Source of the DNA: Pseudomonas nunensis
Lineage (GTDB): Bacteria > Pseudomonadota > Gammaproteobacteria > Pseudomonadales > Pseudomonadaceae
DNA length: 64,000 nt
Direction: 5' to 3'
Assembly: GCF_024296925.1 (NCBI RefSeq)
Contig: NZ_CP101125.1
Location: forward strand, 1,862,501 to 1,926,500
Part shown: positions 1 to 64,000 of the stretch, in pieces
How the letters are laid out: every line of letters starts with the position of its first letter
Numbering within the stretch: the first letter of the stretch is position 1
Notes under the pieces: model-generated
Told to the model about the DNA's origin: nothing
What the model saw: the letters and a program-made list of their open reading frames with translations, nothing else
The model's database searches: none
Translations under genes and position numbers: made by a program

Positions 1-200
1 CCCAGACCGTTGAGCACCGGCATGCGAATGTCGAGGATAACAATGTCCGGCAGCAGCCGTTCGCACAGCTCGACCGCCTCCTGGCCATCGCGGGCCTGGC
101 CGACCACTTCGAATTGCGGATGACCGGCCAGCAGCGCAACGAAACCGGTGCGCGTGACTTCATGATCGTCCGCCAGTACGAGACGCAGAACGTGGCTCAT
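1..200 (-). CDS. Response regulator, receiver domain (partial, probably LuxR/NarL type)
   Basis: Only the first 66 codons are in the window; the rest lies before base 1. The reading begins MSHVLRLVLADDHEVTRTGF, with the acidic pair D11-D12 and the phospho-acceptor Asp in VILDIRMP (D57), so this is a receiver domain. The DDHEVxRxG opening is typical of NarL/FixJ-type regulators with a C-terminal LuxR helix-turn-helix, but that part cannot be seen. The ATG overlaps the stop of the upstream histidine kinase as ATGA (197-200), so the two are translationally coupled and very likely a cognate pair. Confidence 0.85.
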   Translation of the reverse strand, partial: MSHVLRLVLADDHEVTRTGFVALLAGHPQFEVVGQARDGQEAVELCERLLPDIVILDIRMPVLNGL

Positions 201-1381
201 TGAGGTATTCCATCCAGGTTTGCTGGCACGTTGGCGAGCAGTTGGGTGCCGTGGTCGATTGCACTGGTGCAGGAGAAGCTGCCACTCAGCAGGCTCGCAC
301 GTTCCTGCATGGTGGCGAGGCCCAGATGCCGGGCGTCGTCGCTGTCGAGCCGTTGTCCGGTGGCAAAGCCTTTGCCGTTATCGTCCACCCGCAGCACGGC
401 GCGTCCTTCGCGCAGTTCCAGCGCCAGTTGTACCTGGCTGGCCTGCGCGTGTTTGAGGATGTTGTTGATTGCTTCCTGGGCGATCCTGAACAAGCCGATC
501 TCCACCTGACTGGGAAACCGCGCTTCGCAGCGTGCGGTCCAGTGCACGCCGATCCCGGCCTCGCGCAGGCGATCGGCTTCTTTATCGACTGCTTTAAGCA
601 GACCGAAATCGTCGAGCACCGTCGGACGCAAGCCACCGATCAATTGCCGGCCTTCACCTACGCAGTGTTGGGCCAGCGCCAGGATTGCCTGCAAATCGGC
701 GTCGAGTGGGTCCGGCAGAGTCGGGCAGCGGCCGGCAAAACCTTGCAGGCGCTGATGCAAACCGGCGAGGGTCTGGGCCAGGCCATCGTGCAGGTCGTAG
801 GCCACACGTTTGCGTTCGTCTTCTTGCGCGCGGAACAGCCGATTGACCAGGTCGGACAAGGTGCGATCCCGGGACTTGAGCGTTGTCAGCAGGCGATTAT
901 TTTCAAGGTGCGCGGCCAGCAGGGTGGCGAGCAGTTGCAGGGATTCCGTGTCTTCATTGTCCGGCGCCCGCAGGCTGACGCTGTTGGCCAGCACCAAGGC
1001 GCCAAAGGCATCGCCGTCGCCGCCGCGCAGTGGCACTCGCAACACACTCGGCAGGGCTTCCCCTGGACGGTCTTGCCAGGATGGCGTGCACATGCTGCGG
1101 TCGACGACGGCGTCGAGGCTGTCCAGCCGATCACGGTTGCCATGTCGGGCGCTAGCTTTGACGCGCCCGTCGGCGTCCCACTCCAGCAGCAAGCCATGGT
1201 CCATTGCGAGAAAGGCGCACGCCCGCGCCAACACACGTTCGCGCATGGCGTGAGGGGCCAGTCGGGTCAACTCTTGTCCGGTATCCACCAACAACCGCAG
1301 GCGCGCTGCGCGACTTTCGGATTGTCGATAGTGAGTGCGGATGGCCAAGGCACTACCGGGATCGTGAGGCGGGTTTTGCAT
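197..1381 (-). CDS. NarX/DegS-type sensor histidine kinase with GAF-like domain
   Basis: A cytoplasmic two-component sensor without obvious membrane segments. Residues about 30-165 look like a GAF-type sensory domain. A short coiled segment leads to the HisKA_3 dimerisation helix, with the phospho-accepting His in ERKRVAYDLHDGLAQ (about H198). The HATPase domain follows, with N box QEAINNILKHA and G box DDNGKGF. HisKA_3 kinases pair with LuxR-type regulators, which fits the ATGA-overlapping gene downstream. I chose the ATG at 1381 because GGAG lies about 10 nt upstream. An in-frame ATG at 1429 would add 16 residues with no recognisable domain. The signal is unknown, and nothing nearby points to one except the divergent secreted protein at 1555. 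Confidence 0.85.
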   Translation of the reverse strand: MQNPPHDPGSALAIRTHYRQSESRAARLRLLVDTGQELTRLAPHAMRERVLARACAFLAMDHGLLLEWDADGRVKASARHGNRDRLDSLDAVVDRSMCTPSWQDRPGEALPSVLRVPLRGGDGDAFGALVLANSVSLRAPDNEDTESLQLLATLLAAHLENNRLLTTLKSRDRTLSDLVNRLFRAQEDERKRVAYDLHDGLAQTLAGLHQRLQGFAGRCPTLPDPLDADLQAILALAQHCVGEGRQLIGGLRPTVLDDFGLLKAVDKEADRLREAGIGVHWTARCEARFPSQVEIGLFRIAQEAINNILKHAQASQVQLALELREGRAVLRVDDNGKGFATGQRLDSDDARHLGLATMQERASLLSGSFSCTSAIDHGTQLLANVPANLDGIPQ

Positions 1382-1554
1382 GGTTTGCTCCGGCGTTGAG
1401 ACGGACCCGCGGGCGCAGGGGGAGGTCATTAAACCTTGTTAACAGGGCCGGGCGCTATCTGCCAAATGGCATAGGCAAATGACTCCGAGTGGCCGATGTC
1501 GGGCGGCTGGCGAATCGGCAAAGTGGGCTCAACGACCACCCCAGGAGTATCGCA

Positions 1555-2073
1555 ATGAAAATGAAGATCCCGGCCATCGCCCTGTTTTTTGCCCTGAGCG
1601 CCCCGTTTGCCCAAGCCGCTGAGACCGCCCCGTACGTTTATCGCACCGTGGCCAAGGCGCCAACCAACGTGAAGGATCGGGAAATTGCCGGCTTGTTTGA
1701 CCGCTGGAACAGCGCCTTGCAGACCGGCAACGCGCAAACGGTAGTTGACCTTTATGCACCGGGCGCGGTGTTGCAGCCGACGGTGTCCAACCAGGTGCGG
1801 ACCACGCCGGATCAGATCAAGGACTACTTTGATCACTTCCTGGCGCTCAAGCCGGTAGGTCAGATCAACTACCGCGAAATCCGCCAACTGGGCAGCAACG
1901 TGGCCATGGACAGCGGCGTCTACACCTTCACCCTGACCGAGGCGACCGGCAAGACCCGTCAGGTGCAGGCGCGCTACACCTTCGTCTACGAACAGGTCGG
2001 CGGCCAGTGGAAGATCCTCAACCATCACTCTTCGGCGATGCCTGAAGCGCAGGTGCAACACGCGGCCAAATGA
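1555..2073 (+). CDS. Secreted SgcJ/EcaC-type (SnoaL-like) small protein
   Basis: 172 residues. The N-terminus MKMKIPAIALFFALSAPFA ending AQA-AE is a clear Sec signal peptide, so the product is periplasmic or secreted. The mature part (IAGLFDRWNSALQTGNAQ, later DLYAPGAVLQPTVS, KDYFDHFLALKP) has the cone-shaped SnoaL/DUF4440 (CaMKII association-domain-like) pattern seen in SgcJ/EcaC-family proteins. The C-terminal YTFVYEQVGGQWKILNHHSS is the conserved last strand pair. No catalytic role can be assigned. The start follows AGGAG at 1543-1547; an upstream in-frame ATG at 1489 would bury the signal peptide. The gene is divergent from the kinase at 197-1381. Confidence 0.8.
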   Translation: MKMKIPAIALFFALSAPFAQAAETAPYVYRTVAKAPTNVKDREIAGLFDRWNSALQTGNAQTVVDLYAPGAVLQPTVSNQVRTTPDQIKDYFDHFLALKPVGQINYREIRQLGSNVAMDSGVYTFTLTEATGKTRQVQARYTFVYEQVGGQWKILNHHSSAMPEAQVQHAAK

Positions 2074-2086
2074 CCGTGCCCCACCG

Positions 2087-2116
2087 GCGTCCACATCCTT
2101 GAGGTGTGGGCGCTTT
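2087..2116. terminator. Probable bidirectional terminator hairpin
   Basis: Between two convergent genes the sequence forms a stem of GCG, CCACA and CC on one side with GG, TGTGG and CGC on the other (single-base bulges, TTGA loop), followed by a short T run. Position and shape suit a terminator for the gene ending at 2073; the T run is weak. Confidence 0.5.
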
Positions 2117-2126
2117 CGGCCGTTTG

Positions 2127-3461
2127 TCAGCGCAACAGATGCACCGCCAGCCCAACCAACGCACAGCCGATCAACACCTGGATCACCCCGCGCTTGAAGC
2201 GAAACAAGGCTATCGCCGCTGCGATGGCAATCAGCGCTGAAGGCCAGTCGAGGTGAGCGCTGAAGCCGTTGGGCCAGAGCACGTGGTAGCCGAAGAAACA
2301 CGCGAGGTTGAGGATCACTCCGACCACCGCAGCGGTAATCGCGGTCAGCGGCGCGGTGAATTTCAGTTCGTTGTGCGTCGATTCCACCAGCGGCCCGCCG
2401 GCGAGGATGAACAGGAACGAGGGCAGGAAGGTGAACCAGGTCACCAGCATGGCGGCGACGGCTCCGGCGAGAAAGACATGATCGGCGCCGAACACTTGCT
2501 GCGCATAACCGCCGACAAATGCGACGAAGGCCACCACCATGATCAGCGGTCCGGGCGTGGTTTCACCGAGCGCCAGGCCATCGATCATCTGCGTCGGCGT
2601 CAGCCAGCCATAGTGGCCGACCGCGCCCTGATACACATAGGGCAGCACGGCGTAGGCGCCACCGAAGGTCAGCAATGCGGCTTTGGTGAAGAACCAACTC
2701 ATCTGCGTCAGCGTGCCGTTCCAGCCGAACAGCAGCGTGAGCAGTCCCATCGGCAACGCCCACAACACGGCACCGATCAACGCCAGACGCAGCAGCTTCA
2801 CCGCACTGAAACGCGCATGCTCAGGCGTCGGGGTGTCGTCATCGATCAGCGCCGGGCCGTAGGATTTATTCGTTCCGCTGTGGCCGCCGTTGCTGAATTT
2901 CTCCGGCGCCCAGCTTCCGACGACATATCCGATAACCGCCGCGCCCAGCACAATCAGCGGAAACGGCACATTGAACGCGAAAATGGCCGTGAACGATGCC
3001 GCCGCGATCCCCCACAGCCAGTTGTTCTTCAGCGCCCGTGAGCCGATGCGATGGGCAGCCTGCAGCACAATCGCGGTGACCGCAGGCTTGATCCCATAAA
3101 ACAACCCGGCCACCACCGGCACGTCGCCAAACGCGATGTACATCCACGACAACCCGATCAGGATGAACAGCGACGGCAACACAAACAGCCCGCCGGCAAT
3201 CACACCGCCCCAGGTCCGGTGCATCAGCCAGCCAATGTACGTCGCCAGTTGCTGCGCCTCGGGGCCGGGCAGCAACATGCAATAGTTGAGCGCGTGCAGA
3301 AAACGCCGCTCCGAAATCCAGCGCCGACGCTCGACCAATTCCTGGTGCATGATCGAAATCTGCCCGGCCGGGCCACCGAAACTGATGAAGCCGAGCTTGA
3401 GCCAGAACAGGAAAGCTTCGCGCAGGGAAATGGCTTGGGGTTTGGCGAGAGGGTCACTCAA
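2127..3461 (-). CDS. chrA: Chromate efflux transporter ChrA, two-domain form
   Basis: A 444-residue inner-membrane protein of the CHR superfamily that exports chromate. It has the long, duplicated architecture. The N-terminal half shows WLKLGFISFGGPAGQI and PGPEAQQLATYIGWL. The C-terminal half repeats the pattern with FFTKAALLTFGGAYAVLPYV and LGETTPGPLIMVVAFVAFVGGY. FGG and PGP are the signature motifs of each half. About ten to twelve hydrophobic segments are visible. The gene is monocistronic, convergent with the upstream secreted-protein gene and followed by a REP pair. No chrB-type regulator is adjacent. The family and the length (about 400-450) agree well. Confidence 0.92.
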   Translation of the reverse strand: MSDPLAKPQAISLREAFLFWLKLGFISFGGPAGQISIMHQELVERRRWISERRFLHALNYCMLLPGPEAQQLATYIGWLMHRTWGGVIAGGLFVLPSLFILIGLSWMYIAFGDVPVVAGLFYGIKPAVTAIVLQAAHRIGSRALKNNWLWGIAAASFTAIFAFNVPFPLIVLGAAVIGYVVGSWAPEKFSNGGHSGTNKSYGPALIDDDTPTPEHARFSAVKLLRLALIGAVLWALPMGLLTLLFGWNGTLTQMSWFFTKAALLTFGGAYAVLPYVYQGAVGHYGWLTPTQMIDGLALGETTPGPLIMVVAFVAFVGGYAQQVFGADHVFLAGAVAAMLVTWFTFLPSFLFILAGGPLVESTHNELKFTAPLTAITAAVVGVILNLACFFGYHVLWPNGFSAHLDWPSALIAIAAAIALFRFKRGVIQVLIGCALVGLAVHLLR

Positions 3462-3543
3462 GAGTTGAGCCTTTTTCAGAGACCGGCGGGTTGCTTACAG
3501 TAGCGGGGAAGGGCGGGGTTCGGATAGTCGGCAAAGGGGCAAA

Positions 3544-3670
3544 CCCTGTGGCGAGGGAGCTTGCTCCCGCTGTGGCGCGAAGCGGCCCCCGGCTTACTTC
3601 AGTCATATCGTGCAAGTAGGTTTTGCGACTGCTTCGCAGCCGAGCGGGAGCAAGCTCCCTCGCCACAGGG
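3544..3670. repeat. REP pair, GGCGAGGGAGCTTGCTCCC type
   Basis: Two inverted copies of a palindromic unit (CCTGTGGCGAGGGAGCTTG and its complement) separated by about 60 nt, between chrA and the LysR gene. This is one of three REP-like hairpin families seen in the window. It may terminate transcription of, or stabilise, flanking mRNAs. Confidence 0.85.
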
Positions 3671-3698
3671 GATGTGTTGCGGGCATAGTTCGTGGGAT

Positions 3699-4592
3699 TC
3701 AGCCCTTGTAGCGCAACGCATCCAGTAGCAGCGCAAACGCCGGCGAAGCCTGGCGACGGCTCGGGTAATAGAGGTGAAAACCGGCAAACGGCGCGCACCA
3801 ATCCTCAAGCACTTGCACCAACCGCCCGGCCGCGAGGTGCGGTGCGACCAGGTCTTCGGGGATGTAGCTCAAGCCGAATCCATCCAGTGCCGCGTTCAGC
3901 AGTTGATAAACACCATTGAACGTCACCTGCCCGGACACCCGCACATTCAGGCGTTCCTCGGCTTTTTTAAACTCCCAGACGTACAGGCCGCCATTGGTGG
4001 GCAGGCGCAGGTTATTGCATTGATGCTCGGTCAGGTCGCGCGGTGTCTTGGGAATCGAGCGCTCGGCAAAGTAGGTCGGTGAACCCACCACCAACAGGCG
4101 CATATCGGGGCCGATGCGGGTGGCGATCATGCCTTGGGCCACGTCCTCGCCCAGGCGCACGCCAGCATCAAAACCCTGGGCGGCGATGTCGACAAAACTG
4201 TAATCGCAGCACACCTCGACCGAGATGTCCGGGTACTTCGCCAGGAATGGTTTCAACACCGGCCACAGGATGTGCTCCAGTGCGTGGTCCATCGCGTTGA
4301 TGCGGATATTGCCGGCCGGTGTGTCGCGCAGGTCGCTCAACGCCGCCAACTCGATCTCGATTTCTTCGAAATGCGGGCCGATGGTGTCCATCAGGCGCTG
4401 ACCAGCTTCGGTCGGCGAAACGCTGCGGGTGGTGCGGGTCAGCAGACGCAAACCCAATCGCGCTTCCAGGCCACGAATCGTATGGCTCAGCGCGGATTGG
4501 GAAACCCCCAGTTTGGCCGCAGCCTTGGTGAAACTGCGCTCTCTGGCAACTGCCAGAAAGGCGAGCAGATCATTGGCGTTTTCGCGCAGCAT
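3699..4592 (-). CDS. LysR-family transcriptional regulator
   Basis: 297 residues. The N-terminal winged HTH is plain (DLLAFLAVARERSFTKAAAKLGVSQSALSHTIRGLEARLG), followed by the LysR substrate-binding domain (GNIRINAMDHALEHILWPVL onward). The gene is divergent from the cupin at 4693 with a 100-bp gap, the usual layout for a LysR regulator of its neighbour, so it probably controls the cupin and perhaps the adjoining paoABC genes (inference). The substrate-binding domain type (DISVEVCCDYSFVDIAAQGF, DAGVRLGE) is that of LTTRs often found beside oxidoreductases. The effector is not predictable. Confidence 0.88.
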   Translation of the reverse strand: MLRENANDLLAFLAVARERSFTKAAAKLGVSQSALSHTIRGLEARLGLRLLTRTTRSVSPTEAGQRLMDTIGPHFEEIEIELAALSDLRDTPAGNIRINAMDHALEHILWPVLKPFLAKYPDISVEVCCDYSFVDIAAQGFDAGVRLGEDVAQGMIATRIGPDMRLLVVGSPTYFAERSIPKTPRDLTEHQCNNLRLPTNGGLYVWEFKKAEERLNVRVSGQVTFNGVYQLLNAALDGFGLSYIPEDLVAPHLAAGRLVQVLEDWCAPFAGFHLYYPSRRQASPAFALLLDALRYKG

Positions 4593-4692
4593 CCATGAGT
4601 CCCCCTCATAAGTCTTTTCGAATTTTAGCGGCTAATCCGGGGAATAAGCAGCTGATAAATTGGGCGCACTTTTCAAGGCTCAGGAGAATCCG

Positions 4693-5097
4693 ATGCTGAC
4701 TGTAACCCCGAACGGCTCCCAGCCCTCCGTCAAAGGCCCGGCTGATTATTTCACGGGCACCGTGCGGGTTGATGCACCGTTCAAAGGCACCGAGGCGGCG
4801 CGGGTCAGTGGCGCCACGGTCACGTTCGAACCGGGCGCGCGCACCGCCTGGCACACGCATCCACTGGGTCAGACGTTGATCGTCACCGCCGGCATGGGCT
4901 GGGTGCAGGAGCAGGACAAACCCGTGCAACAGATCAAACCCGGCGACACCGTGTGGATTCCAGCGCATGTCAAACATTGGCATGGCGCCACGGCGACCAC
5001 CGCCATGACCCATATCGCAATTGCAGAAGTACAGGACGGCAACGTGGTGGAGTGGATGGAGCAAGTCAGCGACGGGCAATATCCCGCCGCTCAGTAA
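4693..5097 (+). CDS. Small cupin protein ((R)-mandelonitrile lyase-like / quercetinase-like)
   Basis: 134 residues forming a single cupin barrel. Motif 1 is visible as [20 protein letters not shown], and motif 2 follows about 20 residues later as [17 protein letters not shown]. The histidines of WHTH and KHWHG, with Q in GQTL, would bind one metal ion. The opening ([18 protein letters not shown]) resembles the small Mn-dependent cupin hydroxynitrile lyases and related COG1917 proteins. The reaction is therefore uncertain: hydroxynitrile cleavage, or an unassigned small oxygenase/isomerase. The start at 4693 follows AGGAG at 4682-4686. It is convergent with paoC with a gap of only 5 bp and divergent from a LysR gene. 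Confidence 0.8.
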
Positions 5098-5102
5098 CCC
5101 TG

Positions 5103-7298
5103 TCAGATCATCGCTGGCAATTTATCCAGAATCTTGTCCAGCGTGATCGGGTACTCCCGAACCCGTGCGCCGGTCGCGTTGTAAACCGCGTTGGCAATCG
5201 CCGCGCTGACGCCACACAAGCCCAATTCCCCGACCCCTTTGGCCTTCATCGGCGATGAATAGGGGTCGGTTTCCTCGAGGAAAATCACCTCTTGATGCGG
5301 GATGTCGGCATGCACCGGCACCTCGTATCCGGCGAGGTCATGATTGACGAAATAGCCCTGGCGCTTGTCCACCGCCAGTTCTTCCATCAATGCCGCGCCC
5401 ACGCCCATGGTCATCGCGCCGATCACCTGGCTGCGCGCCGAGGTCGGGTTGAGGATGCGTCCGGCGGCGCACACGGCCAACATGCGGCGCACGCGGATTT
5501 CCCCGGTGGCGCTGTCCACCGCGACTTCGACAAAGTGCGCGCCGAAAGTCGATTGCTGGAACTGCTTGGCCAGGTCACCAAACTCGATCGAGTCCTCGGC
5601 GACCAGTTCTCCAGCCTTGGCCGCATCACGTAGCGGCAGGCTTTTATCGCCGGAGCGTACCTGGCCGTCGGTGAACACAGCTTGTTCGGCACTCACGCCC
5701 AACTTTTGCGCGACCGCTTCCCGCAGTTTGACGCAGGCCGCGTACACGCCCGCCGTCGAGCAGTTGGCACCGAATTGGCCGCCAGAACCGGACGACACTG
5801 GAAAGCTAGAATCCCCCAAGCGCACCACCACGTTGTCCAGCGTCACGCCCATCATTTCCGCTGCGGTCTGGGCGATGATCGTGTAGCTGCCGGTGCCGAT
5901 ATCGGTCATGTCGGTTTCCACCGTCACGATGCCTTTGTCATCGAGCCGGACCCGCGCCCCGGACTTCACCAGGTTGTTATTGCGGAAGGCCACGCCGACG
6001 CCGATGCCGATCAGCCAGCGACCGTCCCGTTGCGTGCCGGGCTGCGGGTGACGCTGGTTCCAGCCAAACCGTTCGGCCCCGGTGCGCAGGCATTCGGACA
6101 GCTGGCGTTGCGAGTAACGGCGTTCGGGATTGGTCGGGTCGACTTGGGTGTCGTTGAGGATGCGGAACTCAATGGGGTCGAGGTTGAGTTTCTCCGCCAT
6201 CTCGTCCATGGCGATTTCCAGCGCCATCAACCCCGGGGTTTCACCCGGCGCGCGCATCGCATTGCCCTCCGGCAGATCAAGGGTGGCGAGGCGCATCGAG
6301 ATCAAGCGGTTGGCCCCGGCATACAACAGTTTGCTCGGTTGTGCGGCTCGTTCGACTTTGCCGCCGGGCAAGTCGCCAGAGCAGCCTTCATGAGCGATGG
6401 CGCTGATCTTGCCGTCGCTGGTGGTGCCGATGCGAATTCGTTGAATGGTCGCCGGACGATGCGTGGAGTTGTTGAACATCATCGGCCGGGTCAACGCGAC
6501 TTTCACCGGTCTGCCGGCCATGCGCGAGCCGAGGGCCGCGAGTACCGCATCGGCCCTGACAAACAGTTTGCCGCCGAAGCCGCCGCCAATGTAAGGCGAG
6601 ATCAGCCGCAGGTTTTTCCTCGGGATGCCCAGGGTCGTGGCCACGTCGCTGGCGGCCCAGTCGATCATTTGATTGGAGGTCCACACCGTCAGTTGATCGC
6701 CGCTCCAGGTGGCCATCGAGGCGAAGGGCTCCATCATCGCGTGAGCCTGGTCGGGGGTGGTGTAGGTCGCGTCCAATTGCACCGGCGCGGCGGCGAATGC
6801 ACTGGCGAAATCACCGTGGCTGACGTCCGGCATCTCCTTGGGCTCGACGCCTGAATCCCGAAGACTGGCGAGATCAAACGCTCCGTCGGCGCGAGCATAG
6901 GTGATGTCGAGCAACTGACCAGCAGACCGCGCCTGTTCGAAGGTTTCCGCCACCACCAGTGCGACGGCCTGGTGGTAGTGCTCGATGTCGGGGCCGGCGA
7001 GCAGCTTTGCGGTGTTGTATTTGCCTTTGCCGAGCTTGCCCGCGTTGGCGGCGGTGACAATCGCGATCACCCCCGGCGCTGACTTTGCCGCTTCCAGGTT
7101 CATCGAGGTGATGCGGCCCTTGGCGATGGCCGCGCCGACCACAAATCCATAGGCCGGGTTTGTCACGGCGTCGTGGTGTTCGTAGGCGTATGGGGCGCGC
7201 CCGGTGGTTTTCAGATGGCCCTCGATACGACTCGTGGGCTTGCCGACCACTTTCATCTGATCGATCGGGTTGGTGCCGGCCGGGGTCTCGAATTTCAT
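5103..7298 (-). CDS. paoC: Periplasmic aldehyde oxidoreductase, molybdenum-binding subunit (PaoC-like)
   Basis: 731 residues of the xanthine-oxidase family catalytic subunit, which carries the molybdopterin (MCD) cofactor and oxidises aldehydes to carboxylic acids. Visible features are the domain start [24 protein letters not shown], the MoCo loops ([42 protein letters not shown]) and the catalytic Glu in [15 protein letters not shown] near the C-terminus. The start at 7298 overlaps the stop of paoB as ATGA. An open frame extends upstream, but only because it shadows paoB. It is last in the paoA-paoB-paoC operon. No XdhC/PaoD-type cofactor-sulfuration chaperone lies next to it, unlike the E. 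coli paoABCD operon. Confidence 0.92.
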
Positions 7299-8251
7299 GC
7301 GTGGTCCCTCGCTTGCGTCAGTACCGAGGCGAGCGTGCGCTCGGCCAGCGTCAGCTTGAATGCGTTTTGATCGGTGGGCGTCGCGTCGGCGAGCAACTGT
7401 GCGGTGACGGCTTTCGCGCCTTGGGACATCGCCGATTCGGCGGCCTCGACGCGCCACGGCTTGTGCGCCACGCCGCCCAGGGCAACGCGGCCGGAGCCGT
7501 CGTTCTGGATCACCGCCGCCACCGAGATCAGGGCGAAGGCATAGGACGCGCGGTCGCGGACCTTCTGGTAAATGTGCGTGCCGCCGAGGGGCGCCGGCAG
7601 CGTGACGGCGGTGATCAACTCGTGCGCGCCCAGGGTGGTTTCGATGTTGGGCGTGTTACCCGGCAGTCGATGCAAATCGGCGATTGGAATCAGGTGGGTG
7701 GTGCCGTCGGGGCGCACCGTCTCGACCTGCGCATCGAGGATGCGCATGGCCACCGCCATGTCGCTGGGATGCGTGGCGATGCAGGCATCGCTTACGCCAA
7801 TGATCCCAAGCGAGCGATTGATCCCGCCAATGGCCGCGCAGCCACTGCCCGGCTGGCGCTTGTTGCAGGCCTGATTGGTGTCGTAGAAATAAGGACAACG
7901 GGTGCGTTGCAGCAGGTTGCCGGCGGTGGTCGCGACATTGCGCAACTGGCCGGATGCGCCGGCGAGGAGGGCGCGGGACAGCACGGCGTAATCCTTTCTG
8001 ATCCGTGGGTCGGCGGCGAGGTCGGTATTGCGTACCAGCGCGCCGATTCTCAGGCCGCCCTGATCCGTGGCCTGGATCTGGTCCAGGGCCAGACCGTTGA
8101 CGTCGATCAAGTGGGCCGGCGTCTCGATGTCCAGCTTCATCAGATCCAGCAGGTTGGTGCCGCCGGCGATAAACCGCGAACCTTCGATTTGCACCGCCAA
8201 CGCAGCGGCCTCTGCCGGGGATTTGGCGCGCGAATAGGTAAAAGGTCTCAT
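7295..8251 (-). CDS. paoB: Aldehyde oxidoreductase FAD-binding subunit (PaoB-like)
   Basis: 318 residues. The flavin subunit passes electrons from the iron-sulfur clusters to the acceptor. FAD-binding segments are [19 protein letters not shown] and [17 protein letters not shown] cysteine-rich insertion ([20 protein letters not shown], then CAAIGG) matches the extra [4Fe-4S] cluster described for the E. coli PaoB-type subunit, which distinguishes this subfamily from ordinary xanthine dehydrogenase FAD subunits. Both ends overlap the neighbours by 4 nt (ATGA), so the three subunits are translated as a coupled set. Confidence 0.92.
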
Positions 8252-8889
8252 GCGCTGGCCTCCGCGACATCGGTGATCGCCTCGATGATGTTGGAGTACG
8301 CACCGCAGCGGCAGATATTGCCGCTCATGCGCTCTTGCAATTCACGGGCGATCAACTGGGGTGGTTCAGTCAGGCTGGCGCTGACGTGACTGGGAATGCC
8401 TTGGCGGATTTCCTCGAGCATGGCCACGGCGGAGCAGATCTGCCCTGGTGTGCAATACCCGCATTGATAACCGTCGTGCTTGATGAACGCGGCTTGCATG
8501 GGGTGGAGTTTTTCCGGGTTGCCGAGGCCCTCGATGGTGGTGATCGAGGAGCCTTCGTGCATCACCGCCAACGTCAGGCAGGAGTTGATCCGTCGGCCAT
8601 CGGCAATCACCGTGCACGCACCGCACTGGCCATGGTCGCAGCCTTTCTTGGTGCCGCTCAGGTGCAAGTGTTCACGCAAGGCATCGAGCAGGGTGGTGAG
8701 GGTGTCGAGGTCCATGGCGTGCACTTCGCCGTTGACCTGGATGGACACCTTGGCTTGCACCGGTCGGGCGAGGTTGGCGGCGGATGCCTGGGCGCAGATG
8801 AAGGGCGGCAGCGCGATGGCGGTCGCGGTCACGGCGCCGACAATCAGAAAGGTGCGTCGGGAAATCTTCTTCCGGTGAAGGTCATCCAT
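8248..8889 (-). CDS. paoA: Aldehyde oxidoreductase [2Fe-2S] subunit with Tat signal (PaoA-like)
   Basis: 213 residues. The N-terminus carries a twin-arginine signal ([20 protein letters not shown]), so the folded complex is exported to the periplasm. The plant-type ferredoxin cluster is [15 protein letters not shown] with a distal Cys in NSCLTL. The second [2Fe-2S] cluster is [14 protein letters not shown] and GNICRCGAY. This is the first gene of the operon. The 130-bp region upstream (to about 9020) has an AT-richer patch that could hold the promoter. The expected role is detoxification of aromatic or other aldehydes in the periplasm. Confidence 0.93.
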
Positions 8890-9077
8890 TGGTTCGATTC
8901 CTGTGCGGTGTTTTCTTTCGCGCAGCAGAAGCCCTGCGCCCTGGCGATACTCATCAAAGAGTGACCTGCGCGGGGGCGAAACGTTTTTGCGTTATTTGGG
9001 TATAGAGTTATGCGTGGGGTTCATGAATCGCTGAGGGGTGGTGTGTCAGTCGCTGTAGAGGGTGTCTGACCTGACGC
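8890..9077. other. Upstream region of paoA, no gene seen
   Basis: This is the non-coding start of a 490-bp gap. It holds the likely paoA promoter (AT-richer stretch around 8985-9020, read on the minus strand). I see no small ORF with a credible ribosome site. The rest of the gap is REP DNA. Confidence 0.4.
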
Positions 9078-9370
9078 TATCGCGAGCAAGCTCGCTCCCA
9101 CAGGGGAGATGTGTCGAGCATATGTCTTGTATTCGACGGGACCGAACTGTGGGAGCGGGCTTGCTCGCGAAGAGGCCGTGTCAGTCGACATCAACTTGTC
9201 TGACACACCGCCTTCGCGAGCAAGCCCGCTCCCACAGGGGAAATGTGTCGGGCACAAGTCTTGTGCTCGACGGGGTCAAACTGTGGGAGCGAGCTTGCTC
9301 GCGATGACGGTTGTACATTCAGCAGATTTGTTACTGACACACCGCCTTCGCGAGCAAGCCCGCTCCCACA
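9078..9370. repeat. Cluster of four REP elements
   Basis: Four alternating-orientation copies of the REP palindrome (forms GCGAGCAAGCCCGCTCCCACA and GTGGGAGCGGGCTTGCTCGC, two variants with CTCGCTCC) separated by spacers of about 40-60 nt. The open frames running through them are spurious translations of REP DNA. The array separates paoA from the CAP-protein gene. Confidence 0.93.
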
Positions 9371-9378
9371 ATGAAGGT

Positions 9379-10230
9379 TTACTGGGTGCCGAACATCGCG
9401 GTCCAGTAAATCCCTGCGTCACTCTTCGGGTCCACCGCATATGCCGCGCCGAGTTCGCGGAACTGTGGGTTCATCAGGTTGGCGCAGTGCCCCGGGCTGT
9501 TGAGCCAGCCGTCGACGACTTTGCGGGTGGTGTCTTGCCCGGCGGCGATGTTTTCACCGATCTGCTGGGCGATGTAGCCGCCCAGTTCCGCGCGGTCACC
9601 CGGCGTACCGCCCGAGCGGTCCTTGTGGTCGAAGTAATTGTTGTTGGCCATGTCCCGACTGTGGGCTTCGGCAGCGGCGCCCAATGTGGCATTCCAGGCC
9701 AGCGGCGTGGTGGCGGCAAACGGTTGGCCGCCGCACTGACGCGGTTGGGTGCGGGCGGCGTTGAGCAGTTCCAGAAGTTTTTGCCCTTCGGCCTGCGCAT
9801 CGCCCAGACGCCCGCTCAACAGCGGACGCGCGAGCACGATGCGCCACTCGCGGCCCTCACGGCTGACCCCGACATCAATGAATTGCGGGTTCAGCACCAC
9901 CTGACAAAAGCTTTCCTGCACGGCCTGCATCGCCGACTGCGCATCACGCGGGCCGGACAGGGTGATCGCCTGCACATTGACCATCGGATAGCCCGCCCGC
10001 GCCATCGCCTGTTGCAGGTCGACGTTCTGGGTGGCGGAAAGCACCAGGCGTGGATCGGTCGCCAGCGGCGGCAACTCCGGCGACGCCTGGCCGCCGCAAC
10101 GTTGCACCTGACTGCGGTAGGTGTTGATCGACTGAACCAGTTGCGTCTCGTCGGTGGCCAGCGCCGTGGTGGCGAACACCAGGCCCGACGACAACGCCGC
10201 AACACGCAAAACGGATGATAGGACGCGCAT
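9379..10230 (-). CDS. Secreted CAP-domain (SCP/PR-1-like) protein
   Basis: 283 residues. It has a signal peptide (MRVLSSVLRVAALSSGLVFATTALA-TD). The mature N-terminal part is a less conserved region with a Cys pair. The C-terminal half is a bacterial CAP domain: LLELLNAARTQPRQCGG, LAWNATLGAAAEAHSRDMAN, FDHKDRSG, QQIGENIAAGQ, GWLNSPGHCANLMNPQFRELG. The His and Glu residues of the CAP cavity (EAHS, GENI, GHC) are present. Bacterial members are extracytoplasmic and mostly of unknown function. The start at 10230 follows a GGGGG-rich ribosome site; an in-frame ATG 30 nt upstream gives a poorer signal peptide. It is divergent from the SleB-type hydrolase gene. Confidence 0.85.
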   Translation of the reverse strand: MRVLSSVLRVAALSSGLVFATTALATDETQLVQSINTYRSQVQRCGGQASPELPPLATDPRLVLSATQNVDLQQAMARAGYPMVNVQAITLSGPRDAQSAMQAVQESFCQVVLNPQFIDVGVSREGREWRIVLARPLLSGRLGDAQAEGQKLLELLNAARTQPRQCGGQPFAATTPLAWNATLGAAAEAHSRDMANNNYFDHKDRSGGTPGDRAELGGYIAQQIGENIAAGQDTTRKVVDGWLNSPGHCANLMNPQFRELGAAYAVDPKSDAGIYWTAMFGTQ

Positions 10231-10383
10231 GAAAATCCCCCTTGAACGGACTGCGCCCATGATGCGCGATTTCGTCCCGTTCGGGGCAATGGCTTTTTGC
10301 TGTTTGTTCGCGGTTTTATCCAGTGATTTGCGGACTACAATGAAGCGAAGTCGCCTGTCGACGCCCTAGAGAGCCTGCTCATC

Positions 10384-11007
10384 ATGCGCTTCCCGTGGAT
10401 TGCAACCTGCCTCGTATTAACCCTGTTCGCCGGCCAGGTCATGGCAGACGACCAAGAACAAAAAAAGGAAGTGGCAGTGGACAAGGCTCAAGTCCTGGAA
10501 GAGAAAGCCGCCGATAAAGGCAGCACGGCTCCTGCGCCGAAAAAGGCCGAGACCATCACCCAATCCGAAGTCCAGGCGGTTGACCCGGCCGGCACCGCGC
10601 CGCTGGACGAAGCCATCACCTGCATGGCCCGCAGCATTTATTGGGAAGCCAAAGGGAAGGACTCTGCCGACATGGAAGCCGTCGCCAACGTGGTGATGAA
10701 TCGCCTCGGCCACGAGGGCTTTCCGGACACGGTGTGCGGGATCGTCAAGCAGGGCTCGGAAAGGCATGCCTGCCAGTTTTCGTGGTGGTGTGACGGCAAG
10801 CCGGACACGGCTCAGGAGGAAGCGCCTTACGCGATCGCCAAGGAAATCGCACGCAAGGCGTTGAACAAACAACTACCGGATCGCACCCACGGCGCGATGT
10901 ATTTTCATGACCGGACGGTAAAACCGGACTGGGCGCATGAATACATCAAGACCGCCCAGATCGGTCTGTTCACGTTCTACAAACCCCATGACGGCGACGC
11001 GAAATAG
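10384..11007 (+). CDS. Cell wall hydrolase, SleB family
   Basis: 207 residues. The signal peptide (MRFPWIATCLVLTLFAGQVMA-DD) is followed by a charged, low-complexity linker of about 50 residues rich in K, E and A. The hydrolase_2/SleB catalytic domain follows: CMARSIYWEAKGK (catalytic-type Glu), VANVVMNRLGHEGFPDTVCGIV, CQFSWWCDG, HGAMYFHD. These enzymes cleave peptidoglycan glycan strands. In non-sporulating Pseudomonas the homologues act in the periplasm and are not spore-cortex enzymes. The gene is divergent from the CAP-domain gene with a 153-bp shared promoter region, so both may be envelope-related. Confidence 0.87.
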   Translation: MRFPWIATCLVLTLFAGQVMADDQEQKKEVAVDKAQVLEEKAADKGSTAPAPKKAETITQSEVQAVDPAGTAPLDEAITCMARSIYWEAKGKDSADMEAVANVVMNRLGHEGFPDTVCGIVKQGSERHACQFSWWCDGKPDTAQEEAPYAIAKEIARKALNKQLPDRTHGAMYFHDRTVKPDWAHEYIKTAQIGLFTFYKPHDGDAK

Positions 11008-11012
11008 CGCGG

Positions 11013-11081
11013 TCAGGCGTGACCCAGTGCGATGGCAAAGGACACTACGATGACGCAGGCAATCGCCAGATTGAAATTCAT
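11013..11081 (-). CDS. Possible 22-residue hydrophobic peptide
   Basis: On the minus strand an ATG at 11081 opens a 22-codon frame (MNFNLAIACVIVVSFAIALG plus two residues) that reads like a single membrane helix. No Shine-Dalgarno sequence precedes it (CTCCTC), and it may be chance. I record it because its composition is clean for a small membrane peptide and the surrounding 400 bp have no other gene. Confidence 0.15.
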   Translation of the reverse strand: MNFNLAIACVIVVSFAIALGHA

Positions 11082-11216
11082 GAGGAGTTCGTCCGATCTG
11101 TTTTAGGTGGTGCCATGGTGAACAGGTCGGAGGGAAATGAAAAATTCGCTTTTGTGATTTGTATGATCGAGAGAAATGATGGGTCGGCAGTTTGAGGGGT
11201 TGCGCTGACTGTCAGG

Positions 11217-11400
11217 CCGCCTTCGCGAGCAGGCTCGCTCCCACAGGGGATTTGCGATCGACACAGAAAAGGTGACAGATTTATTTTGTTATTCAGCATT
11301 GATGTTGTCTGTCAGGCCGCCTTCGCGAGCAAGCCCGCTCCCACAAGGGGATTTGTGATCGACACAGATTCCCTGTGGGAGCGGGCTTGCTCGCGAAGGG
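11217..11400. repeat. Three REP elements
   Basis: Three REP copies (CGCGAGCAGGCTCGCTCCCAC, GCGAGCAAGCCCGCTCCCAC and the inverted GTGGGAGCGGGCTTGCTCGC). The 414-bp gap 11008-11421 otherwise holds only an AT-richer stretch (11095-11200) with no credible gene except the weak peptide above. Confidence 0.92.
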
Positions 11401-11421
11401 GCCATCAGCCTCTACTCAAAC

Positions 11422-11634
11422 TCAATATCCTTTCCAATGCCCCGGCACCCACACCCACTCGTTGTGAGACCAACGATACTGCCCGGCCACCCAGTGATAA
11501 CCCGGCGCCGGCATCACCGGAACCATTTCAACCCTCGGTGGCGGTCGGTGCGGACGTGCAGGCTCGATGACGCAGCCGGACAGGGTGATCGCCATAAGGC
11601 CGGCGATCATTGTGGTCTTGAATAGTCGGGACAT
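11422..11634 (-). CDS. Small WxxGxW-type lipoprotein
   Basis: 70 residues from the ATG at 11634, preceded by GAGGAA. The lipoprotein signal is MSRLFKTTMIAGLMAITLSG followed by Cys (lipobox LSGC). The mature part is proline-rich (PARPHRPPPRVEMVPVMP) and ends in two aromatic repeats, YHWVAGQYRW and WVWVPGHWKGY, the YxWxxGxW pattern of BcpO-related repeat proteins. Probably attached to the outer or inner membrane. Its function is unknown. It forms a pair with the similar secreted protein 67 bp upstream. Confidence 0.8.
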   Translation of the reverse strand: MSRLFKTTMIAGLMAITLSGCVIEPARPHRPPPRVEMVPVMPAPGYHWVAGQYRWSHNEWVWVPGHWKGY

Positions 11635-11701
11635 TAGTTGATTCCTCGATTCATACAAACCGGCGCCCGGATGGCCAGCCGGTAGATCCAGCGTTCAGAA
11701 C

Positions 11702-12022
11702 TCAACGCACCCAGCGCCCTTCGATCCAGTACCAGTTCGGCCCGCGTGCCTCCCAGTGCCCTGGCATCCAGCGCCCGCCGTGGTGCATCCGCTGCCAGTG
11801 ACCGGGCGCCCATACATAACCGCGACCGTCCCAGCGCCAGTGGCCGTTGTCCCAGGCATAACCGGGACGCGCCATCGGCACTTGTTCCATGCGCACGGGC
11901 GGCGGCGCCTGGCGGATGATGATCTCGGGCTGAGCAAACACCGGCGTGCTCGCCAGCGCTGCCAGCGCCAGAGGGACGAGCAAGACATGCCGCAACTTGA
12001 TCAGGGGGCGCACAACGTTCAT
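11702..12022 (-). CDS. Secreted WxxGxW-repeat protein
   Basis: 106 residues. Start at 12022 after GAGGAG. Signal peptide MNVVRPLIKLRHVLLVPLAL ending FAQ. The mature protein carries four tandem aromatic repeats: YAWDNGHWRWDG, YVWAPGHWQ, GRWMPGHWEARG and YWIEGRWVR. The repeat is the same as in the downstream lipoprotein, so the two are likely co-transcribed paralogues, one soluble and one lipid-anchored. A longer open frame upstream reads through REP DNA and is not real. No enzymatic motif is visible. Confidence 0.82.
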   Translation of the reverse strand: MNVVRPLIKLRHVLLVPLALAALASTPVFAQPEIIIRQAPPPVRMEQVPMARPGYAWDNGHWRWDGRGYVWAPGHWQRMHHGGRWMPGHWEARGPNWYWIEGRWVR

Positions 12023-12135
12023 GACAACTCCTCGAGGCTGGCATCCTGAAAGTGGATGCTGCTGATGAATTGGACGTCGTATCGGGAAAAGATTGGTCCC
12101 GGAGAAAATGAAATTTTCTTCAGGTTGGCGGGTGG

Positions 12136-12228
12136 CCTGTGGCGAGCGAGCCCAGCTCGCGCTGGGCTGCGAAGCGGCCCCTCTGAGAGCGCTGCGCACT
12201 CTAACGGGAGCAAGCTCCCTCGCCACAA
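12136..12228. repeat. REP pair, GGCGAG(G/C)GAG type
   Basis: An inverted pair (CCTGTGGCGAGCGAGC and GGGAGCAAGCTCCCTCGCCAC) between the WxxGxW gene and the GlxA-type regulator. The remaining part of this 295-bp gap shows no gene. Confidence 0.8.
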
Positions 12229-12317
12229 GAGCCTGATGTGATTCAGGGCATTGAAAGGCGTACAGTGCGAACAGGCTGGCCTGAAAATCCATCAGGCCAC
12301 TTTTAAGGTCATGACAG

Positions 12318-13250
12318 ATGCACACTCTCGGACTCATCGTTTACCCCGGTTTCCAGGTGTTGGGCTTGGCCATGTGTGCCACCTTCGAGATGGCCAACAG
12401 CGTCGCGGACGAGCCGGTCTACAGCATCGCCTTGCTCTCGGAGCAAGGCGGTACGGTGCAGACGTCGGCCGGGTTTGGCGTGGAAACCACGGCGTTCGAC
12501 CAGCGCACCTTCGACACTTTGCTGGTGATGGGCGACAACCTGATCCGCCCGGTATCACCAGGGATGGTCGCGTTCTTGCGCCATGCCAGCCAGACCACCC
12601 GGCGCCTGGGGTCGATCTGCACCGGCGCCACCGCCTTGGCCGAAGCCGGTTTGCTCGATGGTCGGCGCGCGACCACGCACTGGTGCCACGCTCGCGCCTT
12701 GCAGCAGGCTTATCCCAAGGTGATCGTCGAAGAGGACCGCATCTTCATCAACGACGGCAATGTCTGGACCGCTGCGGGCATGAGCGCGTGTGTCGATCTG
12801 GCGCTGGCCCTGGTGGAAAAGGATCTCGGCGCCGAAATCGCCCGTCGGGTCGCCCGGCAACTGGTGGTCTATCACCGGCGTGCGGGTGGCCAATCGCAGT
12901 TTTCCGTGATGCTCGAACTTGAGCCCCGCACCGACCGCATCCAGGCCGCACTGACCTACGCCAAGCACAACCTCAAGTCCGCGCTGTCGGTGGAAGAACT
13001 GGCCAGCGCGGCCAATCTCAGCCCGCGCCAGTTCAGTCGGGTGTTCCATGCAGAAACCGGTCAATCACCGGCCAAAGCCGTGGAAAACCTGCGGGTGGAA
13101 GCGGCGCGGCTGATGATGGAAACCGGGCGGCATTCCATCGACGTGGTGGCCACCGACACCGGTTTTGGTGATCGCGAACGCATGCGCCGGGCGTTTATTC
13201 GCGCGTTTGGGCAACCACCCCAAGTGATCCAGCGAGCCAATCGCGGCTGA
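12318..13250 (+). CDS. GlxA/FtrA-type AraC regulator with DJ-1/PfpI domain
   Basis: 310 residues. The N-terminal DJ-1/PfpI-like (class I amidotransferase fold) domain spans about residues 1-170, with the nucleophile-elbow-like SICTGATALAEAGLLDGRRA. The C-terminal AraC HTH pair spans about 205-305 (LSVEELASAANLSPRQFSRVFHAETGQSPAKAVENLRVEAAR and the second helix set VATDTGFGDRERMRRAFIRAFG). Such regulators usually sense small nitrogenous metabolites and activate adjacent catabolic genes. The nitrilase lies immediately downstream on the same strand (95 bp), making it the best candidate target. The start is the first ATG after a plausible leader. Confidence 0.88.
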   Translation: MHTLGLIVYPGFQVLGLAMCATFEMANSVADEPVYSIALLSEQGGTVQTSAGFGVETTAFDQRTFDTLLVMGDNLIRPVSPGMVAFLRHASQTTRRLGSICTGATALAEAGLLDGRRATTHWCHARALQQAYPKVIVEEDRIFINDGNVWTAAGMSACVDLALALVEKDLGAEIARRVARQLVVYHRRAGGQSQFSVMLELEPRTDRIQAALTYAKHNLKSALSVEELASAANLSPRQFSRVFHAETGQSPAKAVENLRVEAARLMMETGRHSIDVVATDTGFGDRERMRRAFIRAFGQPPQVIQRANRG

Positions 13251-13306
13251 TGTCCTAAAAGGTGGTGTATTCGGCATTTGAGACAAAATATGATTGCCGT
13301 AATCTT

Positions 13307-13339
13307 GATCTCGTTGAAGCCCATTCCCTCAATGAGATC
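13307..13339. promoter_or_regulatory. 11-bp inverted repeat just upstream of the nitrilase start
   Basis: GATCTCGTTGA (13307-13317) and TCAATGAGATC (13329-13339) are inverted with one mismatch and an 11-nt spacer. The right arm ends 6 nt before the nitrilase ATG, so the structure would cover the ribosome site as RNA, or could be an operator as DNA. No strong Shine-Dalgarno sequence is seen otherwise. Confidence 0.5.
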
Positions 13340-13345
13340 GCCGCC

Positions 13346-14299
13346 ATGTCCATCGTCAAAGCCGCCGCCGTACAGATCAGCCCGGTCCTTTACAGCCGTG
13401 AAGGCACCGTCAATAAAGTCGTGCAGAAGATTCTCGAACTCGGTGAACAAGGCGTGCAGTTCGCCGTGTTCCCGGAAACCATCGTGCCGTACTACCCGTA
13501 CTTTTCTTTCGTGCAGTCACCGTTTGAAATGGGCGCCGAGCACTACAAGTTACTGGATCAGGCCGTAACGGTGCCTTCCGCTGCAACCGAGGCCATCGGT
13601 GCCGCAGCGAAGCAGGCCAACATGGTCGTGTCCATCGGCGTCAACGAACGTGACGGCGGTACGCTGTACAACGCGCAGTTGCTGTTTGACGCTGACGGCA
13701 CGCTGATCCAGCACCGTCGCAAGATTTCCCCGACTTATCACGAACGCATGGTCTGGGGCATGGGCGACGGCTCGGGCCTGCGCGCCACCGACAGTGCCGT
13801 GGGGCGCATCGGCCAACTGGCGTGCTGGGAACATTACAACCCGCTGGCCCGCTATGCGTTGATGGCCGACGGCGAACAGATCCACGCCTCGATGTACCCC
13901 GGCTCGTTTGCCGGCCCGTTGTTCACCTCGCAAATGGAAGTCAACATTCGCCAGCACGCCCTCGAATCGGCCTGCTTCGTGGTCAACTCCACGGCGTGGC
14001 TCAGCCCGGAACAGCAGGCACAAATCATGGCCGACACCGGTTGCCCGATCGGCCCTATCTCGGGTGGTTGCTTCACCGCGATCATCAGCCCGGATGGCGT
14101 GGTGCTGGGTTCGTTGCAGGAAGGCGAGGGGGAAGTAATCGTCGATCTGGATATGTTCCTGATCGACAAGCGCAAACGCATGATGGATTCACGCGGTCAC
14201 TACAGCCGTCCGGAATTGCTGAGCCTGTTGATCGACCGCACGCCGACCGCGCATGTGCATGAGCGTGGTGTGCAACCTCAACAAGTGGAAGAAGTGTGA
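13346..14299 (+). CDS. Nitrilase (aliphatic/Nit1-type)
   Basis: 317 residues of the CN-hydrolase superfamily that convert a nitrile to carboxylic acid plus ammonia. The catalytic triad is readable: Glu44 in [15 protein letters not shown], Lys126 in [16 protein letters not shown], and nucleophile Cys160 in [16 protein letters not shown]. The second conserved Glu lies in HER. The protein resembles the bacterial Nit1-clade enzymes (opening [18 protein letters not shown]). The open frame extends upstream, but the ATG at 13346 gives the canonical nitrilase start. It follows a GlxA-type regulator. None of the other genes of a multi-gene nit cluster (radical SAM, GNAT, AIR synthase-like) is adjacent. 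The substrate is unknown. Confidence 0.9.
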
Positions 14300-14317
14300 T
14301 TCTGCTGATGCTTTAAA

Positions 14318-14412
14318 TGTGGGAGCGGGCTTGCTCGCGAAGGCGTCAGGTCAGTCGACATAAATGTTGTCTGACACTGCGCTTTCGCGAGCAAGCCCGC
14401 TCCCACAAGGGG
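14318..14412. repeat. REP pair
   Basis: Inverted GTGGGAGCGGGCTTGCTCGC and GCGAGCAAGCCCGCTCCCACA with a spacer of about 50 nt containing GTCGACATAAATGTTGTCTG. It lies between convergent genes (nitrilase and dienelactone hydrolase). Confidence 0.93.
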
Positions 14413-14426
14413 TTTTGCGTTGGGCT

Positions 14427-15125
14427 TTAGAGTTCCATGCCCAGGAAGATCAGGGTATTGCCATGGGCTTCAACCGAGGCGCGCTGGTTGTAGCTGTCGC
14501 GGTGGGAGCAGTTGAAACCATGCTCGGCTTCCGGGTACACCACGATTTCCACGTTGTCGTTGTTGTCGAAACGCTCGGCGATTTTCTCCACGGCTTCCAG
14601 GGGAATGTGGCTGTCCGCTTCACCGAAGTGCATCAGCAACGGCACTTCGATTTCATCGGCGCGGTCGAGTTGGTTCTGGATGCCGCCGCCGTAATAGGCG
14701 ATGGCCACGTCCACGAAGCCGTTGGCGGCGGTGTTGTACGAGAGCATGCCGCCGAAGCAGTAGCCGATGGACGCAATCCCGCCATCCAGGCCCGGGTGGG
14801 CTTTCAGCGCATCGATGGCCAGTTTGATGTCGGCCTGGGCCTTCGTCACGTCGGTGGCGTTCATCAACTCGACGGCTTTTTTCCAGCCGGCCTCGTCGTA
14901 GCCCAGTTCGATGCGCGGGCCGCTGCGCCAGAACAGGTCCGGTGCGATAACCAGGTAGCCGTCGGCAGCGTACTGCTCGACGACCGAGCGGATGTGTTCG
15001 TTGACGCCGAAGATCTCCTGGATCAACACAATCCCCGGACCCTTCTGGGTATGGGGAATCGCCAGGTAAGCGCCGAATTTACCTTCGGGGCTGTCGATCT
15101 CGATCCATTGGGTGGTCACGCTCAT
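14427..15125 (-). CDS. Dienelactone hydrolase family protein
   Basis: 232 residues, an alpha/beta hydrolase of the carboxymethylenebutenolidase family. The catalytic Cys is in ASIGYCFGGMLSY, the Asp region in HFGEADSHIPL, and the His in VVYPEAEHGFNCSH. QEIFGVNEHIR near the N-terminus carries the Glu of the DLH active site. The usual size is 230-240 residues. It is followed by a REP pair and shares strand and spacing with the GST gene upstream (33 bp), so a GST-DLH transcription unit is likely. No chlorocatechol or aromatic-ring genes are adjacent, so the true substrate may be another ester or lactone. Confidence 0.88.
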   Translation of the reverse strand: MSVTTQWIEIDSPEGKFGAYLAIPHTQKGPGIVLIQEIFGVNEHIRSVVEQYAADGYLVIAPDLFWRSGPRIELGYDEAGWKKAVELMNATDVTKAQADIKLAIDALKAHPGLDGGIASIGYCFGGMLSYNTAANGFVDVAIAYYGGGIQNQLDRADEIEVPLLMHFGEADSHIPLEAVEKIAERFDNNDNVEIVVYPEAEHGFNCSHRDSYNQRASVEAHGNTLIFLGMEL

Positions 15126-15158
15126 GGTGGCTCCTGTCTTCAGTGAGGGTTGAGTTTA

Positions 15159-15779
15159 TTACGGTGCGGTGGCCTGGAAACTGGGCAAGGCCTGCAGACG
15201 TTTCCACCACTCGGCGAAACCGTCAACGGCAAATACTTGCCCTGCATCCGGCGTCATGGCGATGTAGGCGCAGCCCGGAGCCAGGTAGAAGTCACCAAAG
15301 CTGGGGGCGAGGCCGGCGATATACGGATCATCGCCTTTTATTTTCATCAGTTCACGCAAAACGCGCTTGGAGTTTTCAATGCCTTTGCGTCGTGAGTCTT
15401 CATTCTTGCCGCCAATAAAGTCTGGAAACAGGTGATAGCCGAACACCGAGACCAGCGAACCATAGCCATAGGAATCATAAATCCCCATGGCCATGTGCGT
15501 GCGAGCACGGTCGTGGGCGTTGTCCGGGGTCAGCGACGGGCCGGGCAGGACTTCATCCAGATAGGCCATGATCGCCGCGGTTTCAATGATCCGGAAACCG
15601 TCGTGATCGATCACCGGCACCTTGCCGAATGGGTGGCGTGCCAGGTGTTCCGGCAGGTGCGGCTCGCCCTTGATGACGTTGACCTGCACCTGATCGAAAT
15701 CCGCGCCTTTTTCCTCCAGTAGCATCTTCACCGTGCGTACATAACTGCTGCCGTCAAAACCATAGAGTGTGAGGCTCAT
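15159..15779 (-). CDS. Glutathione S-transferase family protein
   Basis: 206 residues. The thioredoxin-like N-terminal domain is about residues 1-78 (LTLYGFDGSSYVRTVKMLLE, HPFGKVPVIDHDGFRIIETAAIMAYLDE). FGKVPVI holds the cis-Pro and IIETAAI is the glutathione gamma-glutamyl site (E-T/S). An all-helical C-terminal domain follows. Possible catalytic residue: Ser11/Ser12 after the first strand. One of three GST paralogues in the window. It lies between a DoxX-family gene and a dienelactone hydrolase, all on one strand, suggesting an electrophile or oxidative-stress unit. Confidence 0.88.
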   Translation of the reverse strand: MSLTLYGFDGSSYVRTVKMLLEEKGADFDQVQVNVIKGEPHLPEHLARHPFGKVPVIDHDGFRIIETAAIMAYLDEVLPGPSLTPDNAHDRARTHMAMGIYDSYGYGSLVSVFGYHLFPDFIGGKNEDSRRKGIENSKRVLRELMKIKGDDPYIAGLAPSFGDFYLAPGCAYIAMTPDAGQVFAVDGFAEWWKRLQALPSFQATAP

Positions 15780-15830
15780 GACGATCGCTCCGTTTTAGAG
15801 AGTGTGGGACGTTTTCGAGACACTGACGTT

Positions 15831-16346
15831 TCAGTGGTTGTGACGACGCCAGAAGAATCGAGCCAGCAAGGCATCCAGACTGAGCTTGCCTGCGCCCGAG
15901 AGCAACAGCGGCATAAGGGCGGCGAGGTAGATCAGCGGCAGTTTGAAGTTGCCGTGTCCTTTGTTACTGATGGCGTAGCCTTGCGCGAGTTCACTCAATG
16001 TAGACCAATCGGCCGGCCAGTGAACAGCGGCGGTCGCGACCACGGTGACCACGATCAGAATGACTGTCGAGATCCGCGTGCCGAGGCCGACCAGCAAGGC
16101 GAGGGCGCAGATCAGCTCGGCCCACATCGACAATTCCCAGTTCAGCGTGGCGGGTACGTGGTTGAACGGAAACGGAAAGGCATCCTGGATATCGGCGAAC
16201 CAGTTCTCGCCGTTCCATTTCTCCAGGCCCGACTCGAAAAACTCCCAAGCGAGGAAAATGCGCAGGGTCAGCGGCGCGATCCAGTTGCCGGCGCGGTCGA
16301 GGTTCAGGTGCAGGCCTTTGACGGCCGAAGAAAGTGAAGTGTTCAT
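15831..16346 (-). CDS. DoxX-family membrane protein (HvfX-like)
   Basis: 171 residues with four predicted membrane helices: [54 protein letters not shown], and [38 protein letters not shown] and the closing [12 protein letters not shown] are characteristic DoxX positions. DoxX-type proteins are associated with redox or sulfur stress and, in the HvfABC-X type loci, with small copper-binding peptides. No hvfABC genes are adjacent here. The gene precedes the GST and hydrolase genes with a 51-bp gap. The function remains open. Confidence 0.82.
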
Positions 16347-16512
16347 GGGCTTGATCTCCGTTGAGGGCTTTGATCGGCTGGGCCAATCGACCGGGTCATT
16401 TGATCAAGCGGGTGTATCTGCGGTGTGTCGCGGGGGTGGGGTTTTGAAGCGCTGGTGTGTCTGGGGCGGGGCTGTACACACTCCGATACACAACCTTCCA
16501 AGCAGTGAACCT

Positions 16513-16603
16513 CCCTGTAGGAGCTGCCGAAGGCTGCGATCTTTTGACTTTGCTTTTAAAAACAAGATCAAAAGATCGCAGCCTTCGGCAGCTCCTACAG
16601 GGG
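16513..16603. repeat. Long hairpin repeat, GTAGGAGCTGCCGAAGGCTG type
   Basis: An inverted repeat with arms of about 37 bp (CCCTGTAGGAGCTGCCGAAG continuing through GATCTTTTGA, and its complement) and a loop of about 16 nt. This third REP-like family recurs at 51001-51102. It can act as a terminator between the tail-to-tail spaced genes. Confidence 0.9.
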
Positions 16604-16614
16604 GCAAATCTCAC

Positions 16615-17238
16615 TCAGGAATACGCAACCCGCTGACTACGCTTGTTCTTCACCGCCCACTTACCCACCAACCGCACCGCAATCGCCGCGCACATCATCC
16701 CGAACGGCAGTACATACCAAGCACTCATCGGGATCCGCTTGAAGTTGGAATAGGTAAACACCGCCGCAATCACCCACATGCCGGTCACGTGCAGGGCCTT
16801 CCAGGCTTTGGCGCCGATCAGCCGCGTGGTGGTTTTGAACGACGTCAGAGCCATCAGCAAAATGAACAGATAACCCACCGACCCCGGAATATTGCCCACC
16901 GTGGTTCGCCCCGGCCAGAACTCGGGATTCAACTGCCCGTAGCTATAGATCAGCACCGCATGCACCAGATGCGAAAAGGCAAACGCCAAACCGATAAACC
17001 GGCGCTCGCGCACCAGGGATTTAGTGAACGGCGAGGGCACCAGGACGGCGAAGGCCGACGCCAGGAACGCCGCGAGAAACAGTGCAAACGAAGTCCGGGC
17101 CGTGGCGCGGATGGCGCTGCGCGTGGCTTCCACCAGATCGGGATTGAGCACCAGGATCAGGCCGGTCATCAACAGCACCAGCAAGGACAACAGGCCGAAC
17201 AGCGACCAGCCGTGATAACGAGGAATTGAAGTATTCAT
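16615..17238 (-). CDS. Ferric-reductase-like transmembrane protein
   Basis: 207 residues, six hydrophobic segments (GWSLFGLLSLLVLLMTGLI, ALFLAAFLASAFAVLV, FIGLAFAFSHLVHAVLIYSY, VGYLFILLMALTSF, WKALHVTGMWVIAAVFTYS, VLPFGMMCAAIAVRLVG). Histidine pairs in FSHLVHA and ALHVTG are positioned to ligate b-type haem, as in the FRD/MsrQ-type membrane cytochromes. Start at 17238 after GGAG; the extra 14 codons upstream look untranslated. No flavin- or NAD-binding domain is fused, so a partner reductase would be needed. The gene is divergent from glutaminase. Confidence 0.72.
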   Translation of the reverse strand: MNTSIPRYHGWSLFGLLSLLVLLMTGLILVLNPDLVEATRSAIRATARTSFALFLAAFLASAFAVLVPSPFTKSLVRERRFIGLAFAFSHLVHAVLIYSYGQLNPEFWPGRTTVGNIPGSVGYLFILLMALTSFKTTTRLIGAKAWKALHVTGMWVIAAVFTYSNFKRIPMSAWYVLPFGMMCAAIAVRLVGKWAVKNKRSQRVAYS

Positions 17239-17446
17239 GACAACGCTCCGGAACAAGGGCCGACCAGGGTCAGCAGACAACCCAAGTGTTTCAGCGCGGT
17301 GTGTTGGCGATATGTCCTGAAAGCCTCTTCATGTATCAGGGCGGGCGCCAGATACATTCCTCTACAAAACTGTGATCCGTCCCGGACCAGCGGCGTCTAG
17401 CGACTGTGTCCCCGCAAACCCATGGGGCGAGACTTCGGAACCCGGC

Positions 17447-18355
17447 ATGCAAGCGCTGTTGAACGAGATCCTTGACGCAGTTCGTCCCCTGATCGGCCAG
17501 GGTAAGGTGGCTGACTACATTCCCGCCCTCGGCACCGTGCCGGCCAACCAGTTGGGCATCGCCGTGTATGGCAATGACGGCGAGTTGTATTGTGCTGGCG
17601 ACGCCGAAACGCTGTTCTCGGTACAAAGTATTTCCAAGGTGTTCAGCCTGGTGCAGGCCATCGACCACTCTGGCGAAGCAATCTGGGAACGCTTGGGCCA
17701 CGAGCCGTCCGGCCAGCCGTTCAACTCGTTGGTGCAACTGGAATTTGAACGCGGCCGCCCGCGCAATCCGTTCATCAACGCCGGGGCGCTGGTGATCTGC
17801 GACATCAACCAGTCACGCTTTGCCGCGCCGGCGCTGTCGATGCGCGATTTTGTCCGGCGCCTGTCCGGCAACCCGCAAGTGATGGTGGACGGTAAAGTCG
17901 CCGAGTCCGAATACCAGCACCGCGCACGCAACGCCGCCATGGCGTACCTGATGCAATCCTTCGGCAATTTCCACAACGACGTCGAAGCCGTGTTGCGCAG
18001 CTATTTCAGCCACTGCGCCCTGCGCATGAGTTGCATCGATCTGGCCCGGGCATTCTGCTTTCTGGCCAACGACGGCTTCTGCAAACACAGCGGCGAACAA
18101 ATCCTCACCGCCCGCCAGACCCAGCAAGTCAACTCGATTATGGCCACCAGCGGCCTCTACGACGAGGCCGGCAACTTCGCCTACCGCGTCGGCCTGCCGG
18201 GCAAGAGCGGCGTCGGCGGCGGGATTGTCGCGGTGGTGCCGGGGCAATTCACGGTGTGCGTCTGGTCGCCGGAATTGAATGCGGCCGGCAACTCGCTGGC
18301 GGGGATGGCGGCGCTGGAGTTGTTGAGTCAGCGGATTGGCTGGTCGGTGTTCTAA
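17447..18355 (+). CDS. glsA: Glutaminase
   Basis: 302 residues, the normal length of bacterial serine-type glutaminases that hydrolyse L-glutamine to glutamate plus ammonia. The beta-lactamase-like active site Ser61-x-x-Lys64 is in [12 protein letters not shown]. Other family blocks are [44 protein letters not shown] and [15 protein letters not shown]. The start at 17447 is placed by family alignment; an upstream in-frame start at 17372 adds 25 non-conserved residues. It is followed 88 bp later by a ProA-like dehydrogenase, suggesting a glutamate-linked pair. Confidence 0.93.
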
Positions 18356-18443
18356 AGGCGTGCAGGCGAGGCGTTGGTAATGACGGTTCGGGAGAATTGC
18401 TATACATTTTTCCGCCCGCCCCTCTGCATGGTGAAACCGCTTC

Positions 18444-19946
18444 ATGTCCCTGATGCTCGAACGTCTCGTCGCTGGCACTCCGATCCCTTTCGCTGGTAAC
18501 CGCGTCACTGTGGTCAGCCCCGAACTGGCGGCGCGTTTTCAGCCCGGGGACCATTTATTGGTGGAGCAGGTCAGCGGCGAGTTGTTGTTGATTCCGGTGG
18601 TGGATCAGCAAGCGGCAGCCGTGGCGATCGAGCGCGCGCAAGCGGCGTTCACTGCGATGTCGGCGGTGTCGGATGAGGCGATCAGCGAGTTCTTCGACGT
18701 ATTCGCCCAGCGTCTGGAAACCGCCGAAACCTGGGCCTTGATCGAGGCCGCGAACCTTGCCGACATCGAGCGCGCCAAGGCCCGTGGGCGTTCCACCACG
18801 CGGTTGCTGGCCGATGAACGCATGCGCCGCGACATGATCGCCGGCCTGCGAGCCTGGCGTGATGCGCCAGCCACTCGCGGCAAAGTGATCAGTTGCGTCG
18901 AGCATGACGGCTGGAAAGTCGAGCAAGTGGTGTCGCCGCTGGGCATCGTCGCTTTTGTCTTCGAGGGCCGGCCGAATGTGTTTGCCGACGCCGCTGGCGT
19001 TCTGCGCACTGGCAACACCGCCGTGTTGCGGATTGGTAGCGATGCGTTGGGCACCGCGCAAGCCATTGTCGAGCACGCCTTGAATCCGGCGCTGGCCGAT
19101 GCCGGGTTGCCGAACGGCGCGGTGTCGCTGGTAGAGAGCGTCAATCACGCCGCTGGTTGGGCGATGTTCGCTGATCGGCGTCTGTCGCTGGCCGTGGCCC
19201 GGGGTTCGGGTCGTGCAGTCAGTCAATTGGGCAGCATCGCGCAACAGGCCGGCACCGCCGTCAGCCTGCACGGCACCGGCGGTGCCTGGTTGATCGCTGA
19301 TAAAGACGCCGACGCCACGCGATTTGCCGCCGTGGTGCGCAATTCCCTGGACCGCAAAGTCTGCAACACCTTGAACGTCTGCCTGATCCAGCGCGACCGA
19401 GCCGCTGAACTGGTGCCACTGTTTCTCGAGGCCTTGCAACAGGCCGGTACCGCACGGGGCCAGGGCTGCAAATTGCACATTGTCGAAGGCAGCGAATCGT
19501 ACTTGCCGAGCGAGTGGCAGGGCGCCACGGTCGAGGTCTATCGCGCCGAAGGCTACGTCACCGAAGCCTTGGCCGAACCGCTGGCGCAAGCTCAATTGGG
19601 CCGCGAGTGGGAATGGGAAGAAACCCCGGAAGTCAGCCTGAAAATTGTCGACGACCTGGATCAGGCGATCGCGCTGTTCAATCGCTACAGCCCGCAGTTC
19701 ACCGTGTCGCTGATCAGCGAAGAAGCGCCAGCGCATGAACGTTTCTACAACGCGGTGAATGCGCCTTTTGTCGGCAACGGCATCACCCGTTGGGTCGACG
19801 GCCAGTACGCGCTGAACAAGCCGGAACTGGGCCTTTCGAACTGGGAAAGCGGTCGTCTGTTCGCCCGCAGCGCGATTCTGTCGGGCGACGGCGTGTTTAC
19901 CGTTCGCAGTCGCATGACCCAGGTCGATTTGTCGGTCAAACGCTGA
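18444..19946 (+). CDS. ProA-like aldehyde dehydrogenase family protein
   Basis: 500 residues. The core reads as a glutamate-5-semialdehyde dehydrogenase relative: VSPLGIVAFVFEGRPNVFAD, LRTGNTAVLRIGSDAL, catalytic Cys in RKVCNTLNVCLIQRD, and the C-terminal HERFYNAVNAPFVGNG and SNWESGRLFARSAILSGDG. True ProA proteins are about 420 residues. This one has some 60-80 extra N-terminal residues and divergent signature blocks, so I call it a ProA-like ALDH, not proA. It is next to glutaminase, whose product glutamate is the parent of the ProA substrate. No gamma-glutamyl kinase (proB) is nearby. A possible role is oxidation or reduction of a glutamate-derived semialdehyde. Confidence 0.75.
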   Translation: MSLMLERLVAGTPIPFAGNRVTVVSPELAARFQPGDHLLVEQVSGELLLIPVVDQQAAAVAIERAQAAFTAMSAVSDEAISEFFDVFAQRLETAETWALIEAANLADIERAKARGRSTTRLLADERMRRDMIAGLRAWRDAPATRGKVISCVEHDGWKVEQVVSPLGIVAFVFEGRPNVFADAAGVLRTGNTAVLRIGSDALGTAQAIVEHALNPALADAGLPNGAVSLVESVNHAAGWAMFADRRLSLAVARGSGRAVSQLGSIAQQAGTAVSLHGTGGAWLIADKDADATRFAAVVRNSLDRKVCNTLNVCLIQRDRAAELVPLFLEALQQAGTARGQGCKLHIVEGSESYLPSEWQGATVEVYRAEGYVTEALAEPLAQAQLGREWEWEETPEVSLKIVDDLDQAIALFNRYSPQFTVSLISEEAPAHERFYNAVNAPFVGNGITRWVDGQYALNKPELGLSNWESGRLFARSAILSGDGVFTVRSRMTQVDLSVKR

Positions 19947-20006
19947 GCCCTTGGGACCGCACTATACTTATCGGGTGTCTGTGTTTGTGTAATGGAGGTT
20001 TTCACC

Positions 20007-20297
20007 ATGAAACTTCATTCCTTTGAGCATTACTCCCATGGCCTGGCCATGGCCGCTCGCGACTCGTGGACCACCGCGAGGGTGAAGTCGGCCTTGACCC
20101 GGGCCGACCCCAACTTTGGCCTGCACATCCATGTCAAAACCCATGGCGGCGCGGTGGCGCTGAGCGGTATGGTCGATACCCATCGCCAATGTGACCAGGC
20201 GATTGAAGTGACCCGGTCGGTCCAGGGTGTCGTCGATGTCGAGGCCAGTGCCTTGCGCACCCATGTGTTCAAGCCCGGTCACTTTGACGACCAATGA
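20007..20297 (+). CDS. BON-domain protein
   Basis: 96 residues with the ATG at 20007 after GGAGG (19994-19998). The central part, ARVKSALTRADPNFGLHIHVKTHGGAVALSGMVDTHRQCDQAIEVTRSVQGVVDVEASAL, is one BON domain (GGxVxLSGxV, VxGVxxV). No signal peptide is seen, which is unusual because most BON proteins (OsmY-like) are periplasmic. A TATACT-type -10 box lies about 25 bp upstream of the ribosome site (19962-19967). It probably associates with membranes or phospholipids. Confidence 0.75.
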   Translation: MKLHSFEHYSHGLAMAARDSWTTARVKSALTRADPNFGLHIHVKTHGGAVALSGMVDTHRQCDQAIEVTRSVQGVVDVEASALRTHVFKPGHFDDQ

Positions 20298-20305
20298 TCT
20301 GGCGA

Positions 20306-21202
20306 TCAGCGAGAAAACTTTCGCGCCCCGGCCACACACAGGATCACCGCAACGGTGACCCCCAGCATCCCCAAGCTGACCTGCTCATGCAGCAGGGTGG
20401 CCGCCAGCGCCAGGCCAAAGAACGGTTGCAGCAACTGAAGCTGGCCCACGGCGGCAATCCCGCCCTGGGCCAGTCCGCGATACCAGAACACAAAACCGAT
20501 CAGCATGCTGAACAGCGACACATACGCCAGGCTCAGCCAGGCTGGCGTGCTGACGGTCGAAAATGAAGCGGGCAACCGATACCAGGTCAGCCCCGCCATT
20601 ACCGGCAGCGACACCAGCAGCGCCCAGCAAATCACCTGCCAGCCCCCCAGCGTCCGGGACAGTTTCGCGCCTTCGGCATAACCCAGCCCGCACACCACCA
20701 CCGCCAGCAGCATCAGCAGATCACCGGTGGGCGAGGCGGTAAGTCCCTGTGAAACGGCAAATCCAATCACCAGCAAACTGCCGAGAATCGAGAACAGCCA
20801 GAACGCCGGTTTCGGCCGCTCGCCACCGCGCAATACGCCGAACACGGCGGTCGCCAGCGGCAGTAGACCGATGAAGACAATCGAGTGCGCGGACGTCACG
20901 TATTGCAAGGCCAATGCGGTCAACAACGGGAACCCGACAACCACGCCCAGCGCGACAACGATCAGCGGTACAAGCTGATGCCGGGCAGGGCGTTTTTCCT
21001 TGAACAGCCATAGCAGGCACAGCGCGAGAATCCCGGCGATGGTCGCGCGGGCCACGGTCAGGAACACCGGGTCGAATTCGAGCACCGCCACCCGTGTGGC
21101 GGGCAACGAGCCACTGAAAATCACCACGCCGATCAGTCCATTGATCCAGCCACGGGTGCTGTTTTCCAGCGACGGGTTATTCAGCTTCGAGGTACGTTCC
21201 AT
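20306..21202 (-). CDS. EamA-family (DMT) transporter
   Basis: 298 residues with ten membrane helices in two EamA repeats (first repeat from GWINGLIGVVIFSGSLPATR, second from GDLLMLLAVVVCGLGYAEGAK). Proteins of this family export metabolites such as amino acids or their derivatives. I start at the ATG at 21202 (MERTSKL); the open frame upstream runs through the divergent gene. It is divergent from a MocR-type regulator with an 88-bp intergenic region containing a perfect 6-bp-arm palindrome, so regulation by that MocR protein is likely. Confidence 0.85.
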   Translation of the reverse strand: MERTSKLNNPSLENSTRGWINGLIGVVIFSGSLPATRVAVLEFDPVFLTVARATIAGILALCLLWLFKEKRPARHQLVPLIVVALGVVVGFPLLTALALQYVTSAHSIVFIGLLPLATAVFGVLRGGERPKPAFWLFSILGSLLVIGFAVSQGLTASPTGDLLMLLAVVVCGLGYAEGAKLSRTLGGWQVICWALLVSLPVMAGLTWYRLPASFSTVSTPAWLSLAYVSLFSMLIGFVFWYRGLAQGGIAAVGQLQLLQPFFGLALAATLLHEQVSLGMLGVTVAVILCVAGARKFSR

Positions 21203-21256
21203 GGCGGGTCTCGTCGGGTCGGGTTGCTTTAATCGCATGCTATGACCGAAGATCAA

Positions 21257-21274
21257 GACAATCAAAAAATTGTC
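21257..21274. promoter_or_regulatory. GACAAT-N6-ATTGTC palindrome, likely MocR operator
   Basis: A perfect inverted repeat (GACAAT, CAAAAA, ATTGTC) lies between the divergent EamA and MocR genes, 17 bp before the MocR ATG at 21291. GntR-type HTH domains bind such short-arm palindromes. Confidence 0.55.
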
Positions 21275-21290
21275 ATGGATACATTTGCCG

Positions 21291-22622
21291 ATGCCGCGCT
21301 CCCGGTACAAGTCGTTGGTCGATAGCTTTGCCGCCGATATCCGTTCAGGCCGATTGCCGCCCGGTACGCGTTTGCCGACGCATCGGCAGTTGGCGACCAC
21401 GGAAGGTCTGGCGCTGGTCACGGCCAGTCGGGTGTATGCCGAGCTGGAAGCCATGGGCCTGGTCAGTGGCGAAACCGGGCGCGGCACTTTTGTCCGCGAG
21501 ACTTCGCTGCCGCCCAGCCTGGGCGTGCACCAACCCAGTGTGGTCGCGGGGATGCGCGATCTGAATTTCAACTATCCGGCGTTGCCGGGGCAGGCCGATC
21601 TGTTGCGCATGGCCTTGCGTCAGTTGGCGTTGTCCGGGGATCTGGAATCCCATTTGCGCTATCAGCCCCACGCCGGACGCCTGCACGAGCGGGCTTCGGT
21701 GGCGCGGCATTTGCTGACACGCGGGCTGACCGTCGCGGCGGAACAAGTGGTGATTGTCAGCGGCGCCCAGCACGGTTTGGCGGTGACAATGATGGCGCTG
21801 CTGCAACCGGGCGATGTGATCGCTGCCGATGCGTTGACCTATCCGGGGTTCAAGGTGTTGGCCGAGACGCTACACCTTGAAGTGGTGCCGATTCCCGTGA
21901 CGGAGACCGGGCCTGATCTTCAGGCGCTGGAAAAACTCTGCCGAAGTCGTTCGGTGCGCGCCGTCTACAGCATGCCGACCCTGCATAACCCGTTGGGCTG
22001 GGTAATGGCCGCCGATCAGCGCGAGCAACTGGTATCGATTGCGCGAAAACATGATTTGTTGATCATCGAGGACGCGGCCTACGCCTTCCTGGCAGAAGCG
22101 CCGCCGCCACCGCTGGCTGAATGGGCGCCGGAAAGGACGGTGTACGTTTCCGGATTATCCAAGAGCATCGCCACTGGATTACGCGTTGGTTTTGTTGCCG
22201 CGCCCTTGTCGATGGTGCCGGCGCTGGAGCGCACGATCAGGGCCACCACCTGGAACACCCCCGGCGTGATGACAGCCATCGCCACCGCCTGGCTCGACGA
22301 TGGCACCGTTACGCTGCTGGAAGCGCAAAAACGCGCGGATGCCCAGGCCCGGCAGGCAGTGGTCGACGAGGTGTTGGCGGGCTTGCACTACGTGCGTCAT
22401 CCCTCGTCCTACTTTGTCTGGCTGCCCTTGTCGGAAGAGGCCCGGGCGGATCAGATTGCCGTGGCGTTGCTACATGAGCAGGTGTCGGTGTCGACCGCCG
22501 AGCCGTTTGCCACCTCGGTCCATGTCCCCCATGCGATCCGGTTGGCGCTGGGCTCGGTGGACATGGACGCGCTGCGCCAGGCGTTGAGGACAGTGAAGCA
22601 GGTGGTCGGGGCTTACTTTTAG
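21291..22622 (+). CDS. MocR-type (GntR-aminotransferase) transcriptional regulator
   Basis: 443 residues. The N-terminal GntR winged HTH spans about 1-70 (YKSLVDSFAADIRSGRLPPGTRLPTHRQLATTEGLALVTASRVYAELEAMG). The class-I aminotransferase domain has the PLP lysine in YVSGLSKSIATGLRVGF and the Asp of LIIEDAAYAFL. MocR proteins use PLP as a ligand or cofactor to sense amines or amino acids. I choose ATG 21291 over an upstream TTG at 21270 because the TTG falls inside the palindrome. The probable target is the divergent EamA exporter. Confidence 0.88.
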   Translation: MPRSRYKSLVDSFAADIRSGRLPPGTRLPTHRQLATTEGLALVTASRVYAELEAMGLVSGETGRGTFVRETSLPPSLGVHQPSVVAGMRDLNFNYPALPGQADLLRMALRQLALSGDLESHLRYQPHAGRLHERASVARHLLTRGLTVAAEQVVIVSGAQHGLAVTMMALLQPGDVIAADALTYPGFKVLAETLHLEVVPIPVTETGPDLQALEKLCRSRSVRAVYSMPTLHNPLGWVMAADQREQLVSIARKHDLLIIEDAAYAFLAEAPPPPLAEWAPERTVYVSGLSKSIATGLRVGFVAAPLSMVPALERTIRATTWNTPGVMTAIATAWLDDGTVTLLEAQKRADAQARQAVVDEVLAGLHYVRHPSSYFVWLPLSEEARADQIAVALLHEQVSVSTAEPFATSVHVPHAIRLALGSVDMDALRQALRTVKQVVGAYF

Positions 22623-22625
22623 CTG

Positions 22626-23285
22626 TCAGGCGACTTGCGCAGCCTTGGCATATACCGCGCAGGTAGTCGGGTGCTCGACCAGTGACACGAAGCTGCGGCT
22701 GTCCGCATCCAGCGCATCGATCGAACCGGTCTCGATGTCGTACACCCAGCCGTGCAGGTTCAACTGACCTTTTTCCTGGGCCAGACGCACGCTTGGGTGA
22801 GTCTGGATATTCGCCAATTGTGCGATCACGTTCTCGCGCACCATCGAACTGACCTTGGCCGCTTCACTGGCGTGAGGCCGGGATTCGTTGATCACCTTGG
22901 CCGACTCGGCGTGTTGCAACCAGCCGCTGACGGCGGGCAGGTGATCCATGCATTTGCACTTGGCCACGGCGGTCATCGCGCCGCAGTCGGAATGGCCGCA
23001 GATCACGATGTCGGTGACGCCCAACACGGCGACCGCATATTCGACCGTGGCCGAAACACCACCCGGATGCGGGCTGTAGGATGGCACGATATTGCCGGCG
23101 TTACGGATCACAAACAGTTCACCGGGCTCTTGCTGGGTCAGCAATTCCGGCACGACGCGGCTGTCGGAACAGGTGATGAACAACGTGCCGGGGTGCTGGG
23201 TGGTGGCCAGGTGTTTGAACAGGTCGGTACGTTGCGGGAAGGCTTCTTTCTGGAACTTCAAAAAACCGTCGATGAGCGCTTTCAT
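22626..23285 (-). CDS. cynT: Beta-class carbonic anhydrase of the cyanate operon
   Basis: 219 residues, interconverting CO2 and bicarbonate. The zinc site is complete: Cys39-x-Asp41-x-Arg43 in [12 protein letters not shown], and His98 and Cys101 in [10 protein letters not shown], the same numbering as in E. coli CynT. In cyanate degradation bicarbonate is a co-substrate and CO2 the product, so the enzyme replenishes bicarbonate. It is last in the cynS-DUF2790-cynT unit, all on the minus strand. Confidence 0.93.
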
Positions 23286-23319
23286 GGTTGCTTCCTCATA
23301 AGTGATGAACGGTGGCGGC

Positions 23320-23556
23320 TCAGTTCGAGCAACCGGTACCGAATTCGCTGTACTGCAAAATGTGCGTTACGCCTTTGGAGTCGAGGTAGGTCATCTCCAC
23401 CGGCGCCGGACCGCAGACATCGGCGACCGGGGTGATATTCACGACCTGAGCAATGTCCAGATCCATGCCGTAGTGGTAGGCAACGGCGCGGTCCTGGGCT
23501 TGAGCCTGGGTTGCCAAACCGGCGATCAGCGACAGTGCGAGCAGAATTTTTTGCAT
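23320..23556 (-). CDS. DUF2790 secreted small protein
   Basis: 78 residues with a clean signal peptide ([22 protein letters not shown]). The mature part, [36 protein letters not shown], ends [12 protein letters not shown] and is the DUF2790 pattern frequent in Pseudomonas, with two cysteines likely disulfide-bonded. It lies between cynS (77 bp) and cynT (35 bp) in the same direction, so it is probably co-expressed with the cyanate genes. A periplasmic partner in a cytosolic pathway is unexplained. Confidence 0.82.
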
Positions 23557-23632
23557 GGGGCGTCCTCCAGTCGAAAGTGGTGACCTGTGGAATTTGGGGG
23601 GAGGCCCACCGGTTAAGCGGGCCTGTCCTGGT

Positions 23633-24100
23633 TTAGAAAGGACGCAGTGGCAGGAACTTGCCGTCCAGGGTGATCACGGCGCGGGAGCCGCCTTCCGGGT
23701 CTTCGACTTTCTTTATGTCCAGCTTGAAGTTGATCGCGCTGATGATGCCGTCGCCAAATTGCTCATGAACCAGGGCTTTGAGCGTGGTGCCGTAGATCTG
23801 GATCATTTCGTGGAAGCGGTAGATGGTCGGGTCGGTCGGCACACCGGCCAGGCTGCCGCGCAGCGGGATGATTTGCAGACGGGCGATGCTGTCGGCGTCC
23901 AGTTCCAGCTTGTCGCCAACCACTTTGGCGGCGGCTTCCGGCAGCGGATGCTGGCCGAGCAGGGCGGCGGTGACGTAGGCCAGGCTCAGGCCGGTGCCGT
24001 CGCTCAGGTCCTGCCAGGACAGGTTTTTGCGCGCCTTGGCATCGAGAATCGAAGTGGTCAGGGCCAGACTCTGATCGTTGTAAGCGTGGGACTGTTGCAT
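23633..24100 (-). CDS. cynS: Cyanate hydratase (cyanase)
   Basis: 155 residues, full length for the decameric cyanase that converts cyanate plus bicarbonate to ammonia and CO2. The catalytic residues are present one position earlier than in E. coli: Arg95 and Glu98 in [20 protein letters not shown], and Ser121 in [11 protein letters not shown]. The N-terminal HTH-like dimerisation domain ([25 protein letters not shown]) is intact. First gene of the operon and divergent from cynR; the promoter is in the 124-bp gap. Confidence 0.96.
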
Positions 24101-24196
24101 GGTGTGACTCCTTTATCGGGTTGGGTTGTTGCTGTGTGTGGAGCAATCTTCTGCCGATTGATCCATAGCGTCCAAGACCGATATACAATGCCGAGC

Positions 24197-24211
24197 ATAA
24201 GCACAGCCTAT
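24197..24211. promoter_or_regulatory. LysR-type (T-N11-A) box near the cynR start
   Basis: ATAAGCACAGCCTAT is an imperfect dyad of the T-N11-A class that LysR proteins bind. It lies 13 bp before the cynR ATG and about 100 bp from cynS, a suitable place for autoregulation. A second activation site nearer cynS is likely but not clear to me. Confidence 0.45.
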
Positions 24212-24224
24212 AGATGGTGTTCCG

Positions 24225-25106
24225 ATGCTGCTCCGACATCTGCGTTACCTGATCGCGGTCGCCGACCACGGCGGCTTCACCCGCGCCGCCGAAGCGCTGC
24301 ACGTCTCCCAACCGACCCTGTCCCAGCAGATCCGGCAACTGGAGGAAACACTCGGCGTGAGCCTGTTCGACCGCACCTCGCGCACGGTCAAGCCCACCGA
24401 TGCCGGCGAGGCCTACATCGAGTGCGCCCGTCGGGTATTGGTGGAACTGGAGGCGGGCAAGCGTGCGTTGCACGACGTGAAGGACTTGTCTCGCGGCACC
24501 TTGCGCCTGGCCATGACACCGACGTTCATGGCGTATCTGGTGGGGCCGCTGGTGCGTGATTACGTGGCGCGCTTCCCGAACATCCACCTGGAGATTTTCG
24601 AGTTGTCCATGGACGACATCGAGGCCGGGCTGGCGGACGACTCACTGGACATCGCTATCGCTTTCACGCCGGTGAGAAACCCTGAGATCGAGTGCATCCC
24701 GGCGTTCGTCGAGACGCTCGGGGTGATGGTCGGGCGTGATCATCCGCTGTACGAAAGCCAGGCCACGCTGGCGCCGAGCGAAGTGGCGCAATTGGAGTTC
24801 GCATTGCTGGCGCCGGAGTTCATTACCCGGTCGTCCATTGACGAATATTTCCGCCAGCAAGGCATCACGCCCAAAGTGGTGATCGAGGTGAACTCGGTGA
24901 GCACGCTGCTGGAGGTAATTCGGCATACGGCGGTCGCGACGATTTTGCCGGAGGCGATTGCGACGCAGGATCGCGCGTTGCGCAAGATTGCGGTGACGGG
25001 GGAGGCGCCGCAGCGCGGTGCGGCGTTGTTGCGACGCAAGAATAACTACCACAGCGCGGCGGCGTTGGCGTTTGTGGAGTTGGTGTTGGGCAGCGATTTG
25101 TCTTAG
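24225..25106 (+). CDS. cynR: LysR-type regulator of the cyanate operon
   Basis: 293 residues. The HTH is LRYLIAVADHGGFTRAAEALHVSQPTLSQQIRQLEETLGVSLFDR. The effector domain starts at about residue 90 (GTLRLAMTPTFMAYLVGPLV). The divergent position to cynS and the CynR-like HTH make it the cyanate-responsive activator by context. It is followed by a REP pair and a strong bidirectional terminator. Confidence 0.9.
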   Translation: MLLRHLRYLIAVADHGGFTRAAEALHVSQPTLSQQIRQLEETLGVSLFDRTSRTVKPTDAGEAYIECARRVLVELEAGKRALHDVKDLSRGTLRLAMTPTFMAYLVGPLVRDYVARFPNIHLEIFELSMDDIEAGLADDSLDIAIAFTPVRNPEIECIPAFVETLGVMVGRDHPLYESQATLAPSEVAQLEFALLAPEFITRSSIDEYFRQQGITPKVVIEVNSVSTLLEVIRHTAVATILPEAIATQDRALRKIAVTGEAPQRGAALLRRKNNYHSAAALAFVELVLGSDLS

Positions 25107-25121
25107 TCACCACAAGTCCCA

Positions 25122-25213
25122 TGTGGGAGCGGGCTTGCTCGCGAAGGCGGTGTGTCAGTCGACATAAATGCTGACTGGCACGACGCCTTCGCGAGCAAGC
25201 CCGCTCCCACAGG
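25122..25213. repeat. REP pair
   Basis: Inverted GTGGGAGCGGGCTTGCTCGC and GCGAGCAAGCCCGCTCCCAC copies; the spacer carries GTCGACATAAATGCTGAC, very similar to the spacer of the pair at 14318, so the two-unit element is copied as a block. Confidence 0.93.
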
Positions 25214-25254
25214 GATCTGGGGTGTCTATTTGTCTTATGTGAAAACCCGGGCAT

Positions 25255-25294
25255 AAAAAAAGGGCCTGCTCCTCATGGGAGCAGGCCCTTTTTT
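25255..25294. terminator. Strong bidirectional intrinsic terminator
   Basis: A run of A, the stem AAGGGCCTGCTCC, a TCAT loop, the complement GGGAGCAGGCCCTT and a run of T. With A on one side and T on the other it works in both directions and serves cynR and the convergent conserved gene ending at 25304. Confidence 0.93.
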
Positions 25295-25303
25295 CAATGG
25301 TGC

Positions 25304-25633
25304 TTAGTAGAACCGATCAATCACCCGAACTTCGTTCTGGTTCTGCATCGATGCCCACGCCTGTTTCAGAGTTTGCAGAACATTACCGATGAAGTCCTTG
25401 TCAGCGGCGGCTTTCTTGCCGACGTAACCCTGGCCGCGACGGTACATCTTCAGGCGGGCCAGCAGGTTCTGGTTGTTCTTGTCGAACTCTTCTTCGTGAG
25501 CATGCGGCGACAGGCAGTCCATGTGCACCTGGCCCGACTTGCTGATCCAGAGGATATGGCTGTCGTGGCTGTCTTTTTGCGCAGCGAACATACGAGCCAG
25601 TTCATCGATAGTGGTTTGATTGTTCAGATTCAT
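25304..25633 (-). CDS. Conserved hypothetical protein, about 109 residues
   Basis: Start at 25633 after AAGGGG; an in-frame ATG at 25651 is possible. The protein is soluble and polar with no signal peptide. The opening TTIDELARMFAAQKDSHDSHILWISKSGQVHMDCL and the later LLARLKMYRRGQGYVGKKAAADKDFIGNVLQTLKQAW suggest a compact alpha/beta fold. I do not recognise the family. The gene has its own promoter region and a strong terminator, so it is expressed alone. Its codon use is like that of its neighbours. Confidence 0.75.
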   Translation of the reverse strand: MNLNNQTTIDELARMFAAQKDSHDSHILWISKSGQVHMDCLSPHAHEEEFDKNNQNLLARLKMYRRGQGYVGKKAAADKDFIGNVLQTLKQAWASMQNQNEVRVIDRFY

Positions 25634-26127
25634 AGTAAGCCCCTTGACCATTTGGTGATCTTTCAAAGTTGATTCGCTAATACAGGTAGCCCATCGGTTA
25701 GTTGATCCCTGGCACCGAAACCAGGACGTCAGCGGTCAGCCGCCAAATTGACGGGGTCTCGCGTCTGCTGCATGTAGTCGTGTTGAATAACTGCTACGCA
25801 ATAGCGTCACAACGAAGAGAAGCGGCGAAAACCTGGAGGCCACTGCCGACGTTTTCAGGGTCGGCCACAAGCTTCATGAGAACATTTCGCCAGCGCTTCT
25901 CGTCTTTGTACTGGACGTTCGGGCCAGGTCAGCTTCTTCAATCTGCCTTGTGGGCAGCGTGTATCCGGGAAAAACAGCTCGGCGGTCAGACGAGCTTGCT
26001 CAAACATGTTGCCTGTACTCCCGATCGGGGAGACGTCTGCATCATGCAAGGGCAAATCGACGGCGTCAACGGTTATGTAGTGATTATTTTTAGTCACTAC
26101 ATATTGTCGGACAAAGTGCTTTTGGAA
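25634..26127. other. 494-bp region of unclear content
   Basis: No convincing gene. The long plus-strand frame is mostly the shadow of the GNAT gene. A minus-strand frame of 80 codons (25855-26097) starts with GTG inside a palindrome; it has no Shine-Dalgarno that I can see and matches nothing I know. The base composition is slightly less GC-rich than its neighbours. A 9-bp-arm palindrome lies at 26075-26102. Confidence 0.4.
26075..26102. promoter_or_regulatory. Perfect palindrome ATGTAGTGA / TCACTACAT
   Basis: Nine-base arms (26075-26083 and 26094-26102) around a 10-nt AT-rich spacer, placed just past the 3' end of the GNAT gene. It could be an operator or a terminator-like hairpin; there is no T run on the minus strand after it. 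Confidence 0.5.
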
Positions 26128-26646
26128 TTAGGAAGGGTCGCCCGGAGGGCTGTGGCGGGGGCTTGTGAAGCAATAGGACGTGCACGGATAGCCGTCCACC
26201 TCGAGTTGATGCGTTGTGAATTCTCTCAGGGTAAGAACCGGGATCACACGCGCCCAGAACCGCTGTGCAGGCTGGTTCGCATCGATGTGGAAAATTTGCC
26301 ACTGACCGGGCAATCGGCTCAAGAGGGCAGAGACGACAAACTTCGCGACACCTTGGCCACGAAAGCGTCGGCTGACAAAAAAGTAGCCGATGTTGTACTC
26401 GGCGCCGGCAACGTGGATGTCACCGTCGACGGTCACAAATCCGGCCAGTTCGCCATCGACCTTGATCAAGAACGGTCGCGTGGCCGGTTGCTGCCAGTAG
26501 CCCGGTTTAGGCTGGATGTTGAATAATCCCTGCTCGCCCAGTTTCAACGGCAACCATTCGCTGAAGTCGTACACGTAGAACTGCATCAGGTTTTCAATGG
26601 TTTCCAGCTCATCGCGATGGGCGGCATGCAATTCGATTCGAGACAT
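26128..26646 (-). CDS. GNAT-family N-acetyltransferase
   Basis: 172 residues. The acetyl-CoA-binding core is visible: GYFFVSRRFRGQGVAKFVVSALLSRLPG (motif A with R/Q-x-x-G-x-G/A near RFRGQGVA) preceded by the beta-4 strand EYNIGYFF. The N-terminus MSRIELHAAHRDELETIENLMQFYVYDFSEW is the pattern of small single-domain GNAT proteins annotated generically as predicted acetyltransferases. The last 15 residues are Pro/Ser-rich and may be a drift extension. The substrate is not inferable from context. Confidence 0.82.
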   Translation of the reverse strand: MSRIELHAAHRDELETIENLMQFYVYDFSEWLPLKLGEQGLFNIQPKPGYWQQPATRPFLIKVDGELAGFVTVDGDIHVAGAEYNIGYFFVSRRFRGQGVAKFVVSALLSRLPGQWQIFHIDANQPAQRFWARVIPVLTLREFTTHQLEVDGYPCTSYCFTSPRHSPPGDPS

Positions 26647-26677
26647 GGCGGGAGCGCTCTGGTAAGGCCTGATAGTT

Positions 26678-26881
26678 GTAGCAGCTGCCGAGGCACGAGG
26701 CTGCGTTCGGCTGCGAAGCAGTCGTGTAATCAGCCGACGCGGTGCTTGAGGAAGACCACGAGCTCAGGTTTTACGACTGCTTCGCAGCCGAACGCAGCCT
26801 CGTGCCTCGGCAGCTGCTACAGAACCGAACGCAGCCTCGTGCCTCGGCAGCTGCTACAGAGCCGGGCGCGGGCTGCTACAG
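26678..26881. repeat. Array of GTAGCAGCTGCCGAGGCACG-type hairpin repeats
   Basis: One copy in one orientation and two to three partly truncated copies in the other (GCAGCCTCGTGCCTCGGCAG), including the unit GCTGCGAAGCAGTCGT. The same family recurs at 46283-46534. Confidence 0.88.
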
Positions 26882-26885
26882 ATTC

Positions 26886-27515
26886 TCAGTGGGGCGCGAA
26901 GTCGTACTTGCCGCCCGTTTTCAAAGCGGCGGCGTAGGCCGGACGTGCCTGGAAGCGTTCAACCCAGGCGGCGACATGAGGATAGTCACGCAACTTGCCC
27001 TGGGCCCTGGCGATCTCGCCGATAAAGCTCATCTGGATATCGGCGGCGCTGAATTCATCGCCCAGCAGGTAATCGGACTGGCTCAGTGCGGTGTCGAGGT
27101 AGCTCAGGTAGTTGGCCACTTCCGAATTGATTCGCGGATGCAGCGGCGCACCGGCTTCACCGAGCTTGCCCACATACAGATTCAACATCAGCGGCAACAT
27201 CGCCGAGCCTTCGGCGAAGTGCAGCCACTGCACGTATTGATCGTAGGCGGCGGTGGATGGATCAGGTTGCAGGCGACCCTGGCCGTGACGTCGAATCAGG
27301 TAGTCGATGATCGCGGCGGACTCGATCAGCTTCTGCGCACCATCCTCGATCACTGGCGACTTGCCCAGGGCATTGATGGCTTTCAATTCCGGTGGCGCGA
27401 GATTGGTTTTCGGGTCGCGCTGATAGAGCTTCAGTTCGTAGGGGATGGCCAGTTCTTCCAGCAGCCAGAGAATGCGCTGGGAGCGGGAGTTGTTCAGGTG
27501 ATGGACGATGATCAT
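26886..27515 (-). CDS. Glutathione S-transferase
   Basis: 209 residues. Thioredoxin-like N-domain: MIIVHHLNNSRSQRILWLLEELAIPYELKLYQR, cis-Pro in LGKSPVIEDG and E-S in KLIESAAIIDYLI. Ser10 of NNSRSQRI is a candidate catalytic serine (beta/theta-like GST). The C-domain is all-helical, with SDYLLGDEFSAADIQMSF as the conserved N-capping/hydrophobic staple block. It stands alone with its own promoter; a repeat array separates it from the GNAT gene. Confidence 0.9.
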   Translation of the reverse strand: MIIVHHLNNSRSQRILWLLEELAIPYELKLYQRDPKTNLAPPELKAINALGKSPVIEDGAQKLIESAAIIDYLIRRHGQGRLQPDPSTAAYDQYVQWLHFAEGSAMLPLMLNLYVGKLGEAGAPLHPRINSEVANYLSYLDTALSQSDYLLGDEFSAADIQMSFIGEIARAQGKLRDYPHVAAWVERFQARPAYAAALKTGGKYDFAPH

Positions 27516-27864
27516 GGTCGGGGCCTTTTCAGAAAGTGGGGTGATCGCCGGGCTTGAGCAACACTAGACCATTCGCGGCTTCTCGAAGTGCCCTCAAGGG
27601 TTGCTGTCATAGTTCACCTTTCGTGAAATGACCAGCGAGCCGGTGCCGTGTTGATAGCTTGTATAGTTTGCTGGCGAGGAATAGATTCGATCCACAAGGA
27701 TGCCATCTGGCCATCAACCAAAGGGAAATTGCCGTGACTTGCTCAAATTCGCTTGGTTACAACCTCATTCTTTGATCTCAACAACGTCGATTTTTTGCAG
27801 GTGACCGATAATCCTTGTCCCTGTGACGGTGTGAAGTTGCGTATCAATCCAGTGAGGATACAGA
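27516..27864. other. Leader of the signalling cluster, no gene seen
   Basis: A 349-bp gap of lower GC. It contains the divergent promoters of the GST gene and the REC-HDOD gene; a TATAGT-type -10 box with TTGATA some 9 bp before it is visible around 27650-27670, but the spacing is poor. I see no RNA gene or small ORF I can support. Confidence 0.35.
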
Positions 27865-28989
27865 ATGAGAGTGATGATTCTGGATGATGACCCCTGGATT
27901 TCCGACCTTTTAAAACAGCTTGTGTTGAGCATTCGCCCGGTTGCCCAAGTCGATTGCTTTATCGATGTCGCCAGTGCCTTGGACGCTTGGCAGCCAAGCA
28001 CGTATCAATTGGTGATGGCCGACTGGAATCTACCGGATGCCCCCGGCGTCAACCTGTTGCAGAAAATTCGCGAAAAAGATCAGGACACGCCGCTGATCAT
28101 GATCACCGGACGCGCTGATCGAGACAGTGTGCTCGCGGTAAAGTCGCTGAGAATCAGCGCCTTTTTCACCAAGCCATTCCAGGTTTCGCGCGTTGTTCAA
28201 TGCCTGGAAGAGCTCCTTCCCCTAGATGCACCCCCTCGATCGACCACTGTCAGCACTGAAGACCTGATGAGCTATCTCAATGGTTTGTCAGCGGGTGAGT
28301 TGGACTTGCCTTTACTGGCCTCGGTCAAAGACAAGCTTCAGCTCGGCTATGGCGGGGCGCCAATGGATTTGCGAGAGCTCGCCAATGATTGGCAGTTTGA
28401 CCCGGCGCTATGCGCCCATTTGATCGCCGCAGCAAACGGTGCCGCGTATCACGGGCTCGGGCAGCCCTGCACGAATCTGAGCAGTGCGCTGACACGGCTG
28501 GGAGGGCTGACCAGCGTGAATCTGGCAATCAGCCAAGCCCTGCGCCAGACCAATACTCATCCTGACGGCATGCTGATGACCCTCATCCAGGTGCATTTGG
28601 ATGGTGCTGAGCGTTTGGCCGAAAGGGTTGTTCTGTTGGCTCAACAATGCGGTCTGGACCCCGCGCCCCTGCAAAGTGCAGCCCTTTTGCACCGCATGGG
28701 CGAACTCTGTGTGCTTTACCAAACTCAGAAATGGGAGAACCAGGGCAATAGCGTGGAAGAAGAAACGCTCACGCACGCTATTCGCGATTTTGCAGCGCCT
28801 TTTGCCGTTCGCTTGAAAGCACGCTGGGGACTGCCTATGGTTCTACGTGAGTTGATAGGCGCTATTTATGCGTTGCCTCCCATGCAAGTTCGCCGTGAAC
28901 AAGTGGTGATGCGCCTTGCCGCCGCCATGAACAACGGTGAACCCGAGGCAGACGTCGAAAGACTTCAACGATTAGCCGGCCTGGCCTGA
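27865..28989 (+). CDS. Response regulator with HDOD output domain
   Basis: 374 residues. Receiver domain 1-120 (MRVMILDDDPWISDLL, phospho-Asp54 in VMADWNLPDAPG, Lys in FFTKPFQ). A linker is followed by an HDOD domain, about 135-330 (LPLLASVKDKLQL, LRELANDWQFDPALCAHLIAAANGAAY, ALTRLGGLTSVNLAISQAL, ALLHRMGELCVL). HDOD domains are non-catalytic relatives of HD-GYP that scaffold signalling or RNA-decay partners. First of four same-strand signalling genes; the next starts 97 bp later. Confidence 0.9.
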   Translation: MRVMILDDDPWISDLLKQLVLSIRPVAQVDCFIDVASALDAWQPSTYQLVMADWNLPDAPGVNLLQKIREKDQDTPLIMITGRADRDSVLAVKSLRISAFFTKPFQVSRVVQCLEELLPLDAPPRSTTVSTEDLMSYLNGLSAGELDLPLLASVKDKLQLGYGGAPMDLRELANDWQFDPALCAHLIAAANGAAYHGLGQPCTNLSSALTRLGGLTSVNLAISQALRQTNTHPDGMLMTLIQVHLDGAERLAERVVLLAQQCGLDPAPLQSAALLHRMGELCVLYQTQKWENQGNSVEEETLTHAIRDFAAPFAVRLKARWGLPMVLRELIGAIYALPPMQVRREQVVMRLAAAMNNGEPEADVERLQRLAGLA

Positions 28990-29086
28990 TCCCGACAGGG
29001 ACTGGCAGGCTGGCCGTTTCGGCGCGGATAAAAGCTGTCCAGGTTCGCTGGTTATTAATTGCAAGGGATTTGCCAGGAGCAACGGA

Positions 29087-30787
29087 ATGCGCGACAAGAC
29101 GTTTAGCCTCAAACCAGTCCTCCTGATCGTCGATGACCAAGTCATCGACCTGAGAATTCTCAGCACTGCAGTGCAGGATTTAGCTGAAGTTCATATCGCC
29201 CAAAGTGGTCAGCAGGCGCTTGAGATTGCTCGTCAATGCCGGCCCGATGTGGTGTTGCTCGACATCGAAATGCCGGGCATGAACGGTTTTGAGGTGTGCC
29301 GGGCGTTGAAGTCCGATCCGGAACTGCTGGACGCCGCAGTCATTTTCGTAAGCGCTCACACGCAGACCAACGAGGAGCTTTTCGCTCTGGAGTGCGGTGC
29401 AGTGGACTTCATTCAAAAGCCGCTGAATATCCCGGTTGCCAGAGCCCACATCAAGGCTCATATCGCCTTGCGCAATGAGGCCAAGAGGCTCGCCAATCAC
29501 GATGCGCTGACTGGGCTACCCAACAGAATCCTGCTGCAGGATCGTACTGAACAGGCGTTACAAAAGGCTCGTCGCAACAATGGCCGTGTGGCGATGTTAT
29601 TGCTTGATCTGGATAACTTCAAAGCGATCAACGATTCGATGGGGCACTCGGTTGGCGACCTGGTGTTGAAAGAAGTGGCATCGCGATTATCGCGGTCCTT
29701 GCTAGTCGAGGACACCGTCAGCCGGCAAGGAGGCGACGAATTCATCCTCCTCCTGCCCGAGGTGGTCGGTTTCGATGCCGTCGGCGACTTCGCCGAAAGG
29801 GTGCTCGCCACTATCGCCAGTCCCTTTTCAATCCAGGGAAACCGCTACGACCTCAGCGCGAGCATCGGCATCGGTGTATTTCCTGAAGATAGCGACGATA
29901 TGGAGTCCCTGTACCGGCATGCCGACGCAGCCATGTACCAGGCGAAGCTTGCAGGTCGTAATCGTTATTGTTTTTTCTCTTCGCATATCGAGAGCAGCAT
30001 GCGTGCCAGGCACCTGCTTGAGCGCCATATGCGCAACGCTTTGGAAGAAGGTGTTTTCGAAGTGTTTTACCAGGCGAAGATTGATGCACGGCACAAACGA
30101 ATCATTGGGATGGAGGCGTTGATCCGATGGCGCAACCATGACGGCGTTCTGGTCTCGCCTGCCGATTTCATACCACTGGCAGAAGAAACAGGCCTGATTA
30201 TTCCGATTGGCAAATTCGTTCTGCTGCAGGCCTGCAAGGACACGAGGGTGCTACGTGAACTGGGCCATGACATTTCGATTAGCGTAAACATCTCCGTCGT
30301 GCAGTTTCGCGAGGCGGCCTTTCTCGACATGGTGAAAAGCATCCTCGCCGAGTCTGGTTTAGAAGGACAATTTCTCGAACTGGAGATCACCGAAGGGGTG
30401 CTGGCAAGAGACATTGATAACGCGCGAGAAACCCTTTTCCTGCTCAAGACCCTCGGGGTTCGCATTTCTATTGACGATTTCGGCACCGGTTATTCGAGCC
30501 TGGCTTATCTCAAGCGGTTTCCCATTGATGTTCTGAAAATAGATCAGAGTTTTGTGCGAGATATGCTCACCGACAAAAGCGATTCGGCCATCATTGAAGC
30601 GATCATCAAGTTGGGTCAGGCGCTAAGTCTTGAATTGGTGGCCGAAGGCGTAGAAATCCAGGAACAGGCCGATGCGCTTCTGGAGCAAGGCTGTCAGATC
30701 ATGCAAGGTTATCTGTATTGCCGACCTGTTCCCTTTGCTCAGATATCTTCATTTTTGTCCTCGGGACTCAACGTCAATGTTGCGTAA
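29087..30787 (+). CDS. Response regulator with GGDEF and EAL domains
   Basis: 566 residues. Receiver 1-125 (LLIVDDQ, phospho-Asp in VVLLDIEMPGMNG, Lys in FIQKPLN). GGDEF domain about 135-300 with an intact active site RQGGDEFILLL and LLDLDNFKAINDSMGHSVGD. EAL domain about 310-560 with intact catalytic motifs MEALIRWRN, SVNISVVQF, LELEITEG, IDDFGTGYSSLAYL, KIDQSFV and AEGVE. Both domains look catalytically competent, so phosphorylation may switch between c-di-GMP synthesis and breakdown. It lies between the HDOD regulator and the hybrid kinase. Confidence 0.93.
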   Translation: MRDKTFSLKPVLLIVDDQVIDLRILSTAVQDLAEVHIAQSGQQALEIARQCRPDVVLLDIEMPGMNGFEVCRALKSDPELLDAAVIFVSAHTQTNEELFALECGAVDFIQKPLNIPVARAHIKAHIALRNEAKRLANHDALTGLPNRILLQDRTEQALQKARRNNGRVAMLLLDLDNFKAINDSMGHSVGDLVLKEVASRLSRSLLVEDTVSRQGGDEFILLLPEVVGFDAVGDFAERVLATIASPFSIQGNRYDLSASIGIGVFPEDSDDMESLYRHADAAMYQAKLAGRNRYCFFSSHIESSMRARHLLERHMRNALEEGVFEVFYQAKIDARHKRIIGMEALIRWRNHDGVLVSPADFIPLAEETGLIIPIGKFVLLQACKDTRVLRELGHDISISVNISVVQFREAAFLDMVKSILAESGLEGQFLELEITEGVLARDIDNARETLFLLKTLGVRISIDDFGTGYSSLAYLKRFPIDVLKIDQSFVRDMLTDKSDSAIIEAIIKLGQALSLELVAEGVEIQEQADALLEQGCQIMQGYLYCRPVPFAQISSFLSSGLNVNVA

Positions 30788-30863
30788 ACGAACTAGGCTG
30801 TAGACGCCCCAACAGGGTCAGAACCTTAAAATTGAAGACTTGAAGGTCTTCTGCTACGGGGCA

Positions 30864-33800
30864 ATGCGGGTGAGAAAGCACAAGTTTTTTGCATTGAGCT
30901 GGGGAGTGGTTATCACTCTGGCGGTAGGGTTAGGGGTAAGCATTCTGGGCGGCTGGGCCCTTGAGCGCATCAACCAACAACAAGCTCAAGAAGCGATCTC
31001 AGCGGCTACCGAAAACGCCGCAGAGTTGGTTTTAACTCGTCTCGATCTTTACCAATATGGATTGCGAGGCGCTCGTGGAGCGGTGTTGACAGCGGGTGAG
31101 CATGGCATCAGCCGTCAGGTTTTTGACCAATATAACCAAACGCGCGACCTCGCTGCCGAGTTCCCCGGCGCCAGTGCCTTGGGATTTATCAGGCGAGTAC
31201 TGGAACGCGATGAAGGCGACTTTCTCAAGCACGCTCGAGCCGACGGCAAAGCAGATTTCTCCATTCGTGAATTCTCACCCCATTCGGGCGAGCGTTTTGT
31301 TGTCCAGTATGTCGAGCCGGCTGAGGGTAACCAGCTTGCAATTGGCTTGGACATCGCTTCGGAAACATCGCGGCGCGAGGCGGCACAATCCTCGATACAA
31401 AGCGGTGTGGCACGGATCACCGGGCCCATCACGCTCATACAGGCCCAAGGAAAACCGCAGCAGTCTTTCCTGGTGTTGATGCCCATCTTTCGCGGCGGAG
31501 TGACTCCGGTGACCGTCGCTGAACGAGAGGCAGCTGCTTTTGGCTGGAGCTATGTTGTGTTGCAGACCGAGGAGGTACTCAGAGGCCTGCGCATAGAAAA
31601 TGAGACGGTACATTTACGATTAAGGGATATCACGGTTCCAGGGCAAGAGAAGCTGTTTTATGAAAGCAGCGACAACTCGACTAGCCGTGAAACGCTAGTG
31701 ACTCATCGGCTGGAGCGCGACGTATACGGGAGACGATGGCAAATTGAACTCGGCGCCAACTCGTTGTTCATGCAACGCTTGCATCAGGTTTCACCAACAG
31801 TAGTTCTGTTGATGGGTGGTTTGCTCACTCTACTCCTGGCTACTCTGGCTAGTGTCGTGAGTGTCAGCCGTCAACGTCGGCGGCAGATTTTCTCCGAGCA
31901 GGCAAGACTGGCTTCCATCGTTGAAAGCTCGGCCGATGGCATTATCGGAAAAACACTCGATGGCATCGTCACCAACTGGAACAAAGGCGCCGAGCACCTT
32001 TTTGGGCACACCGCCGAGGAAGCGGTGGGCCAGACACTCGCCGATTTGATTGTTCCGGCAGAACTTGTCACAGAGGAGGCGCATATCCTTGCGCGCATCA
32101 GCGCGGGTGAACGTATCGGTAGCTTTGATACCCAGCGCCATCACAAAGACGGGCGACTGATCGATGTCTCCGTCAGCATCTCACCTATTTATGGCGAGGG
32201 TGGTCGCGTCGTTGGAGCGTCCAAGACATTAAGGGATATCTCGGCCAAAAAGGGAGCTGAGGCCCGAATTCTCGAACTCAATTCCAACCTTGAGGAGCAG
32301 GTCGCGCAACGCACGTCGGAGTTGCGGCATCTCAATCTGTTGTTGGGTACTGTGCTGCGTTCGGCCACGGAGGTCTCGATCATTGCGACGGATCTCGATG
32401 GCGTTATCCGTGTTTTCAATAAAGGCTCCGAGCGTTTGTTGGGTTATGACGCCGATGAGTTACTGGGCAAATACACGCCGGCACTGTTCCATGTACCCGA
32501 AGAAGTCACGGCTCGTGGCGTAGAACTGAGTGAGGAGTACGCGCAGGCAATCGACGGTTTCCATGTGTTTACCCATAAACCCGAACGCGAAGGCGCGGAA
32601 ACCCGCGAGTGGACCTACATTCGCAAAGACGGTTCGCGGTTTCCTGTCACGCTGGTGGTCACGTCCATGCGCGATGACGACGGGTTATCGAGCGGCTACC
32701 TGGGTATCGCTGTGGACATTACCGAACGTAAAGCGGCAGAAAAGGAATTGGCTGCGAGCCTGAAGACAACGCTGGAACAACGTAGCGAACTGATGGCGGT
32801 CCACGATCAGTTGCTGATGGCGGCTGAAGTGGCCGAACTGGGCGTCTGGTCCTGGACCTTGGCGGACAATGCCTTGAAGTGGAATGACCGCATGTTCGAG
32901 TACTACGGGCAGCCACTGACGTTGCGCAATACCGGTCTTTGTTATGAGCACTGGTACTCGCGTGTTCACCCCGAGGATGTCGTGGCTGCGGCTGCAAAGC
33001 TGAAGGGTGCCGTCGAAGGGACTGATGTGTATGACACTATTTTCCGTGTCGTTCGCCCGGATGGCCAGATCCGCTTCATTCATGCAGGCGCGCAGATCGA
33101 ACGCGGTCCAAACGGTGCAGCTTTGCGTGTGACGGGTATCAATCGGGACATCACTGTCCAGCGCGAGCTAGAGTCACATCTGCTTAACGCCAAGGAACAG
33201 GCCGATGCTGGGAGTGCGGCCAAGTCTGCCTTCCTGGCCAACATGAGTCATGAAATACGCACACCGATGAACGCCGTGTTGGGTATGTTGCAGTTGGTGC
33301 AGAACACTGACCTGAATGGTCGCCAACTCGATTATGTGACCAAAGCGCAGACCGCTGCGAAATCACTGCTGGGTTTGCTCAATGACATCCTCGATTACTC
33401 CAAGATAGAGGCGGGCAAGCTGCAACTCGATGTGCACCCGTTCGAGCTCGAACCGCTCATGCGTGATCTAGCCGTAGTGCTGGCAGGTAACCAGGTTCAG
33501 AAGGAAGTTGAGGTCATGTTTGACCTGGATGCCAACTTACCCAACGACCTGATCGGAGATAGCCTGCGACTGCAACAGGTGTTGATCAACCTGGCGGGTA
33601 ATGCTCTTAAATTCACCCTGGAAGGCCAGGTCGTGGTCAGCGTTGAACAACTGAAACGCACGGGAAATGCGGTGACTTTGCGCATTGCCGTTTCTGATAC
33701 CGGCATCGGTATCAGCCCGGAACAACTTCAGCGCATTTTTGAAGGTTTCACTCAGGCCGAGGCTTCAACTTCCCGGCGCTTTGGTGGCACAGGTCTGGGC

Positions 33801-35408
33801 TTGGTGATCTGCAAGCGGTTGGTCTCCTTGATGGGGGGGGAACTTCAGGTGGAGAGCCAGCAAGGTGTGGGGAGTCGTTTCTGGTTCGATATCGCTCTGG
33901 ACGTAGCGCCAACGTCACTGCCGAAATCTATCCGCCCGGAAATCGATGTGTCTATACGGATTCTGGTCGTCGACGACAATGCCATGGCGGGTGAATTGCT
34001 GTTGCGCACCGTTCATGCATTGGGATGGAAGGCTGATCGCGTCAGTGGTGGCACGCAAGCGGTGGAGTGGGTGAAGAAAGCCCAGGCACTAGGTGAAGCC
34101 TACGACGTGGTGCTGATGGACTGGCGGATGTCAGATATGGATGGGCTGAGCGCTGCGCAATTGATCCATCAGCAGGGTAACGGTGCGCCACCTCCGATGG
34201 TCATTATGATCACTGCTTACGGCCGCGAAGTATTGGCCGACGCCCACCAGGCGGGAGACGCCCCCTTCGTGGGTTTTCTCACTAAACCTGTCACTCCCAA
34301 GCAGCTGGCCGAGGCTGTTCAGCGAGCACTCAACGGCAAAGACCTGTTGCATTCTCCCGTACCTCGGCCGACGGTTGACTGGCCACAGCGTCTGGCCGGG
34401 CTGAGGTTATTGGTGGTGGAAGACAACATGCTCAATCGCCAGGTAGCCGATGAGTTACTGACAAGGGAGGGCGCTCAGGTGACACTGGCGGAAGGCGGAC
34501 TGGAAGGTGTCAGCAAGGTGATGAATGAGCGTGTGCCCTTCGACGTCGTATTAATGGACATCCAGATGCCGGATATTGATGGCTTGGAGGCGACACGGCG
34601 CATTCGATCGAACCCACGTTTTGCAACCCTGCCGATTGTGGCGATGACCGCAAATGTCTCCAATAGTGACCGTGAGGTGTGTCTCGCCGCCGGGATGAAT
34701 GAGCATGTTGGCAAGCCCATCGATCTGGAGCAACTTGTCGCAACGCTGCTCTTTCAAGTGGGCCACGAGGGTAGCCAGGCATCTCCAAACCAGGGGAAGA
34801 CCCTTGCGCAGGAAGGAGTCATAGATTCTCGTGCATCAATCATTGATCGCTTTGGTGGTGACCTCGATTTGATCCGTATAGTGCTGAGAAACTTCGGCCC
34901 GGAGCTGGAAAAGCAGCTAGTGCGGTTGCACGATCAGATCCAGCATCAGGACGCATCGGGGGCCGCTTTTGTGCTCCATTCCATTAAAGGCAGTAGCGGC
35001 ACCATGGGGGCCAAGGCGCTGTCGCAGTTGGCCGGCAGCCTGGAGCAGACCTTGAAAGATCCAGAGTCTGTAGCGAGCATCTTTGCTGATGTCACCTGGT
35101 TTGACGAATTGAGCAGGTTACTGCAACTCAGTCTTGAGCAGATGAATGCCGACTTTGGTCAGAGCCCACGAGCAAAGATCGGTGTTGGCAACGAAATCAT
35201 GGAGCCGACGCAATGGAAGGAATCCCTTGAAGAGATTTTGCTATTGCTGGAAGCAGGTAATCTTCAAGCCATAGAGTTGACCGACGCGTTGGTGTCAAAA
35301 ACACCGTCATCCCTGCGACCCCGGTTCGATGAGCTGGTGGCCAGGGTCCAGTCGCTGGACTTTTCGGCTGCGATGCCGATTGGTCGTGACCTGTTGAGAT
35401 CTGCCTGA
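30864..35408 (+). CDS. CHASE/PAS hybrid sensor kinase with two receivers and HPt
   Basis: About 1514 residues. Order of domains: membrane helix (about 10-30), periplasmic CHASE domain (about 75-290), second helix (about 310-330), three PAS/PAC units (about 345-760), HisKA with His in ANMSHEIRTPMNAVLG, HATPase (LINLAGNALKF, DTGIGI, GGTGLGL), REC1 (ILVVDDNAMAG, VVLMDWRMSDMDG, FLTKPVT), REC2 (LLVVEDNMLNRQ, VVLMDIQMPDIDG, VGKPIDL) and an HPt domain (VLHSIKGSSGTMGA). All phosphorelay residues are intact. The start is uncertain: a TTG at 30840 or the ATG at 30864 that I use. The stop overlaps the next gene as TGATG, so the HPt probably feeds the adjacent response regulators. Confidence 0.93.
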   Translation: MRVRKHKFFALSWGVVITLAVGLGVSILGGWALERINQQQAQEAISAATENAAELVLTRLDLYQYGLRGARGAVLTAGEHGISRQVFDQYNQTRDLAAEFPGASALGFIRRVLERDEGDFLKHARADGKADFSIREFSPHSGERFVVQYVEPAEGNQLAIGLDIASETSRREAAQSSIQSGVARITGPITLIQAQGKPQQSFLVLMPIFRGGVTPVTVAEREAAAFGWSYVVLQTEEVLRGLRIENETVHLRLRDITVPGQEKLFYESSDNSTSRETLVTHRLERDVYGRRWQIELGANSLFMQRLHQVSPTVVLLMGGLLTLLLATLASVVSVSRQRRRQIFSEQARLASIVESSADGIIGKTLDGIVTNWNKGAEHLFGHTAEEAVGQTLADLIVPAELVTEEAHILARISAGERIGSFDTQRHHKDGRLIDVSVSISPIYGEGGRVVGASKTLRDISAKKGAEARILELNSNLEEQVAQRTSELRHLNLLLGTVLRSATEVSIIATDLDGVIRVFNKGSERLLGYDADELLGKYTPALFHVPEEVTARGVELSEEYAQAIDGFHVFTHKPEREGAETREWTYIRKDGSRFPVTLVVTSMRDDDGLSSGYLGIAVDITERKAAEKELAASLKTTLEQRSELMAVHDQLLMAAEVAELGVWSWTLADNALKWNDRMFEYYGQPLTLRNTGLCYEHWYSRVHPEDVVAAAAKLKGAVEGTDVYDTIFRVVRPDGQIRFIHAGAQIERGPNGAALRVTGINRDITVQRELESHLLNAKEQADAGSAAKSAFLANMSHEIRTPMNAVLGMLQLVQNTDLNGRQLDYVTKAQTAAKSLLGLLNDILDYSKIEAGKLQLDVHPFELEPLMRDLAVVLAGNQVQKEVEVMFDLDANLPNDLIGDSLRLQQVLINLAGNALKFTLEGQVVVSVEQLKRTGNAVTLRIAVSDTGIGISPEQLQRIFEGFTQAEASTSRRFGGTGLGLVICKRLVSLMGGELQVESQQGVGSRFWFDIALDVAPTSLPKSIRPEIDVSIRILVVDDNAMAGELLLRTVHALGWKADRVSGGTQAVEWVKKAQALGEAYDVVLMDWRMSDMDGLSAAQLIHQQGNGAPPPMVIMITAYGREVLADAHQAGDAPFVGFLTKPVTPKQLAEAVQRALNGKDLLHSPVPRPTVDWPQRLAGLRLLVVEDNMLNRQVADELLTREGAQVTLAEGGLEGVSKVMNERVPFDVVLMDIQMPDIDGLEATRRIRSNPRFATLPIVAMTANVSNSDREVCLAAGMNEHVGKPIDLEQLVATLLFQVGHEGSQASPNQGKTLAQEGVIDSRASIIDRFGGDLDLIRIVLRNFGPELEKQLVRLHDQIQHQDASGAAFVLHSIKGSSGTMGAKALSQLAGSLEQTLKDPESVASIFADVTWFDELSRLLQLSLEQMNADFGQSPRAKIGVGNEIMEPTQWKESLEEILLLLEAGNLQAIELTDALVSKTPSSLRPRFDELVARVQSLDFSAAMPIGRDLLRSA

Positions 35409-36355
35409 TGAAACCGTCGATGGAAACCGGGTTGCCGCATTCCCACAACCGTCCAAAATTACTCATAGTCGACGACCAGCCGACTAATATCCGGGTACTG
35501 CATGAGCTGTTTCGTGAGGACTTTGATGTATTTATGGCCACTAGCGGTGAACAGGCGATCACCGTATGTCACGTACAACAGCCCGATTTGATTCTGTTGG
35601 ATGTGGTCATGGAGGGCATGGACGGGTATGAAGTATGCCGTCGACTCAAGGCCGACACGGCGACCCAAGGCATTCCCATCATTTTCATTACCGCGCAGCA
35701 ACAGGAGTCCGAAGAACTGCTGGGCCTGGAGCTTGGTGCCGTGGACTTCATCAGTAAACCGATCAATCCAGTGATTGTTAAAGCACGGGTACGAACACAT
35801 CTGACCCTGAAGTTACAGAGCGATCTGCTACGGAGTATGGCGATGATGGACGGCCTTACCGGGGTGGCCAATCGACGCAAATTCGACGAGGACATTTCGG
35901 CTGATTGGCGCCTGTGCTTTCGAGAGCAAAAGCCGTTGTCGCTGATCTTGGCGGATGTCGATTTTTTCAAGCGCTACAACGACCGATATGGGCATCAGGC
36001 AGGAGATGGCTGCCTCAAGTCCGTTGCCCGAGCGCTATCTGAAACGGTTGGACGCCCCTACGACCTGGTGGCCCGGTATGGCGGCGAAGAGTTTGCCTGC
36101 GTCTTGCCCAAGACAGACCTTTCTGGAGCGGTCGAAATTGCACAAAGAATGCAAGAACGGGTTCGAGCATTGGGCATTGAACATTCTGCTTCTGATGTCG
36201 ATCGTGTGGTGACTATTTCTCTGGGGGTCGCAACATTGACACCCTCTGGTGATCTTGAATACCAGGCTTTGATAGAAGCTGCAGACAAGCAACTCTACGA
36301 AGCTAAGAGCGCTGGCCGGGGGAGGGTGTGTTCATCTGCAATGGAGCCCAGTTAA
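35408..36355 (+). CDS. Response regulator diguanylate cyclase (REC-GGDEF)
   Basis: 315 residues. Receiver 15-130 (LLIVDDQPTNIRVL, phospho-Asp in LILLDVVMEGMDG, Lys in FISKPIN) then a GGDEF domain with an intact active site ARYGGEEFACVLPK and ILADVDFFKRYNDRYGHQAGD. No clear RxxD inhibitory site upstream of GGEEF is seen. Overlaps the kinase stop by one base (TGATG), so it is translationally coupled and the most direct output of the phosphorelay. The four genes end here; a C-rich tract follows. Confidence 0.93.
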   Translation: MKPSMETGLPHSHNRPKLLIVDDQPTNIRVLHELFREDFDVFMATSGEQAITVCHVQQPDLILLDVVMEGMDGYEVCRRLKADTATQGIPIIFITAQQQESEELLGLELGAVDFISKPINPVIVKARVRTHLTLKLQSDLLRSMAMMDGLTGVANRRKFDEDISADWRLCFREQKPLSLILADVDFFKRYNDRYGHQAGDGCLKSVARALSETVGRPYDLVARYGGEEFACVLPKTDLSGAVEIAQRMQERVRALGIEHSASDVDRVVTISLGVATLTPSGDLEYQALIEAADKQLYEAKSAGRGRVCSSAMEPS

Positions 36356-36458
36356 CCCCCCCCCGCTTTTTTTGCTGAGTCTTAAAGGCAAGTGTTGAAT
36401 CAAGCGCTTGCGCCAATCAAAACCGCCTAGTTGTTGCCTGGCTCTGGCTGCCCACAGA

Positions 36459-38408
36459 CTACGCTTTACTCGCCGGTTTGGCGGCGCGTTTAGTGCCGGT
36501 CGCGGGCTTGCGCGGGGCGGACTTGCGTTTTTTCTTCCATGGCGTGGCGCCGCGACCGGCCGGGCTCGCCGGTCCGCTGATGGTCATACTCAGGCCGGCA
36601 CAACGGGCGACTTGCTTGCTCATCCACGCGGCTTGTTTGGTGACGAATTCTTCCAGGCTCATTTCGCCGCTTTGCACCATGTCCAAGGCCTGTTCCCAGA
36701 TTGCGGTGGTGCCGGGATCGGCGATGGCACGCGGCACGGCATCGATCAGGCTGAACGCGGCCGGCGTCGCAGCCAACGCCTTGCCGTTCTTCACCAGATA
36801 ACCCCGGTCGAGCAGGCCCTGGATGATCGAGGCGCGGGTCGCTTCGGTGCCGATCCCGGTGGTGTCCTTGAGCTTCTGCTTGAGCAGCGGGTCTTCCACC
36901 AGTTTGGCGACGTTCTTCATTGCCTTGATCAGATCGCCTTCGGTGAACGGCTTGGGCGGTTGGGTCCAGAGGTCCTTGAGCTTGACGTCGGCCACCGCGC
37001 AATCCCGCCCTTCAGCCAGTGCCGGCAAGGTTTGTGGCGCTGGCGCCTCGCGCCCTTTAGCCGGTGCCAACGCCTCGGGCAGGGCACGCTTCCAGCCGGG
37101 CTCGACGATCTGCTTGCCCACGGCGCGCAAGGCTTCACCCGCACAATCGAAGTCGGCCTGGGTGCGGTCGTATTCATGGTTGGGCAGGAACTGCGCCAGA
37201 TAACGCGCACGGATCAGGGTGTAAACGGCTCGTTGTTTGCCCACCAGCCGCTCAAGGTTTTTCGCCGCTGCGGTGGGGATGATGCCGTGGTGAGCGCTGA
37301 CCTTGGCATCGTTCCAGGCCCGTGAGCGCCGCTGCGGCTCCAGGTGCTCGTTCAAGGCGTTCAGACTTGGGTCGGCCTGACGTAGCGCTGCGAGAATGCC
37401 CGGGGCTTCGCTGTGCTGGCTCAGGGGCAGGTAGCCGCAATCGCTGCGTGGGTAGGTGATGACTTTGTGGGTTTCGTAGAGAGCCTGGGCGATATCGAGG
37501 GTTTCCTGGGCGCCGAGCCCGAGTTTCTTCGAGCAGACTTCCTGCAAGGTACCCAGGTCGAACGGCAACGGTGCGATTTCACGCATACGCTCGGTGCGCA
37601 GCTTGATCACCCGGGCGCTCGTCGCACTGCTCATTGCCGCCGCCGCTTGTTGCGCGAGGGCTTGATTCAGACAGCGATCTTGATCATCACAAACATCGGA
37701 TGCGGCGCGCCACTGGGCGGTGAAAGCCGTGCCATCGTGCAGCAGTTGCACGTCGATAGCCCAATAGGCGACGGGGACGAAATCGGCAATGCTGCGATCC
37801 CGATCCACCACCAGTCGCAAGGTCGGCGTTTGCACGCGACCTACCGGCAACACCCCTTGGTAACCGGACTGGCGCCCGAGCAGGGTGAACAACCGACTCA
37901 TGTTCATCCCGATCAGCCAATCGGCACGGGAACGGCCCAGCGCCGAGTGGTAGAGGCTGAACGTCTCGGCTCCCGGCTTGAGCGCTGCCAGAGCCTTGCG
38001 GATCGAGGCATCGTCCAGCGCCGACAACCATAGCCGCCGGATCGGTCCGCGATAACGGCAATGCTCCACCAGTTCCCGGGCGATCATCTCGCCCTCACGG
38101 TCGGCATCGGTGGCGATCACCAGTTCAGTGGCCTCGCCGAGCAAGCGCTTCACCGCTTTGTATTGGCTGGCGGTGCGCGGCTTGACCGTCATCTTCCATT
38201 TTTCGGGAATGATCGGCAGATCTGCCAGCACCCAGCGCTTGTAGCGTGCGTCGTAGGCATCCGGCGGCGCGGTTTCCAGCAGATGGCCGATGCACCAGGT
38301 CACCGTGACGTTCGTTCCCAACCAGCAACCGTCGCCCCGGCGCTTGGCGCCGAGCACTGCCGCGATGTCTTTGGCCTGGGAAGGTTTTTCACAGAGGTAC
38401 AGCTGCAT
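36459..38408 (-). CDS. topB: DNA topoisomerase III
   Basis: 649 residues, a type IA enzyme that resolves precatenanes and recombination intermediates. Toprim domain: MQLYLCEKPSQAKDIAAVLG and LVIATDADREGEMIARELV (DxDxE metal site). The active-site Tyr is in KVITYPRSDCGYLPLSQH. The start is chosen at the MQLYLCEKPS methionine (38408) to match the family; an ATG three codons upstream is possible. The C-terminal tail is short and basic (GRGATPWKKKRKSAPRKPATG and so on) in place of the zinc-finger region of topoisomerase I. A LexA-like box lies about 75 bp upstream. Confidence 0.95.
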   Translation of the reverse strand: MQLYLCEKPSQAKDIAAVLGAKRRGDGCWLGTNVTVTWCIGHLLETAPPDAYDARYKRWVLADLPIIPEKWKMTVKPRTASQYKAVKRLLGEATELVIATDADREGEMIARELVEHCRYRGPIRRLWLSALDDASIRKALAALKPGAETFSLYHSALGRSRADWLIGMNMSRLFTLLGRQSGYQGVLPVGRVQTPTLRLVVDRDRSIADFVPVAYWAIDVQLLHDGTAFTAQWRAASDVCDDQDRCLNQALAQQAAAAMSSATSARVIKLRTERMREIAPLPFDLGTLQEVCSKKLGLGAQETLDIAQALYETHKVITYPRSDCGYLPLSQHSEAPGILAALRQADPSLNALNEHLEPQRRSRAWNDAKVSAHHGIIPTAAAKNLERLVGKQRAVYTLIRARYLAQFLPNHEYDRTQADFDCAGEALRAVGKQIVEPGWKRALPEALAPAKGREAPAPQTLPALAEGRDCAVADVKLKDLWTQPPKPFTEGDLIKAMKNVAKLVEDPLLKQKLKDTTGIGTEATRASIIQGLLDRGYLVKNGKALAATPAAFSLIDAVPRAIADPGTTAIWEQALDMVQSGEMSLEEFVTKQAAWMSKQVARCAGLSMTISGPASPAGRGATPWKKKRKSAPRKPATGTKRAAKPASKA

Positions 38409-38481
38409 AACCACCATCGTTCAAGTCGGTTTGAAGAAGGTGAACAGAATGCGCAGGGATTTTGATTGGAGCAACCTTTAT

Positions 38482-38497
38482 CTGTATGGATATACAG
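38482..38497. promoter_or_regulatory. LexA-type SOS box
   Basis: CTGTATGGATATACAG fits the CTGT-N8-ACAG LexA consensus and is embedded in a longer nearly perfect inverted repeat (38471-38509, arms GCAACCTTTATCTGTAT). On the minus strand it precedes topB by about 75 bp. On the plus strand AAGG and an ATG at 38512 open a 40-codon frame (ends 38634) of unknown reality that runs into the 3' end of the SDR gene. Confidence 0.6.
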
Positions 38498-38611
38498 ATA
38501 AAAGGTTGCCGATGATGACTGAGGATCAGGCTCGGGCCGCTGCTTTTCCTTCTGCCAGTAGCGTCAGGAGGTGCCGTTCGACCGCTGCTTCGGTGAACGC
38601 CCGGCGACTGT

Positions 38612-39511
38612 TTATAACGGCATCTCGTTTTTGATCCAGTCCAGAATCGACGCATGACGCGGCGTCCAACCCAGTTCCGCCCGTGCGCGTTTGGCGATCA
38701 CCCGGCTGTTGGTGCCGAAGGTGAAATGCACGTGCATCGGGTCCCAATGCTGCGCCGCTTCCGTCACCGACCAGAACTGTACTGGGCCTAGTTCCATGCG
38801 CGCGGCGAGGGCCGGGCCGATGTCGGCGAAGGAGGCTTCACCGTTTTCGACAAAATAGAACGCGCCAGCCGGGGCTTTTTCCAAGGCCAGCACGTATAGC
38901 TCGGTCAAATCGTCGATGTGCACGTTGGACCAACTGCTGACGCCTTTGCCGATGATCCGCAGCACGCCGGTTTCCCGGGCACGGGCCATCAGAAATGGCA
39001 ACTGGAAGCTGTGATCGGTCAGGCCGTGGCCCACGCCGTAGATGTTACTCGGGCAGATCACCACGGTTCGGATGCCTTCGCTGGCGGCTCTCATCAGGCG
39101 CAAATCAATGTTGTAGCGTGGCTGTTTCAGCGGGTCGACGATGAACAGCGTGTCTTCGTCGAAGATGTTCGGGGACAGGTAATCGCCTTTGGCGTCATCG
39201 CCGATGATGCTGGAACCGCTGGTGTGAATCAGCAGTTTGCCCGTGCCTTGTAGCGCTTCGATGAATGACTCGACAGCGCCGGCATGGTCGCTGTTGGCCG
39301 CATCGATCACGGCGTCGGCCTGGCGTGCTTCGGCCATCAGCAGTTCGTGATCATCCAGGCTACCAAGCACCGGCGTGATGCCCCGCGCTTTGAGTTGTTC
39401 GGCTTTCTGTGGGTCGCGAACCAGTCCGCGAATCGAGTGCCCGTCGACCATCAGCCGATGAGCAACGCTGCCGCCAACAAAGCCGTTGGCGCCGGTCAGG
39501 AAGATATTCAT
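38612..39511 (-). CDS. NAD(P)-dependent epimerase/dehydratase-like SDR
   Basis: 299 residues of the extended/atypical SDR type. The Rossmann motif is MNIFLTGANGFVGGSVAHRLM. The active-site-like segment is LIHTSGSSIIGDD, then QPRYNIDLRLMRAASEG (YxxxK-like position replaced by YNIDL, so the catalytic Tyr/Lys pair is not canonical). CPSNIYGVGHGL and VHIDDLTELYVLALE follow the pattern of NAD-dependent epimerases. It is divergent from a LysR gene at 39626 (114-bp gap), which probably regulates it. The substrate is unknown. Confidence 0.83.
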   Translation of the reverse strand: MNIFLTGANGFVGGSVAHRLMVDGHSIRGLVRDPQKAEQLKARGITPVLGSLDDHELLMAEARQADAVIDAANSDHAGAVESFIEALQGTGKLLIHTSGSSIIGDDAKGDYLSPNIFDEDTLFIVDPLKQPRYNIDLRLMRAASEGIRTVVICPSNIYGVGHGLTDHSFQLPFLMARARETGVLRIIGKGVSSWSNVHIDDLTELYVLALEKAPAGAFYFVENGEASFADIGPALAARMELGPVQFWSVTEAAQHWDPMHVHFTFGTNSRVIAKRARAELGWTPRHASILDWIKNEMPL

Positions 39512-39625
39512 TAAGCGAAAACCCTTTGAAGATGAGCGAGCACCCACCTTAGTCCCGGACAGTTAGCGGAAAAATAGGCCGCAGTTCTGTTTAGAATGGA
39601 CTCTGGAGTCATCAATGGAGGCGTC

Positions 39626-40516
39626 ATGGAAAGCCTGAATGCTATCGGCGTCTTCGTCGCCGCCGCTGAAGCCCGCAGCTTTGTGGGTGCCGCTCGGGCC
39701 TTGGGGATTTCGGCCTCGGCGGTCAGTAAAAGCATCGCGCGGCTGGAGGCTAAATTCGGTGTGCGGCTGTTCCATCGCAGCACCCGCAGCATCACCCTGA
39801 CGGCGGAAGGCACGCAGTTTGTCGAGCGTTGTCGGCGGGTGCTGGCCGAGCTGGAAGTGGCGGGCGAGGAGCTTTCGCAGAATGTGGCGCTACCCCAGGG
39901 CCCGCTGCGCATCAGCTTGCCGATGATCGCCAAGCCCTTCGTGTGCGTTTTCGGCGAGTTTCAATCGCGCTATCCGGATATTCAGCTGGATCTGGAATTC
40001 ACCGATCGCCTGACCGATGTCATTACTGAAGGTTTCGATGCGGTTGTCCGCAGCGGCGTGCCACGCGATTCCGGGTTATCGGCGCGGCCCCTAGGCACTT
40101 ACCGCATGCTCACGGTCGGCTCGCCGGCGTACTTTGCCCGCCGTGGTGTGCCGCGCCAGCCTGAAGACTTGCACCAGCACGCCTGTATTCATTTTCGCTT
40201 TCCCAAGTCCGGCAAGTTGCAGACGTGGCTGTTCAATCGTGGTGATCAGGCGGTTGAACTGGAGTTGCCGCGCTCAATGATCTGCAATTCGGTGGAAGGG
40301 CGGATGGACCTGGCGGTGCAGGGCCTGGGCATCACCTATGCCGCTGACTTCGTGGTGCGCGAGGCCTTGGCGAATGGGCGTTTGGTGGAGGTGCTGGAGG
40401 ATTTCACCTGGGAGCAGGGGCAGTTCAATCTGCTCTGGCCTTCAGGCCGACAGGTGCCGCCAAAGCTGCGGGTGTTTATCGAGTTTTTTGTGAGCCATAT
40501 GCCGTTTACCCGCTGA
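39626..40516 (+). CDS. LysR-family transcriptional regulator
   Basis: 296 residues from the ATG at 39626, preceded by GGAGG. HTH: MESLNAIGVFVAAAEARSFVGAARALGISASAVSKSIARLEAKFGVRLFHR. Substrate-binding domain from about residue 90 (GPLRISLPMIAKPFVCVFGEF). This is the CrgA/DhcR-like subgroup commonly divergent from a single oxidoreductase gene, here the SDR at 38612. It ends 24 bp before a REP array. Confidence 0.9.
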   Translation: MESLNAIGVFVAAAEARSFVGAARALGISASAVSKSIARLEAKFGVRLFHRSTRSITLTAEGTQFVERCRRVLAELEVAGEELSQNVALPQGPLRISLPMIAKPFVCVFGEFQSRYPDIQLDLEFTDRLTDVITEGFDAVVRSGVPRDSGLSARPLGTYRMLTVGSPAYFARRGVPRQPEDLHQHACIHFRFPKSGKLQTWLFNRGDQAVELELPRSMICNSVEGRMDLAVQGLGITYAADFVVREALANGRLVEVLEDFTWEQGQFNLLWPSGRQVPPKLRVFIEFFVSHMPFTR

Positions 40517-40539
40517 CACGGTGGTGCCTGACACTCCGC

Positions 40540-40816
40540 TATCGCGAGCAAGCTCGCTCCCACAGGGGATTGTGGTCGTACGCAAATCCCCGATTCACCA
40601 CCGGACAACTTTGGGAGTGAGCCTGCTCGCGAAGACGGAGTGTCAGGCGACATCATTTTTGAATGGGCCGGCCTCTTCGCGAGCAAGCCCGCTCCCACAG
40701 GGGAATTGTGTTCGTTCACAAATTTGCGATTCACCACCGGACAACTGTGGGAGCGGGCTTGCTCGCGAAGACGGAGTGTCAGACCCGGCCTCTTCGCGAG
40801 CAGGCTCGCTCCCACA
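40540..40816. repeat. Cluster of five REP elements
   Basis: At least five REP units in alternating orientation (variants GCGAGCAAGCTCGCTCCCAC, GGGAGTGAGCCTGCTCGCGA, GCGAGCAAGCCCGCTCCCAC, GTGGGAGCGGGCTTGCTCGC, GCGAGCAGGCTCGCTCCCAC) fill the 306-bp gap between two convergent regulator genes. A spacer motif GATTCACCACCGGACAACT occurs twice, so the block grew by duplication. Confidence 0.93.
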
Positions 40817-40822
40817 TGAATC

Positions 40823-41764
40823 TCAATGCGACGATACGAACACCGAATCCTGCACCGGCGGCGGCAGCGCAAACGAGCCTTTCATCCGCGCCACTTCGTC
40901 GGTCGGCGTTCGGCCAAATAGCCGTTTAAACTCGCGACTGAACTGCGAGCCGCTTTCATAACCGACTTCGGAGGCCGCCAGCGCCACGCTGTAGCCGTTG
41001 CGCGCCATCAACAGTCGGGCCTGGTGCAGGCGGGTCGATTTCAGGTACTGCATCGGTGAGGTGTGGGTGACGGCTTTGAAGTGCGAGTGGAAGGTCGGCA
41101 CGCTCATCTTCGCCTCCGAGGCCAGTTGTTCGACGTCGAGCCGTTCGCCAAGGCTGCCGTGGATTTTACGCAAGGCCAGGGAAATCCGCCCGAAGCGACC
41201 ACGGGCGGTGAGGGCAGCGCGCATCGAGCCGCCCTGAGCGCCGGTGAGGATTCGGTAATAGATTTCCCGCACCAGCGACGGTCCAAGAATGCGGCCATCC
41301 AGCGGTGAGTCGAGGGCATCCAGCAGACGCAACACCGATTGGCTCAAACAAGCTTCCATCGGCGAGGCGTACATACCCTTCGGCTCGGCGGTGGGCTGGT
41401 CATCGAGTTGCAGCATCAGGTCGGCGGCGAGGTTGAAGTCCAGATGGAAATAGATCGCCAGCAATGGTTCCTCGGCGCTGGCGTCGGTTTCCATGGTGAA
41501 CGGTACGGGCACGGCGACGGCCAGATAGTGCTGCGCGTCGTAGAGGTAAGTCGCGTCGCCCCAATACCCGCGCTTGCTGCCCTGGCAGACGATGACGATG
41601 CCCGGATCGTAGAGCACCGGCGTACGTGCCAGCGGACGGTTGCAACGCAACAAACGGACATCCGACAGTGCCGTCAGGTTGTAACCCTCGTCCGGGGCGA
41701 GCTTCGTCAGCAACGTGATCATCCGTTGCTGATCATCGTTTTGATCAACCTTTGCCGCGCTCAC
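40823..41764 (-). CDS. AraC-family transcriptional regulator
   Basis: 313 residues. N-terminal AraC_N sensory domain about 30-185 (VLYDPGIVIVCQGSKRGYWGDATYLYDAQHYLAVAVPVPFTMET) and C-terminal double HTH about 205-300 (LDVEQLASEAKMSVPTFHSHFKAVTHTSPMQYLKSTRLHQARLLM, ALAASEVGYESGSQFSREFKRLFGRTP). This subgroup is typically divergent from a short-chain dehydrogenase or alcohol dehydrogenase gene, as here (SDR at 41928, 163-bp gap). The ligand may be an aldehyde or ketone (family-level inference). Confidence 0.9.
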   Translation of the reverse strand: MSAAKVDQNDDQQRMITLLTKLAPDEGYNLTALSDVRLLRCNRPLARTPVLYDPGIVIVCQGSKRGYWGDATYLYDAQHYLAVAVPVPFTMETDASAEEPLLAIYFHLDFNLAADLMLQLDDQPTAEPKGMYASPMEACLSQSVLRLLDALDSPLDGRILGPSLVREIYYRILTGAQGGSMRAALTARGRFGRISLALRKIHGSLGERLDVEQLASEAKMSVPTFHSHFKAVTHTSPMQYLKSTRLHQARLLMARNGYSVALAASEVGYESGSQFSREFKRLFGRTPTDEVARMKGSFALPPPVQDSVFVSSH

Positions 41765-41927
41765 ATTTATTCCTCGTGCGATATCACTGGCTAGAATGTG
41801 AACCGCCGTACGCGGTAAATCAATCAGCTCATAGGATTAGGCAAAACACCCACAGTAATCGGCGTTCAGCCATCAAGGCTGCCTCCCTATCATGGCTACA
41901 ACTTCACAACCCACGGCGGAACACGAC

Positions 41928-42761
41928 ATGTCGGCAAACAAGACCCTCTTCATCACCGGCGTCAGCAGTGGCTTCGGCCAGGCCCTGGCCAACGAAGCCC
42001 TCGCCGCAGGCCACCGAGTGATCGGCACCGTGCGCAACGAAACGGCGCGCATCGAATTTGAACAGCACCCCTCGAAAAATGCCTTCGGCCGCTGCCTGGA
42101 TGTCACCGATTTCAGCGCCATCGACGCCGTCGTCGCCGAGGTCGAAAGCACCCTCGGGCCGGTGGATGTATTGGTCAATAACGCGGGTTACGGCCATGAG
42201 GGGATTTTCGAGGAATCAGGGCTGGAAGAGATGCGCCAGCAGTTCGACGTCAACGTGTTCGGTGCGGTGGCCGTGACCAAGGCGTTTGTGCCGTTCTTCC
42301 GTCAGCGCCGGGCCGGGCACATCATCAACATCACCTCCATGGGCGGCTTTATCACCATGCCCGGCATCGCCTATTACTGCGGCAGCAAATTTGCCCTGGA
42401 AGGCATTTCCGACACCTTGAGCAAAGAACTCAAACCGTTCGGCATCGCGGTCACTGCAGTGGCGCCAGGCTCATTTCGCACCGACTGGGCCGGGCGCTCG
42501 ATGCGCCGCTCCGAGCGCAGCATCGCCGACTATGACGCCACATTCGACCCGATCCGCACCGCGCGCCAGAACAAAAGCGGCAAGCAATTGGGCGACCCGG
42601 TGAAAGCTGCGCGCGCCATGTTGACCCTGATAGCCAGTGACGCGCCGCCCGCACATTTGTTGCTGGGCAGCGATGCCCTGCAACTGGTGCGCGAACGGTT
42701 GGCGACGATGACGCAGGAGATTGAAGCGTGGGAGGCGCTGACACGATCCACCGATGGTTGA
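41928..42761 (+). CDS. Classical SDR oxidoreductase
   Basis: 277 residues from MSANKTLFITGVSSGFGQAL (cofactor motif TGxxxGxG), with NNAG in DVLVNNAGYGHEGIF, catalytic Ser in INITSMGGF and the Tyr-x-x-x-Lys pair in IAYYCGSKFALEGI. All four catalytic positions are present. I use 41928, preceded by GGCGGAA; an earlier in-frame ATG at 41892 adds 12 residues with no ribosome site. It is the probable target of the divergent AraC regulator. Arg residues after the second strand (GTVRNETAR) suggest NADP preference. Confidence 0.88.
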   Translation: MSANKTLFITGVSSGFGQALANEALAAGHRVIGTVRNETARIEFEQHPSKNAFGRCLDVTDFSAIDAVVAEVESTLGPVDVLVNNAGYGHEGIFEESGLEEMRQQFDVNVFGAVAVTKAFVPFFRQRRAGHIINITSMGGFITMPGIAYYCGSKFALEGISDTLSKELKPFGIAVTAVAPGSFRTDWAGRSMRRSERSIADYDATFDPIRTARQNKSGKQLGDPVKAARAMLTLIASDAPPAHLLLGSDALQLVRERLATMTQEIEAWEALTRSTDG

Positions 42762-42910
42762 ACCGTAGCGCTATCGAGAAATTGATTAGCGCCACGTTTC
42801 AAGCTGTGTCAGTTTCAGCTCGCCTTTATTGGGGCGAGTGACAGGACGATCTCGCCAAGGGATCGCCGTGGTCTGTCGGAAACTGACTACTTTGAACAAG
42901 GACGTAAGCA

Positions 42911-44320
42911 ATGTCTCAAGCAAAATCCCGGGCCAGTGACGCCTACTCGACAGTCGACACCTTCAGCCACTTGTACGACCGTGGTGGCAGCGCGCTGGTG
43001 AACGGCAAGCCATCGTTCACCGCCGATCAGGCGGCGGACCAAATCCTGCGTAAAGGCGCGTCCTGGCACGACCAGAATGCCGACGGCAAGATCGACCTCA
43101 GCTACACCTTCCTCACCTCGAAACCGGCGAACTACGACCCGGCCCTCGGCACGTTCAGCGAATTCAGCGCCCAGCAAAAAGCCCAGGCCGTATTGTCGAT
43201 GCAATCCTGGTCGGACGTGGCCAACGTCACTTTCAGCGAAGGCGCAGGCGGCGACGGTCACATGACCTTCGGCAACTACAGCAACAACACTGGCGGCGCG
43301 GCGTTCGCCTACCTGCCCCAGGGCAGCCAGCACGACGGCCAGTCCTGGTACATGATCAACGACCAATATCAGGTCAATAAAACCCCCGACACCAACAACT
43401 ACGGGCGTCAGACCCTGACTCACGAAATCGGCCACACCCTGGGCCTGTCGCACCCTGGCGTGTACAACGCCGGCAATGGCAACCCGACCTACAACGACGT
43501 GACCTACGCCCAGGACACCCGTGGCTACAGCCTCATGAGCTACTGGAGCGAAAGCAACACGCACCAGAACTTCAGCAAGGACGGCAGCGGCGCCTACGCT
43601 TCCGCGCCGTTGCTGGACGATATCGTTGCGGTGCAGAAACTCTACGGCGCCAACCTGGACACCCGCGCCAGCGACACAGTGTATGGCTTCAACTCCAACG
43701 CCGAACGGGACTTTTACAGCGCTACTTCGGCGGCGTCGAAAGTGGTGTTTTCGGTGTGGGACGGCGGTGGCAACGACACCCTGGATTTCTCCGGTTTCAA
43801 CCAGAACCAGAAGATCAACCTCAACGAAGGTTCGTTCTCCGACGTTGGCGGTCTTGTGGGCAACGTCTCCATCGCCCACGGCGTGACCCTGGAAAACGCG
43901 GTCGGCGGTTCGGGCAATGACCTCCTGATCGGCAATGCGGTGGCGAACTCTCTGGAAGGCGGGGCCGGTAACGACATCCTCTACGGCGCCGGTGGCGGTG
44001 ATTCGTTGTGGGGCGGGGCGGGTGCGGACACGTTTGTGTTTGGCGCCGCCAGCGATTCGACCATGACTGCGCCGGACTGGATCATGGATTTCACCAGCGG
44101 CCAGGACAAGATTGATTTGTCGGGGATTGCTGAGTTCGCTTCGGGCGCGGCGACGTTGAACTTTGTTGGCGGTTTTACCGGGCATGCGGGGGATGCGATC
44201 CTGACGTACTTCGCGCAGACCAATCAGACCAGTTTGATGGTGGATCTGACCGGGCATGGCGCGGTGGATTTTGCGGTAGGGACGGTGGGGCAGGCGGCGG
44301 TGACGGATATCGTGGCTTGA
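42911..44320 (+). CDS. aprA: Serralysin-type secreted zinc metalloprotease
   Basis: 469 residues without Sec signal, exported by type I secretion. Zinc site [15 protein letters not shown] (HExxHxxGxxH) and Met-turn SLMSYWSE with the Tyr ligand. C-terminal RTX nonapeptides [20 protein letters not shown] and [10 protein letters not shown], and an aliphatic-end export signal region (AVTDIVA). AAGGACGT precedes the start. Unlike the usual P. fluorescens aprX locus, no aprI inhibitor or aprDEF transporter follows; secretion must use an exporter elsewhere. It may be a second protease paralogue. Confidence 0.92.
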
Positions 44321-44331
44321 TCTTTTGATGT

Positions 44332-44465
44332 TGTGGCGAGGGAGCTTGCTCCCGTTCGGCTGCGAAGCAGTCGTGAATGCGAAATTTGGGTTATACCTGA
44401 CAGTTCGAGGTCTCAGATTTCGGGGCTGCTTCGCAGCCAGCGGGAGCAAGCTCCCTCGCCACAGG
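44332..44465. repeat. REP pair, GGCGAGGGAGCTTGCTCCC type
   Basis: Inverted TGTGGCGAGGGAGCTTGCTC and GGGAGCAAGCTCCCTCGCCAC with GCTTCGCAGCC-type inner arms, between the protease and the DUF427 gene. The open frame that crosses it from 44333 is spurious. Confidence 0.9.
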
Positions 44466-44497
44466 GATACGTTCATCCCATGACTCAGGAGAAATCC

Positions 44498-44866
44498 ATG
44501 AAAAGCTCCGGTCCCAGTCCTGTCATCACCATCGCCGAGCAACCCGGTTGCCTGCTGGTGAAGTTCCACGGTATCCAGGTGGCGGCCTCCGCCCGGTCGC
44601 TGGTGCTGCTTGAGGCCAACTACCCTCCGGTGTATTACGTCCCGCGCGATGACATCGACGAAAAGTATTTCGCCCGCACCGATCACACCAGTTATTGCCC
44701 CTACAAGGGCGATGCCAGTTATTTCAGTTTGCAGATTCCGGGGCATGAAGGCGCTAATGCGGTATGGAGCTATGAGAATCCGAAGGTTTCTGTGGAGCAG
44801 ATTCGTAACTATGTAGCGTTCTATCCCGATCAGGTGAAGTTCGAGATCATCGAAAACTTTGAGTGA
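44498..44866 (+). CDS. DUF427 domain protein
   Basis: 122 residues from the ATG at 44498 (AGGAG at 44487-44491). The DUF427 fold is evident: ITIAEQPGCLLVKFHGIQVAASARSLVLLEANYPPVYYVPRDDID, then SYCPYKGDASYFSLQIPG and NAVWSYENPKVSVEQIRNYVAFYPDQV. No biochemical function is established for the family as far as I know; the conserved Cys-Pro-x-Lys-Gly segment may be an active or metal site. No partner gene is apparent. Confidence 0.87.
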   Translation: MKSSGPSPVITIAEQPGCLLVKFHGIQVAASARSLVLLEANYPPVYYVPRDDIDEKYFARTDHTSYCPYKGDASYFSLQIPGHEGANAVWSYENPKVSVEQIRNYVAFYPDQVKFEIIENFE

Positions 44867-44921
44867 TTGTGGCAAGGAGGCTTGCCCTAAGGCCTATTAG
44901 TTAAGCCTCGGGCACCACAAC

Positions 44922-45016
44922 CCCTGTGGGAGCGAGCTTGCTCGCGATGACGATCTATCGCTTAGCGCATGTGTCGTCTGCCAGTGCGCTATCGCGAGCA
45001 AGCTCGCTCCCACAGG
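44922..45016. repeat. REP pair
   Basis: Inverted CTGTGGGAGCGAGCTTGCTC and ATCGCGAGCAAGCTCGCTCC copies between convergent DUF427 and lldD genes. Confidence 0.93.
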
Positions 45017-45075
45017 TTCTGTGACTTGACTGACTGGCATCGGGGCAAGCTTCCTCGCCTCAAGGCTTGCTCAAT

Positions 45076-46218
45076 TTAGCGAAGCGCGGCCACTAAGGTC
45101 GATTCATCAATCTGCCCAATCGACGTCACCCCGGTCAACGTCATGGCCACGCGCATTTCCTTGGCGAATATATCCAACATGTTTTCCACCCCACGCTGAC
45201 CATCGGCCGCCAGCGCATAAGCCATTGACCGCCCCAACAGCACGCCTTTCGCCCCCAGCGCCAGCATCCGCACCACATCGAGCCCCGAGCGAATTCCCGA
45301 ATCCACCAGCACCGTCAGATCATTGCCCACGGCCTGCATGATCGGCGGCAACGCCTTGGTCGTCGACAGCACGCCATCCAGCTGCCGCCCACCGTGGTTC
45401 GACACCACGATGCCGTCTGCGCCAAAACTCACCGCATCCTTGGCATCCTGCGGGTCGAGAATGCCTTTGATGATCATCGGGCCTTTCCAGAACTCACGAA
45501 TCCACTCCAGATCGCTCCAGCTGATCGACGGGTCGAAGTTGTTGGCCAGCCAGCCCATGTAGTCTTCGAGGGTGACGGCTTTGCCCAGGTACTTCGAGAT
45601 ATTGCCCAGATCGTGCGGCCGTCCCATCAAGCCAACGTTGAACGCCCAATCGGGTTTGGTCATTGCCTGAAGCATCCGCCGCGACGAAGCGAACGGGCCG
45701 GACATGCCCGAGTGCGCATCCCGGTATCGAGCGCCAGGGGTGGGCATGTCCACGGTAAACACCAGGTTCTTCACCCCGGCGGCCTTCGCGCGCTCCAGGG
45801 CGTTTTTCATGAAGCCACGGTCTTTCAGCACATACAGCTGAAACCAGATCGATTGCTGGCTGTGGGCCGTGACCTCCTCGATTGAGCATACCGACACCGT
45901 GGACAGGCACAGCGGAATGCCTTTGTTCTCCGCTGCTTTCACCGCCTGCACTTCACCACGCCGGGCGAACATGCCCGTCAAGCCTACCGGCGCCAGAATG
46001 ATCGGCATCGACAGCGGTTGATCGAAAAGGGTGGTTTCGAGGCTCAGGGTTTCGACGTTTTTCAGAATGCGCTGACGCAGGCTGATGCCGGTCAGGTCGG
46101 CACTGTTGGCCCGCAACGTATGCTCGGCATACGCGCCGCCATCAATGTAATCGAACAGAAATCGGGGAAGTTTGCGACGTGCCGCCTCGCGATAGTCGGA
46201 TGCAGATGAAATGATCAT
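45076..46218 (-). CDS. lldD: L-lactate dehydrogenase (FMN-dependent, LldD)
   Basis: 380 residues of the alpha-hydroxy-acid oxidase family, a membrane-associated FMN enzyme that oxidises L-lactate to pyruvate and passes electrons to the quinone pool. Visible: [23 protein letters not shown] and substrate residues [21 protein letters not shown], the active-site [11 protein letters not shown] (His-Gly-Gly-Arg) and the phosphate site [20 protein letters not shown] followed by LGRSM. The length matches LldD (about 380). No lactate permease or lldR-type regulator is adjacent, so it is a stand-alone copy and may be a second paralogue. Confidence 0.9.
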
Positions 46219-46282
46219 GGTGCCTCGGTCTGTGGAGTGGCGGGGCTGAAGTGTTCATCGAGCTTAACCTGTTGCGATGACC

Positions 46283-46534
46283 TGTAGCAGCTGCCGAGGT
46301 TGCGCTCGGTTCATGTAGCAGCTGCCGAGGCACGAGGCTGCGTTCGGCTCATGTAGCAGCTGTCGAGGTACGAGGCTGCGTTCGGCTGCGAAGCAGTCGT
46401 GAAATCAAACACCGCGGTGTTTCAGGAATACCGAGTGCTCGGGTTTTACGACTGCTGCGCAGCCGAACGCAGCCTCGTACCTCGGCAGCTGCTACATGAG
46501 CCGAACGCAGCCTCGTGCCTCGGCAGCTGCTACA
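46283..46534. repeat. Array of GTAGCAGCTGCCGAGG-type hairpin repeats
   Basis: About five copies of the family seen at 26678: GTAGCAGCTGCCGAGG three times in one orientation and the inverse CCTCGGCAGCTGCTAC twice, with GCTGCGAAGCAGTCGT inner arms. They fill the 337-bp gap between lldD and the MHS transporter. Confidence 0.9.
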
Positions 46535-46555
46535 GATCAGGCATTTGCCGCGCTG

Positions 46556-48178
46556 TCAGTTTTTATCCAGATCCACGTTCTTCGTTTCGCGCAAACAGAT
46601 CAACCCCACAATCAGACTCACCCCGGTAATCACCACCGGGTACCACAGCCCATAAAAGATGTCCCCGGTGTACACCACCAACGCAAACGACACCGTCGGC
46701 AGGAACCCGCCGAACCAGCCGTTGCCGATGTGGTAGGGCAGGGACATCGAGGTGTATCTGATGCGCGTCGGGAACAGTTCGACCATCAGCGCGGCCAGCG
46801 GGCCGTAGCACATGGCGGAAATGATGATCAGCGCCACGATCAGCGCGACGATCATCGGTTTGTTGATCAACTGGGTATCAGCCTGCGACGGATAACCCGC
46901 CAAAGTGATCGCGCCGCGCAGGGCCGACTCGTCGTAACCATCGATTTTCACGTCGCCGACACTGACCTGCACAGCCGCGCCTGCCGGGGCTGCGGCGCTG
47001 GTGTAAGGCAAGCCCTGCTTGACCAGGAAGGTCTTGACCTTGTCGCACGGGCTATCAAATTTCGCCTTGCCCACCGGGTCGAACTGGAAGGTGCAGGTGG
47101 CTGGGTCGGCCAGCACGGTGATCGGCGCCTGTTGGCTGGCCTGATCCACGGCCGGGTTGGCGTAGTGAGCCAGGCTCTTGAAGATCGGGAAGTACAGCGC
47201 GGTGGCCAGCAGCAGGCCGATCATCAGCACCGGTTTGCGCCCGACCTTGTCCGACAGCCAGCCGAAAAAGATAAAGAACGGCGCACCGATAATCACGCTG
47301 ACGATCAGCAAACTATTCGCCAGCGCCGGGTCCATTTTCAGGAACTGGGTGAGGAAGAACAGCACGTAGAACTGCGCGGCGTAGAAGGTCACCGCTTGCC
47401 CGGCGTTGATGCTGAACAGGGCGATCAACACGACTTTGAGGTTTTCCCATTTGCCGAAGGAATCGCGCAGTGGCTGCTTGCAGAGCTTGCCTTCCTCTTT
47501 CATTTTCACGAAGGCCGGCGACTCGTGCAGGCTCAAGCGAATCCAGGTCGAAATGCCCAGCAGCACGATGGAAAACAGAAACGGAATGCGCCAGCCCCAG
47601 ACTTCAAACTGGTCGCCGGTGAAGTAGCGGCAACCGAGCACCACCAGCAACGACAACAGCAACCCGAGGGTGGCGGTGGACTGAATCCAGCTGGTGTGGA
47701 AACCGCGTTTGCCCATCGGCGCGTGTTCTGCCACGTAGGTCGCGGCGCCGCCGTACTCGCCACCGAGGGCCAGGCCCTGGAGCATGCGCAACACCACGAG
47801 AATGATCGGCGCGGCGATGCCGATGCTGGCGTAGGTCGGCAGCAAACCGACACAGAACGTTGCGAGACCCATCAGAACAATGGTCGCGAGGAAGGTGTAC
47901 TTGCGCCCGATCATGTCCCCCAACCGACCGAACACCAGCGCACCGAACGGCCGCACGATGAAGCCGGCGGCAAATGCCATCAACGCGAAGATAAACGCGG
48001 TGGTGTCGTTGACCCCGGCAAAGAACTGCTTGCTGATCACCGCCGCGAGGGCGCCATAGAGGAAAAAGTCATACCACTCGAACACCGTCCCCAGGGACGA
48101 GGCGAAGATGACTTTCTTGGTGCCGCTGCTGACGCCCGCGCTGCGCGTGGCTTCCAGGGGCTGAACGTGTTCTGACAT
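46556..48178 (-). CDS. MFS transporter, metabolite:H+ symporter (MHS) type
   Basis: 540 residues, twelve membrane helices. The MHS signature is visible at FASSLGTVFEWYDFFLYGAL, VRPFGALVFGRLGDMIGRKYTF and FGWLSDKVGRKPVLM. Unlike common MHS members (about 430-450 residues) it has an insertion of about 90 residues after helix VII (ADPATCTFQFDPVGKAKFDS and following, two Cys), probably a periplasmic domain. Start at 48178 after GAGGG. It follows a GMC oxidoreductase by 58 bp on the same strand and is likely co-transcribed. The substrate may be the compound oxidised by that enzyme, or its product. Confidence 0.85.
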   Translation of the reverse strand: MSEHVQPLEATRSAGVSSGTKKVIFASSLGTVFEWYDFFLYGALAAVISKQFFAGVNDTTAFIFALMAFAAGFIVRPFGALVFGRLGDMIGRKYTFLATIVLMGLATFCVGLLPTYASIGIAAPIILVVLRMLQGLALGGEYGGAATYVAEHAPMGKRGFHTSWIQSTATLGLLLSLLVVLGCRYFTGDQFEVWGWRIPFLFSIVLLGISTWIRLSLHESPAFVKMKEEGKLCKQPLRDSFGKWENLKVVLIALFSINAGQAVTFYAAQFYVLFFLTQFLKMDPALANSLLIVSVIIGAPFFIFFGWLSDKVGRKPVLMIGLLLATALYFPIFKSLAHYANPAVDQASQQAPITVLADPATCTFQFDPVGKAKFDSPCDKVKTFLVKQGLPYTSAAAPAGAAVQVSVGDVKIDGYDESALRGAITLAGYPSQADTQLINKPMIVALIVALIIISAMCYGPLAALMVELFPTRIRYTSMSLPYHIGNGWFGGFLPTVSFALVVYTGDIFYGLWYPVVITGVSLIVGLICLRETKNVDLDKN

Positions 48179-48236
48179 ATCGGTATCCCTCACAGTGATT
48201 GTTTTTGTTGTTCCACTGGTGTTGCGTGTCCGTGAA

Positions 48237-49958
48237 TCAGATGCAATTCCCTTGTGGGAGCGGGCTTGCTCGCGAAAGCGGTGTGTCAGTCAACCTTTCC
48301 GTTGACTGACCGGGCGCCTTCGCGAGCAAGCCCGCTCCCACAGGGGTGATGTGTGCCGTAGGGTTGAGCATCAACTGCGCAGCCTTCTCGGCAATCATCA
48401 GCGTAGGCGAACACGTGTTGCCCGAGGTAATACGCGGCATGATCGAGGCATCGGCAATGCGCAGCCCCGGAATGCCATGCACGTTAAGCTGCGCATCCAC
48501 CACCGCGTCCGCATCATTGCCCATCCGGCAAGTGCCCACCGGATGGAAAATCGTCGTGCCAATCCGCGCAGCCGCTTCGTGCAGTTCTTCTTCACTCTGC
48601 AAACTGTCACCCGGCAAATACTCCACCGGTTTGAACGCCGCCAATGCCGGCGCAGCAACAATGCGTCGGGTCAGGCGAATGGCATCCGCCGCCACCCGCA
48701 AATCCTCGGGATGGCTCAGGTAATTAGGCTGAATCAGCGGGGCTTCCTGTGGATCGGCGCTGCGAATTTCAACTCGCCCACGGCTCTGCGGCCGAAGATC
48801 ACACACCGACGCCGTGAACGCTGGGAAGGGGTGCAACGGCTCGCCAAAACGCTCCAGCGACAACGGCTGCACATGGTATTCAAGATTCGCCGAAGCCTGC
48901 TCCGGCCCGGACCGCGCAAACGCGCCTAACTGACTCGGCGCCATGGACAACGGCCCGCTGCGGTCATACAGATAACGCAATCCCATGCCCATCTTGCCCC
49001 ACACCGTGCCGGCGATTTGATTGAGTGTGCGAGCGTTTTCCAGTTTGTAGATCAGCCGCAATTGCAGGTGATCCTGCAGGTTGCCGCCAACCCCCGGCAG
49101 CTCATGCACTACGCCAATCCCCAGGCGTTGTAGCAGCGGGCGCGGGCCGACCCCGGAGCGTTGCAGGATGCTCGGCGAACCCACCGAGCCGGCGCACAGC
49201 ACGATTTCCTTGCGTGCCTTGAAAGTTTTCGCCTGACCTTGCCAACGGGTGAGGACCGCCGAAGCGCGACCGTTTTCCAGCAACACACGGTCCACTTCAA
49301 CTTCAGTCAAAACCGTGAGATTGGCGCGATGACGGATCGGCTTGAGAAACGCCTTGGCCGCGTTCCAGCGAATCCCGGCCTTCTGATTCACCTGAAAGTA
49401 ACCGCAACCTTCGTTGTTGCCTTGGTTAAAGTCATCGATGCTGGCGATACCGCTTTGTTCGGCGGCGCAGCGAAACGCATCCAGAATCGGCCAGGACAGC
49501 CGCTGACGCTCGACACGCCATTCCCCGGCGGCACCGTGAAATTCCGAGTCGCCGGCAAAGTGGTTTTCGCTTTGTTTGAATAGCGGAAATACATCTTTCC
49601 AGGACCAGCCCGGATTGCCGTCCGCCGCCCAGCCGTCGTAATCACCGGCCTGGCCGCGCATGTAGATCATGCCGTTGATCGAGGAACAGCCGCCGAGGAC
49701 TTTGCCTCGTGGGTAGCTCAGCGTTCGGCCTTGCAGACCGGTTTGCGCTTCGGTCTTGAAGCACCAATCGGTGCGCGGGTTACCGATGCAGAACAGGTAA
49801 CCCACGGGGATATGAATCCACGGATAGTTATCGCGCCCGCCAGCTTCCAGCAAGAGCACTCGGTGTTGCGGGTTGGCCGACAATCGATTGGCCAGCAAAC
49901 ACCCGGCCGGCCCGGCGCCGACCACGATGTAATCGAATTCATCCAGGGAGGTCTGCAT
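48237..49958 (-). CDS. GMC-family FAD oxidoreductase with REP-encoded tail
   Basis: 573 residues. FAD site EFDYIVVGAGPAGCLLANRLS and LLLEAGG; GMC block KVLGGCSSINGMIYMRGQ; second GMC signature LCAGSVGSPSILQRSGVG; C-terminal active-site region FHPVGTCRMGNDADAV and ITSGNTCSPTLMIAEKAAQ. It is choline-dehydrogenase-like, but the substrate is unknown. The last 35-40 residues (after about NPTAHITPVGAGLLAK) are translated from a REP pair at 48252-48346, so the native stop is missing or displaced. It is divergent from a LysR gene and upstream of an MHS transporter, forming a probable uptake-and-oxidation operon. Confidence 0.88.
   Translation of the reverse strand: MQTSLDEFDYIVVGAGPAGCLLANRLSANPQHRVLLLEAGGRDNYPWIHIPVGYLFCIGNPRTDWCFKTEAQTGLQGRTLSYPRGKVLGGCSSINGMIYMRGQAGDYDGWAADGNPGWSWKDVFPLFKQSENHFAGDSEFHGAAGEWRVERQRLSWPILDAFRCAAEQSGIASIDDFNQGNNEGCGYFQVNQKAGIRWNAAKAFLKPIRHRANLTVLTEVEVDRVLLENGRASAVLTRWQGQAKTFKARKEIVLCAGSVGSPSILQRSGVGPRPLLQRLGIGVVHELPGVGGNLQDHLQLRLIYKLENARTLNQIAGTVWGKMGMGLRYLYDRSGPLSMAPSQLGAFARSGPEQASANLEYHVQPLSLERFGEPLHPFPAFTASVCDLRPQSRGRVEIRSADPQEAPLIQPNYLSHPEDLRVAADAIRLTRRIVAAPALAAFKPVEYLPGDSLQSEEELHEAAARIGTTIFHPVGTCRMGNDADAVVDAQLNVHGIPGLRIADASIMPRITSGNTCSPTLMIAEKAAQLMLNPTAHITPVGAGLLAKAPGQSTERLTDTPLSRASPLPQGNCI
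48252..48346. repeat. REP pair inside the 3' end of the GMC gene
   Basis: Inverted TGTGGGAGCGGGCTTGCTCG and GCGAGCAAGCCCGCTCCCAC copies lie within the reading frame of the GMC oxidoreductase, before its stop at 48237. Confidence 0.9.
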
Positions 49959-50079
49959 CCCTTACCTCGTATTGTTTTTGTTGTTGGGCTTCATCCTAGT
50001 TGTTAGCTTTCGTATAAAGAATGTTAGTTTTTGCGCAGCCGCTGTGCGTTTTCAGACAGCTTAGCCCTAAGGAAGCCTG

Positions 50080-50970
50080 ATGTTCGATTGGAATGACCTG
50101 CGATTTTTTCTCGAATTGCAACGCAGCGGCCGCTTGCTCACCGCCGCCCGGCGCTTGAACACCACCCACGCCACCGTCGCCCGGCACATCGAGGCCATCG
50201 AAAAAAGCCTCGGCACCGCGCTGTTCGTCCAGCACGCCCAAGGCTACCAACTGACCCCGGCCGGCGAGGCGCTGCTCAAACACGCCGAAGCGATGGAAAA
50301 CGTCGCGCTGCTGGCCCAGGAAGAAATCACCCAATCCACCGCGCCTCTGGGCAAAATCCGCGTCGGCGTCACCGAAGGCCTGGGCATCATGTTCCTCGCC
50401 AGCCGCATGAGCGGCCTGTTCGAACGCTATCCCGGCCTGGAAGTGGAACTGGTCGCCGTGCCGCGTTTCGTCAGCATCCTCAACCGCGAAGCCGAAATCA
50501 GCATCCACCTCGAACGCCCGGCCGCCGACATGCTGGTCACGCGCAAACTCACCGACTATCGCCTGGCGCTCTACGCCAGCCAGGCCTACCTCGACAAGGC
50601 GCCACCGCTCAACAGCCGCGAAGATCTCGGCCGCCACGCGTGGATCGGCTACGTCGATGATTTGCTGTTCAGCCAGGAACTGATGTTCCTCAACAGCTTC
50701 TGCCGCAACCCCCAAGTCGTGTTCCACAGCACCAGCGTCATCGCCCAGCAACAGGCCGCGCGCTCGGGGCTGGGGATCGCGGTGTTGCCGTGTTACATGG
50801 CTGCTAATGATCCGCAATTGGTGCCGTTGTTGCCGGAGGAGAGCATTCAGCGCAGCTACTGGATCAGCACACGGCGGGAATTGCACAAGTCGGTGCGGTT
50901 GCGGGTGTTGTGGGATTACGTGGTGGAGTTGTGTGAGCGCGAGCAGGATTTGCTGCTGGGCCCAACCTGA
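50080..50970 (+). CDS. LysR-family transcriptional regulator
   Basis: 296 residues. HTH: MFDWNDLRFFLELQRSGRLLTAARRLNTTHATVARHIEAIEKSLGTALF. The effector domain begins near GKIRVGVTEGLGIMFLASRM. It is divergent from the GMC oxidoreductase with a 121-bp gap; it probably controls the GMC-MHS pair. AT-rich dyads (TTAGCTTTCGTATAAAG) lie in the gap. The subgroup has the TTHATVARHI recognition helix rather than the SQPALSxxI form. Confidence 0.9.
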   Translation: MFDWNDLRFFLELQRSGRLLTAARRLNTTHATVARHIEAIEKSLGTALFVQHAQGYQLTPAGEALLKHAEAMENVALLAQEEITQSTAPLGKIRVGVTEGLGIMFLASRMSGLFERYPGLEVELVAVPRFVSILNREAEISIHLERPAADMLVTRKLTDYRLALYASQAYLDKAPPLNSREDLGRHAWIGYVDDLLFSQELMFLNSFCRNPQVVFHSTSVIAQQQAARSGLGIAVLPCYMAANDPQLVPLLPEESIQRSYWISTRRELHKSVRLRVLWDYVVELCEREQDLLLGPT

Positions 50971-51000
50971 CCGGCGCACCGATCCCCTTGTATGAACTCC

Positions 51001-51102
51001 GTAGGAGCTGTCGAGTGAAACGAGGCTGCGATCTTTTGATCTTGATCCTGCGGCATCATCACAGACACCAAAAGATCGCAGCCTTCGACAGCTCCTACAG
51101 GG
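51001..51102. repeat. Long hairpin repeat, GTAGGAGCTGTCGAG type
   Basis: Inverted arms GTAGGAGCTGTCGAGTGAAA continuing to GATCTTTTGAT and the complement, with a loop of about 30 nt. Same family as 16513-16603, with left and right arms diverged around the middle. Confidence 0.88.
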
Positions 51103-51232
51103 GGTCGCGTTTCAATCCGGAAGCGTGAGGGCATAGGAGGGGATTTGCCGGAACACCACTTGGCGTCCACTCTATTTCATGCCGACAAGGAGCGTTATCC
51201 GACACTCCGTCGCGATAAAGGGAGCTTGCAGC

Positions 51233-51448
51233 ATGACCGAAGATACAAAAGTGAAAGGCCCTGCGTCGTACTTTCCGTCAATCGAGAAAAAGTACGGCCA
51301 GCCAGTTACCCACTGGCTGGGGTTGCTCGAAACTGTGAGCGGGAAGAAGCATATGGAAATGGTGGCGTGGCTGAAAGATGAGCATGGGATGGGGCATGGC
51401 CATGCGAATGCGTTGGTGGCGCATTATTTGGCGAGCGCAAAAAAGTGA
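51233..51448 (+). CDS. DUF4287 small protein
   Basis: 71 residues from the ATG at 51233 (GGGAG upstream). PASYFPSIEKKYGQPVTHWLGLLETVSGKKHMEMVAWLKDEHGMGHGHANALVAHYLA is a full DUF4287 domain, small, helical and cytoplasmic. The family often precedes or is fused to DUF5655 proteins; nothing of that sort is adjacent. Role unknown. A longer in-frame start at 51179 lacks a ribosome site. Confidence 0.82.
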   Translation: MTEDTKVKGPASYFPSIEKKYGQPVTHWLGLLETVSGKKHMEMVAWLKDEHGMGHGHANALVAHYLASAKK

Positions 51449-51497
51449 GGCTTCTTTAGGCGGTATACCGTTACATGGATGTTGTCTCTGCAGACGT

Positions 51498-51590
51498 CTT
51501 CGCGAGCAAGCCCGCTCCCACATTGCTTCGGTGTTGTTTGCAGAATTTTTAGCCGACACAAATCCCCTGCTCGCGAAGGCGTCAGGCCTT
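51498..51590. repeat. REP pair; unoccupied relative of the IS110 target
   Basis: TTCGCGAGCAAGCCCGCTCC then CACATTGCTTCGGTGTTG, followed about 50 nt later by a truncated inverted unit (CTGCTCGCGAAGGCGTCAGG). Its sequence matches, on both sides, the flanks of the IS110 element at 58789-59958 (CTTTCGCGAGCAAGCCCGCT and CTCCCACATTGGTTCGGTG), so it shows what the site looked like before insertion. Confidence 0.9.
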
Positions 51591-51601
51591 GATACGCCGC
51601 T

Positions 51602-53020
51602 TCAACTGTCGGGTGGTGGTTCCCGGGTGGTTCGCTGTAACGGGGTGTGTGGCTGGCCATCGGGAATCGACAGGGTTGCGCGCAGCCCACCTTCAGGTCG
51701 GTTGATCAACGTGATCCGTCCTCCAAGCCGGGTCGCAATGGTGTTGACGATGGTCAGTCCCAGCCCGGCGCCATTTGCGTTCCCTCGACTGTAAAAGCGT
51801 TCGAACAATCGCCCGCGGTTCTCTTCGTCGATGCCCGGACCCTGATCCTCGACACTCAGTGAATAGAACCCGTCCGACTGACTGAGCTGCACAGTGATCA
51901 CACCGTGCTCGGGGGAGAAATTTGCCGCGTTGCTGATCAGGTTGTTCAGGGCGATGTCGATTGCGGCGGCATCAGCGACGATGTTGAACGGCCGGTCGTT
52001 GACGTCGAACGCCAGCTCGAGGTTCTTGCTCAGCAGCCAGGGCGTCAGCTCGACCAGGCTGTCGCGAACGGTTTCGGCCAGGTCGATGCTGTGCAGCACG
52101 GGCGCCACAGCTTTGGGTTCGAGGCGGGCCATGGTCAGCAGTTGGTTTACCAGGCGGCTGGTGCGATCGACACCGGCGATCAGATAAGCCAAGGAGTCGC
52201 GGCGTTCCTGTTCGGTGCCAGCCTCCAGCAGGTTTTGCGCATGCACCCGCAATACCGCCAGGGGTGTGCGCATTTCGTGGGCGGCGTCGGCGATAAAACG
52301 CCGCTCGCGGCCCAGCAGTTCCTGGATTTGTGCAAGCATGCGATTGAGCGCTGCCTGCATCGGTTCCAGTTCGCTGGGCAGTGGTGCCAGTTGCAGCGGC
52401 TCCAGGGAACCGCTGTGCCGCGCCCGCAGGGTGGCAGCCATGTCCGCCAGCGGCTTGAGCCCCCAGCCGATGGCCAGCCAGACCAGCAGCGCCAGGATCA
52501 GGCTGCCCAGCACATTGGGCCCTAGGGTATGGCGCAGGATGCGATCCACCAGGTCCGAACGCACGTCGTCCCGTTCACCCACCCAAATCAGCAATGCGCT
52601 CTGTTTGTCCTCCAGCACGAAGGCGCGCCAGTGACGCCCGCTCAGATCCTCCACATCGCTGAAGCCTGGAGTCGAGGGCGGCGTCTTGAAGGACGGCGCG
52701 CTCGCGGTGTGCACCAGGACTTCGCCCTGTTGATTCCAGACTTGAAAGGCAATCTTGGTTTCATAGGGATGGCCATCGACCCTCGGCTCCGCTTCACCCA
52801 AGGCTTTGTTGAAGGCCTGGTACAACTCGGCGCGTTCCTTACTGGCCAGCGGCATGCGCATGACTCCCTGTAGCAGGCGGGCGTTCTGCGCCAGCTGGGC
52901 GTCGTAGACCTCGGCGATTTCGTGATTGCTGTCGTGCAGGTTGAGCACGCTGATCACCGCCAGGCCCGCGAGCAACAGACCGATGATCAGCGTCAGGGTG
53001 CGACGCCTGATCGAGTTCAT
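51602..53020 (-). CDS. Sensor histidine kinase (QseC/PmrB-like)
   Basis: 472 residues. Two membrane helices (about 8-28 and 160-190, LGSLILALLVWLAIGWGLKPL) flank a periplasmic sensor of about 130 residues. A HAMP-like segment and HisKA with His in RRFIADAAHEMRTPLAVLRVH follow. HATPase motifs are NNLISNAANF, EDQGPGID and GAGLGLTIV. The stop-start overlap of 4 nt (ATGA at 53017-53020) with the response regulator makes them a cognate pair. It is the last gene of the same-strand block starting at the hemolysin-like gene at 57947. Confidence 0.92.
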   Translation of the reverse strand: MNSIRRRTLTLIIGLLLAGLAVISVLNLHDSNHEIAEVYDAQLAQNARLLQGVMRMPLASKERAELYQAFNKALGEAEPRVDGHPYETKIAFQVWNQQGEVLVHTASAPSFKTPPSTPGFSDVEDLSGRHWRAFVLEDKQSALLIWVGERDDVRSDLVDRILRHTLGPNVLGSLILALLVWLAIGWGLKPLADMAATLRARHSGSLEPLQLAPLPSELEPMQAALNRMLAQIQELLGRERRFIADAAHEMRTPLAVLRVHAQNLLEAGTEQERRDSLAYLIAGVDRTSRLVNQLLTMARLEPKAVAPVLHSIDLAETVRDSLVELTPWLLSKNLELAFDVNDRPFNIVADAAAIDIALNNLISNAANFSPEHGVITVQLSQSDGFYSLSVEDQGPGIDEENRGRLFERFYSRGNANGAGLGLTIVNTIATRLGGRITLINRPEGGLRATLSIPDGQPHTPLQRTTREPPPDS

Positions 53021-53679
53021 CGGCGCTCCTCCACCAGATACCCGACGCCGCGAATGGTGCGGATCAGGTTGCTGGAGAATTTCTTGCGCAGGTGATGGAT
53101 GTGCACTTCCAGGGTGTTGCTTTCCGCTTCCTCGTTCCAGCCGTAGAGCAACTGCATCAAGTGATCGCGGGTCATGACCCGGCCCGGTGGCGAGAGCAAT
53201 TCATGCAGCAGCTGATATTCCTTGGGCGTCAGGGCCACCGGTTCGCCCTGATAGCTGACTTGCTGGGTGCCAGGGTTGAGGCTGATGCCAGCATGTTCAA
53301 TCAGCACCTGAGCGCGGCCGGCACTGCGTCGCAGCAGGGCGCGCAAGCGCGCTTTCAACTCGGCCAGGTCGAAGGGCTTGATCAGGTAATCATCAGCCCC
53401 GGCATCCAGCCCGGCGATACGGTCTTCGGTGGCATCCCGGGCGGTGAGGATCAGCACCGGCAGGTTGGAACCGCTGTCGCGCAGGCGGCGTAGCACTTCG
53501 AGGCCGTCCATGCGCGGCAGGCCTAGATCGAGCACTGCCAGATCGAAGGTTTCGCTGAGCAGCGCATGCAAGGCGCTACTGCCGTCCTGCAACCAGTCAA
53601 CGGTGTAGCCCTCGCGGCCCAGGGCCTGATGGATGCCCTCGCCGAGGGCCACGTCATCCTCGATCAGTAATAAGCGCAC
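53017..53679 (-). CDS. OmpR-family response regulator (QseB-like)
   Basis: 220 residues. Receiver domain with D8/D9 (LLIEDDVALGEG), phospho-Asp51 in LAVLDLGLPRMDG and Lys in LIKPFDLAE. The C-terminal winged helix is about 125-218 (LTPKEYQLLHELLSPPGRVMTRDHLMQLLYG and EVHIHHLRKKFSSNLIRTIRGVGYLVEE). Located 11 bp downstream of the TPR gene and upstream of its kinase. It could regulate the operon that contains it. Confidence 0.93.
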   Translation of the reverse strand: MRLLLIEDDVALGEGIHQALGREGYTVDWLQDGSSALHALLSETFDLAVLDLGLPRMDGLEVLRRLRDSGSNLPVLILTARDATEDRIAGLDAGADDYLIKPFDLAELKARLRALLRRSAGRAQVLIEHAGISLNPGTQQVSYQGEPVALTPKEYQLLHELLSPPGRVMTRDHLMQLLYGWNEEAESNTLEVHIHHLRKKFSSNLIRTIRGVGYLVEERR

Positions 53680-53690
53680 GCGGACTCCTG

Positions 53691-54335
53691 TCAGTTGAGT
53701 TTTTTATTGACGTCCACCAGCAAGGCATCGATCTCTTTGCGTCGGCCTGCATCGGCGGTTTCCCGGCCAGGGCGCGGGGCGGCCTGGAGGGCTTTTTGCA
53801 GCGCCTCTTTGGCTTCACCGTAGCGTTTTTGACGGTAGAGGTGATCGCCCCAGAAGTACAGACTATCGATGCCCGTCGGGTTCAGTTGCAAGGCTTGTTT
53901 GAGCAGTTGCTCGGCCTTGTCCGAGTCGCCGAAACCGATTGGCCAGCCCGGCACGCGGTCATACAGCGCCGCGAGGCTGGTGTAGGCCGAACCTTGCAAC
54001 GCCTTGGGGTCCAGGGCCAGGGCTTTTTCCAGGTCGGCCTTCGCCGCTTTCGCTTTTCCCAGTGCACCGAGTCCGCCCTGGGCGCCGGCCCAACTGCTGG
54101 TGACGATCCCGGACCAGATCCAGGCTTCGGCCACCGCCGGGCGTTCCTGGGTGAACGCCGAAGTCTGGGCGGCGAGTTTTTCGAAGGCTGCGGTGCGTTG
54201 CTCGGCCGGTACTTCGTACTGGATATGCCCCCAGTTTTGTTGAATACCGATGAGGCGTTGCTGATCGGCGGGATCCAGGGCCCAGACGCTTTGGCTCAAG
54301 GTTCCCAGCAGCAGGCAGGCGATGATTTTTTTCAT
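53691..54335 (-). CDS. Periplasmic TPR-repeat protein
   Basis: 214 residues. Signal peptide MKKIIACLLLGTLSQSVWA-LD. The mature protein has TPR-like helices: EAWIWSGIVTSSWAG, KAKAAKADLEKALALDPKALQGSAYTSLAALYDRV, DSDKAEQLLKQALQLNPTGIDSLYFWGDHLYRQKRYGEAKEALQKALQAAP. Probably a periplasmic scaffold or binding protein. It overlaps the SDR stop by 4 nt (54332-54335, ATGA) and precedes the response regulator by 11 bp, so it belongs to the biosynthetic-looking operon. Confidence 0.85.
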   Translation of the reverse strand: MKKIIACLLLGTLSQSVWALDPADQQRLIGIQQNWGHIQYEVPAEQRTAAFEKLAAQTSAFTQERPAVAEAWIWSGIVTSSWAGAQGGLGALGKAKAAKADLEKALALDPKALQGSAYTSLAALYDRVPGWPIGFGDSDKAEQLLKQALQLNPTGIDSLYFWGDHLYRQKRYGEAKEALQKALQAAPRPGRETADAGRRKEIDALLVDVNKKLN

Positions 54336-55141
54336 GGCTTGAGGTTCTCGTTGTCGGGTTTCTGGCTGAAGCGGCGGATCAGCGGCAACTGCTTGCGCAG
54401 GCCCTTATCCACCAAGGTGGGCAGCAAGCTGTTGAGGCGCACGAAAAAACGCTCGGGCCAGCCCAGGTACAGGTCGCGACGGTCACCGGCAATCGCGTGC
54501 ATGACTGCCGAAGCGACGGTTTGCGGGTCATCGACATTGGCTTTCAGCGCATCGTTCAAGGCCTGGGCTGCCGGGCTGTTCATCGTCGTGCGGGTGGCGC
54601 GGGGGGCGACGTAGAGCACGCCGACCCGGGTGTCCGCCAGTTCCCGGCGCAGCGCTTCGGAGAATCCGCGCAGGGCGAATTTGGTCGCGCAATAGCTGGC
54701 GTAACCGGCATAGCCGATGGAGCCATAGGTCGAGCCGACGTTCACCACCATCGCGCTGTCGGCTTGCTTGAGCAGCGGCAACAGCAGCTTGGTCAGGCAG
54801 ATCGGTGCGCTGATGTTCACCGCGAGCATGGCGTTGATTTCACTGTCGTCGAGCTGTTCCAACATGGCGAAGTGGTTGACTCCGGCGGCGTTGATCAACA
54901 GGTTGATGCCGCCGATGGCCTCGGCGGCGGCCAGGACCTTGCGGCGATCGGCGAGAAACGTCAGGTCGGCCGCGACCCAGGCCAGGTGCTGCGGATAGCG
55001 CGCCAGTAACGGTTCCAGCACTTCGCGATGCCGGGCCACCGCCAATATCCGCGCACCGCTGGCGCACAGGGCGCTGGCGATGGCCAGGCCGATGCCGCCA
55101 CTGGCACCGGTCAAAATCACCCGAGCCTCAGATAGGCGCAT
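54332..55141 (-). CDS. SDR oxidoreductase of the HDO operon
   Basis: 269 residues. TGxxxGxG motif ILTGASGGIGLAIASAL, NAAG in LLINAAGVNHFAM, Ser in VVNVGSTYGSIGY and Tyr-x-x-x-Lys in YASYCATKFALRGF, so it is catalytically complete. The basic residue after strand 2 (AVARHRE) suggests NADPH. Start at 55141, overlapping the HDO gene by 14 nt. The substrate is probably an acyl-derived carbonyl produced by the preceding enzymes (inference only). Confidence 0.9.
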   Translation of the reverse strand: MRLSEARVILTGASGGIGLAIASALCASGARILAVARHREVLEPLLARYPQHLAWVAADLTFLADRRKVLAAAEAIGGINLLINAAGVNHFAMLEQLDDSEINAMLAVNISAPICLTKLLLPLLKQADSAMVVNVGSTYGSIGYAGYASYCATKFALRGFSEALRRELADTRVGVLYVAPRATRTTMNSPAAQALNDALKANVDDPQTVASAVMHAIAGDRRDLYLGWPERFFVRLNSLLPTLVDKGLRKQLPLIRRFSQKPDNENLKP

Positions 55142-55802
55142 GCAGGTTCTCCCCGTCACGCGGCAAACCACGAAACATGTCGGTATACAGTCGGTACACC
55201 ACTTTCGAAGCGTGAATGACCGCCGCCTGGTCGGCCGGGTCCTCAAGGGTGTTCATCAGTCGGCGGTAAGTCTGCATGTGCTCCACGTCCAGCGAACCGT
55301 GGGAACTCAAGTAGCTGAAGGCGCTTTCCGGCAACTCCAGGCGCTCGCGAATGCTGCCCGCCGCGTGGGTCGCCAGGGCAATGCTGGTGCCTTCCAGCAC
55401 ATTGACCATGCCGAACAGGCCCACGGGGTTGTCCCGGGCAATCAGGTCGTAGAGAAAACTGACCATCAATTCGATCGGCAGGGACGGACGCCCGTTGCGG
55501 ACCGCATCCTTGTCACCGCCGCAGGCCGCGATGTCATCGAGCACCCATTGCTCGTGACCGTATTCGTCTTCGATGTACTCGCAGACCGCTTTGCGCAACC
55601 ATTCCAGGCGCGAAGGCAGACGCGCGCCGCAAGCCATCATCAACGGCACGGTATGGCGCACGTGGTAGTAGGCCTGGGCCAGGAAGGCGCGGTAGCTCTC
55701 AAGGCTGACCTTGCCTTCGAGGGCATCGCGGATGATCGGCAGGTTGAACAGCTCGATGCGTTCTGCCTGCGTGGCTTCTTGCAGCGTGTCGAAAAAATTC
55801 AT
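55128..55802 (-). CDS. Haem-oxygenase-like diiron oxidase (HDO, TenA-like)
   Basis: 224 residues. All HDO metal ligands are in place: Glu80 and His83 in YIEDEYGHEQW, Glu138 in NVLEGTSIAL, and His168, Asp172 and His175 in SSHGSLDVEHMQTY. The same six-ligand set marks enzymes such as UndA, BesC and SznF, which bind two irons and activate O2 on fatty acid, amine or amino acid substrates. TenA-type annotation would miss this. It overlaps the AMP-ligase stop (ATGA at 55799-55802) and the SDR start by 14 nt. Next to an acyl-adenylating enzyme, a fatty-acid or acyl substrate is plausible. Which reaction it catalyses is not decidable here. Confidence 0.85.
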   Translation of the reverse strand: MNFFDTLQEATQAERIELFNLPIIRDALEGKVSLESYRAFLAQAYYHVRHTVPLMMACGARLPSRLEWLRKAVCEYIEDEYGHEQWVLDDIAACGGDKDAVRNGRPSLPIELMVSFLYDLIARDNPVGLFGMVNVLEGTSIALATHAAGSIRERLELPESAFSYLSSHGSLDVEHMQTYRRLMNTLEDPADQAAVIHASKVVYRLYTDMFRGLPRDGENLHAPI

Positions 55803-57280
55803 GATGCGGATTCCTCCGGAAAAGCGGATTCAGTGAGCTGCGCCCGGTAGCGCTCGACGATGGCATCCCGGCGCGGACGGCCATTGGCGGTGAGCAAGCC
55901 ATTGGCGGGGGTAAAAGGTTGAGTCAGGCGGGACCAGTGTTGGACCTGGGCGTAATCGGGCAAGGCTTCGTTCGCTTCGGCCACGGCATCCGCCAGTTGC
56001 TCGTCGGAGCAATCCGGGCGATGCGGCCAGAGCAGTGCGTGGTTGCTGGGCATCGCTTCGCCATAGACGAAGGCCTGGGCGATATGGCGGCGCTGGGTCA
56101 GTTCGGCTTCGACCCACTCGGGGTTCACGTTGCGCCCGAAACTGGTGACGAATTGATGTTTCTTGCGCCCCTTGAGGTAGAGAAAACCTTCGGGGTCGAA
56201 CTCGCCGAGATCGCCACTGGGCCACCACTCTTCAGCGTGGGGCACATCCCCCAGATACCCGAGCAGGGTCGAGCCCTTGATCAGCACTTCACCGTCCTCG
56301 GCCAGGCGAATCTCCACGTGGGGCAGGGGCCGGCCGACACTGCCGGGGCGGCGCGCTCCGGGGCGGTTGAGGCACACCACTGACGCGCATTCCGAGAGCC
56401 CATAACCCTCGTAGACCGGAATGCCGACCCGTTGCGCCCTGTGCAGCAGCTCTTCGGCAACCCGCGCACCGCCGACAGCGGCAAATCGCAGTGATTGCGG
56501 GTTAAAGGCCTTTTGCTCGGCGGCGCTGACCAGCATCAGCAGCAACTGCGGCACCAGAATCAGGCTCTCGGGCGCACGGCTGGCCAGGCAACCGAGCAAT
56601 TGCGGCACATCGACGCCACTGGCGCCCTGGATGCCCAGGGCTTTTTGGCTGGGTACACTCAAGGTTGCGCCGGCATACAGCGCGGCGTAACAGCCGATAT
56701 TTTCCAGCAGGATCGCCAGGGGCAGCAGCGCCAGATGATGCTGCGGATCAGTCGGTTTGCTGGCCTGATCGAGTTCGCGGGCGACTCGCAGAATCGCTTC
56801 GCCACTCAAGCACACGCCTTTGGGTGTGCCGGTGGTGCCCGAGGTGAAGGTCAGCTTGGCCGTGCCATCGGGCAATCGTTGCGGACCATTGAAGCTGCGG
56901 CGCCAGAACTCGCCGGTTTTCTCGTACCCGGCTGCTTGCAGTTCGGTGTCCAGTGCCGGCTCGGCGACTACCCGTTCAGCCTGGCTTTGTTCCAGGCAAT
57001 GACGGCGTTGAGCCGCGCTGAAAAAGGGCGGGAGCGTCAGGCAGGTTACGCCTTCGAACAGCGCGGCGAGGTCCCAGAGGATGGCCTCGACGCCGTTGTC
57101 CAGCGCCAGTGCCACGACCTTGACGTTTTCAACCCGCAAACGTTGTCGGCGATAGATCACTTGTGCGTAAAGCGTGGCGTAATCCAGTTTCAACTGATCA
57201 CCCCACAGGGCGACGCCGTTGGCCTTGCGTTCGGCATGGCTGCGCAGGGTCTGTTCGAAACGCTCGACTTCAGGCGACAT
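55799..57280 (-). CDS. AMP-dependent synthetase/ligase
   Basis: 493 residues, ANL superfamily. P-loop-like motif LTFTSGTTGTPKGVCLS, the A5 motif YEGYGLSECASVVCLN, A7 SGDLGEFDPEGFLYLKGRKK and A8 FVTSFGRNVNPEWVEAEL. The late catalytic Lys is replaced or not evident in NGLLTANGRPRRDAI (A10 has Arg/Asn in place of the usual Lys), which could alter adenylation. It adenylates a carboxylic acid, probably for transfer to CoA or a carrier. It overlaps the hemolysin-like gene by 11 nt and the HDO by 4 nt. Confidence 0.88.
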   Translation of the reverse strand: MSPEVERFEQTLRSHAERKANGVALWGDQLKLDYATLYAQVIYRRQRLRVENVKVVALALDNGVEAILWDLAALFEGVTCLTLPPFFSAAQRRHCLEQSQAERVVAEPALDTELQAAGYEKTGEFWRRSFNGPQRLPDGTAKLTFTSGTTGTPKGVCLSGEAILRVARELDQASKPTDPQHHLALLPLAILLENIGCYAALYAGATLSVPSQKALGIQGASGVDVPQLLGCLASRAPESLILVPQLLLMLVSAAEQKAFNPQSLRFAAVGGARVAEELLHRAQRVGIPVYEGYGLSECASVVCLNRPGARRPGSVGRPLPHVEIRLAEDGEVLIKGSTLLGYLGDVPHAEEWWPSGDLGEFDPEGFLYLKGRKKHQFVTSFGRNVNPEWVEAELTQRRHIAQAFVYGEAMPSNHALLWPHRPDCSDEQLADAVAEANEALPDYAQVQHWSRLTQPFTPANGLLTANGRPRRDAIVERYRAQLTESAFPEESAS

Positions 57281-57947
57281 GGCTGGAGTCCTCGATGGAC
57301 GACGGCAACCCCAGGCGATTGAACATCCCGATGTTGCGCAAGTGAATGAACCCGGCGCGGATGTTGCCGACGTGCACCCAGGGCTTGCTTTCGTAATAAC
57401 TGCCCCAGTGCTGAAGGTCGTCGCCCAGCCGAGCCGGGTCGGCGGCGCAAAGCGTGACCGGTTTCAGACCGAGGCGATGAAAGCTGTTCACCAGGCCGAT
57501 ATTGCCGGTGAACGCCACCCATTCCAGGCCGCCCATGGCCAGCAGGTAGGTGATAGCGATGATGCTCAGGCGCGCACTGCCGGTGTCGCTGGCGGCCAGG
57601 TTGCCCACCTCGACGATGCCGGCGCGATCCACCGGTCGATCAGCGGCGGCGCTGATCAGCGGGTCGATGGATTCGTCCAGGTAACGTTCCAGAAACAGCG
57701 GCTCTTCATTCGCCCGCCGCACGCCGGCCACTGCGCAGAGCTCGTCGGCGGCGTTGCGCAGGCCGAACAGCTCCGGCATGAAATGGCGGATATCGGCACC
57801 GTGGGCCTTGCGGAAACGTTGCTGGATATAGGCTTCGAAGACAGTGCGCTGCGGCTCGCCGGGCAGGGCTCTGGTCAGACTCATCTGCGGGGTTTCGGCT
57901 TGACCGAAGCGCAGGGGCAAAGGGATGTTCCAGTCGTAATCGGGCAT
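57270..57947 (-). CDS. Thermostable-hemolysin-family protein
   Basis: 225 residues of the family named after a Vibrio thermostable hemolysin (PF12261 type). Typical blocks: VFEAYIQQRFRKAHGADIRHFMPELFGLRN, EVGNLAASDTGSARLSIIAITYLLAMGGLEWVAFTGNIGLVNSFHRLGL and PCLxxAD-like LCAADPARLG. No signal peptide. The fold is thought to be GNAT/autoinducer-synthase-like, so an acyltransferase role is more likely than haemolysis. First gene of the operon; the promoter lies in the 188-bp gap with the divergent cytochrome b561 gene. Confidence 0.8.
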   Translation of the reverse strand: MPDYDWNIPLPLRFGQAETPQMSLTRALPGEPQRTVFEAYIQQRFRKAHGADIRHFMPELFGLRNAADELCAVAGVRRANEEPLFLERYLDESIDPLISAAADRPVDRAGIVEVGNLAASDTGSARLSIIAITYLLAMGGLEWVAFTGNIGLVNSFHRLGLKPVTLCAADPARLGDDLQHWGSYYESKPWVHVGNIRAGFIHLRNIGMFNRLGLPSSIEDSSHVA

Positions 57948-58135
57948 TGCAAGACGCCTCCCCGGAGTCAGTTTGGGAGGAGTATCGGGGGCCTTTCTTA
58001 ACGGAGTCTGAAGGTGGCAAAAGGATCCGGAACTGGCACCTTCAGATTGCCTTAAGGCTGGGCGGGCAGGGTGGCGTCGGTCGAACCCGGCTGCGCGAAT
58101 GAGTCGCCAGCCACTGTGAATACATGAGGCCCGTT

Positions 58136-58696
58136 ATGACCCGCGATTCAATCGCCCACCGCTATGGAAACCTGTCGATCACCCTGCACTGGCTGATGCT
58201 GGCGCTGTTTGTCGGCGTTTATGCCTGCATCGAAATCAAAGGGCTGCTGCCCCGTGGCAGCTCTGCCAAGAGCCTGTTCATGGGCCTGCATGGCGTGTTC
58301 GGTATCAGCATTTTTGTGTTGGTGTGGGTTCGGTTGATCGGGCGCCTGACACCGCGTCCACCGATCACCCCGGCCCCGCCGAGCTGGCAAACCGGCGTGT
58401 CGCACCTGATGCATCTGGCGCTTTATGTCTTGATGATTGCCACGCCGGTGTTGGGTTGGCTGACCCTGGCGGTCGCTGGCAAACCGCTGCCGTATTTCGA
58501 TTGGCCATTGCTGTCGCCAGTGGCGATTGATCCGGACCTGGCCAAGCAGATCAAGTATTGGCATGAGCTGCTCGGCAGCACCGGTTACTGGTTGATCGGC
58601 TTGCACGCGGCGGCGGGATTGTTCCATCACTACTGGGTGCGCGATAACACGCTGGTGCGCATGCTGCCGGGGCGTTCCGCAGAACGTCAGCGCTGA
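58136..58696 (+). CDS. Cytochrome b561
   Basis: 186 residues. Start at 58136, 7 nt after GAGG; an ATG 12 nt upstream contains the ribosome site. Four membrane helices with haem-ligand histidines in ITLHWLMLALF, FMGLHGVFGISIF, LMHLALYVLMIATPVLGW and IGLHAAAGLFHHYW. These bacterial b561 proteins (CybB-like) oxidise quinol or superoxide. It is divergent from the hemolysin-like operon and followed directly by a REP. Confidence 0.9.
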   Translation: MTRDSIAHRYGNLSITLHWLMLALFVGVYACIEIKGLLPRGSSAKSLFMGLHGVFGISIFVLVWVRLIGRLTPRPPITPAPPSWQTGVSHLMHLALYVLMIATPVLGWLTLAVAGKPLPYFDWPLLSPVAIDPDLAKQIKYWHELLGSTGYWLIGLHAAAGLFHHYWVRDNTLVRMLPGRSAERQR

Positions 58697-58704
58697 TGAA
58701 CCTT

Positions 58705-58790
58705 TGTGGGAGCGGGCTTGCTCGCGAAGGCGTCGGTAAGGCCGATGCATCTTCGGAGCCTGTAATACCGCTTTCGCGAGCAAGCCCGCT
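58705..58790. repeat. REP pair, left part, interrupted by the IS110 element
   Basis: GTGGGAGCGGGCTTGCTCGC, a spacer, then the inverse unit that stops at CAAGCCCGCT (58781-58790). The missing CCCACA half resumes at 59959 beyond the insertion. Confidence 0.92.
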
Positions 58791-58799
58791 TGTATGTTT

Positions 58800-58985
58800 A
58801 GACTTGAAGGGGTGGGCGGGACTAAAAGCTCGATTCTGACTCTGACCAGTACAGACCGTGGGAGACTTCTCATCCCGCCCCTTCTACCCAAAGCGCCGAT
58901 AAGGAATTCATCGGTAAAACCGACGATAGAGGCAAGCCAGCGCAAGGGTAAACCCCGACAAGCACCTAAACCCTAGCTCCGAGGA
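58800..58985 (+). ncRNA. Candidate bridge RNA of the IS110 element
   Basis: The left end forms two hairpin loops. Loop 1 has stem arms 58806-58821 (GAAGGGGTGGGCGGGA) and 58873-58884 (TCCCGCCCCTTC) around a loop of about 50 nt. Its 5' part carries AAGCTCG (58826-58832), which matches the target left half AAGCCCG allowing one G-U pair. Its 3' part carries GTGGGAG (58858-58864), the complement of target right half CTCCCAC. A second loop is closed by GCGC (58893-58896 and 58940-58943) and has segments GGAATT (58903-58908) and ATAGAGG (58926-58932) that could pair with the element's own ends, the latter with one mismatch. Ends of the RNA are not determined. Confidence 0.65.
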
Positions 58986-58991
58986 TTCGTC

Positions 58992-59927
58992 ATGACAATC
59001 CTTACTTTGCAGACCGTGGTTGGCATCGATATCGCCAAGGCTGAAATCGTTGCTTATCGCACCGATCGTCAAGCCACTGACTCCATCAAAAACGATCGAA
59101 CAGCCCTCAAACGCTGGCTTAAAACACTGCCCGCGCAAAGTGCTATCGCCGTTGAAGCTACCAACATCTATCACCTGGACACCGTCGAGCTCGCTCATGC
59201 AATGGGCCATCAGGTCTATGTCGTGGACGCTTATCGGGTGAGCAACTATCGCCGTGGTATCGGTCAACGAGCCAAGAACGATCCCTGCGATGCTCGTCTG
59301 CTGGCGCGCTATTTGACGAATGAACAAGACGGGCTGCGAATCTGGAGCCCGCCACCCAAGGCCTACACCTCGCTGAAAAGCCTGCTCCACAGGCGTGCAA
59401 CGCTGATCCAGAACCACGCTGGTCTGATGCTGAGCTGGGCCAATGAACCCTTGCTAAAGAAAGTGCAGGCCGCCCAGCAAAAGGCCTTCAAGCAAGCGGA
59501 TCAGGCCATTCAAAAACTGCTGCGCAAGGTCAGCAAAGAGGCAGGTATTGAAGCCAATATCGACCGTTGCAAAGCCATCGAAGGGGTTGGCGAACTGACA
59601 GCAACCGGGTTGGCGACGACCTTTATGCGCGGTGATTTTGCCAATGGTGATGCGTTTATCGCGTTTCTGGGGATGGACCTTACGGTCGATGACTCCGGGA
59701 AGAAAAACGGGCCCCGGTATCTGACCAAAAAAGGGGATCCGGAAGTACGCCGGCTGGCTTACAACGCCGCTATGGCGGCCTGCCGCTCGGCTAAATGGAA
59801 GCCGTTTTACGAGGCGTATTTGGCAAGAGGCTTCTCAAAAACCCAAGCCTTGGTAGCCCTTGCCCGGAAACTCTGCCGGGTGGCATTCGCCCTGATGAAA
59901 AATCAGAGCGAATACCGACCGGCTTGA
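58992..59927 (+). CDS. IS110-family recombinase (transposase)
   Basis: 311 residues. The N-terminal RuvC-like DEDD domain shows Asp13 (VVGIDIAKAEIV), Glu55 (AIAVEATNIYH), Asp97 and Asp100 (KNDPCDARLLARYL). The C-terminal transposase-20 domain (IEGVGELTATGLATTF, FIAFLGMDLTVDDSGKKNGP, YLTKKGDPEVRRLAYNAAMAAC) contains Ser235, the candidate nucleophile. A helical linker lies between (about 130-185). GAGG lies 8 nt before the ATG. Intact, so the element may be active. Confidence 0.94.
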   Translation: MTILTLQTVVGIDIAKAEIVAYRTDRQATDSIKNDRTALKRWLKTLPAQSAIAVEATNIYHLDTVELAHAMGHQVYVVDAYRVSNYRRGIGQRAKNDPCDARLLARYLTNEQDGLRIWSPPPKAYTSLKSLLHRRATLIQNHAGLMLSWANEPLLKKVQAAQQKAFKQADQAIQKLLRKVSKEAGIEANIDRCKAIEGVGELTATGLATTFMRGDFANGDAFIAFLGMDLTVDDSGKKNGPRYLTKKGDPEVRRLAYNAAMAACRSAKWKPFYEAYLARGFSKTQALVALARKLCRVAFALMKNQSEYRPA

Positions 59928-59956
59928 AGTTACAGGGTTGCCCTGCAACATAGAAT

Positions 59957-60036
59957 CTCCCACATTGGTTCGGTGTTGTTTGCAGGATTTGTGGCCGCCA
60001 CATATCTCCTGTGGGAGCGAGCCTGCTCGCGAAGGC
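59957..60036. repeat. REP pair, right part, beyond the IS110 element
   Basis: Begins with CTCCCACATTGGTTCGGTG, then an inverted unit GTGGGAGCGAGCCTGCTCGC ending near 60036. Joined to the left part it restores an intact REP pair like the one at 51498-51590. Confidence 0.9.
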
Positions 60037-60456
60037 GTCAGGCCTGACACACCACGTCATCGTTCTTCGCGGGCAAGCCTTGCTCCTACAAAAGCAGGCG
60101 TTTAAGCGAGTGTTTAAAGACACCCGGTGTTACGTCATAAACGGCTACAACGCCTTGCGCCGTTACCTACGCGTACGCCAGAATCGGCCGGCTTGTGCGT
60201 CTATGGGGTGGGATATATCGTTTCCGGGTCACTGCAAAACAGTGATCGGGTTTGGTAGCCCGCCTCGTTATCAGCCGCATGGCAACACCTTATGACGTCT
60301 CTTTTTTGCGACTCTGTTTTTATGGTGGTCATGCGTGGGGCCCCTTGTGGGCGCCGGGTTCTGGTACGACCGGTCTACCAACCCACGTATGGCCGCCACC
60401 CTTCGTTTGGTAGCGAGGGTGATGGCTCCTTAAAATTCGTATCAGAGGTTCCATCC
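60037..60456 (+). other. Long structured leader of the DUF6124 gene
   Basis: 420 nt without a credible gene. It holds a duplicated TTTGGTAGC motif (60251-60259 and 60406-60414), a GGGGCCCCTTGTGGGCGCC hairpin near 60338, and a stem-loop GCCGCCACCCT (60392-60402) / AGGGTGATGGC (60416-60426) 31 nt before the start codon. The arrangement looks like a regulatory leader or attenuator; the apparent reading frame from 60292 is not a good start. Confidence 0.5.
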
Positions 60457-60825
60457 ATGTTCAAAGTTACTCCCAACCCCCCGAATACTGATCCAGTACC
60501 CTACGACGCCTCTTTTGATCTTGACCCACAAAAGCTGAAAGCAGCGGCCGATCGCACGCTCAACTTCTACCTTAACCCCGGGGCGACGAAAACGCAGATA
60601 CCGCCCCGCAGTTCCGGCACCTTTCTCACCATCGACGCAGCGGTGGATGACGAAACGTTGCTGGTCGAGGCTTATGAGTCGGTGTCATCGGTGCGCAAGA
60701 TGCTCATCGACCTCGCCGAGCTGGAAGACGGCCCGCGCCGCCATACGATGCTGGTGATGCATCGGGCGCTGCTGATCGGTGAGATGGCGGTCAATCGCGT
60801 ACTGGATAACCACAAGCCTGGGTAG
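60457..60825 (+). CDS. DUF6124 (DUF3077-like) small protein
   Basis: 122 residues from the ATG at 60457 preceded by AGAGG. MFKVTPNPPNTDPVPYDASF and DPQKLKAAADRTLNFYLNP, followed by a conserved helical tail (LLVEAYESVSSVRKMLIDLAELEDGPRRHTMLVMHRALLIGEMAVNRVLD), is the small Pseudomonas family that I know as DUF6124. Members are often multi-copy in one genome and preceded by a long conserved leader like the one here. Function unknown; no signal peptide or membrane segment. Confidence 0.8.
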   Translation: MFKVTPNPPNTDPVPYDASFDLDPQKLKAAADRTLNFYLNPGATKTQIPPRSSGTFLTIDAAVDDETLLVEAYESVSSVRKMLIDLAELEDGPRRHTMLVMHRALLIGEMAVNRVLDNHKPG

Positions 60826-60878
60826 CAGCCAGGAACCCGAGTGAGGGAGGCGACTCCCTCACTGCACTTGAACACTTT

Positions 60879-61010
60879 TGTGGCGAGGGAGCTTGCTCCC
60901 GCTGGGCTGCGCAGCAGCCCCAATAAAGCTGTCGCGGTGTTCCAGAAAGAACTCGATGACCGATTTGGGGCCGCTCCGCAGCCCAGCGGGAGCAAGCTCC
61001 CTCGCCACAG
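60879..61010. repeat. REP pair, GGCGAGGGAGCTTGCTCCC type
   Basis: TGTGGCGAGGGAGCTTGCTC and GGGAGCAAGCTCCCTCGCCA inverted, with inner arms GCTGGGCTGCG, between the convergent DUF6124 and alkC genes. Confidence 0.92.
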
Positions 61011-61032
61011 TGGTCCGCGATCAGACTTGAAA

Positions 61033-62136
61033 TCAGGGAAGGATTTCGAAAGAGGTGCTGGCCAACAACTCACCATTCACCATGATGTGCACGGCATGCG
61101 CGCCCGCGTAATGCCTACGCGTGGTCAGCTCTTTGATTTGCTGCCCACGGCTGACCATTTCAACAGCATGGCCGGGCAGGGTCAGGGCCTTCAGCTTGAA
61201 CACTTTCGCGGACGTGCTGCCATTCGCTTTGACGTAATCGATGGCGTAGTCGATCACCAGCCGCTGACTCTCCGCCACCGTGGATTTCACGCTAAACGAA
61301 AGCGTGATTTTCTCCCCCAACCGAATCACCGCCGGCTCAACCTTCACCCCGACAATCTCAACCTCAGGCTTCCCGCCAGCCCCAATCACCGCCAACGCCC
61401 GCTGATTCCCCTGTTTGATCAAACTGCGCAGCGCATGTTTTGCAATCCACGCGGTGTGCTTGTTCTCCAACGACCAACCCTCAATCAAATCCAGCACCCA
61501 CTCCGGGTGATCCTTGGTGATGTCATTGAGGTGATTGGCGACAGACTTGCGCACATAAAGGCTTTCATCCGCCTTGAGGTTCTCGAGAATCGCCGCCGCT
61601 AACCTCGGGTCAGCCTGAATCGGTTCCAGGCGAAACGACCACGGCAATCGCGGACGACTGCCTTCGCTGGCCAGCCTGCGCACATGTTCGTTTTCATCCA
61701 GCGACCACACCTGCATCAACGCCAACGATTGCTCAAGATCACTGCGCAGAAAATGCCTGATCGCAAACTCGGATGAACCGAACGAGGTGAAAAACTTCAG
61801 CGCTTCCATTGACTGGTCAAAGTCATGTGCGCCGTACATCGCGACGTAATGCGGCAGGGAGATGCTGACAAACCCACTGTTCAGCCGAGGGGCGAGGGCA
61901 CGCAACACGTCCAGGGATTCTTCATACCCCAGCGGCAACACCGCATGCAGGCACTCGCTGACCCGTGCCATGCGCTGCATGATCGACAGGTCAGCCAGGC
62001 CTTCATTGGCCATTTTCAAGAAGGCTTTGGCGTTGAACGCCGGGTAAACCGCCGTCATTTCGGTCGCGATGTGCTTGAGGCGCTCGGCGTTGAAGATTTC
62101 CTTCAGCGCCGGGGCAGGGGTTTCAGCGGCGGTCAT
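61033..62136 (-). CDS. alkC: DNA glycosylase AlkC with C-terminal Ig-like domain
   Basis: 367 residues. The N-terminal about 265 residues are HEAT-like helical repeats (FNAERLKHIATEMTAVYPAF, FLRSDLEQSLALMQVWSLDENEHVRRLASEGSRPRLPW, DESLYVRKSVANHLNDITKDHPEWVLDLIEGW, KHALRSLIKQGN). The last about 100 residues (VEIVGVKVEPAVIRLGEKITLSFSVKSTV to the end) form a beta-sandwich. This HEAT-plus-Ig layout is the AlkC type described from P. fluorescens, which excises N3-methyladenine and N3-methylcytosine without base flipping. Isolated gene, convergent with DUF6124. Confidence 0.88.
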   Translation of the reverse strand: MTAAETPAPALKEIFNAERLKHIATEMTAVYPAFNAKAFLKMANEGLADLSIMQRMARVSECLHAVLPLGYEESLDVLRALAPRLNSGFVSISLPHYVAMYGAHDFDQSMEALKFFTSFGSSEFAIRHFLRSDLEQSLALMQVWSLDENEHVRRLASEGSRPRLPWSFRLEPIQADPRLAAAILENLKADESLYVRKSVANHLNDITKDHPEWVLDLIEGWSLENKHTAWIAKHALRSLIKQGNQRALAVIGAGGKPEVEIVGVKVEPAVIRLGEKITLSFSVKSTVAESQRLVIDYAIDYVKANGSTSAKVFKLKALTLPGHAVEMVSRGQQIKELTTRRHYAGAHAVHIMVNGELLASTSFEILP

Positions 62137-62161
62137 GAGCGAATCCGTGAAGAAGGGCGGC

Positions 62162-62773
62162 TCAGGTTATCGGGGTAGCGATGAACGCCTCAAGCTTTTC
62201 CGCCTGCGCGGTGAACTCGGCGATCTGCGGGAAGCGCTCCGCATCGACTTGATCTGGTACCACGAGGTTGGTGAAGCTCCAGGCGACCGCCACGGTAATC
62301 CCGTCCTGCGCAATCGCGGAACCACCCGGCAATGGTTGCTTCGAAAGCTCCCGCTCCAGCGCCGAATAGGCCGCCGAGAGCTGCCCTTCAACTCGCTCAA
62401 CCCACGGCTGATACTGAATGTCCGCCGGCCGCAGGTTACGTTCGTAGTAAAGCTGCACAGACTTCTCGCACGCCGCCAGTGCCAGTCCGATCACCCGCAA
62501 AGATCGCAGACGCTGCTTCAGATCGCTCGGCATCAAGCTTTTAGAAGGCCCGGCCAGCGCTTCGAGGTAATCAATGATCAGCGTCGAATCGACCAACACT
62601 TCACCGTCATCCAGTATCAGTGTCGGCGCCTTGACCACCGGATTGATCTGCTGGAACTGCTCGAAATGCCGAAACACCGACACCGAGTCGTGCTCAAGAT
62701 CGATGCCCAAGTGTCTGGCAGAAATCGCCACACGGCGCACGTAAGGTGAATCCAGCATACCGATCAGTTTCAT
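62162..62773 (-). CDS. Glutathione S-transferase family protein
   Basis: 203 residues from the ATG at 62773 after AAGGAACG; a longer frame upstream is not coding. N-domain MKLIGMLDSPYVRRVAISARHLGIDLEHDSVSVF with Ser9 as candidate catalytic residue, cis-Pro in VVKAPTLILDDGEV and the D-S glutathione contact LVDSTLIIDYLE. The C-domain is helical. Third GST in the window; 25 bp from alkC on the same strand. No obvious functional link to the repair gene. Confidence 0.88.
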   Translation of the reverse strand: MKLIGMLDSPYVRRVAISARHLGIDLEHDSVSVFRHFEQFQQINPVVKAPTLILDDGEVLVDSTLIIDYLEALAGPSKSLMPSDLKQRLRSLRVIGLALAACEKSVQLYYERNLRPADIQYQPWVERVEGQLSAAYSALERELSKQPLPGGSAIAQDGITVAVAWSFTNLVVPDQVDAERFPQIAEFTAQAEKLEAFIATPIT

Positions 62774-62856
62774 GACGCGTTCCTTGTAGGAGCAAAGCTT
62801 GCTCGCGATGCGAACAACCTTAGTCAGCGATTTTGCGCCCTGCAAACGCCGGCGTG

Positions 62857-63777
62857 CTAATCCTCAAACCCCACCTGCTCATGAATCTCATCCACCTTCA
62901 ATTCCAACCGATACGCCACCGCAATAAACAACGCCTGACACAAACACAACGTCGCACTCAGCGACCGGAACGCAAACGAACTCCCTTCATTCACCAGCAG
63001 CACCGTGCTCGCCCGCTTGGCCAGCGGCGAAAGGTTGCTGTCGGTGATGATCAAAGTTTTCGCCTGATGGTGCTGGGCGATGCGCAGGCAGTGTTGGGTT
63101 TCCTTGCCGTAGGGCGTGAAGCTGATGGCGATCACCAGGTCGTTGGCGCGCACGCTGCGCATTTGCTCGCGATAACTGCCACCGAGGCCGGACACCAGGT
63201 GAATGCGCTTGTTGGTGTGTTGCAGGTTGTAGACCAGATAGTCGGCCACCGCGAATGAACGGCGCACGCCGACCACGTAGATGTTGTCGGCATTCACCAC
63301 GAGATCCACGGCTTTGTCGAAGGCCACATCGTCGAGTTCCATGCCCAGGCGTTCGATGCCCGACAGCGTGGCGTTGACGCATTCGCGGGCGAGGTCGCCG
63401 CCGCTGGCCTTCTGCGACTTGTTGGCGATCATGCTGCGGATGCGTTGCTGGTAGTTCTGCACTGGCGTGGTCTTGTGCGTGTACGCCTCGCGGAACAGCG
63501 CCTGCATCTCGCTGAAACCGCTGAAACCGAAGCGCTGGGAGAAGCGCACGATGGCCGAGGGGTGCACTTCGCATTCCCGGGCGATGTCGCTGATGCGATC
63601 GACCATGATCCGGTCGCTCTGCTGGCTCATGTAGGTGGCGATGCGTTTGAGCTGGCGCGGCAGGCTTTCGTATTCGTTGGTGATCAGCTGCAGCAATCGC
63701 TCGGCATTGATCGGTGGGCTCTGGAGGTCGCTCTCGGGCGTGCTCTCGGTCGTAGCCGGCTGATCGGTGCGGGACAT
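62857..63777 (-). CDS. iolR: RpiR-family transcriptional regulator (probable IolR)
   Basis: 306 residues. N-terminal HTH_6 domain (LLQLITNEYESLPRQLKRIATYMSQQSDRIMVDRISDIARECEVHPSAIVRFSQRFGFSGFSEMQALF) and a C-terminal SIS sugar-phosphate-binding domain (NIYVVGVRRSFAVADYLVYNL, LVIAISFTPYGKET, LIITDSNLSPLAKRAS). Pseudomonas inositol (iol) clusters have an RpiR regulator of this length reading divergently from iolC/iolE/iolB; the window ends before those genes, so the role is inferred. The divergent region holds two palindromes. Confidence 0.75.
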   Translation of the reverse strand: MSRTDQPATTESTPESDLQSPPINAERLLQLITNEYESLPRQLKRIATYMSQQSDRIMVDRISDIARECEVHPSAIVRFSQRFGFSGFSEMQALFREAYTHKTTPVQNYQQRIRSMIANKSQKASGGDLARECVNATLSGIERLGMELDDVAFDKAVDLVVNADNIYVVGVRRSFAVADYLVYNLQHTNKRIHLVSGLGGSYREQMRSVRANDLVIAISFTPYGKETQHCLRIAQHHQAKTLIITDSNLSPLAKRASTVLLVNEGSSFAFRSLSATLCLCQALFIAVAYRLELKVDEIHEQVGFED

Positions 63778-63807
63778 AGGAAATCCTTCTGGCTTGTTCT
63801 TATAGGA

Positions 63808-63823
63808 ATGACGAATCGGTCAT
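63808..63823. promoter_or_regulatory. ATGAC-N6-GTCAT dyad upstream of the RpiR gene
   Basis: A short inverted repeat (ATGAC, GAATCG, GTCAT), 31 bp from the RpiR start, in a position suited to autoregulation. Confidence 0.35.
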
Positions 63824-63948
63824 CCCCTGACAATAGGTTGGCTGTGCGCAGTCTACAGGGTAGGCCGGAATAAAATCTTGAGCTTGCCGACGGCAAGCGG
63901 CCTGCTGAAACGATGAACCACGTCTGGAACGCTCGTACCGGAGTTTAT

Positions 63949-63964
63949 TGGAAAAAATATTCCA
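63949..63964. promoter_or_regulatory. TGGAA-N6-TTCCA palindrome, likely RpiR operator
   Basis: TGGAAAAAATATTCCA is a perfect 5-bp-arm dyad with an AT spacer in a very AT-rich segment running to the window end; it precedes whatever lies beyond base 64000 on the plus strand, expected to be the first iol gene. Confidence 0.55.
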
Positions 63965-64000
63965 CGTAAAAAATATATAGAATAAATATTGATTGTTCGG

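What the first reader, a model, noticed from the sequence alone, without database searches (positions are those of the whole stretch)
58800..58985. IS110 leader reads as a bridge RNA whose target loop is programmed for the REP it sits in
Loop 1 of the left-end hairpin carries AAGCTCG on its 5' side and GTGGGAG on its 3' side. These pair, respectively, with the two strands of the left (AAGCCCG, one G-U) and right (CTCCCAC) halves of the insertion site, in the order known for the IS621 bridge RNA (left target guide, then right target guide). A second loop has candidate donor guides (GGAATT, ATAGAGG) that pair imperfectly with the element's own ends. Bridge RNAs are established for IS110 elements; a REP-targeting copy in this genome with readable guides is specific and testable.
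Basis: partly seen in the sequence, partly recalled or inferred. Interest (0 to 1): 0.85.

Follow-up and report, generated by a model that had tools for sequence, protein, structure and literature searches.

The report
REP-aimed bridge RNA of an IS110 element
A jumping gene in this Pseudomonas genome appears to carry a small guide RNA whose letters match the repeated DNA hairpins it inserts into, and in its relatives the guide letters change together with the local repeat, as expected of a known RNA-guided class.

Summary
The reading holds. The window carries an ISPpu10-like IS110-group element (58791-59958, core CT) inserted in a REP. Its leader looks like an IS621-type bridge RNA: LTG AAGCUCG, RTG GUGGGAG, then a donor loop. 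Of 150 copies fetched, 149 (45 Pseudomonas genomes) showed both ends. Guides follow insertion sites: over 22 distinct guides 6.06 of 7 LTG positions pair, 5.10 when shuffled (0 of 5000). Host REP supply does not explain it: in 13 hosts whose commonest REP form is not the guide's best match, 19 of 38 insertions hit the guide's form, 6.2 expected (0 of 20000). In one lineage RTG and right half-site change together (5 of 5 copies). Tree-based tests are underpowered. Stems covary across clades, not clearly within the window's clade. One correction: the right donor guide is GCAAG (58932-58936), not ATAGAGG. No IS621-type 5' stem-loop fits. REP-targeting bridge RNAs and natural reprogramming are known, so this is a new member of a known kind; its value is a natural series of re-aimed guides on one scaffold. 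No RNA was measured.

The parts
58706..58727 (+). outer REP of the REP pair (REPIN) into which the element inserted
   Evidence: sequence: GTGGGAGCGGGCTTGCTCGCGA, the inverted form of the interrupted REP
58774..58790 (+). left part of the interrupted REP: TCGCGAGCAAGCCCG plus core CT (left target AAGCCCG 58782-58788, core 58789-58790)
   Evidence: uninterrupted AAGCCCGCTCCCAC occurs 1407 times in this genome
58791..59958 (+). IS110-group insertion sequence (ISPpu10-like), 3 copies found in the genome, right core included
58793..58798 (+). TATGTT, proposed -10 box of the promoter formed at the RE-LE junction of the circle
   Evidence: same place as TATTAT in the IS621 locus (read by eye)
58806..58950 (+). 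predicted bridge RNA, target loop plus donor loop; start inferred from the -10 box, 3' end not determined
58806..58816 (+). target-loop stem, 5' arm GAAGGGGTGGG
58826..58832 (+). left target guide (LTG) AAGCUCG
58835..58855 (+). distal hairpin of the target loop (UCUG ACU ... AGU A CAGA)
   Evidence: (U-A to C-G in 4 of 15)
58858..58864 (+). right target guide (RTG) GUGGGAG, pairs with CTCCCAC
   Evidence: RTG GUAGGAG with site CTCCTAC in 5 of 5 copies of G094
58865..58866 (+). putative handshake guide after the RTG (AC); A (149 of 149 copies) would pair with the donor T next to the core
   Evidence: IS621 numbering from PMC11208158 passages
58874..58884 (+). target-loop stem, 3' arm CCCGCCCCTTC
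58893..58943 (+). donor-binding loop, closed by GCGC/GCGC, distal hairpin UCGGU/ACCGA at 58911-58923
58901..58907 (+). left donor guide AAGGAAU, pairs with the right end ATAGAAT (6 of 7, one of them wobble)
   Evidence: sequence; IS621 counterpart ACAGUAUC read by eye
58932..58936 (+). right donor guide GCAAG, pairs with left-end CTTGT (corrected register)
   Evidence: IS621 leader has GCAAG followed by GU, its RDG end and handshake guide; CAAG at this place in 148 of 149 copies
58937..58938 (+). putative handshake guide after the RDG (CC); first C would pair with the target G next to the core
58992..59927 (+). IS110 recombinase gene, 311 aa; D13, E55, D97, D100 and S235 correspond to the IS621 catalytic residues
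   Evidence: Pfam PF01548 and PF02371; ISCro4 9t56 and IS621 8wt6 in PDB (alignment to ISCro4 shown); motif positions; IS621 residues from passages
59938..59943 (+). TTGCCC, proposed -35 box, 17 bp from TATGTT once the ends are joined
59950..59956 (+). left donor ATAGAAT at the right end of the element
59957..59964 (+). core CT and right part of the REP, CTCCCACA

Best explanation
This is an IS110-group element of the ISPpu10 kind with an intact recombinase gene. When it excises as a circle, joining right end to left end forms a promoter that transcribes a bridge RNA of roughly 150 nt from the left end. [quoted passage not shown] the donor loop pairs with the element's own ends. The DEDD/serine recombinase then exchanges strands at the shared CT core, placing the element between GCCCG and CCCAC of a REP. 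Shown here by sequence: anatomy, guide-target covariation, stem covariation across clades, catalytic residues, many uninterrupted sites of the same sequence. Inferred from IS621: excision, transcription, complex formation, chemistry.
For: Guides follow targets: 22 distinct guides, 6.06 of 7 paired against 5.10 shuffled, 0 of 5000; only register 0 scores high (6.06; next 3.39). Mutual information at positions -3, -6 and -2 reached by 0, 2 and 15 of 2000 shuffles. Host REP supply controlled: Watson-Crick matches 5.99 against 5.66 for 114 copies, 0 of 5000; 19 of 38 against 6.2 in 13 hosts, 0 of 20000. Similar scaffolds carry AAAGCCCG, AAGGCTCG, AAAGCTCG, AAAGCCGG, each mostly in the matching REP. 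RTG and site differ together in G094 (5 of 5). Fewest guide changes on the recombinase tree: 8, 7 and 4 at -3, -6, -2. Stem pairs: 8 of 27 with changes on both sides, shuffles 4.1, 0 of 500 reach it. Junction -35 match peaks at 17-bp spacing, 3.13 of 6 against 0.49-1.96 at the other ten spacings tried. IS621 shares left end TGTAT, CT core, order of guides, GCAAG. Recombinase matches ISCro4 and IS621 chains at E 2.9e-18 and 1.2e-17.
Against: Kinship-corrected pairs are too few for significance (5, 5, 4 pairs). With wobble counted and one copy per genome the census test is borderline (236 of 5000). Some guides pair poorly in the fixed register: AGCTCGT (G005, G127, G382), AAAGCCG (G363, G091), ATACCCG (G244), AGCCTAG (G300). 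G138 sits in AAGCCCC in 3 of 4 copies although its guide reads AAGCCCG. G080 has RTG GUGAGAG at CTCCCAC (mismatch in 5 of 5). Right half and ends are nearly constant, so RTG (outside G094) and donor guides are not tested by covariation. An LTG-like match alone is common by chance (74977 of 200000). The leader's fold alone is not extreme (z -1.80). Within the window's clade stem covariation is weak: 2 pairs with double change, reached by 169 of 500 shuffles. Model R1 does not find the IS621 leader. Rfam gathering search has nothing in the leader. Promoter hexamers are weak (mostly 3-4 of 6). No transcript data.
Confidence: 0.93

Rival explanations
1. The recombinase protein (or REP hairpin shape) selects REPs by itself, and the leader's resemblance to the REP is chance or by descent from a captured flank.
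For: REP is a strong hairpin; the right half CTCCCAC is almost constant, so RTG pairing is uninformative in most lineages; an LTG-like match alone is common by chance.
Against: Guide letters change with the site, beyond host supply; RTG and site differ together in G094; matching is confined to one register and absent at -12 to -8.
Confidence: 0.04
2. The leader is only a regulatory 5' UTR or the template of an antisense sRNA, as reported for ISPpu9 (Asr9), with no guide role.
For: ISPpu9, also in REPs, has a structured 244-nt 5' UTR and two sRNAs of about 180 nt (PMC8450116, passages).
Against: Regulation does not predict guide-target covariation or a GCAAG matching the left end. The two roles can coexist.
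Confidence: 0.03
3. Guide-REP agreement reflects only relatedness: related elements in related hosts share both guide and REP form.
For: Guides track host REP composition (5.98 against 5.41, 0 of 20000, 36 hosts, not corrected for kinship); tree-based pairs are underpowered, and at -3 about one pair in four or five goes the other way.
Against: The census-controlled test compares forms inside each host: G124 puts 4 of 5 copies in a form that is 10% of its counted REPs, G039 4 of 4 in a 27% form; guides with U at -3 hit T in 55 of 64, 42.7 expected.
Confidence: 0.05

Closest known systems
IS621 (IS110 group, E. coli) and its 177-nt bridge RNA
   Same: LE-encoded RNA, order LTG-RTG-LDG-RDG, CT core, REP target, left end TGTAT, GCAAG right donor guide, junction promoter with 17-bp spacer, DEDD plus serine recombinase
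   Different: Leader not found by the model of this family; no room for the 5' stem-loop that IS621 has before the target loop; different guide letters
ISPpu10 (P. putida, occupant of REPs) and its relatives
   Same: A source name calls an 88%-identical protein ISPpu10; REP insertion with a 2-bp repeat is reported for ISPpu10 and ISPpu9 (PMC1525189, passages)
   Different: Not compared letter by letter: the ISPpu10 paper is not held and I did not fetch the KT2440 element
ISPa11 and ISEc21 seekRNAs (IS1111 / IS110)
   Same: RNA with two target-matching segments; ISPa11 targets P. aeruginosa REPs; natural reprogramming shown for ISEc11/ISXne4 (PMC11187229, passages)
   Different: ISPa11 is of the IS1111 group, with the RNA downstream of the gene and the reverse order of segments
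ISPpu9 with Asr9/Ssr9 sRNAs
   Same: IS110-type element in Pseudomonas REPs with leader RNAs (PMC8450116, passages)
   Different: Described as expression control, one sRNA antisense to the leader; a guide role is not described in the passages seen

Membership tests
IS110 family | RuvC-like DEDD domain (PF01548) and Transposase_20 domain (PF02371) with catalytic serine | tested here: met
   D13, E55, D97, D100, S235
IS110 group (not IS1111) | long left, short right non-coding end; RNA at the left end | tested here: met
   201 nt left, 31 nt right with core
IS110-group bridge RNA | target loop and donor loop, each with guide segments on both sides | tested here: met
   (sequence and covariation; no probing)
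IS110-group bridge RNA | LTG pairs bottom strand of left target, RTG top strand of right target, and they covary with the site | tested here: met
   LTG; RTG: one lineage only, G094
IS110-group bridge RNA | donor guides pair with and covary with the element's ends | tested here: inconclusive
   pairing present (GCAAG 5 of 5 incl. one wobble; AAGGAAU 6 of 7), but ends hardly vary, so no covariation test
IS110-group bridge RNA | promoter re-formed at RE-LE junction of the circle | tested here: inconclusive
   right place and spacing, weak hexamers; no transcript
IS621-like bridge RNA | 5' stem-loop before the target loop | tested here: not met
   only 7 nt lie between the -10 box and the target-loop stem in the window; similar spacing in A1. 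Depends on the inferred promoter
IS110-group bridge RNA | RNA is transcribed and bound by the recombinase, which recombines at the core | not testable with these tools
   needs experiment

The most novel reading that the evidence does not exclude
ISPpu10-like elements and Pseudomonas REPs co-evolve through the bridge RNA: on one conserved scaffold the left target guide has been re-aimed repeatedly (at least 8 changes at position -3 alone), in step with the REP forms of each host, with G-U-capable letters widening the range of REP forms hit, occasional matching RTG and handshake-guide changes, and a bridge RNA without the 5' stem-loop.
Probability: 0.45. Interest if true: 0.62.

Novelty: new member of a known kind. 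Interest (0 to 1): 0.45.

Why it matters
It gives a readable, natural mutational series: similar bridge RNAs with different guides, in hosts that often hold hundreds to over a thousand candidate sites in several letter variants. Insertions then report mismatch and wobble tolerance in living cells: U at -3 prefers T over C, and 12 of 18 unpaired guide-site positions in the 22-guide table lie at -7 to -5. Guide re-aiming in nature, and how it follows host repeats, becomes directly testable. For genome engineering, a shorter bridge RNA lacking the 5' stem-loop, if confirmed active, would be a useful scaffold.

Tried and rejected
RNAalifold on 41 leaders from both clades (A1) gave a poor target-loop stem because MAFFT gapped it differently in the two clades; I replaced it by arm-by-arm helix search (after a first version that stopped with an error) and by a model from the window's clade alone (A2, R1). 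The long-range pairing CUUG...CAAG seen in the minimum-energy fold competes with the target-loop stem and was not adopted. Rfam has no match in the leader at gathering threshold. No DNA match of the element in the plasmid collection (blastn). No leader without recombinase in this genome (3 matches, the three copies). Literature searches listed the founding papers; among the listings seen I found none on guides of ISPpu10-like elements against host REP forms. This covers the held open-licence library only, and most listed papers were seen as listing or abstract start. The first census test counted wobble as full pairing and was weaker than the Watson-Crick version; the latter was chosen, and both are reported.

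Full report
What is there. The window holds an insertion sequence at 58791-59958 whose single gene (58992-59927, 311 aa) has the two IS110 domains. The only chains matched in the PDB sequence search at E <= 0.001 are the ISCro4 and IS621 recombinases. The five catalytic residues of IS621 named in PMC11208158 (passages) have counterparts D13, E55, D97, D100 and S235 (motif positions, placed with the ISCro4 alignment). The same genome has two more copies; all three sit at the same point of a REP. A source name for an 88%-identical protein is ISPpu10.

Target loop. Left half-site AAGCCCG, core CT, right half CCCAC. The leader has AAGCTCG at 58826-58832 and GTGGGAG at 58858-58864. [quoted passage not shown] none in the copy L003, which sits in AAGCTCG), the second with the top strand across the core. 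In Markov draws of the leader an LTG-like match alone appears in 74977 of 200000, both guides in this order in 200 of 200000.

Relatives. A protein search of 398 Pseudomonas genomes found relatives in 50 at E <= 1e-60 (at most five candidates per genome scored, table cut). I took 150 copies, the three of this genome included; an end-anchored script found both ends in 149 (miss: L137), from 45 genomes. The right-end pattern included CTCCCAC with up to two substitutions and the left-end pattern the core CT, so the constancy of core and right half is partly built in; the left half was free. There are 46 guide-genome combinations with 22 distinct 14-letter guide strings.

Covariation. Over the 22 guides, 6.06 of 7 positions pair (wobble allowed) against 5.10 (sd 0.13) when guides are shuffled among elements, 0 of 5000; without wobble 5.71 against 4.44, 0 of 5000. 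Other registers give 1.79-3.39. Positions -12 to -8 show nothing (1.18 against 1.14). Mutual information is clear at -3, -6 and -2 (0, 2, 15 of 2000 shuffles); -1, -4 and -5 are weaker and -7 shows none. Examples: guides AAGCCCG, AGGCTCG, AAGCTCG and AAGCCGG on similar scaffolds sit mostly in the matching REP; G216 (TGCCCG) sits in GCCCG sites in 4 of 5 and ACCCG in one; G080 (AGCCGCC) in AGCCGCC in 5 of 5; G094 has AGTTCG with RTG GTAGGAG and sits in AAGTTCG CT CCTAC in 5 of 5, a 14-mer found 124 times uninterrupted in G094 and in none of the other 7 genomes searched for it.

Is it only what the host offers? I counted five uninterrupted REP forms in the 45 hosts. Of 149 copies, 114 sit in those forms with CTCCCAC on the right; 35 were left out and are listed. 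The 114 carry 5.99 Watson-Crick matches against 5.66 expected from host supply, 0 of 5000; with the three hosts of shifted guide AGCTCGT left out and one random copy from each of 35 hosts, the median over 40 draws is 0.0000, range up to 0.027. In 13 hosts (shifted guides left out) whose commonest form is not the guide's best, 19 of 38 insertions are in the guide's form against 6.2 expected, 0 of 20000; individual hosts go both ways (G124 4 of 5, G039 4 of 4; G300 0 of 5, G204 0 of 2). With wobble counted as full pairing, 74 of 114 are fully paired against 59.7 (0 of 5000), but one copy per genome is borderline, 236 of 5000. Guides with U at -3 hit T in 55 of 64 (42.7 expected, 0 of 5000) and guides with C hit C in 40 of 41 (36.4 expected, 106 of 5000), so wobble is tolerated but not preferred. 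Guides also fit their own host's REP mix better than other hosts' (5.98 against 5.41, 0 of 20000, 36 hosts), without correction for kinship.

Tree. On the recombinase tree (46 rows, quick method) the fewest changes of guide state are 8 at -3, 7 at -6 and 4 at -2. Independent pairs on starred branches (5, 5, 4) go the same way as the target in 3.3, 3.2 and 3.0 cases on average and the other way in 1.1, 0 and 0; too few for significance.

Structure. Among 43 leaders the target-loop stem GAAGGGGUGGG/CCCGCCCCUUC exists in 15 distinct versions; the distal hairpin has UCUG/CAGA, UCCG/CGGA and AUUGC/GCAAU forms. Within the window's clade (15 leaders) covariation is weak: 97.3% of cells paired, but only 2 pairs with double change, reached by 169 of 500 shuffles. 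A model from these finds the leader in 27 of 27 loci outside the clade, at the expected place, and not in the IS621 locus. On the resulting alignment 8 of 27 pairs have changes on both sides, such as A-U to G-C and G-C to U-A (shuffles 4.1, 0 of 500; slid versions at most 4); that alignment is fitted to the structure, and the innermost donor-hairpin pair fails in 18 of 28.

Donor loop and correction. The leader of an annotated IS621-family element (L159, read by eye) shows ACAGUAUC matching its own right end, and GCAAG followed by GU; PMC11208158 (passages) names G166/U167 as handshake guide right after RDG base G165. The same GCAAG (58932-58936) stands in the window leader, followed by CC, and CAAG is at this place in 148 of 149 copies (the exception, L029, lacks the loop). 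So the right donor guide is GCAAG, not ATAGAGG. The base after CAAG is C in the other lineages; it differs only in G080 (G, site base C) and in G004/G138 (U, site base C in 4 of 5). In G080 the new base pairs with the site; in G138 it does not pair with C. This is suggestive only.

Promoter and length. Joining right and left end places TTGCCC 17 bp from TATGTT. Over elements the -35 match peaks at spacing 17 (3.13 of 6; the other spacings from 12 to 22 give 0.49-1.96), against 0.85 in the integrated form. IS621 has TTGCAG-17-TATTAT at the same place (by eye). In the window only 7 nt lie between the -10 box and the target-loop stem; with a usual start 5-9 nt after the -10 box (recalled), the 5' stem-loop of IS621, described as structurally conserved among orthologues, has no room. 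The RNA would be about 150 nt.

Known or new. IS110 elements in REPs are long known (PMC1525189, passages), IS621 itself targets REPs, bridge RNAs covary with targets across thousands of IS110s (PMC11208160, passages and sections 5 and 12), and natural reprogramming is shown for ISEc11/ISXne4 (PMC11187229, passages). This is therefore a new member of a known kind. Not seen in the listings: a study of guides of the ISPpu10 kind against host REP forms.

Noticed in passing
window 60215-60403 (+): C4 antisense RNA (60318-60403) and its a1/b1 target motif (60215-60266), Rfam hits, just upstream of a DUF6124 gene (60457-60825); similar stretches recur at other places of this genome (L004-L007).
   Followed up: partly
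L029 (genome G091), 2360-2549 (-): Single IS110 copy whose leader lacks the whole donor loop, apparently lost between two CCCCTTCAAG-like repeats, and whose guide does not fit its site well.
   Followed up: partly
window 59933-59945 (+): Right end has a CAGGG/CCCTG hairpin after the stop codon; in L022 the counterpart is a 14-bp inverted repeat (read by eye) that includes part of the end sequence. Possible terminator or antisense feature.
   Followed up: no
L131 (genome G185): Copy whose left flank is TTGGTAG, not a REP half, while the right flank is a normal REP half; off-target insertion or later rearrangement.
   Followed up: no
L015, L050, L051 (genome G138) and L014 (G004): Guide AAGCCCG but site AAGCCCC in 4 of 5 copies of this element: mismatch next to the core, together with a changed base after CAAG (U).
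   Followed up: partly
window 60011-60089: A second REP pair lies just right of the element, about 50 bases from the insertion.
   Followed up: no
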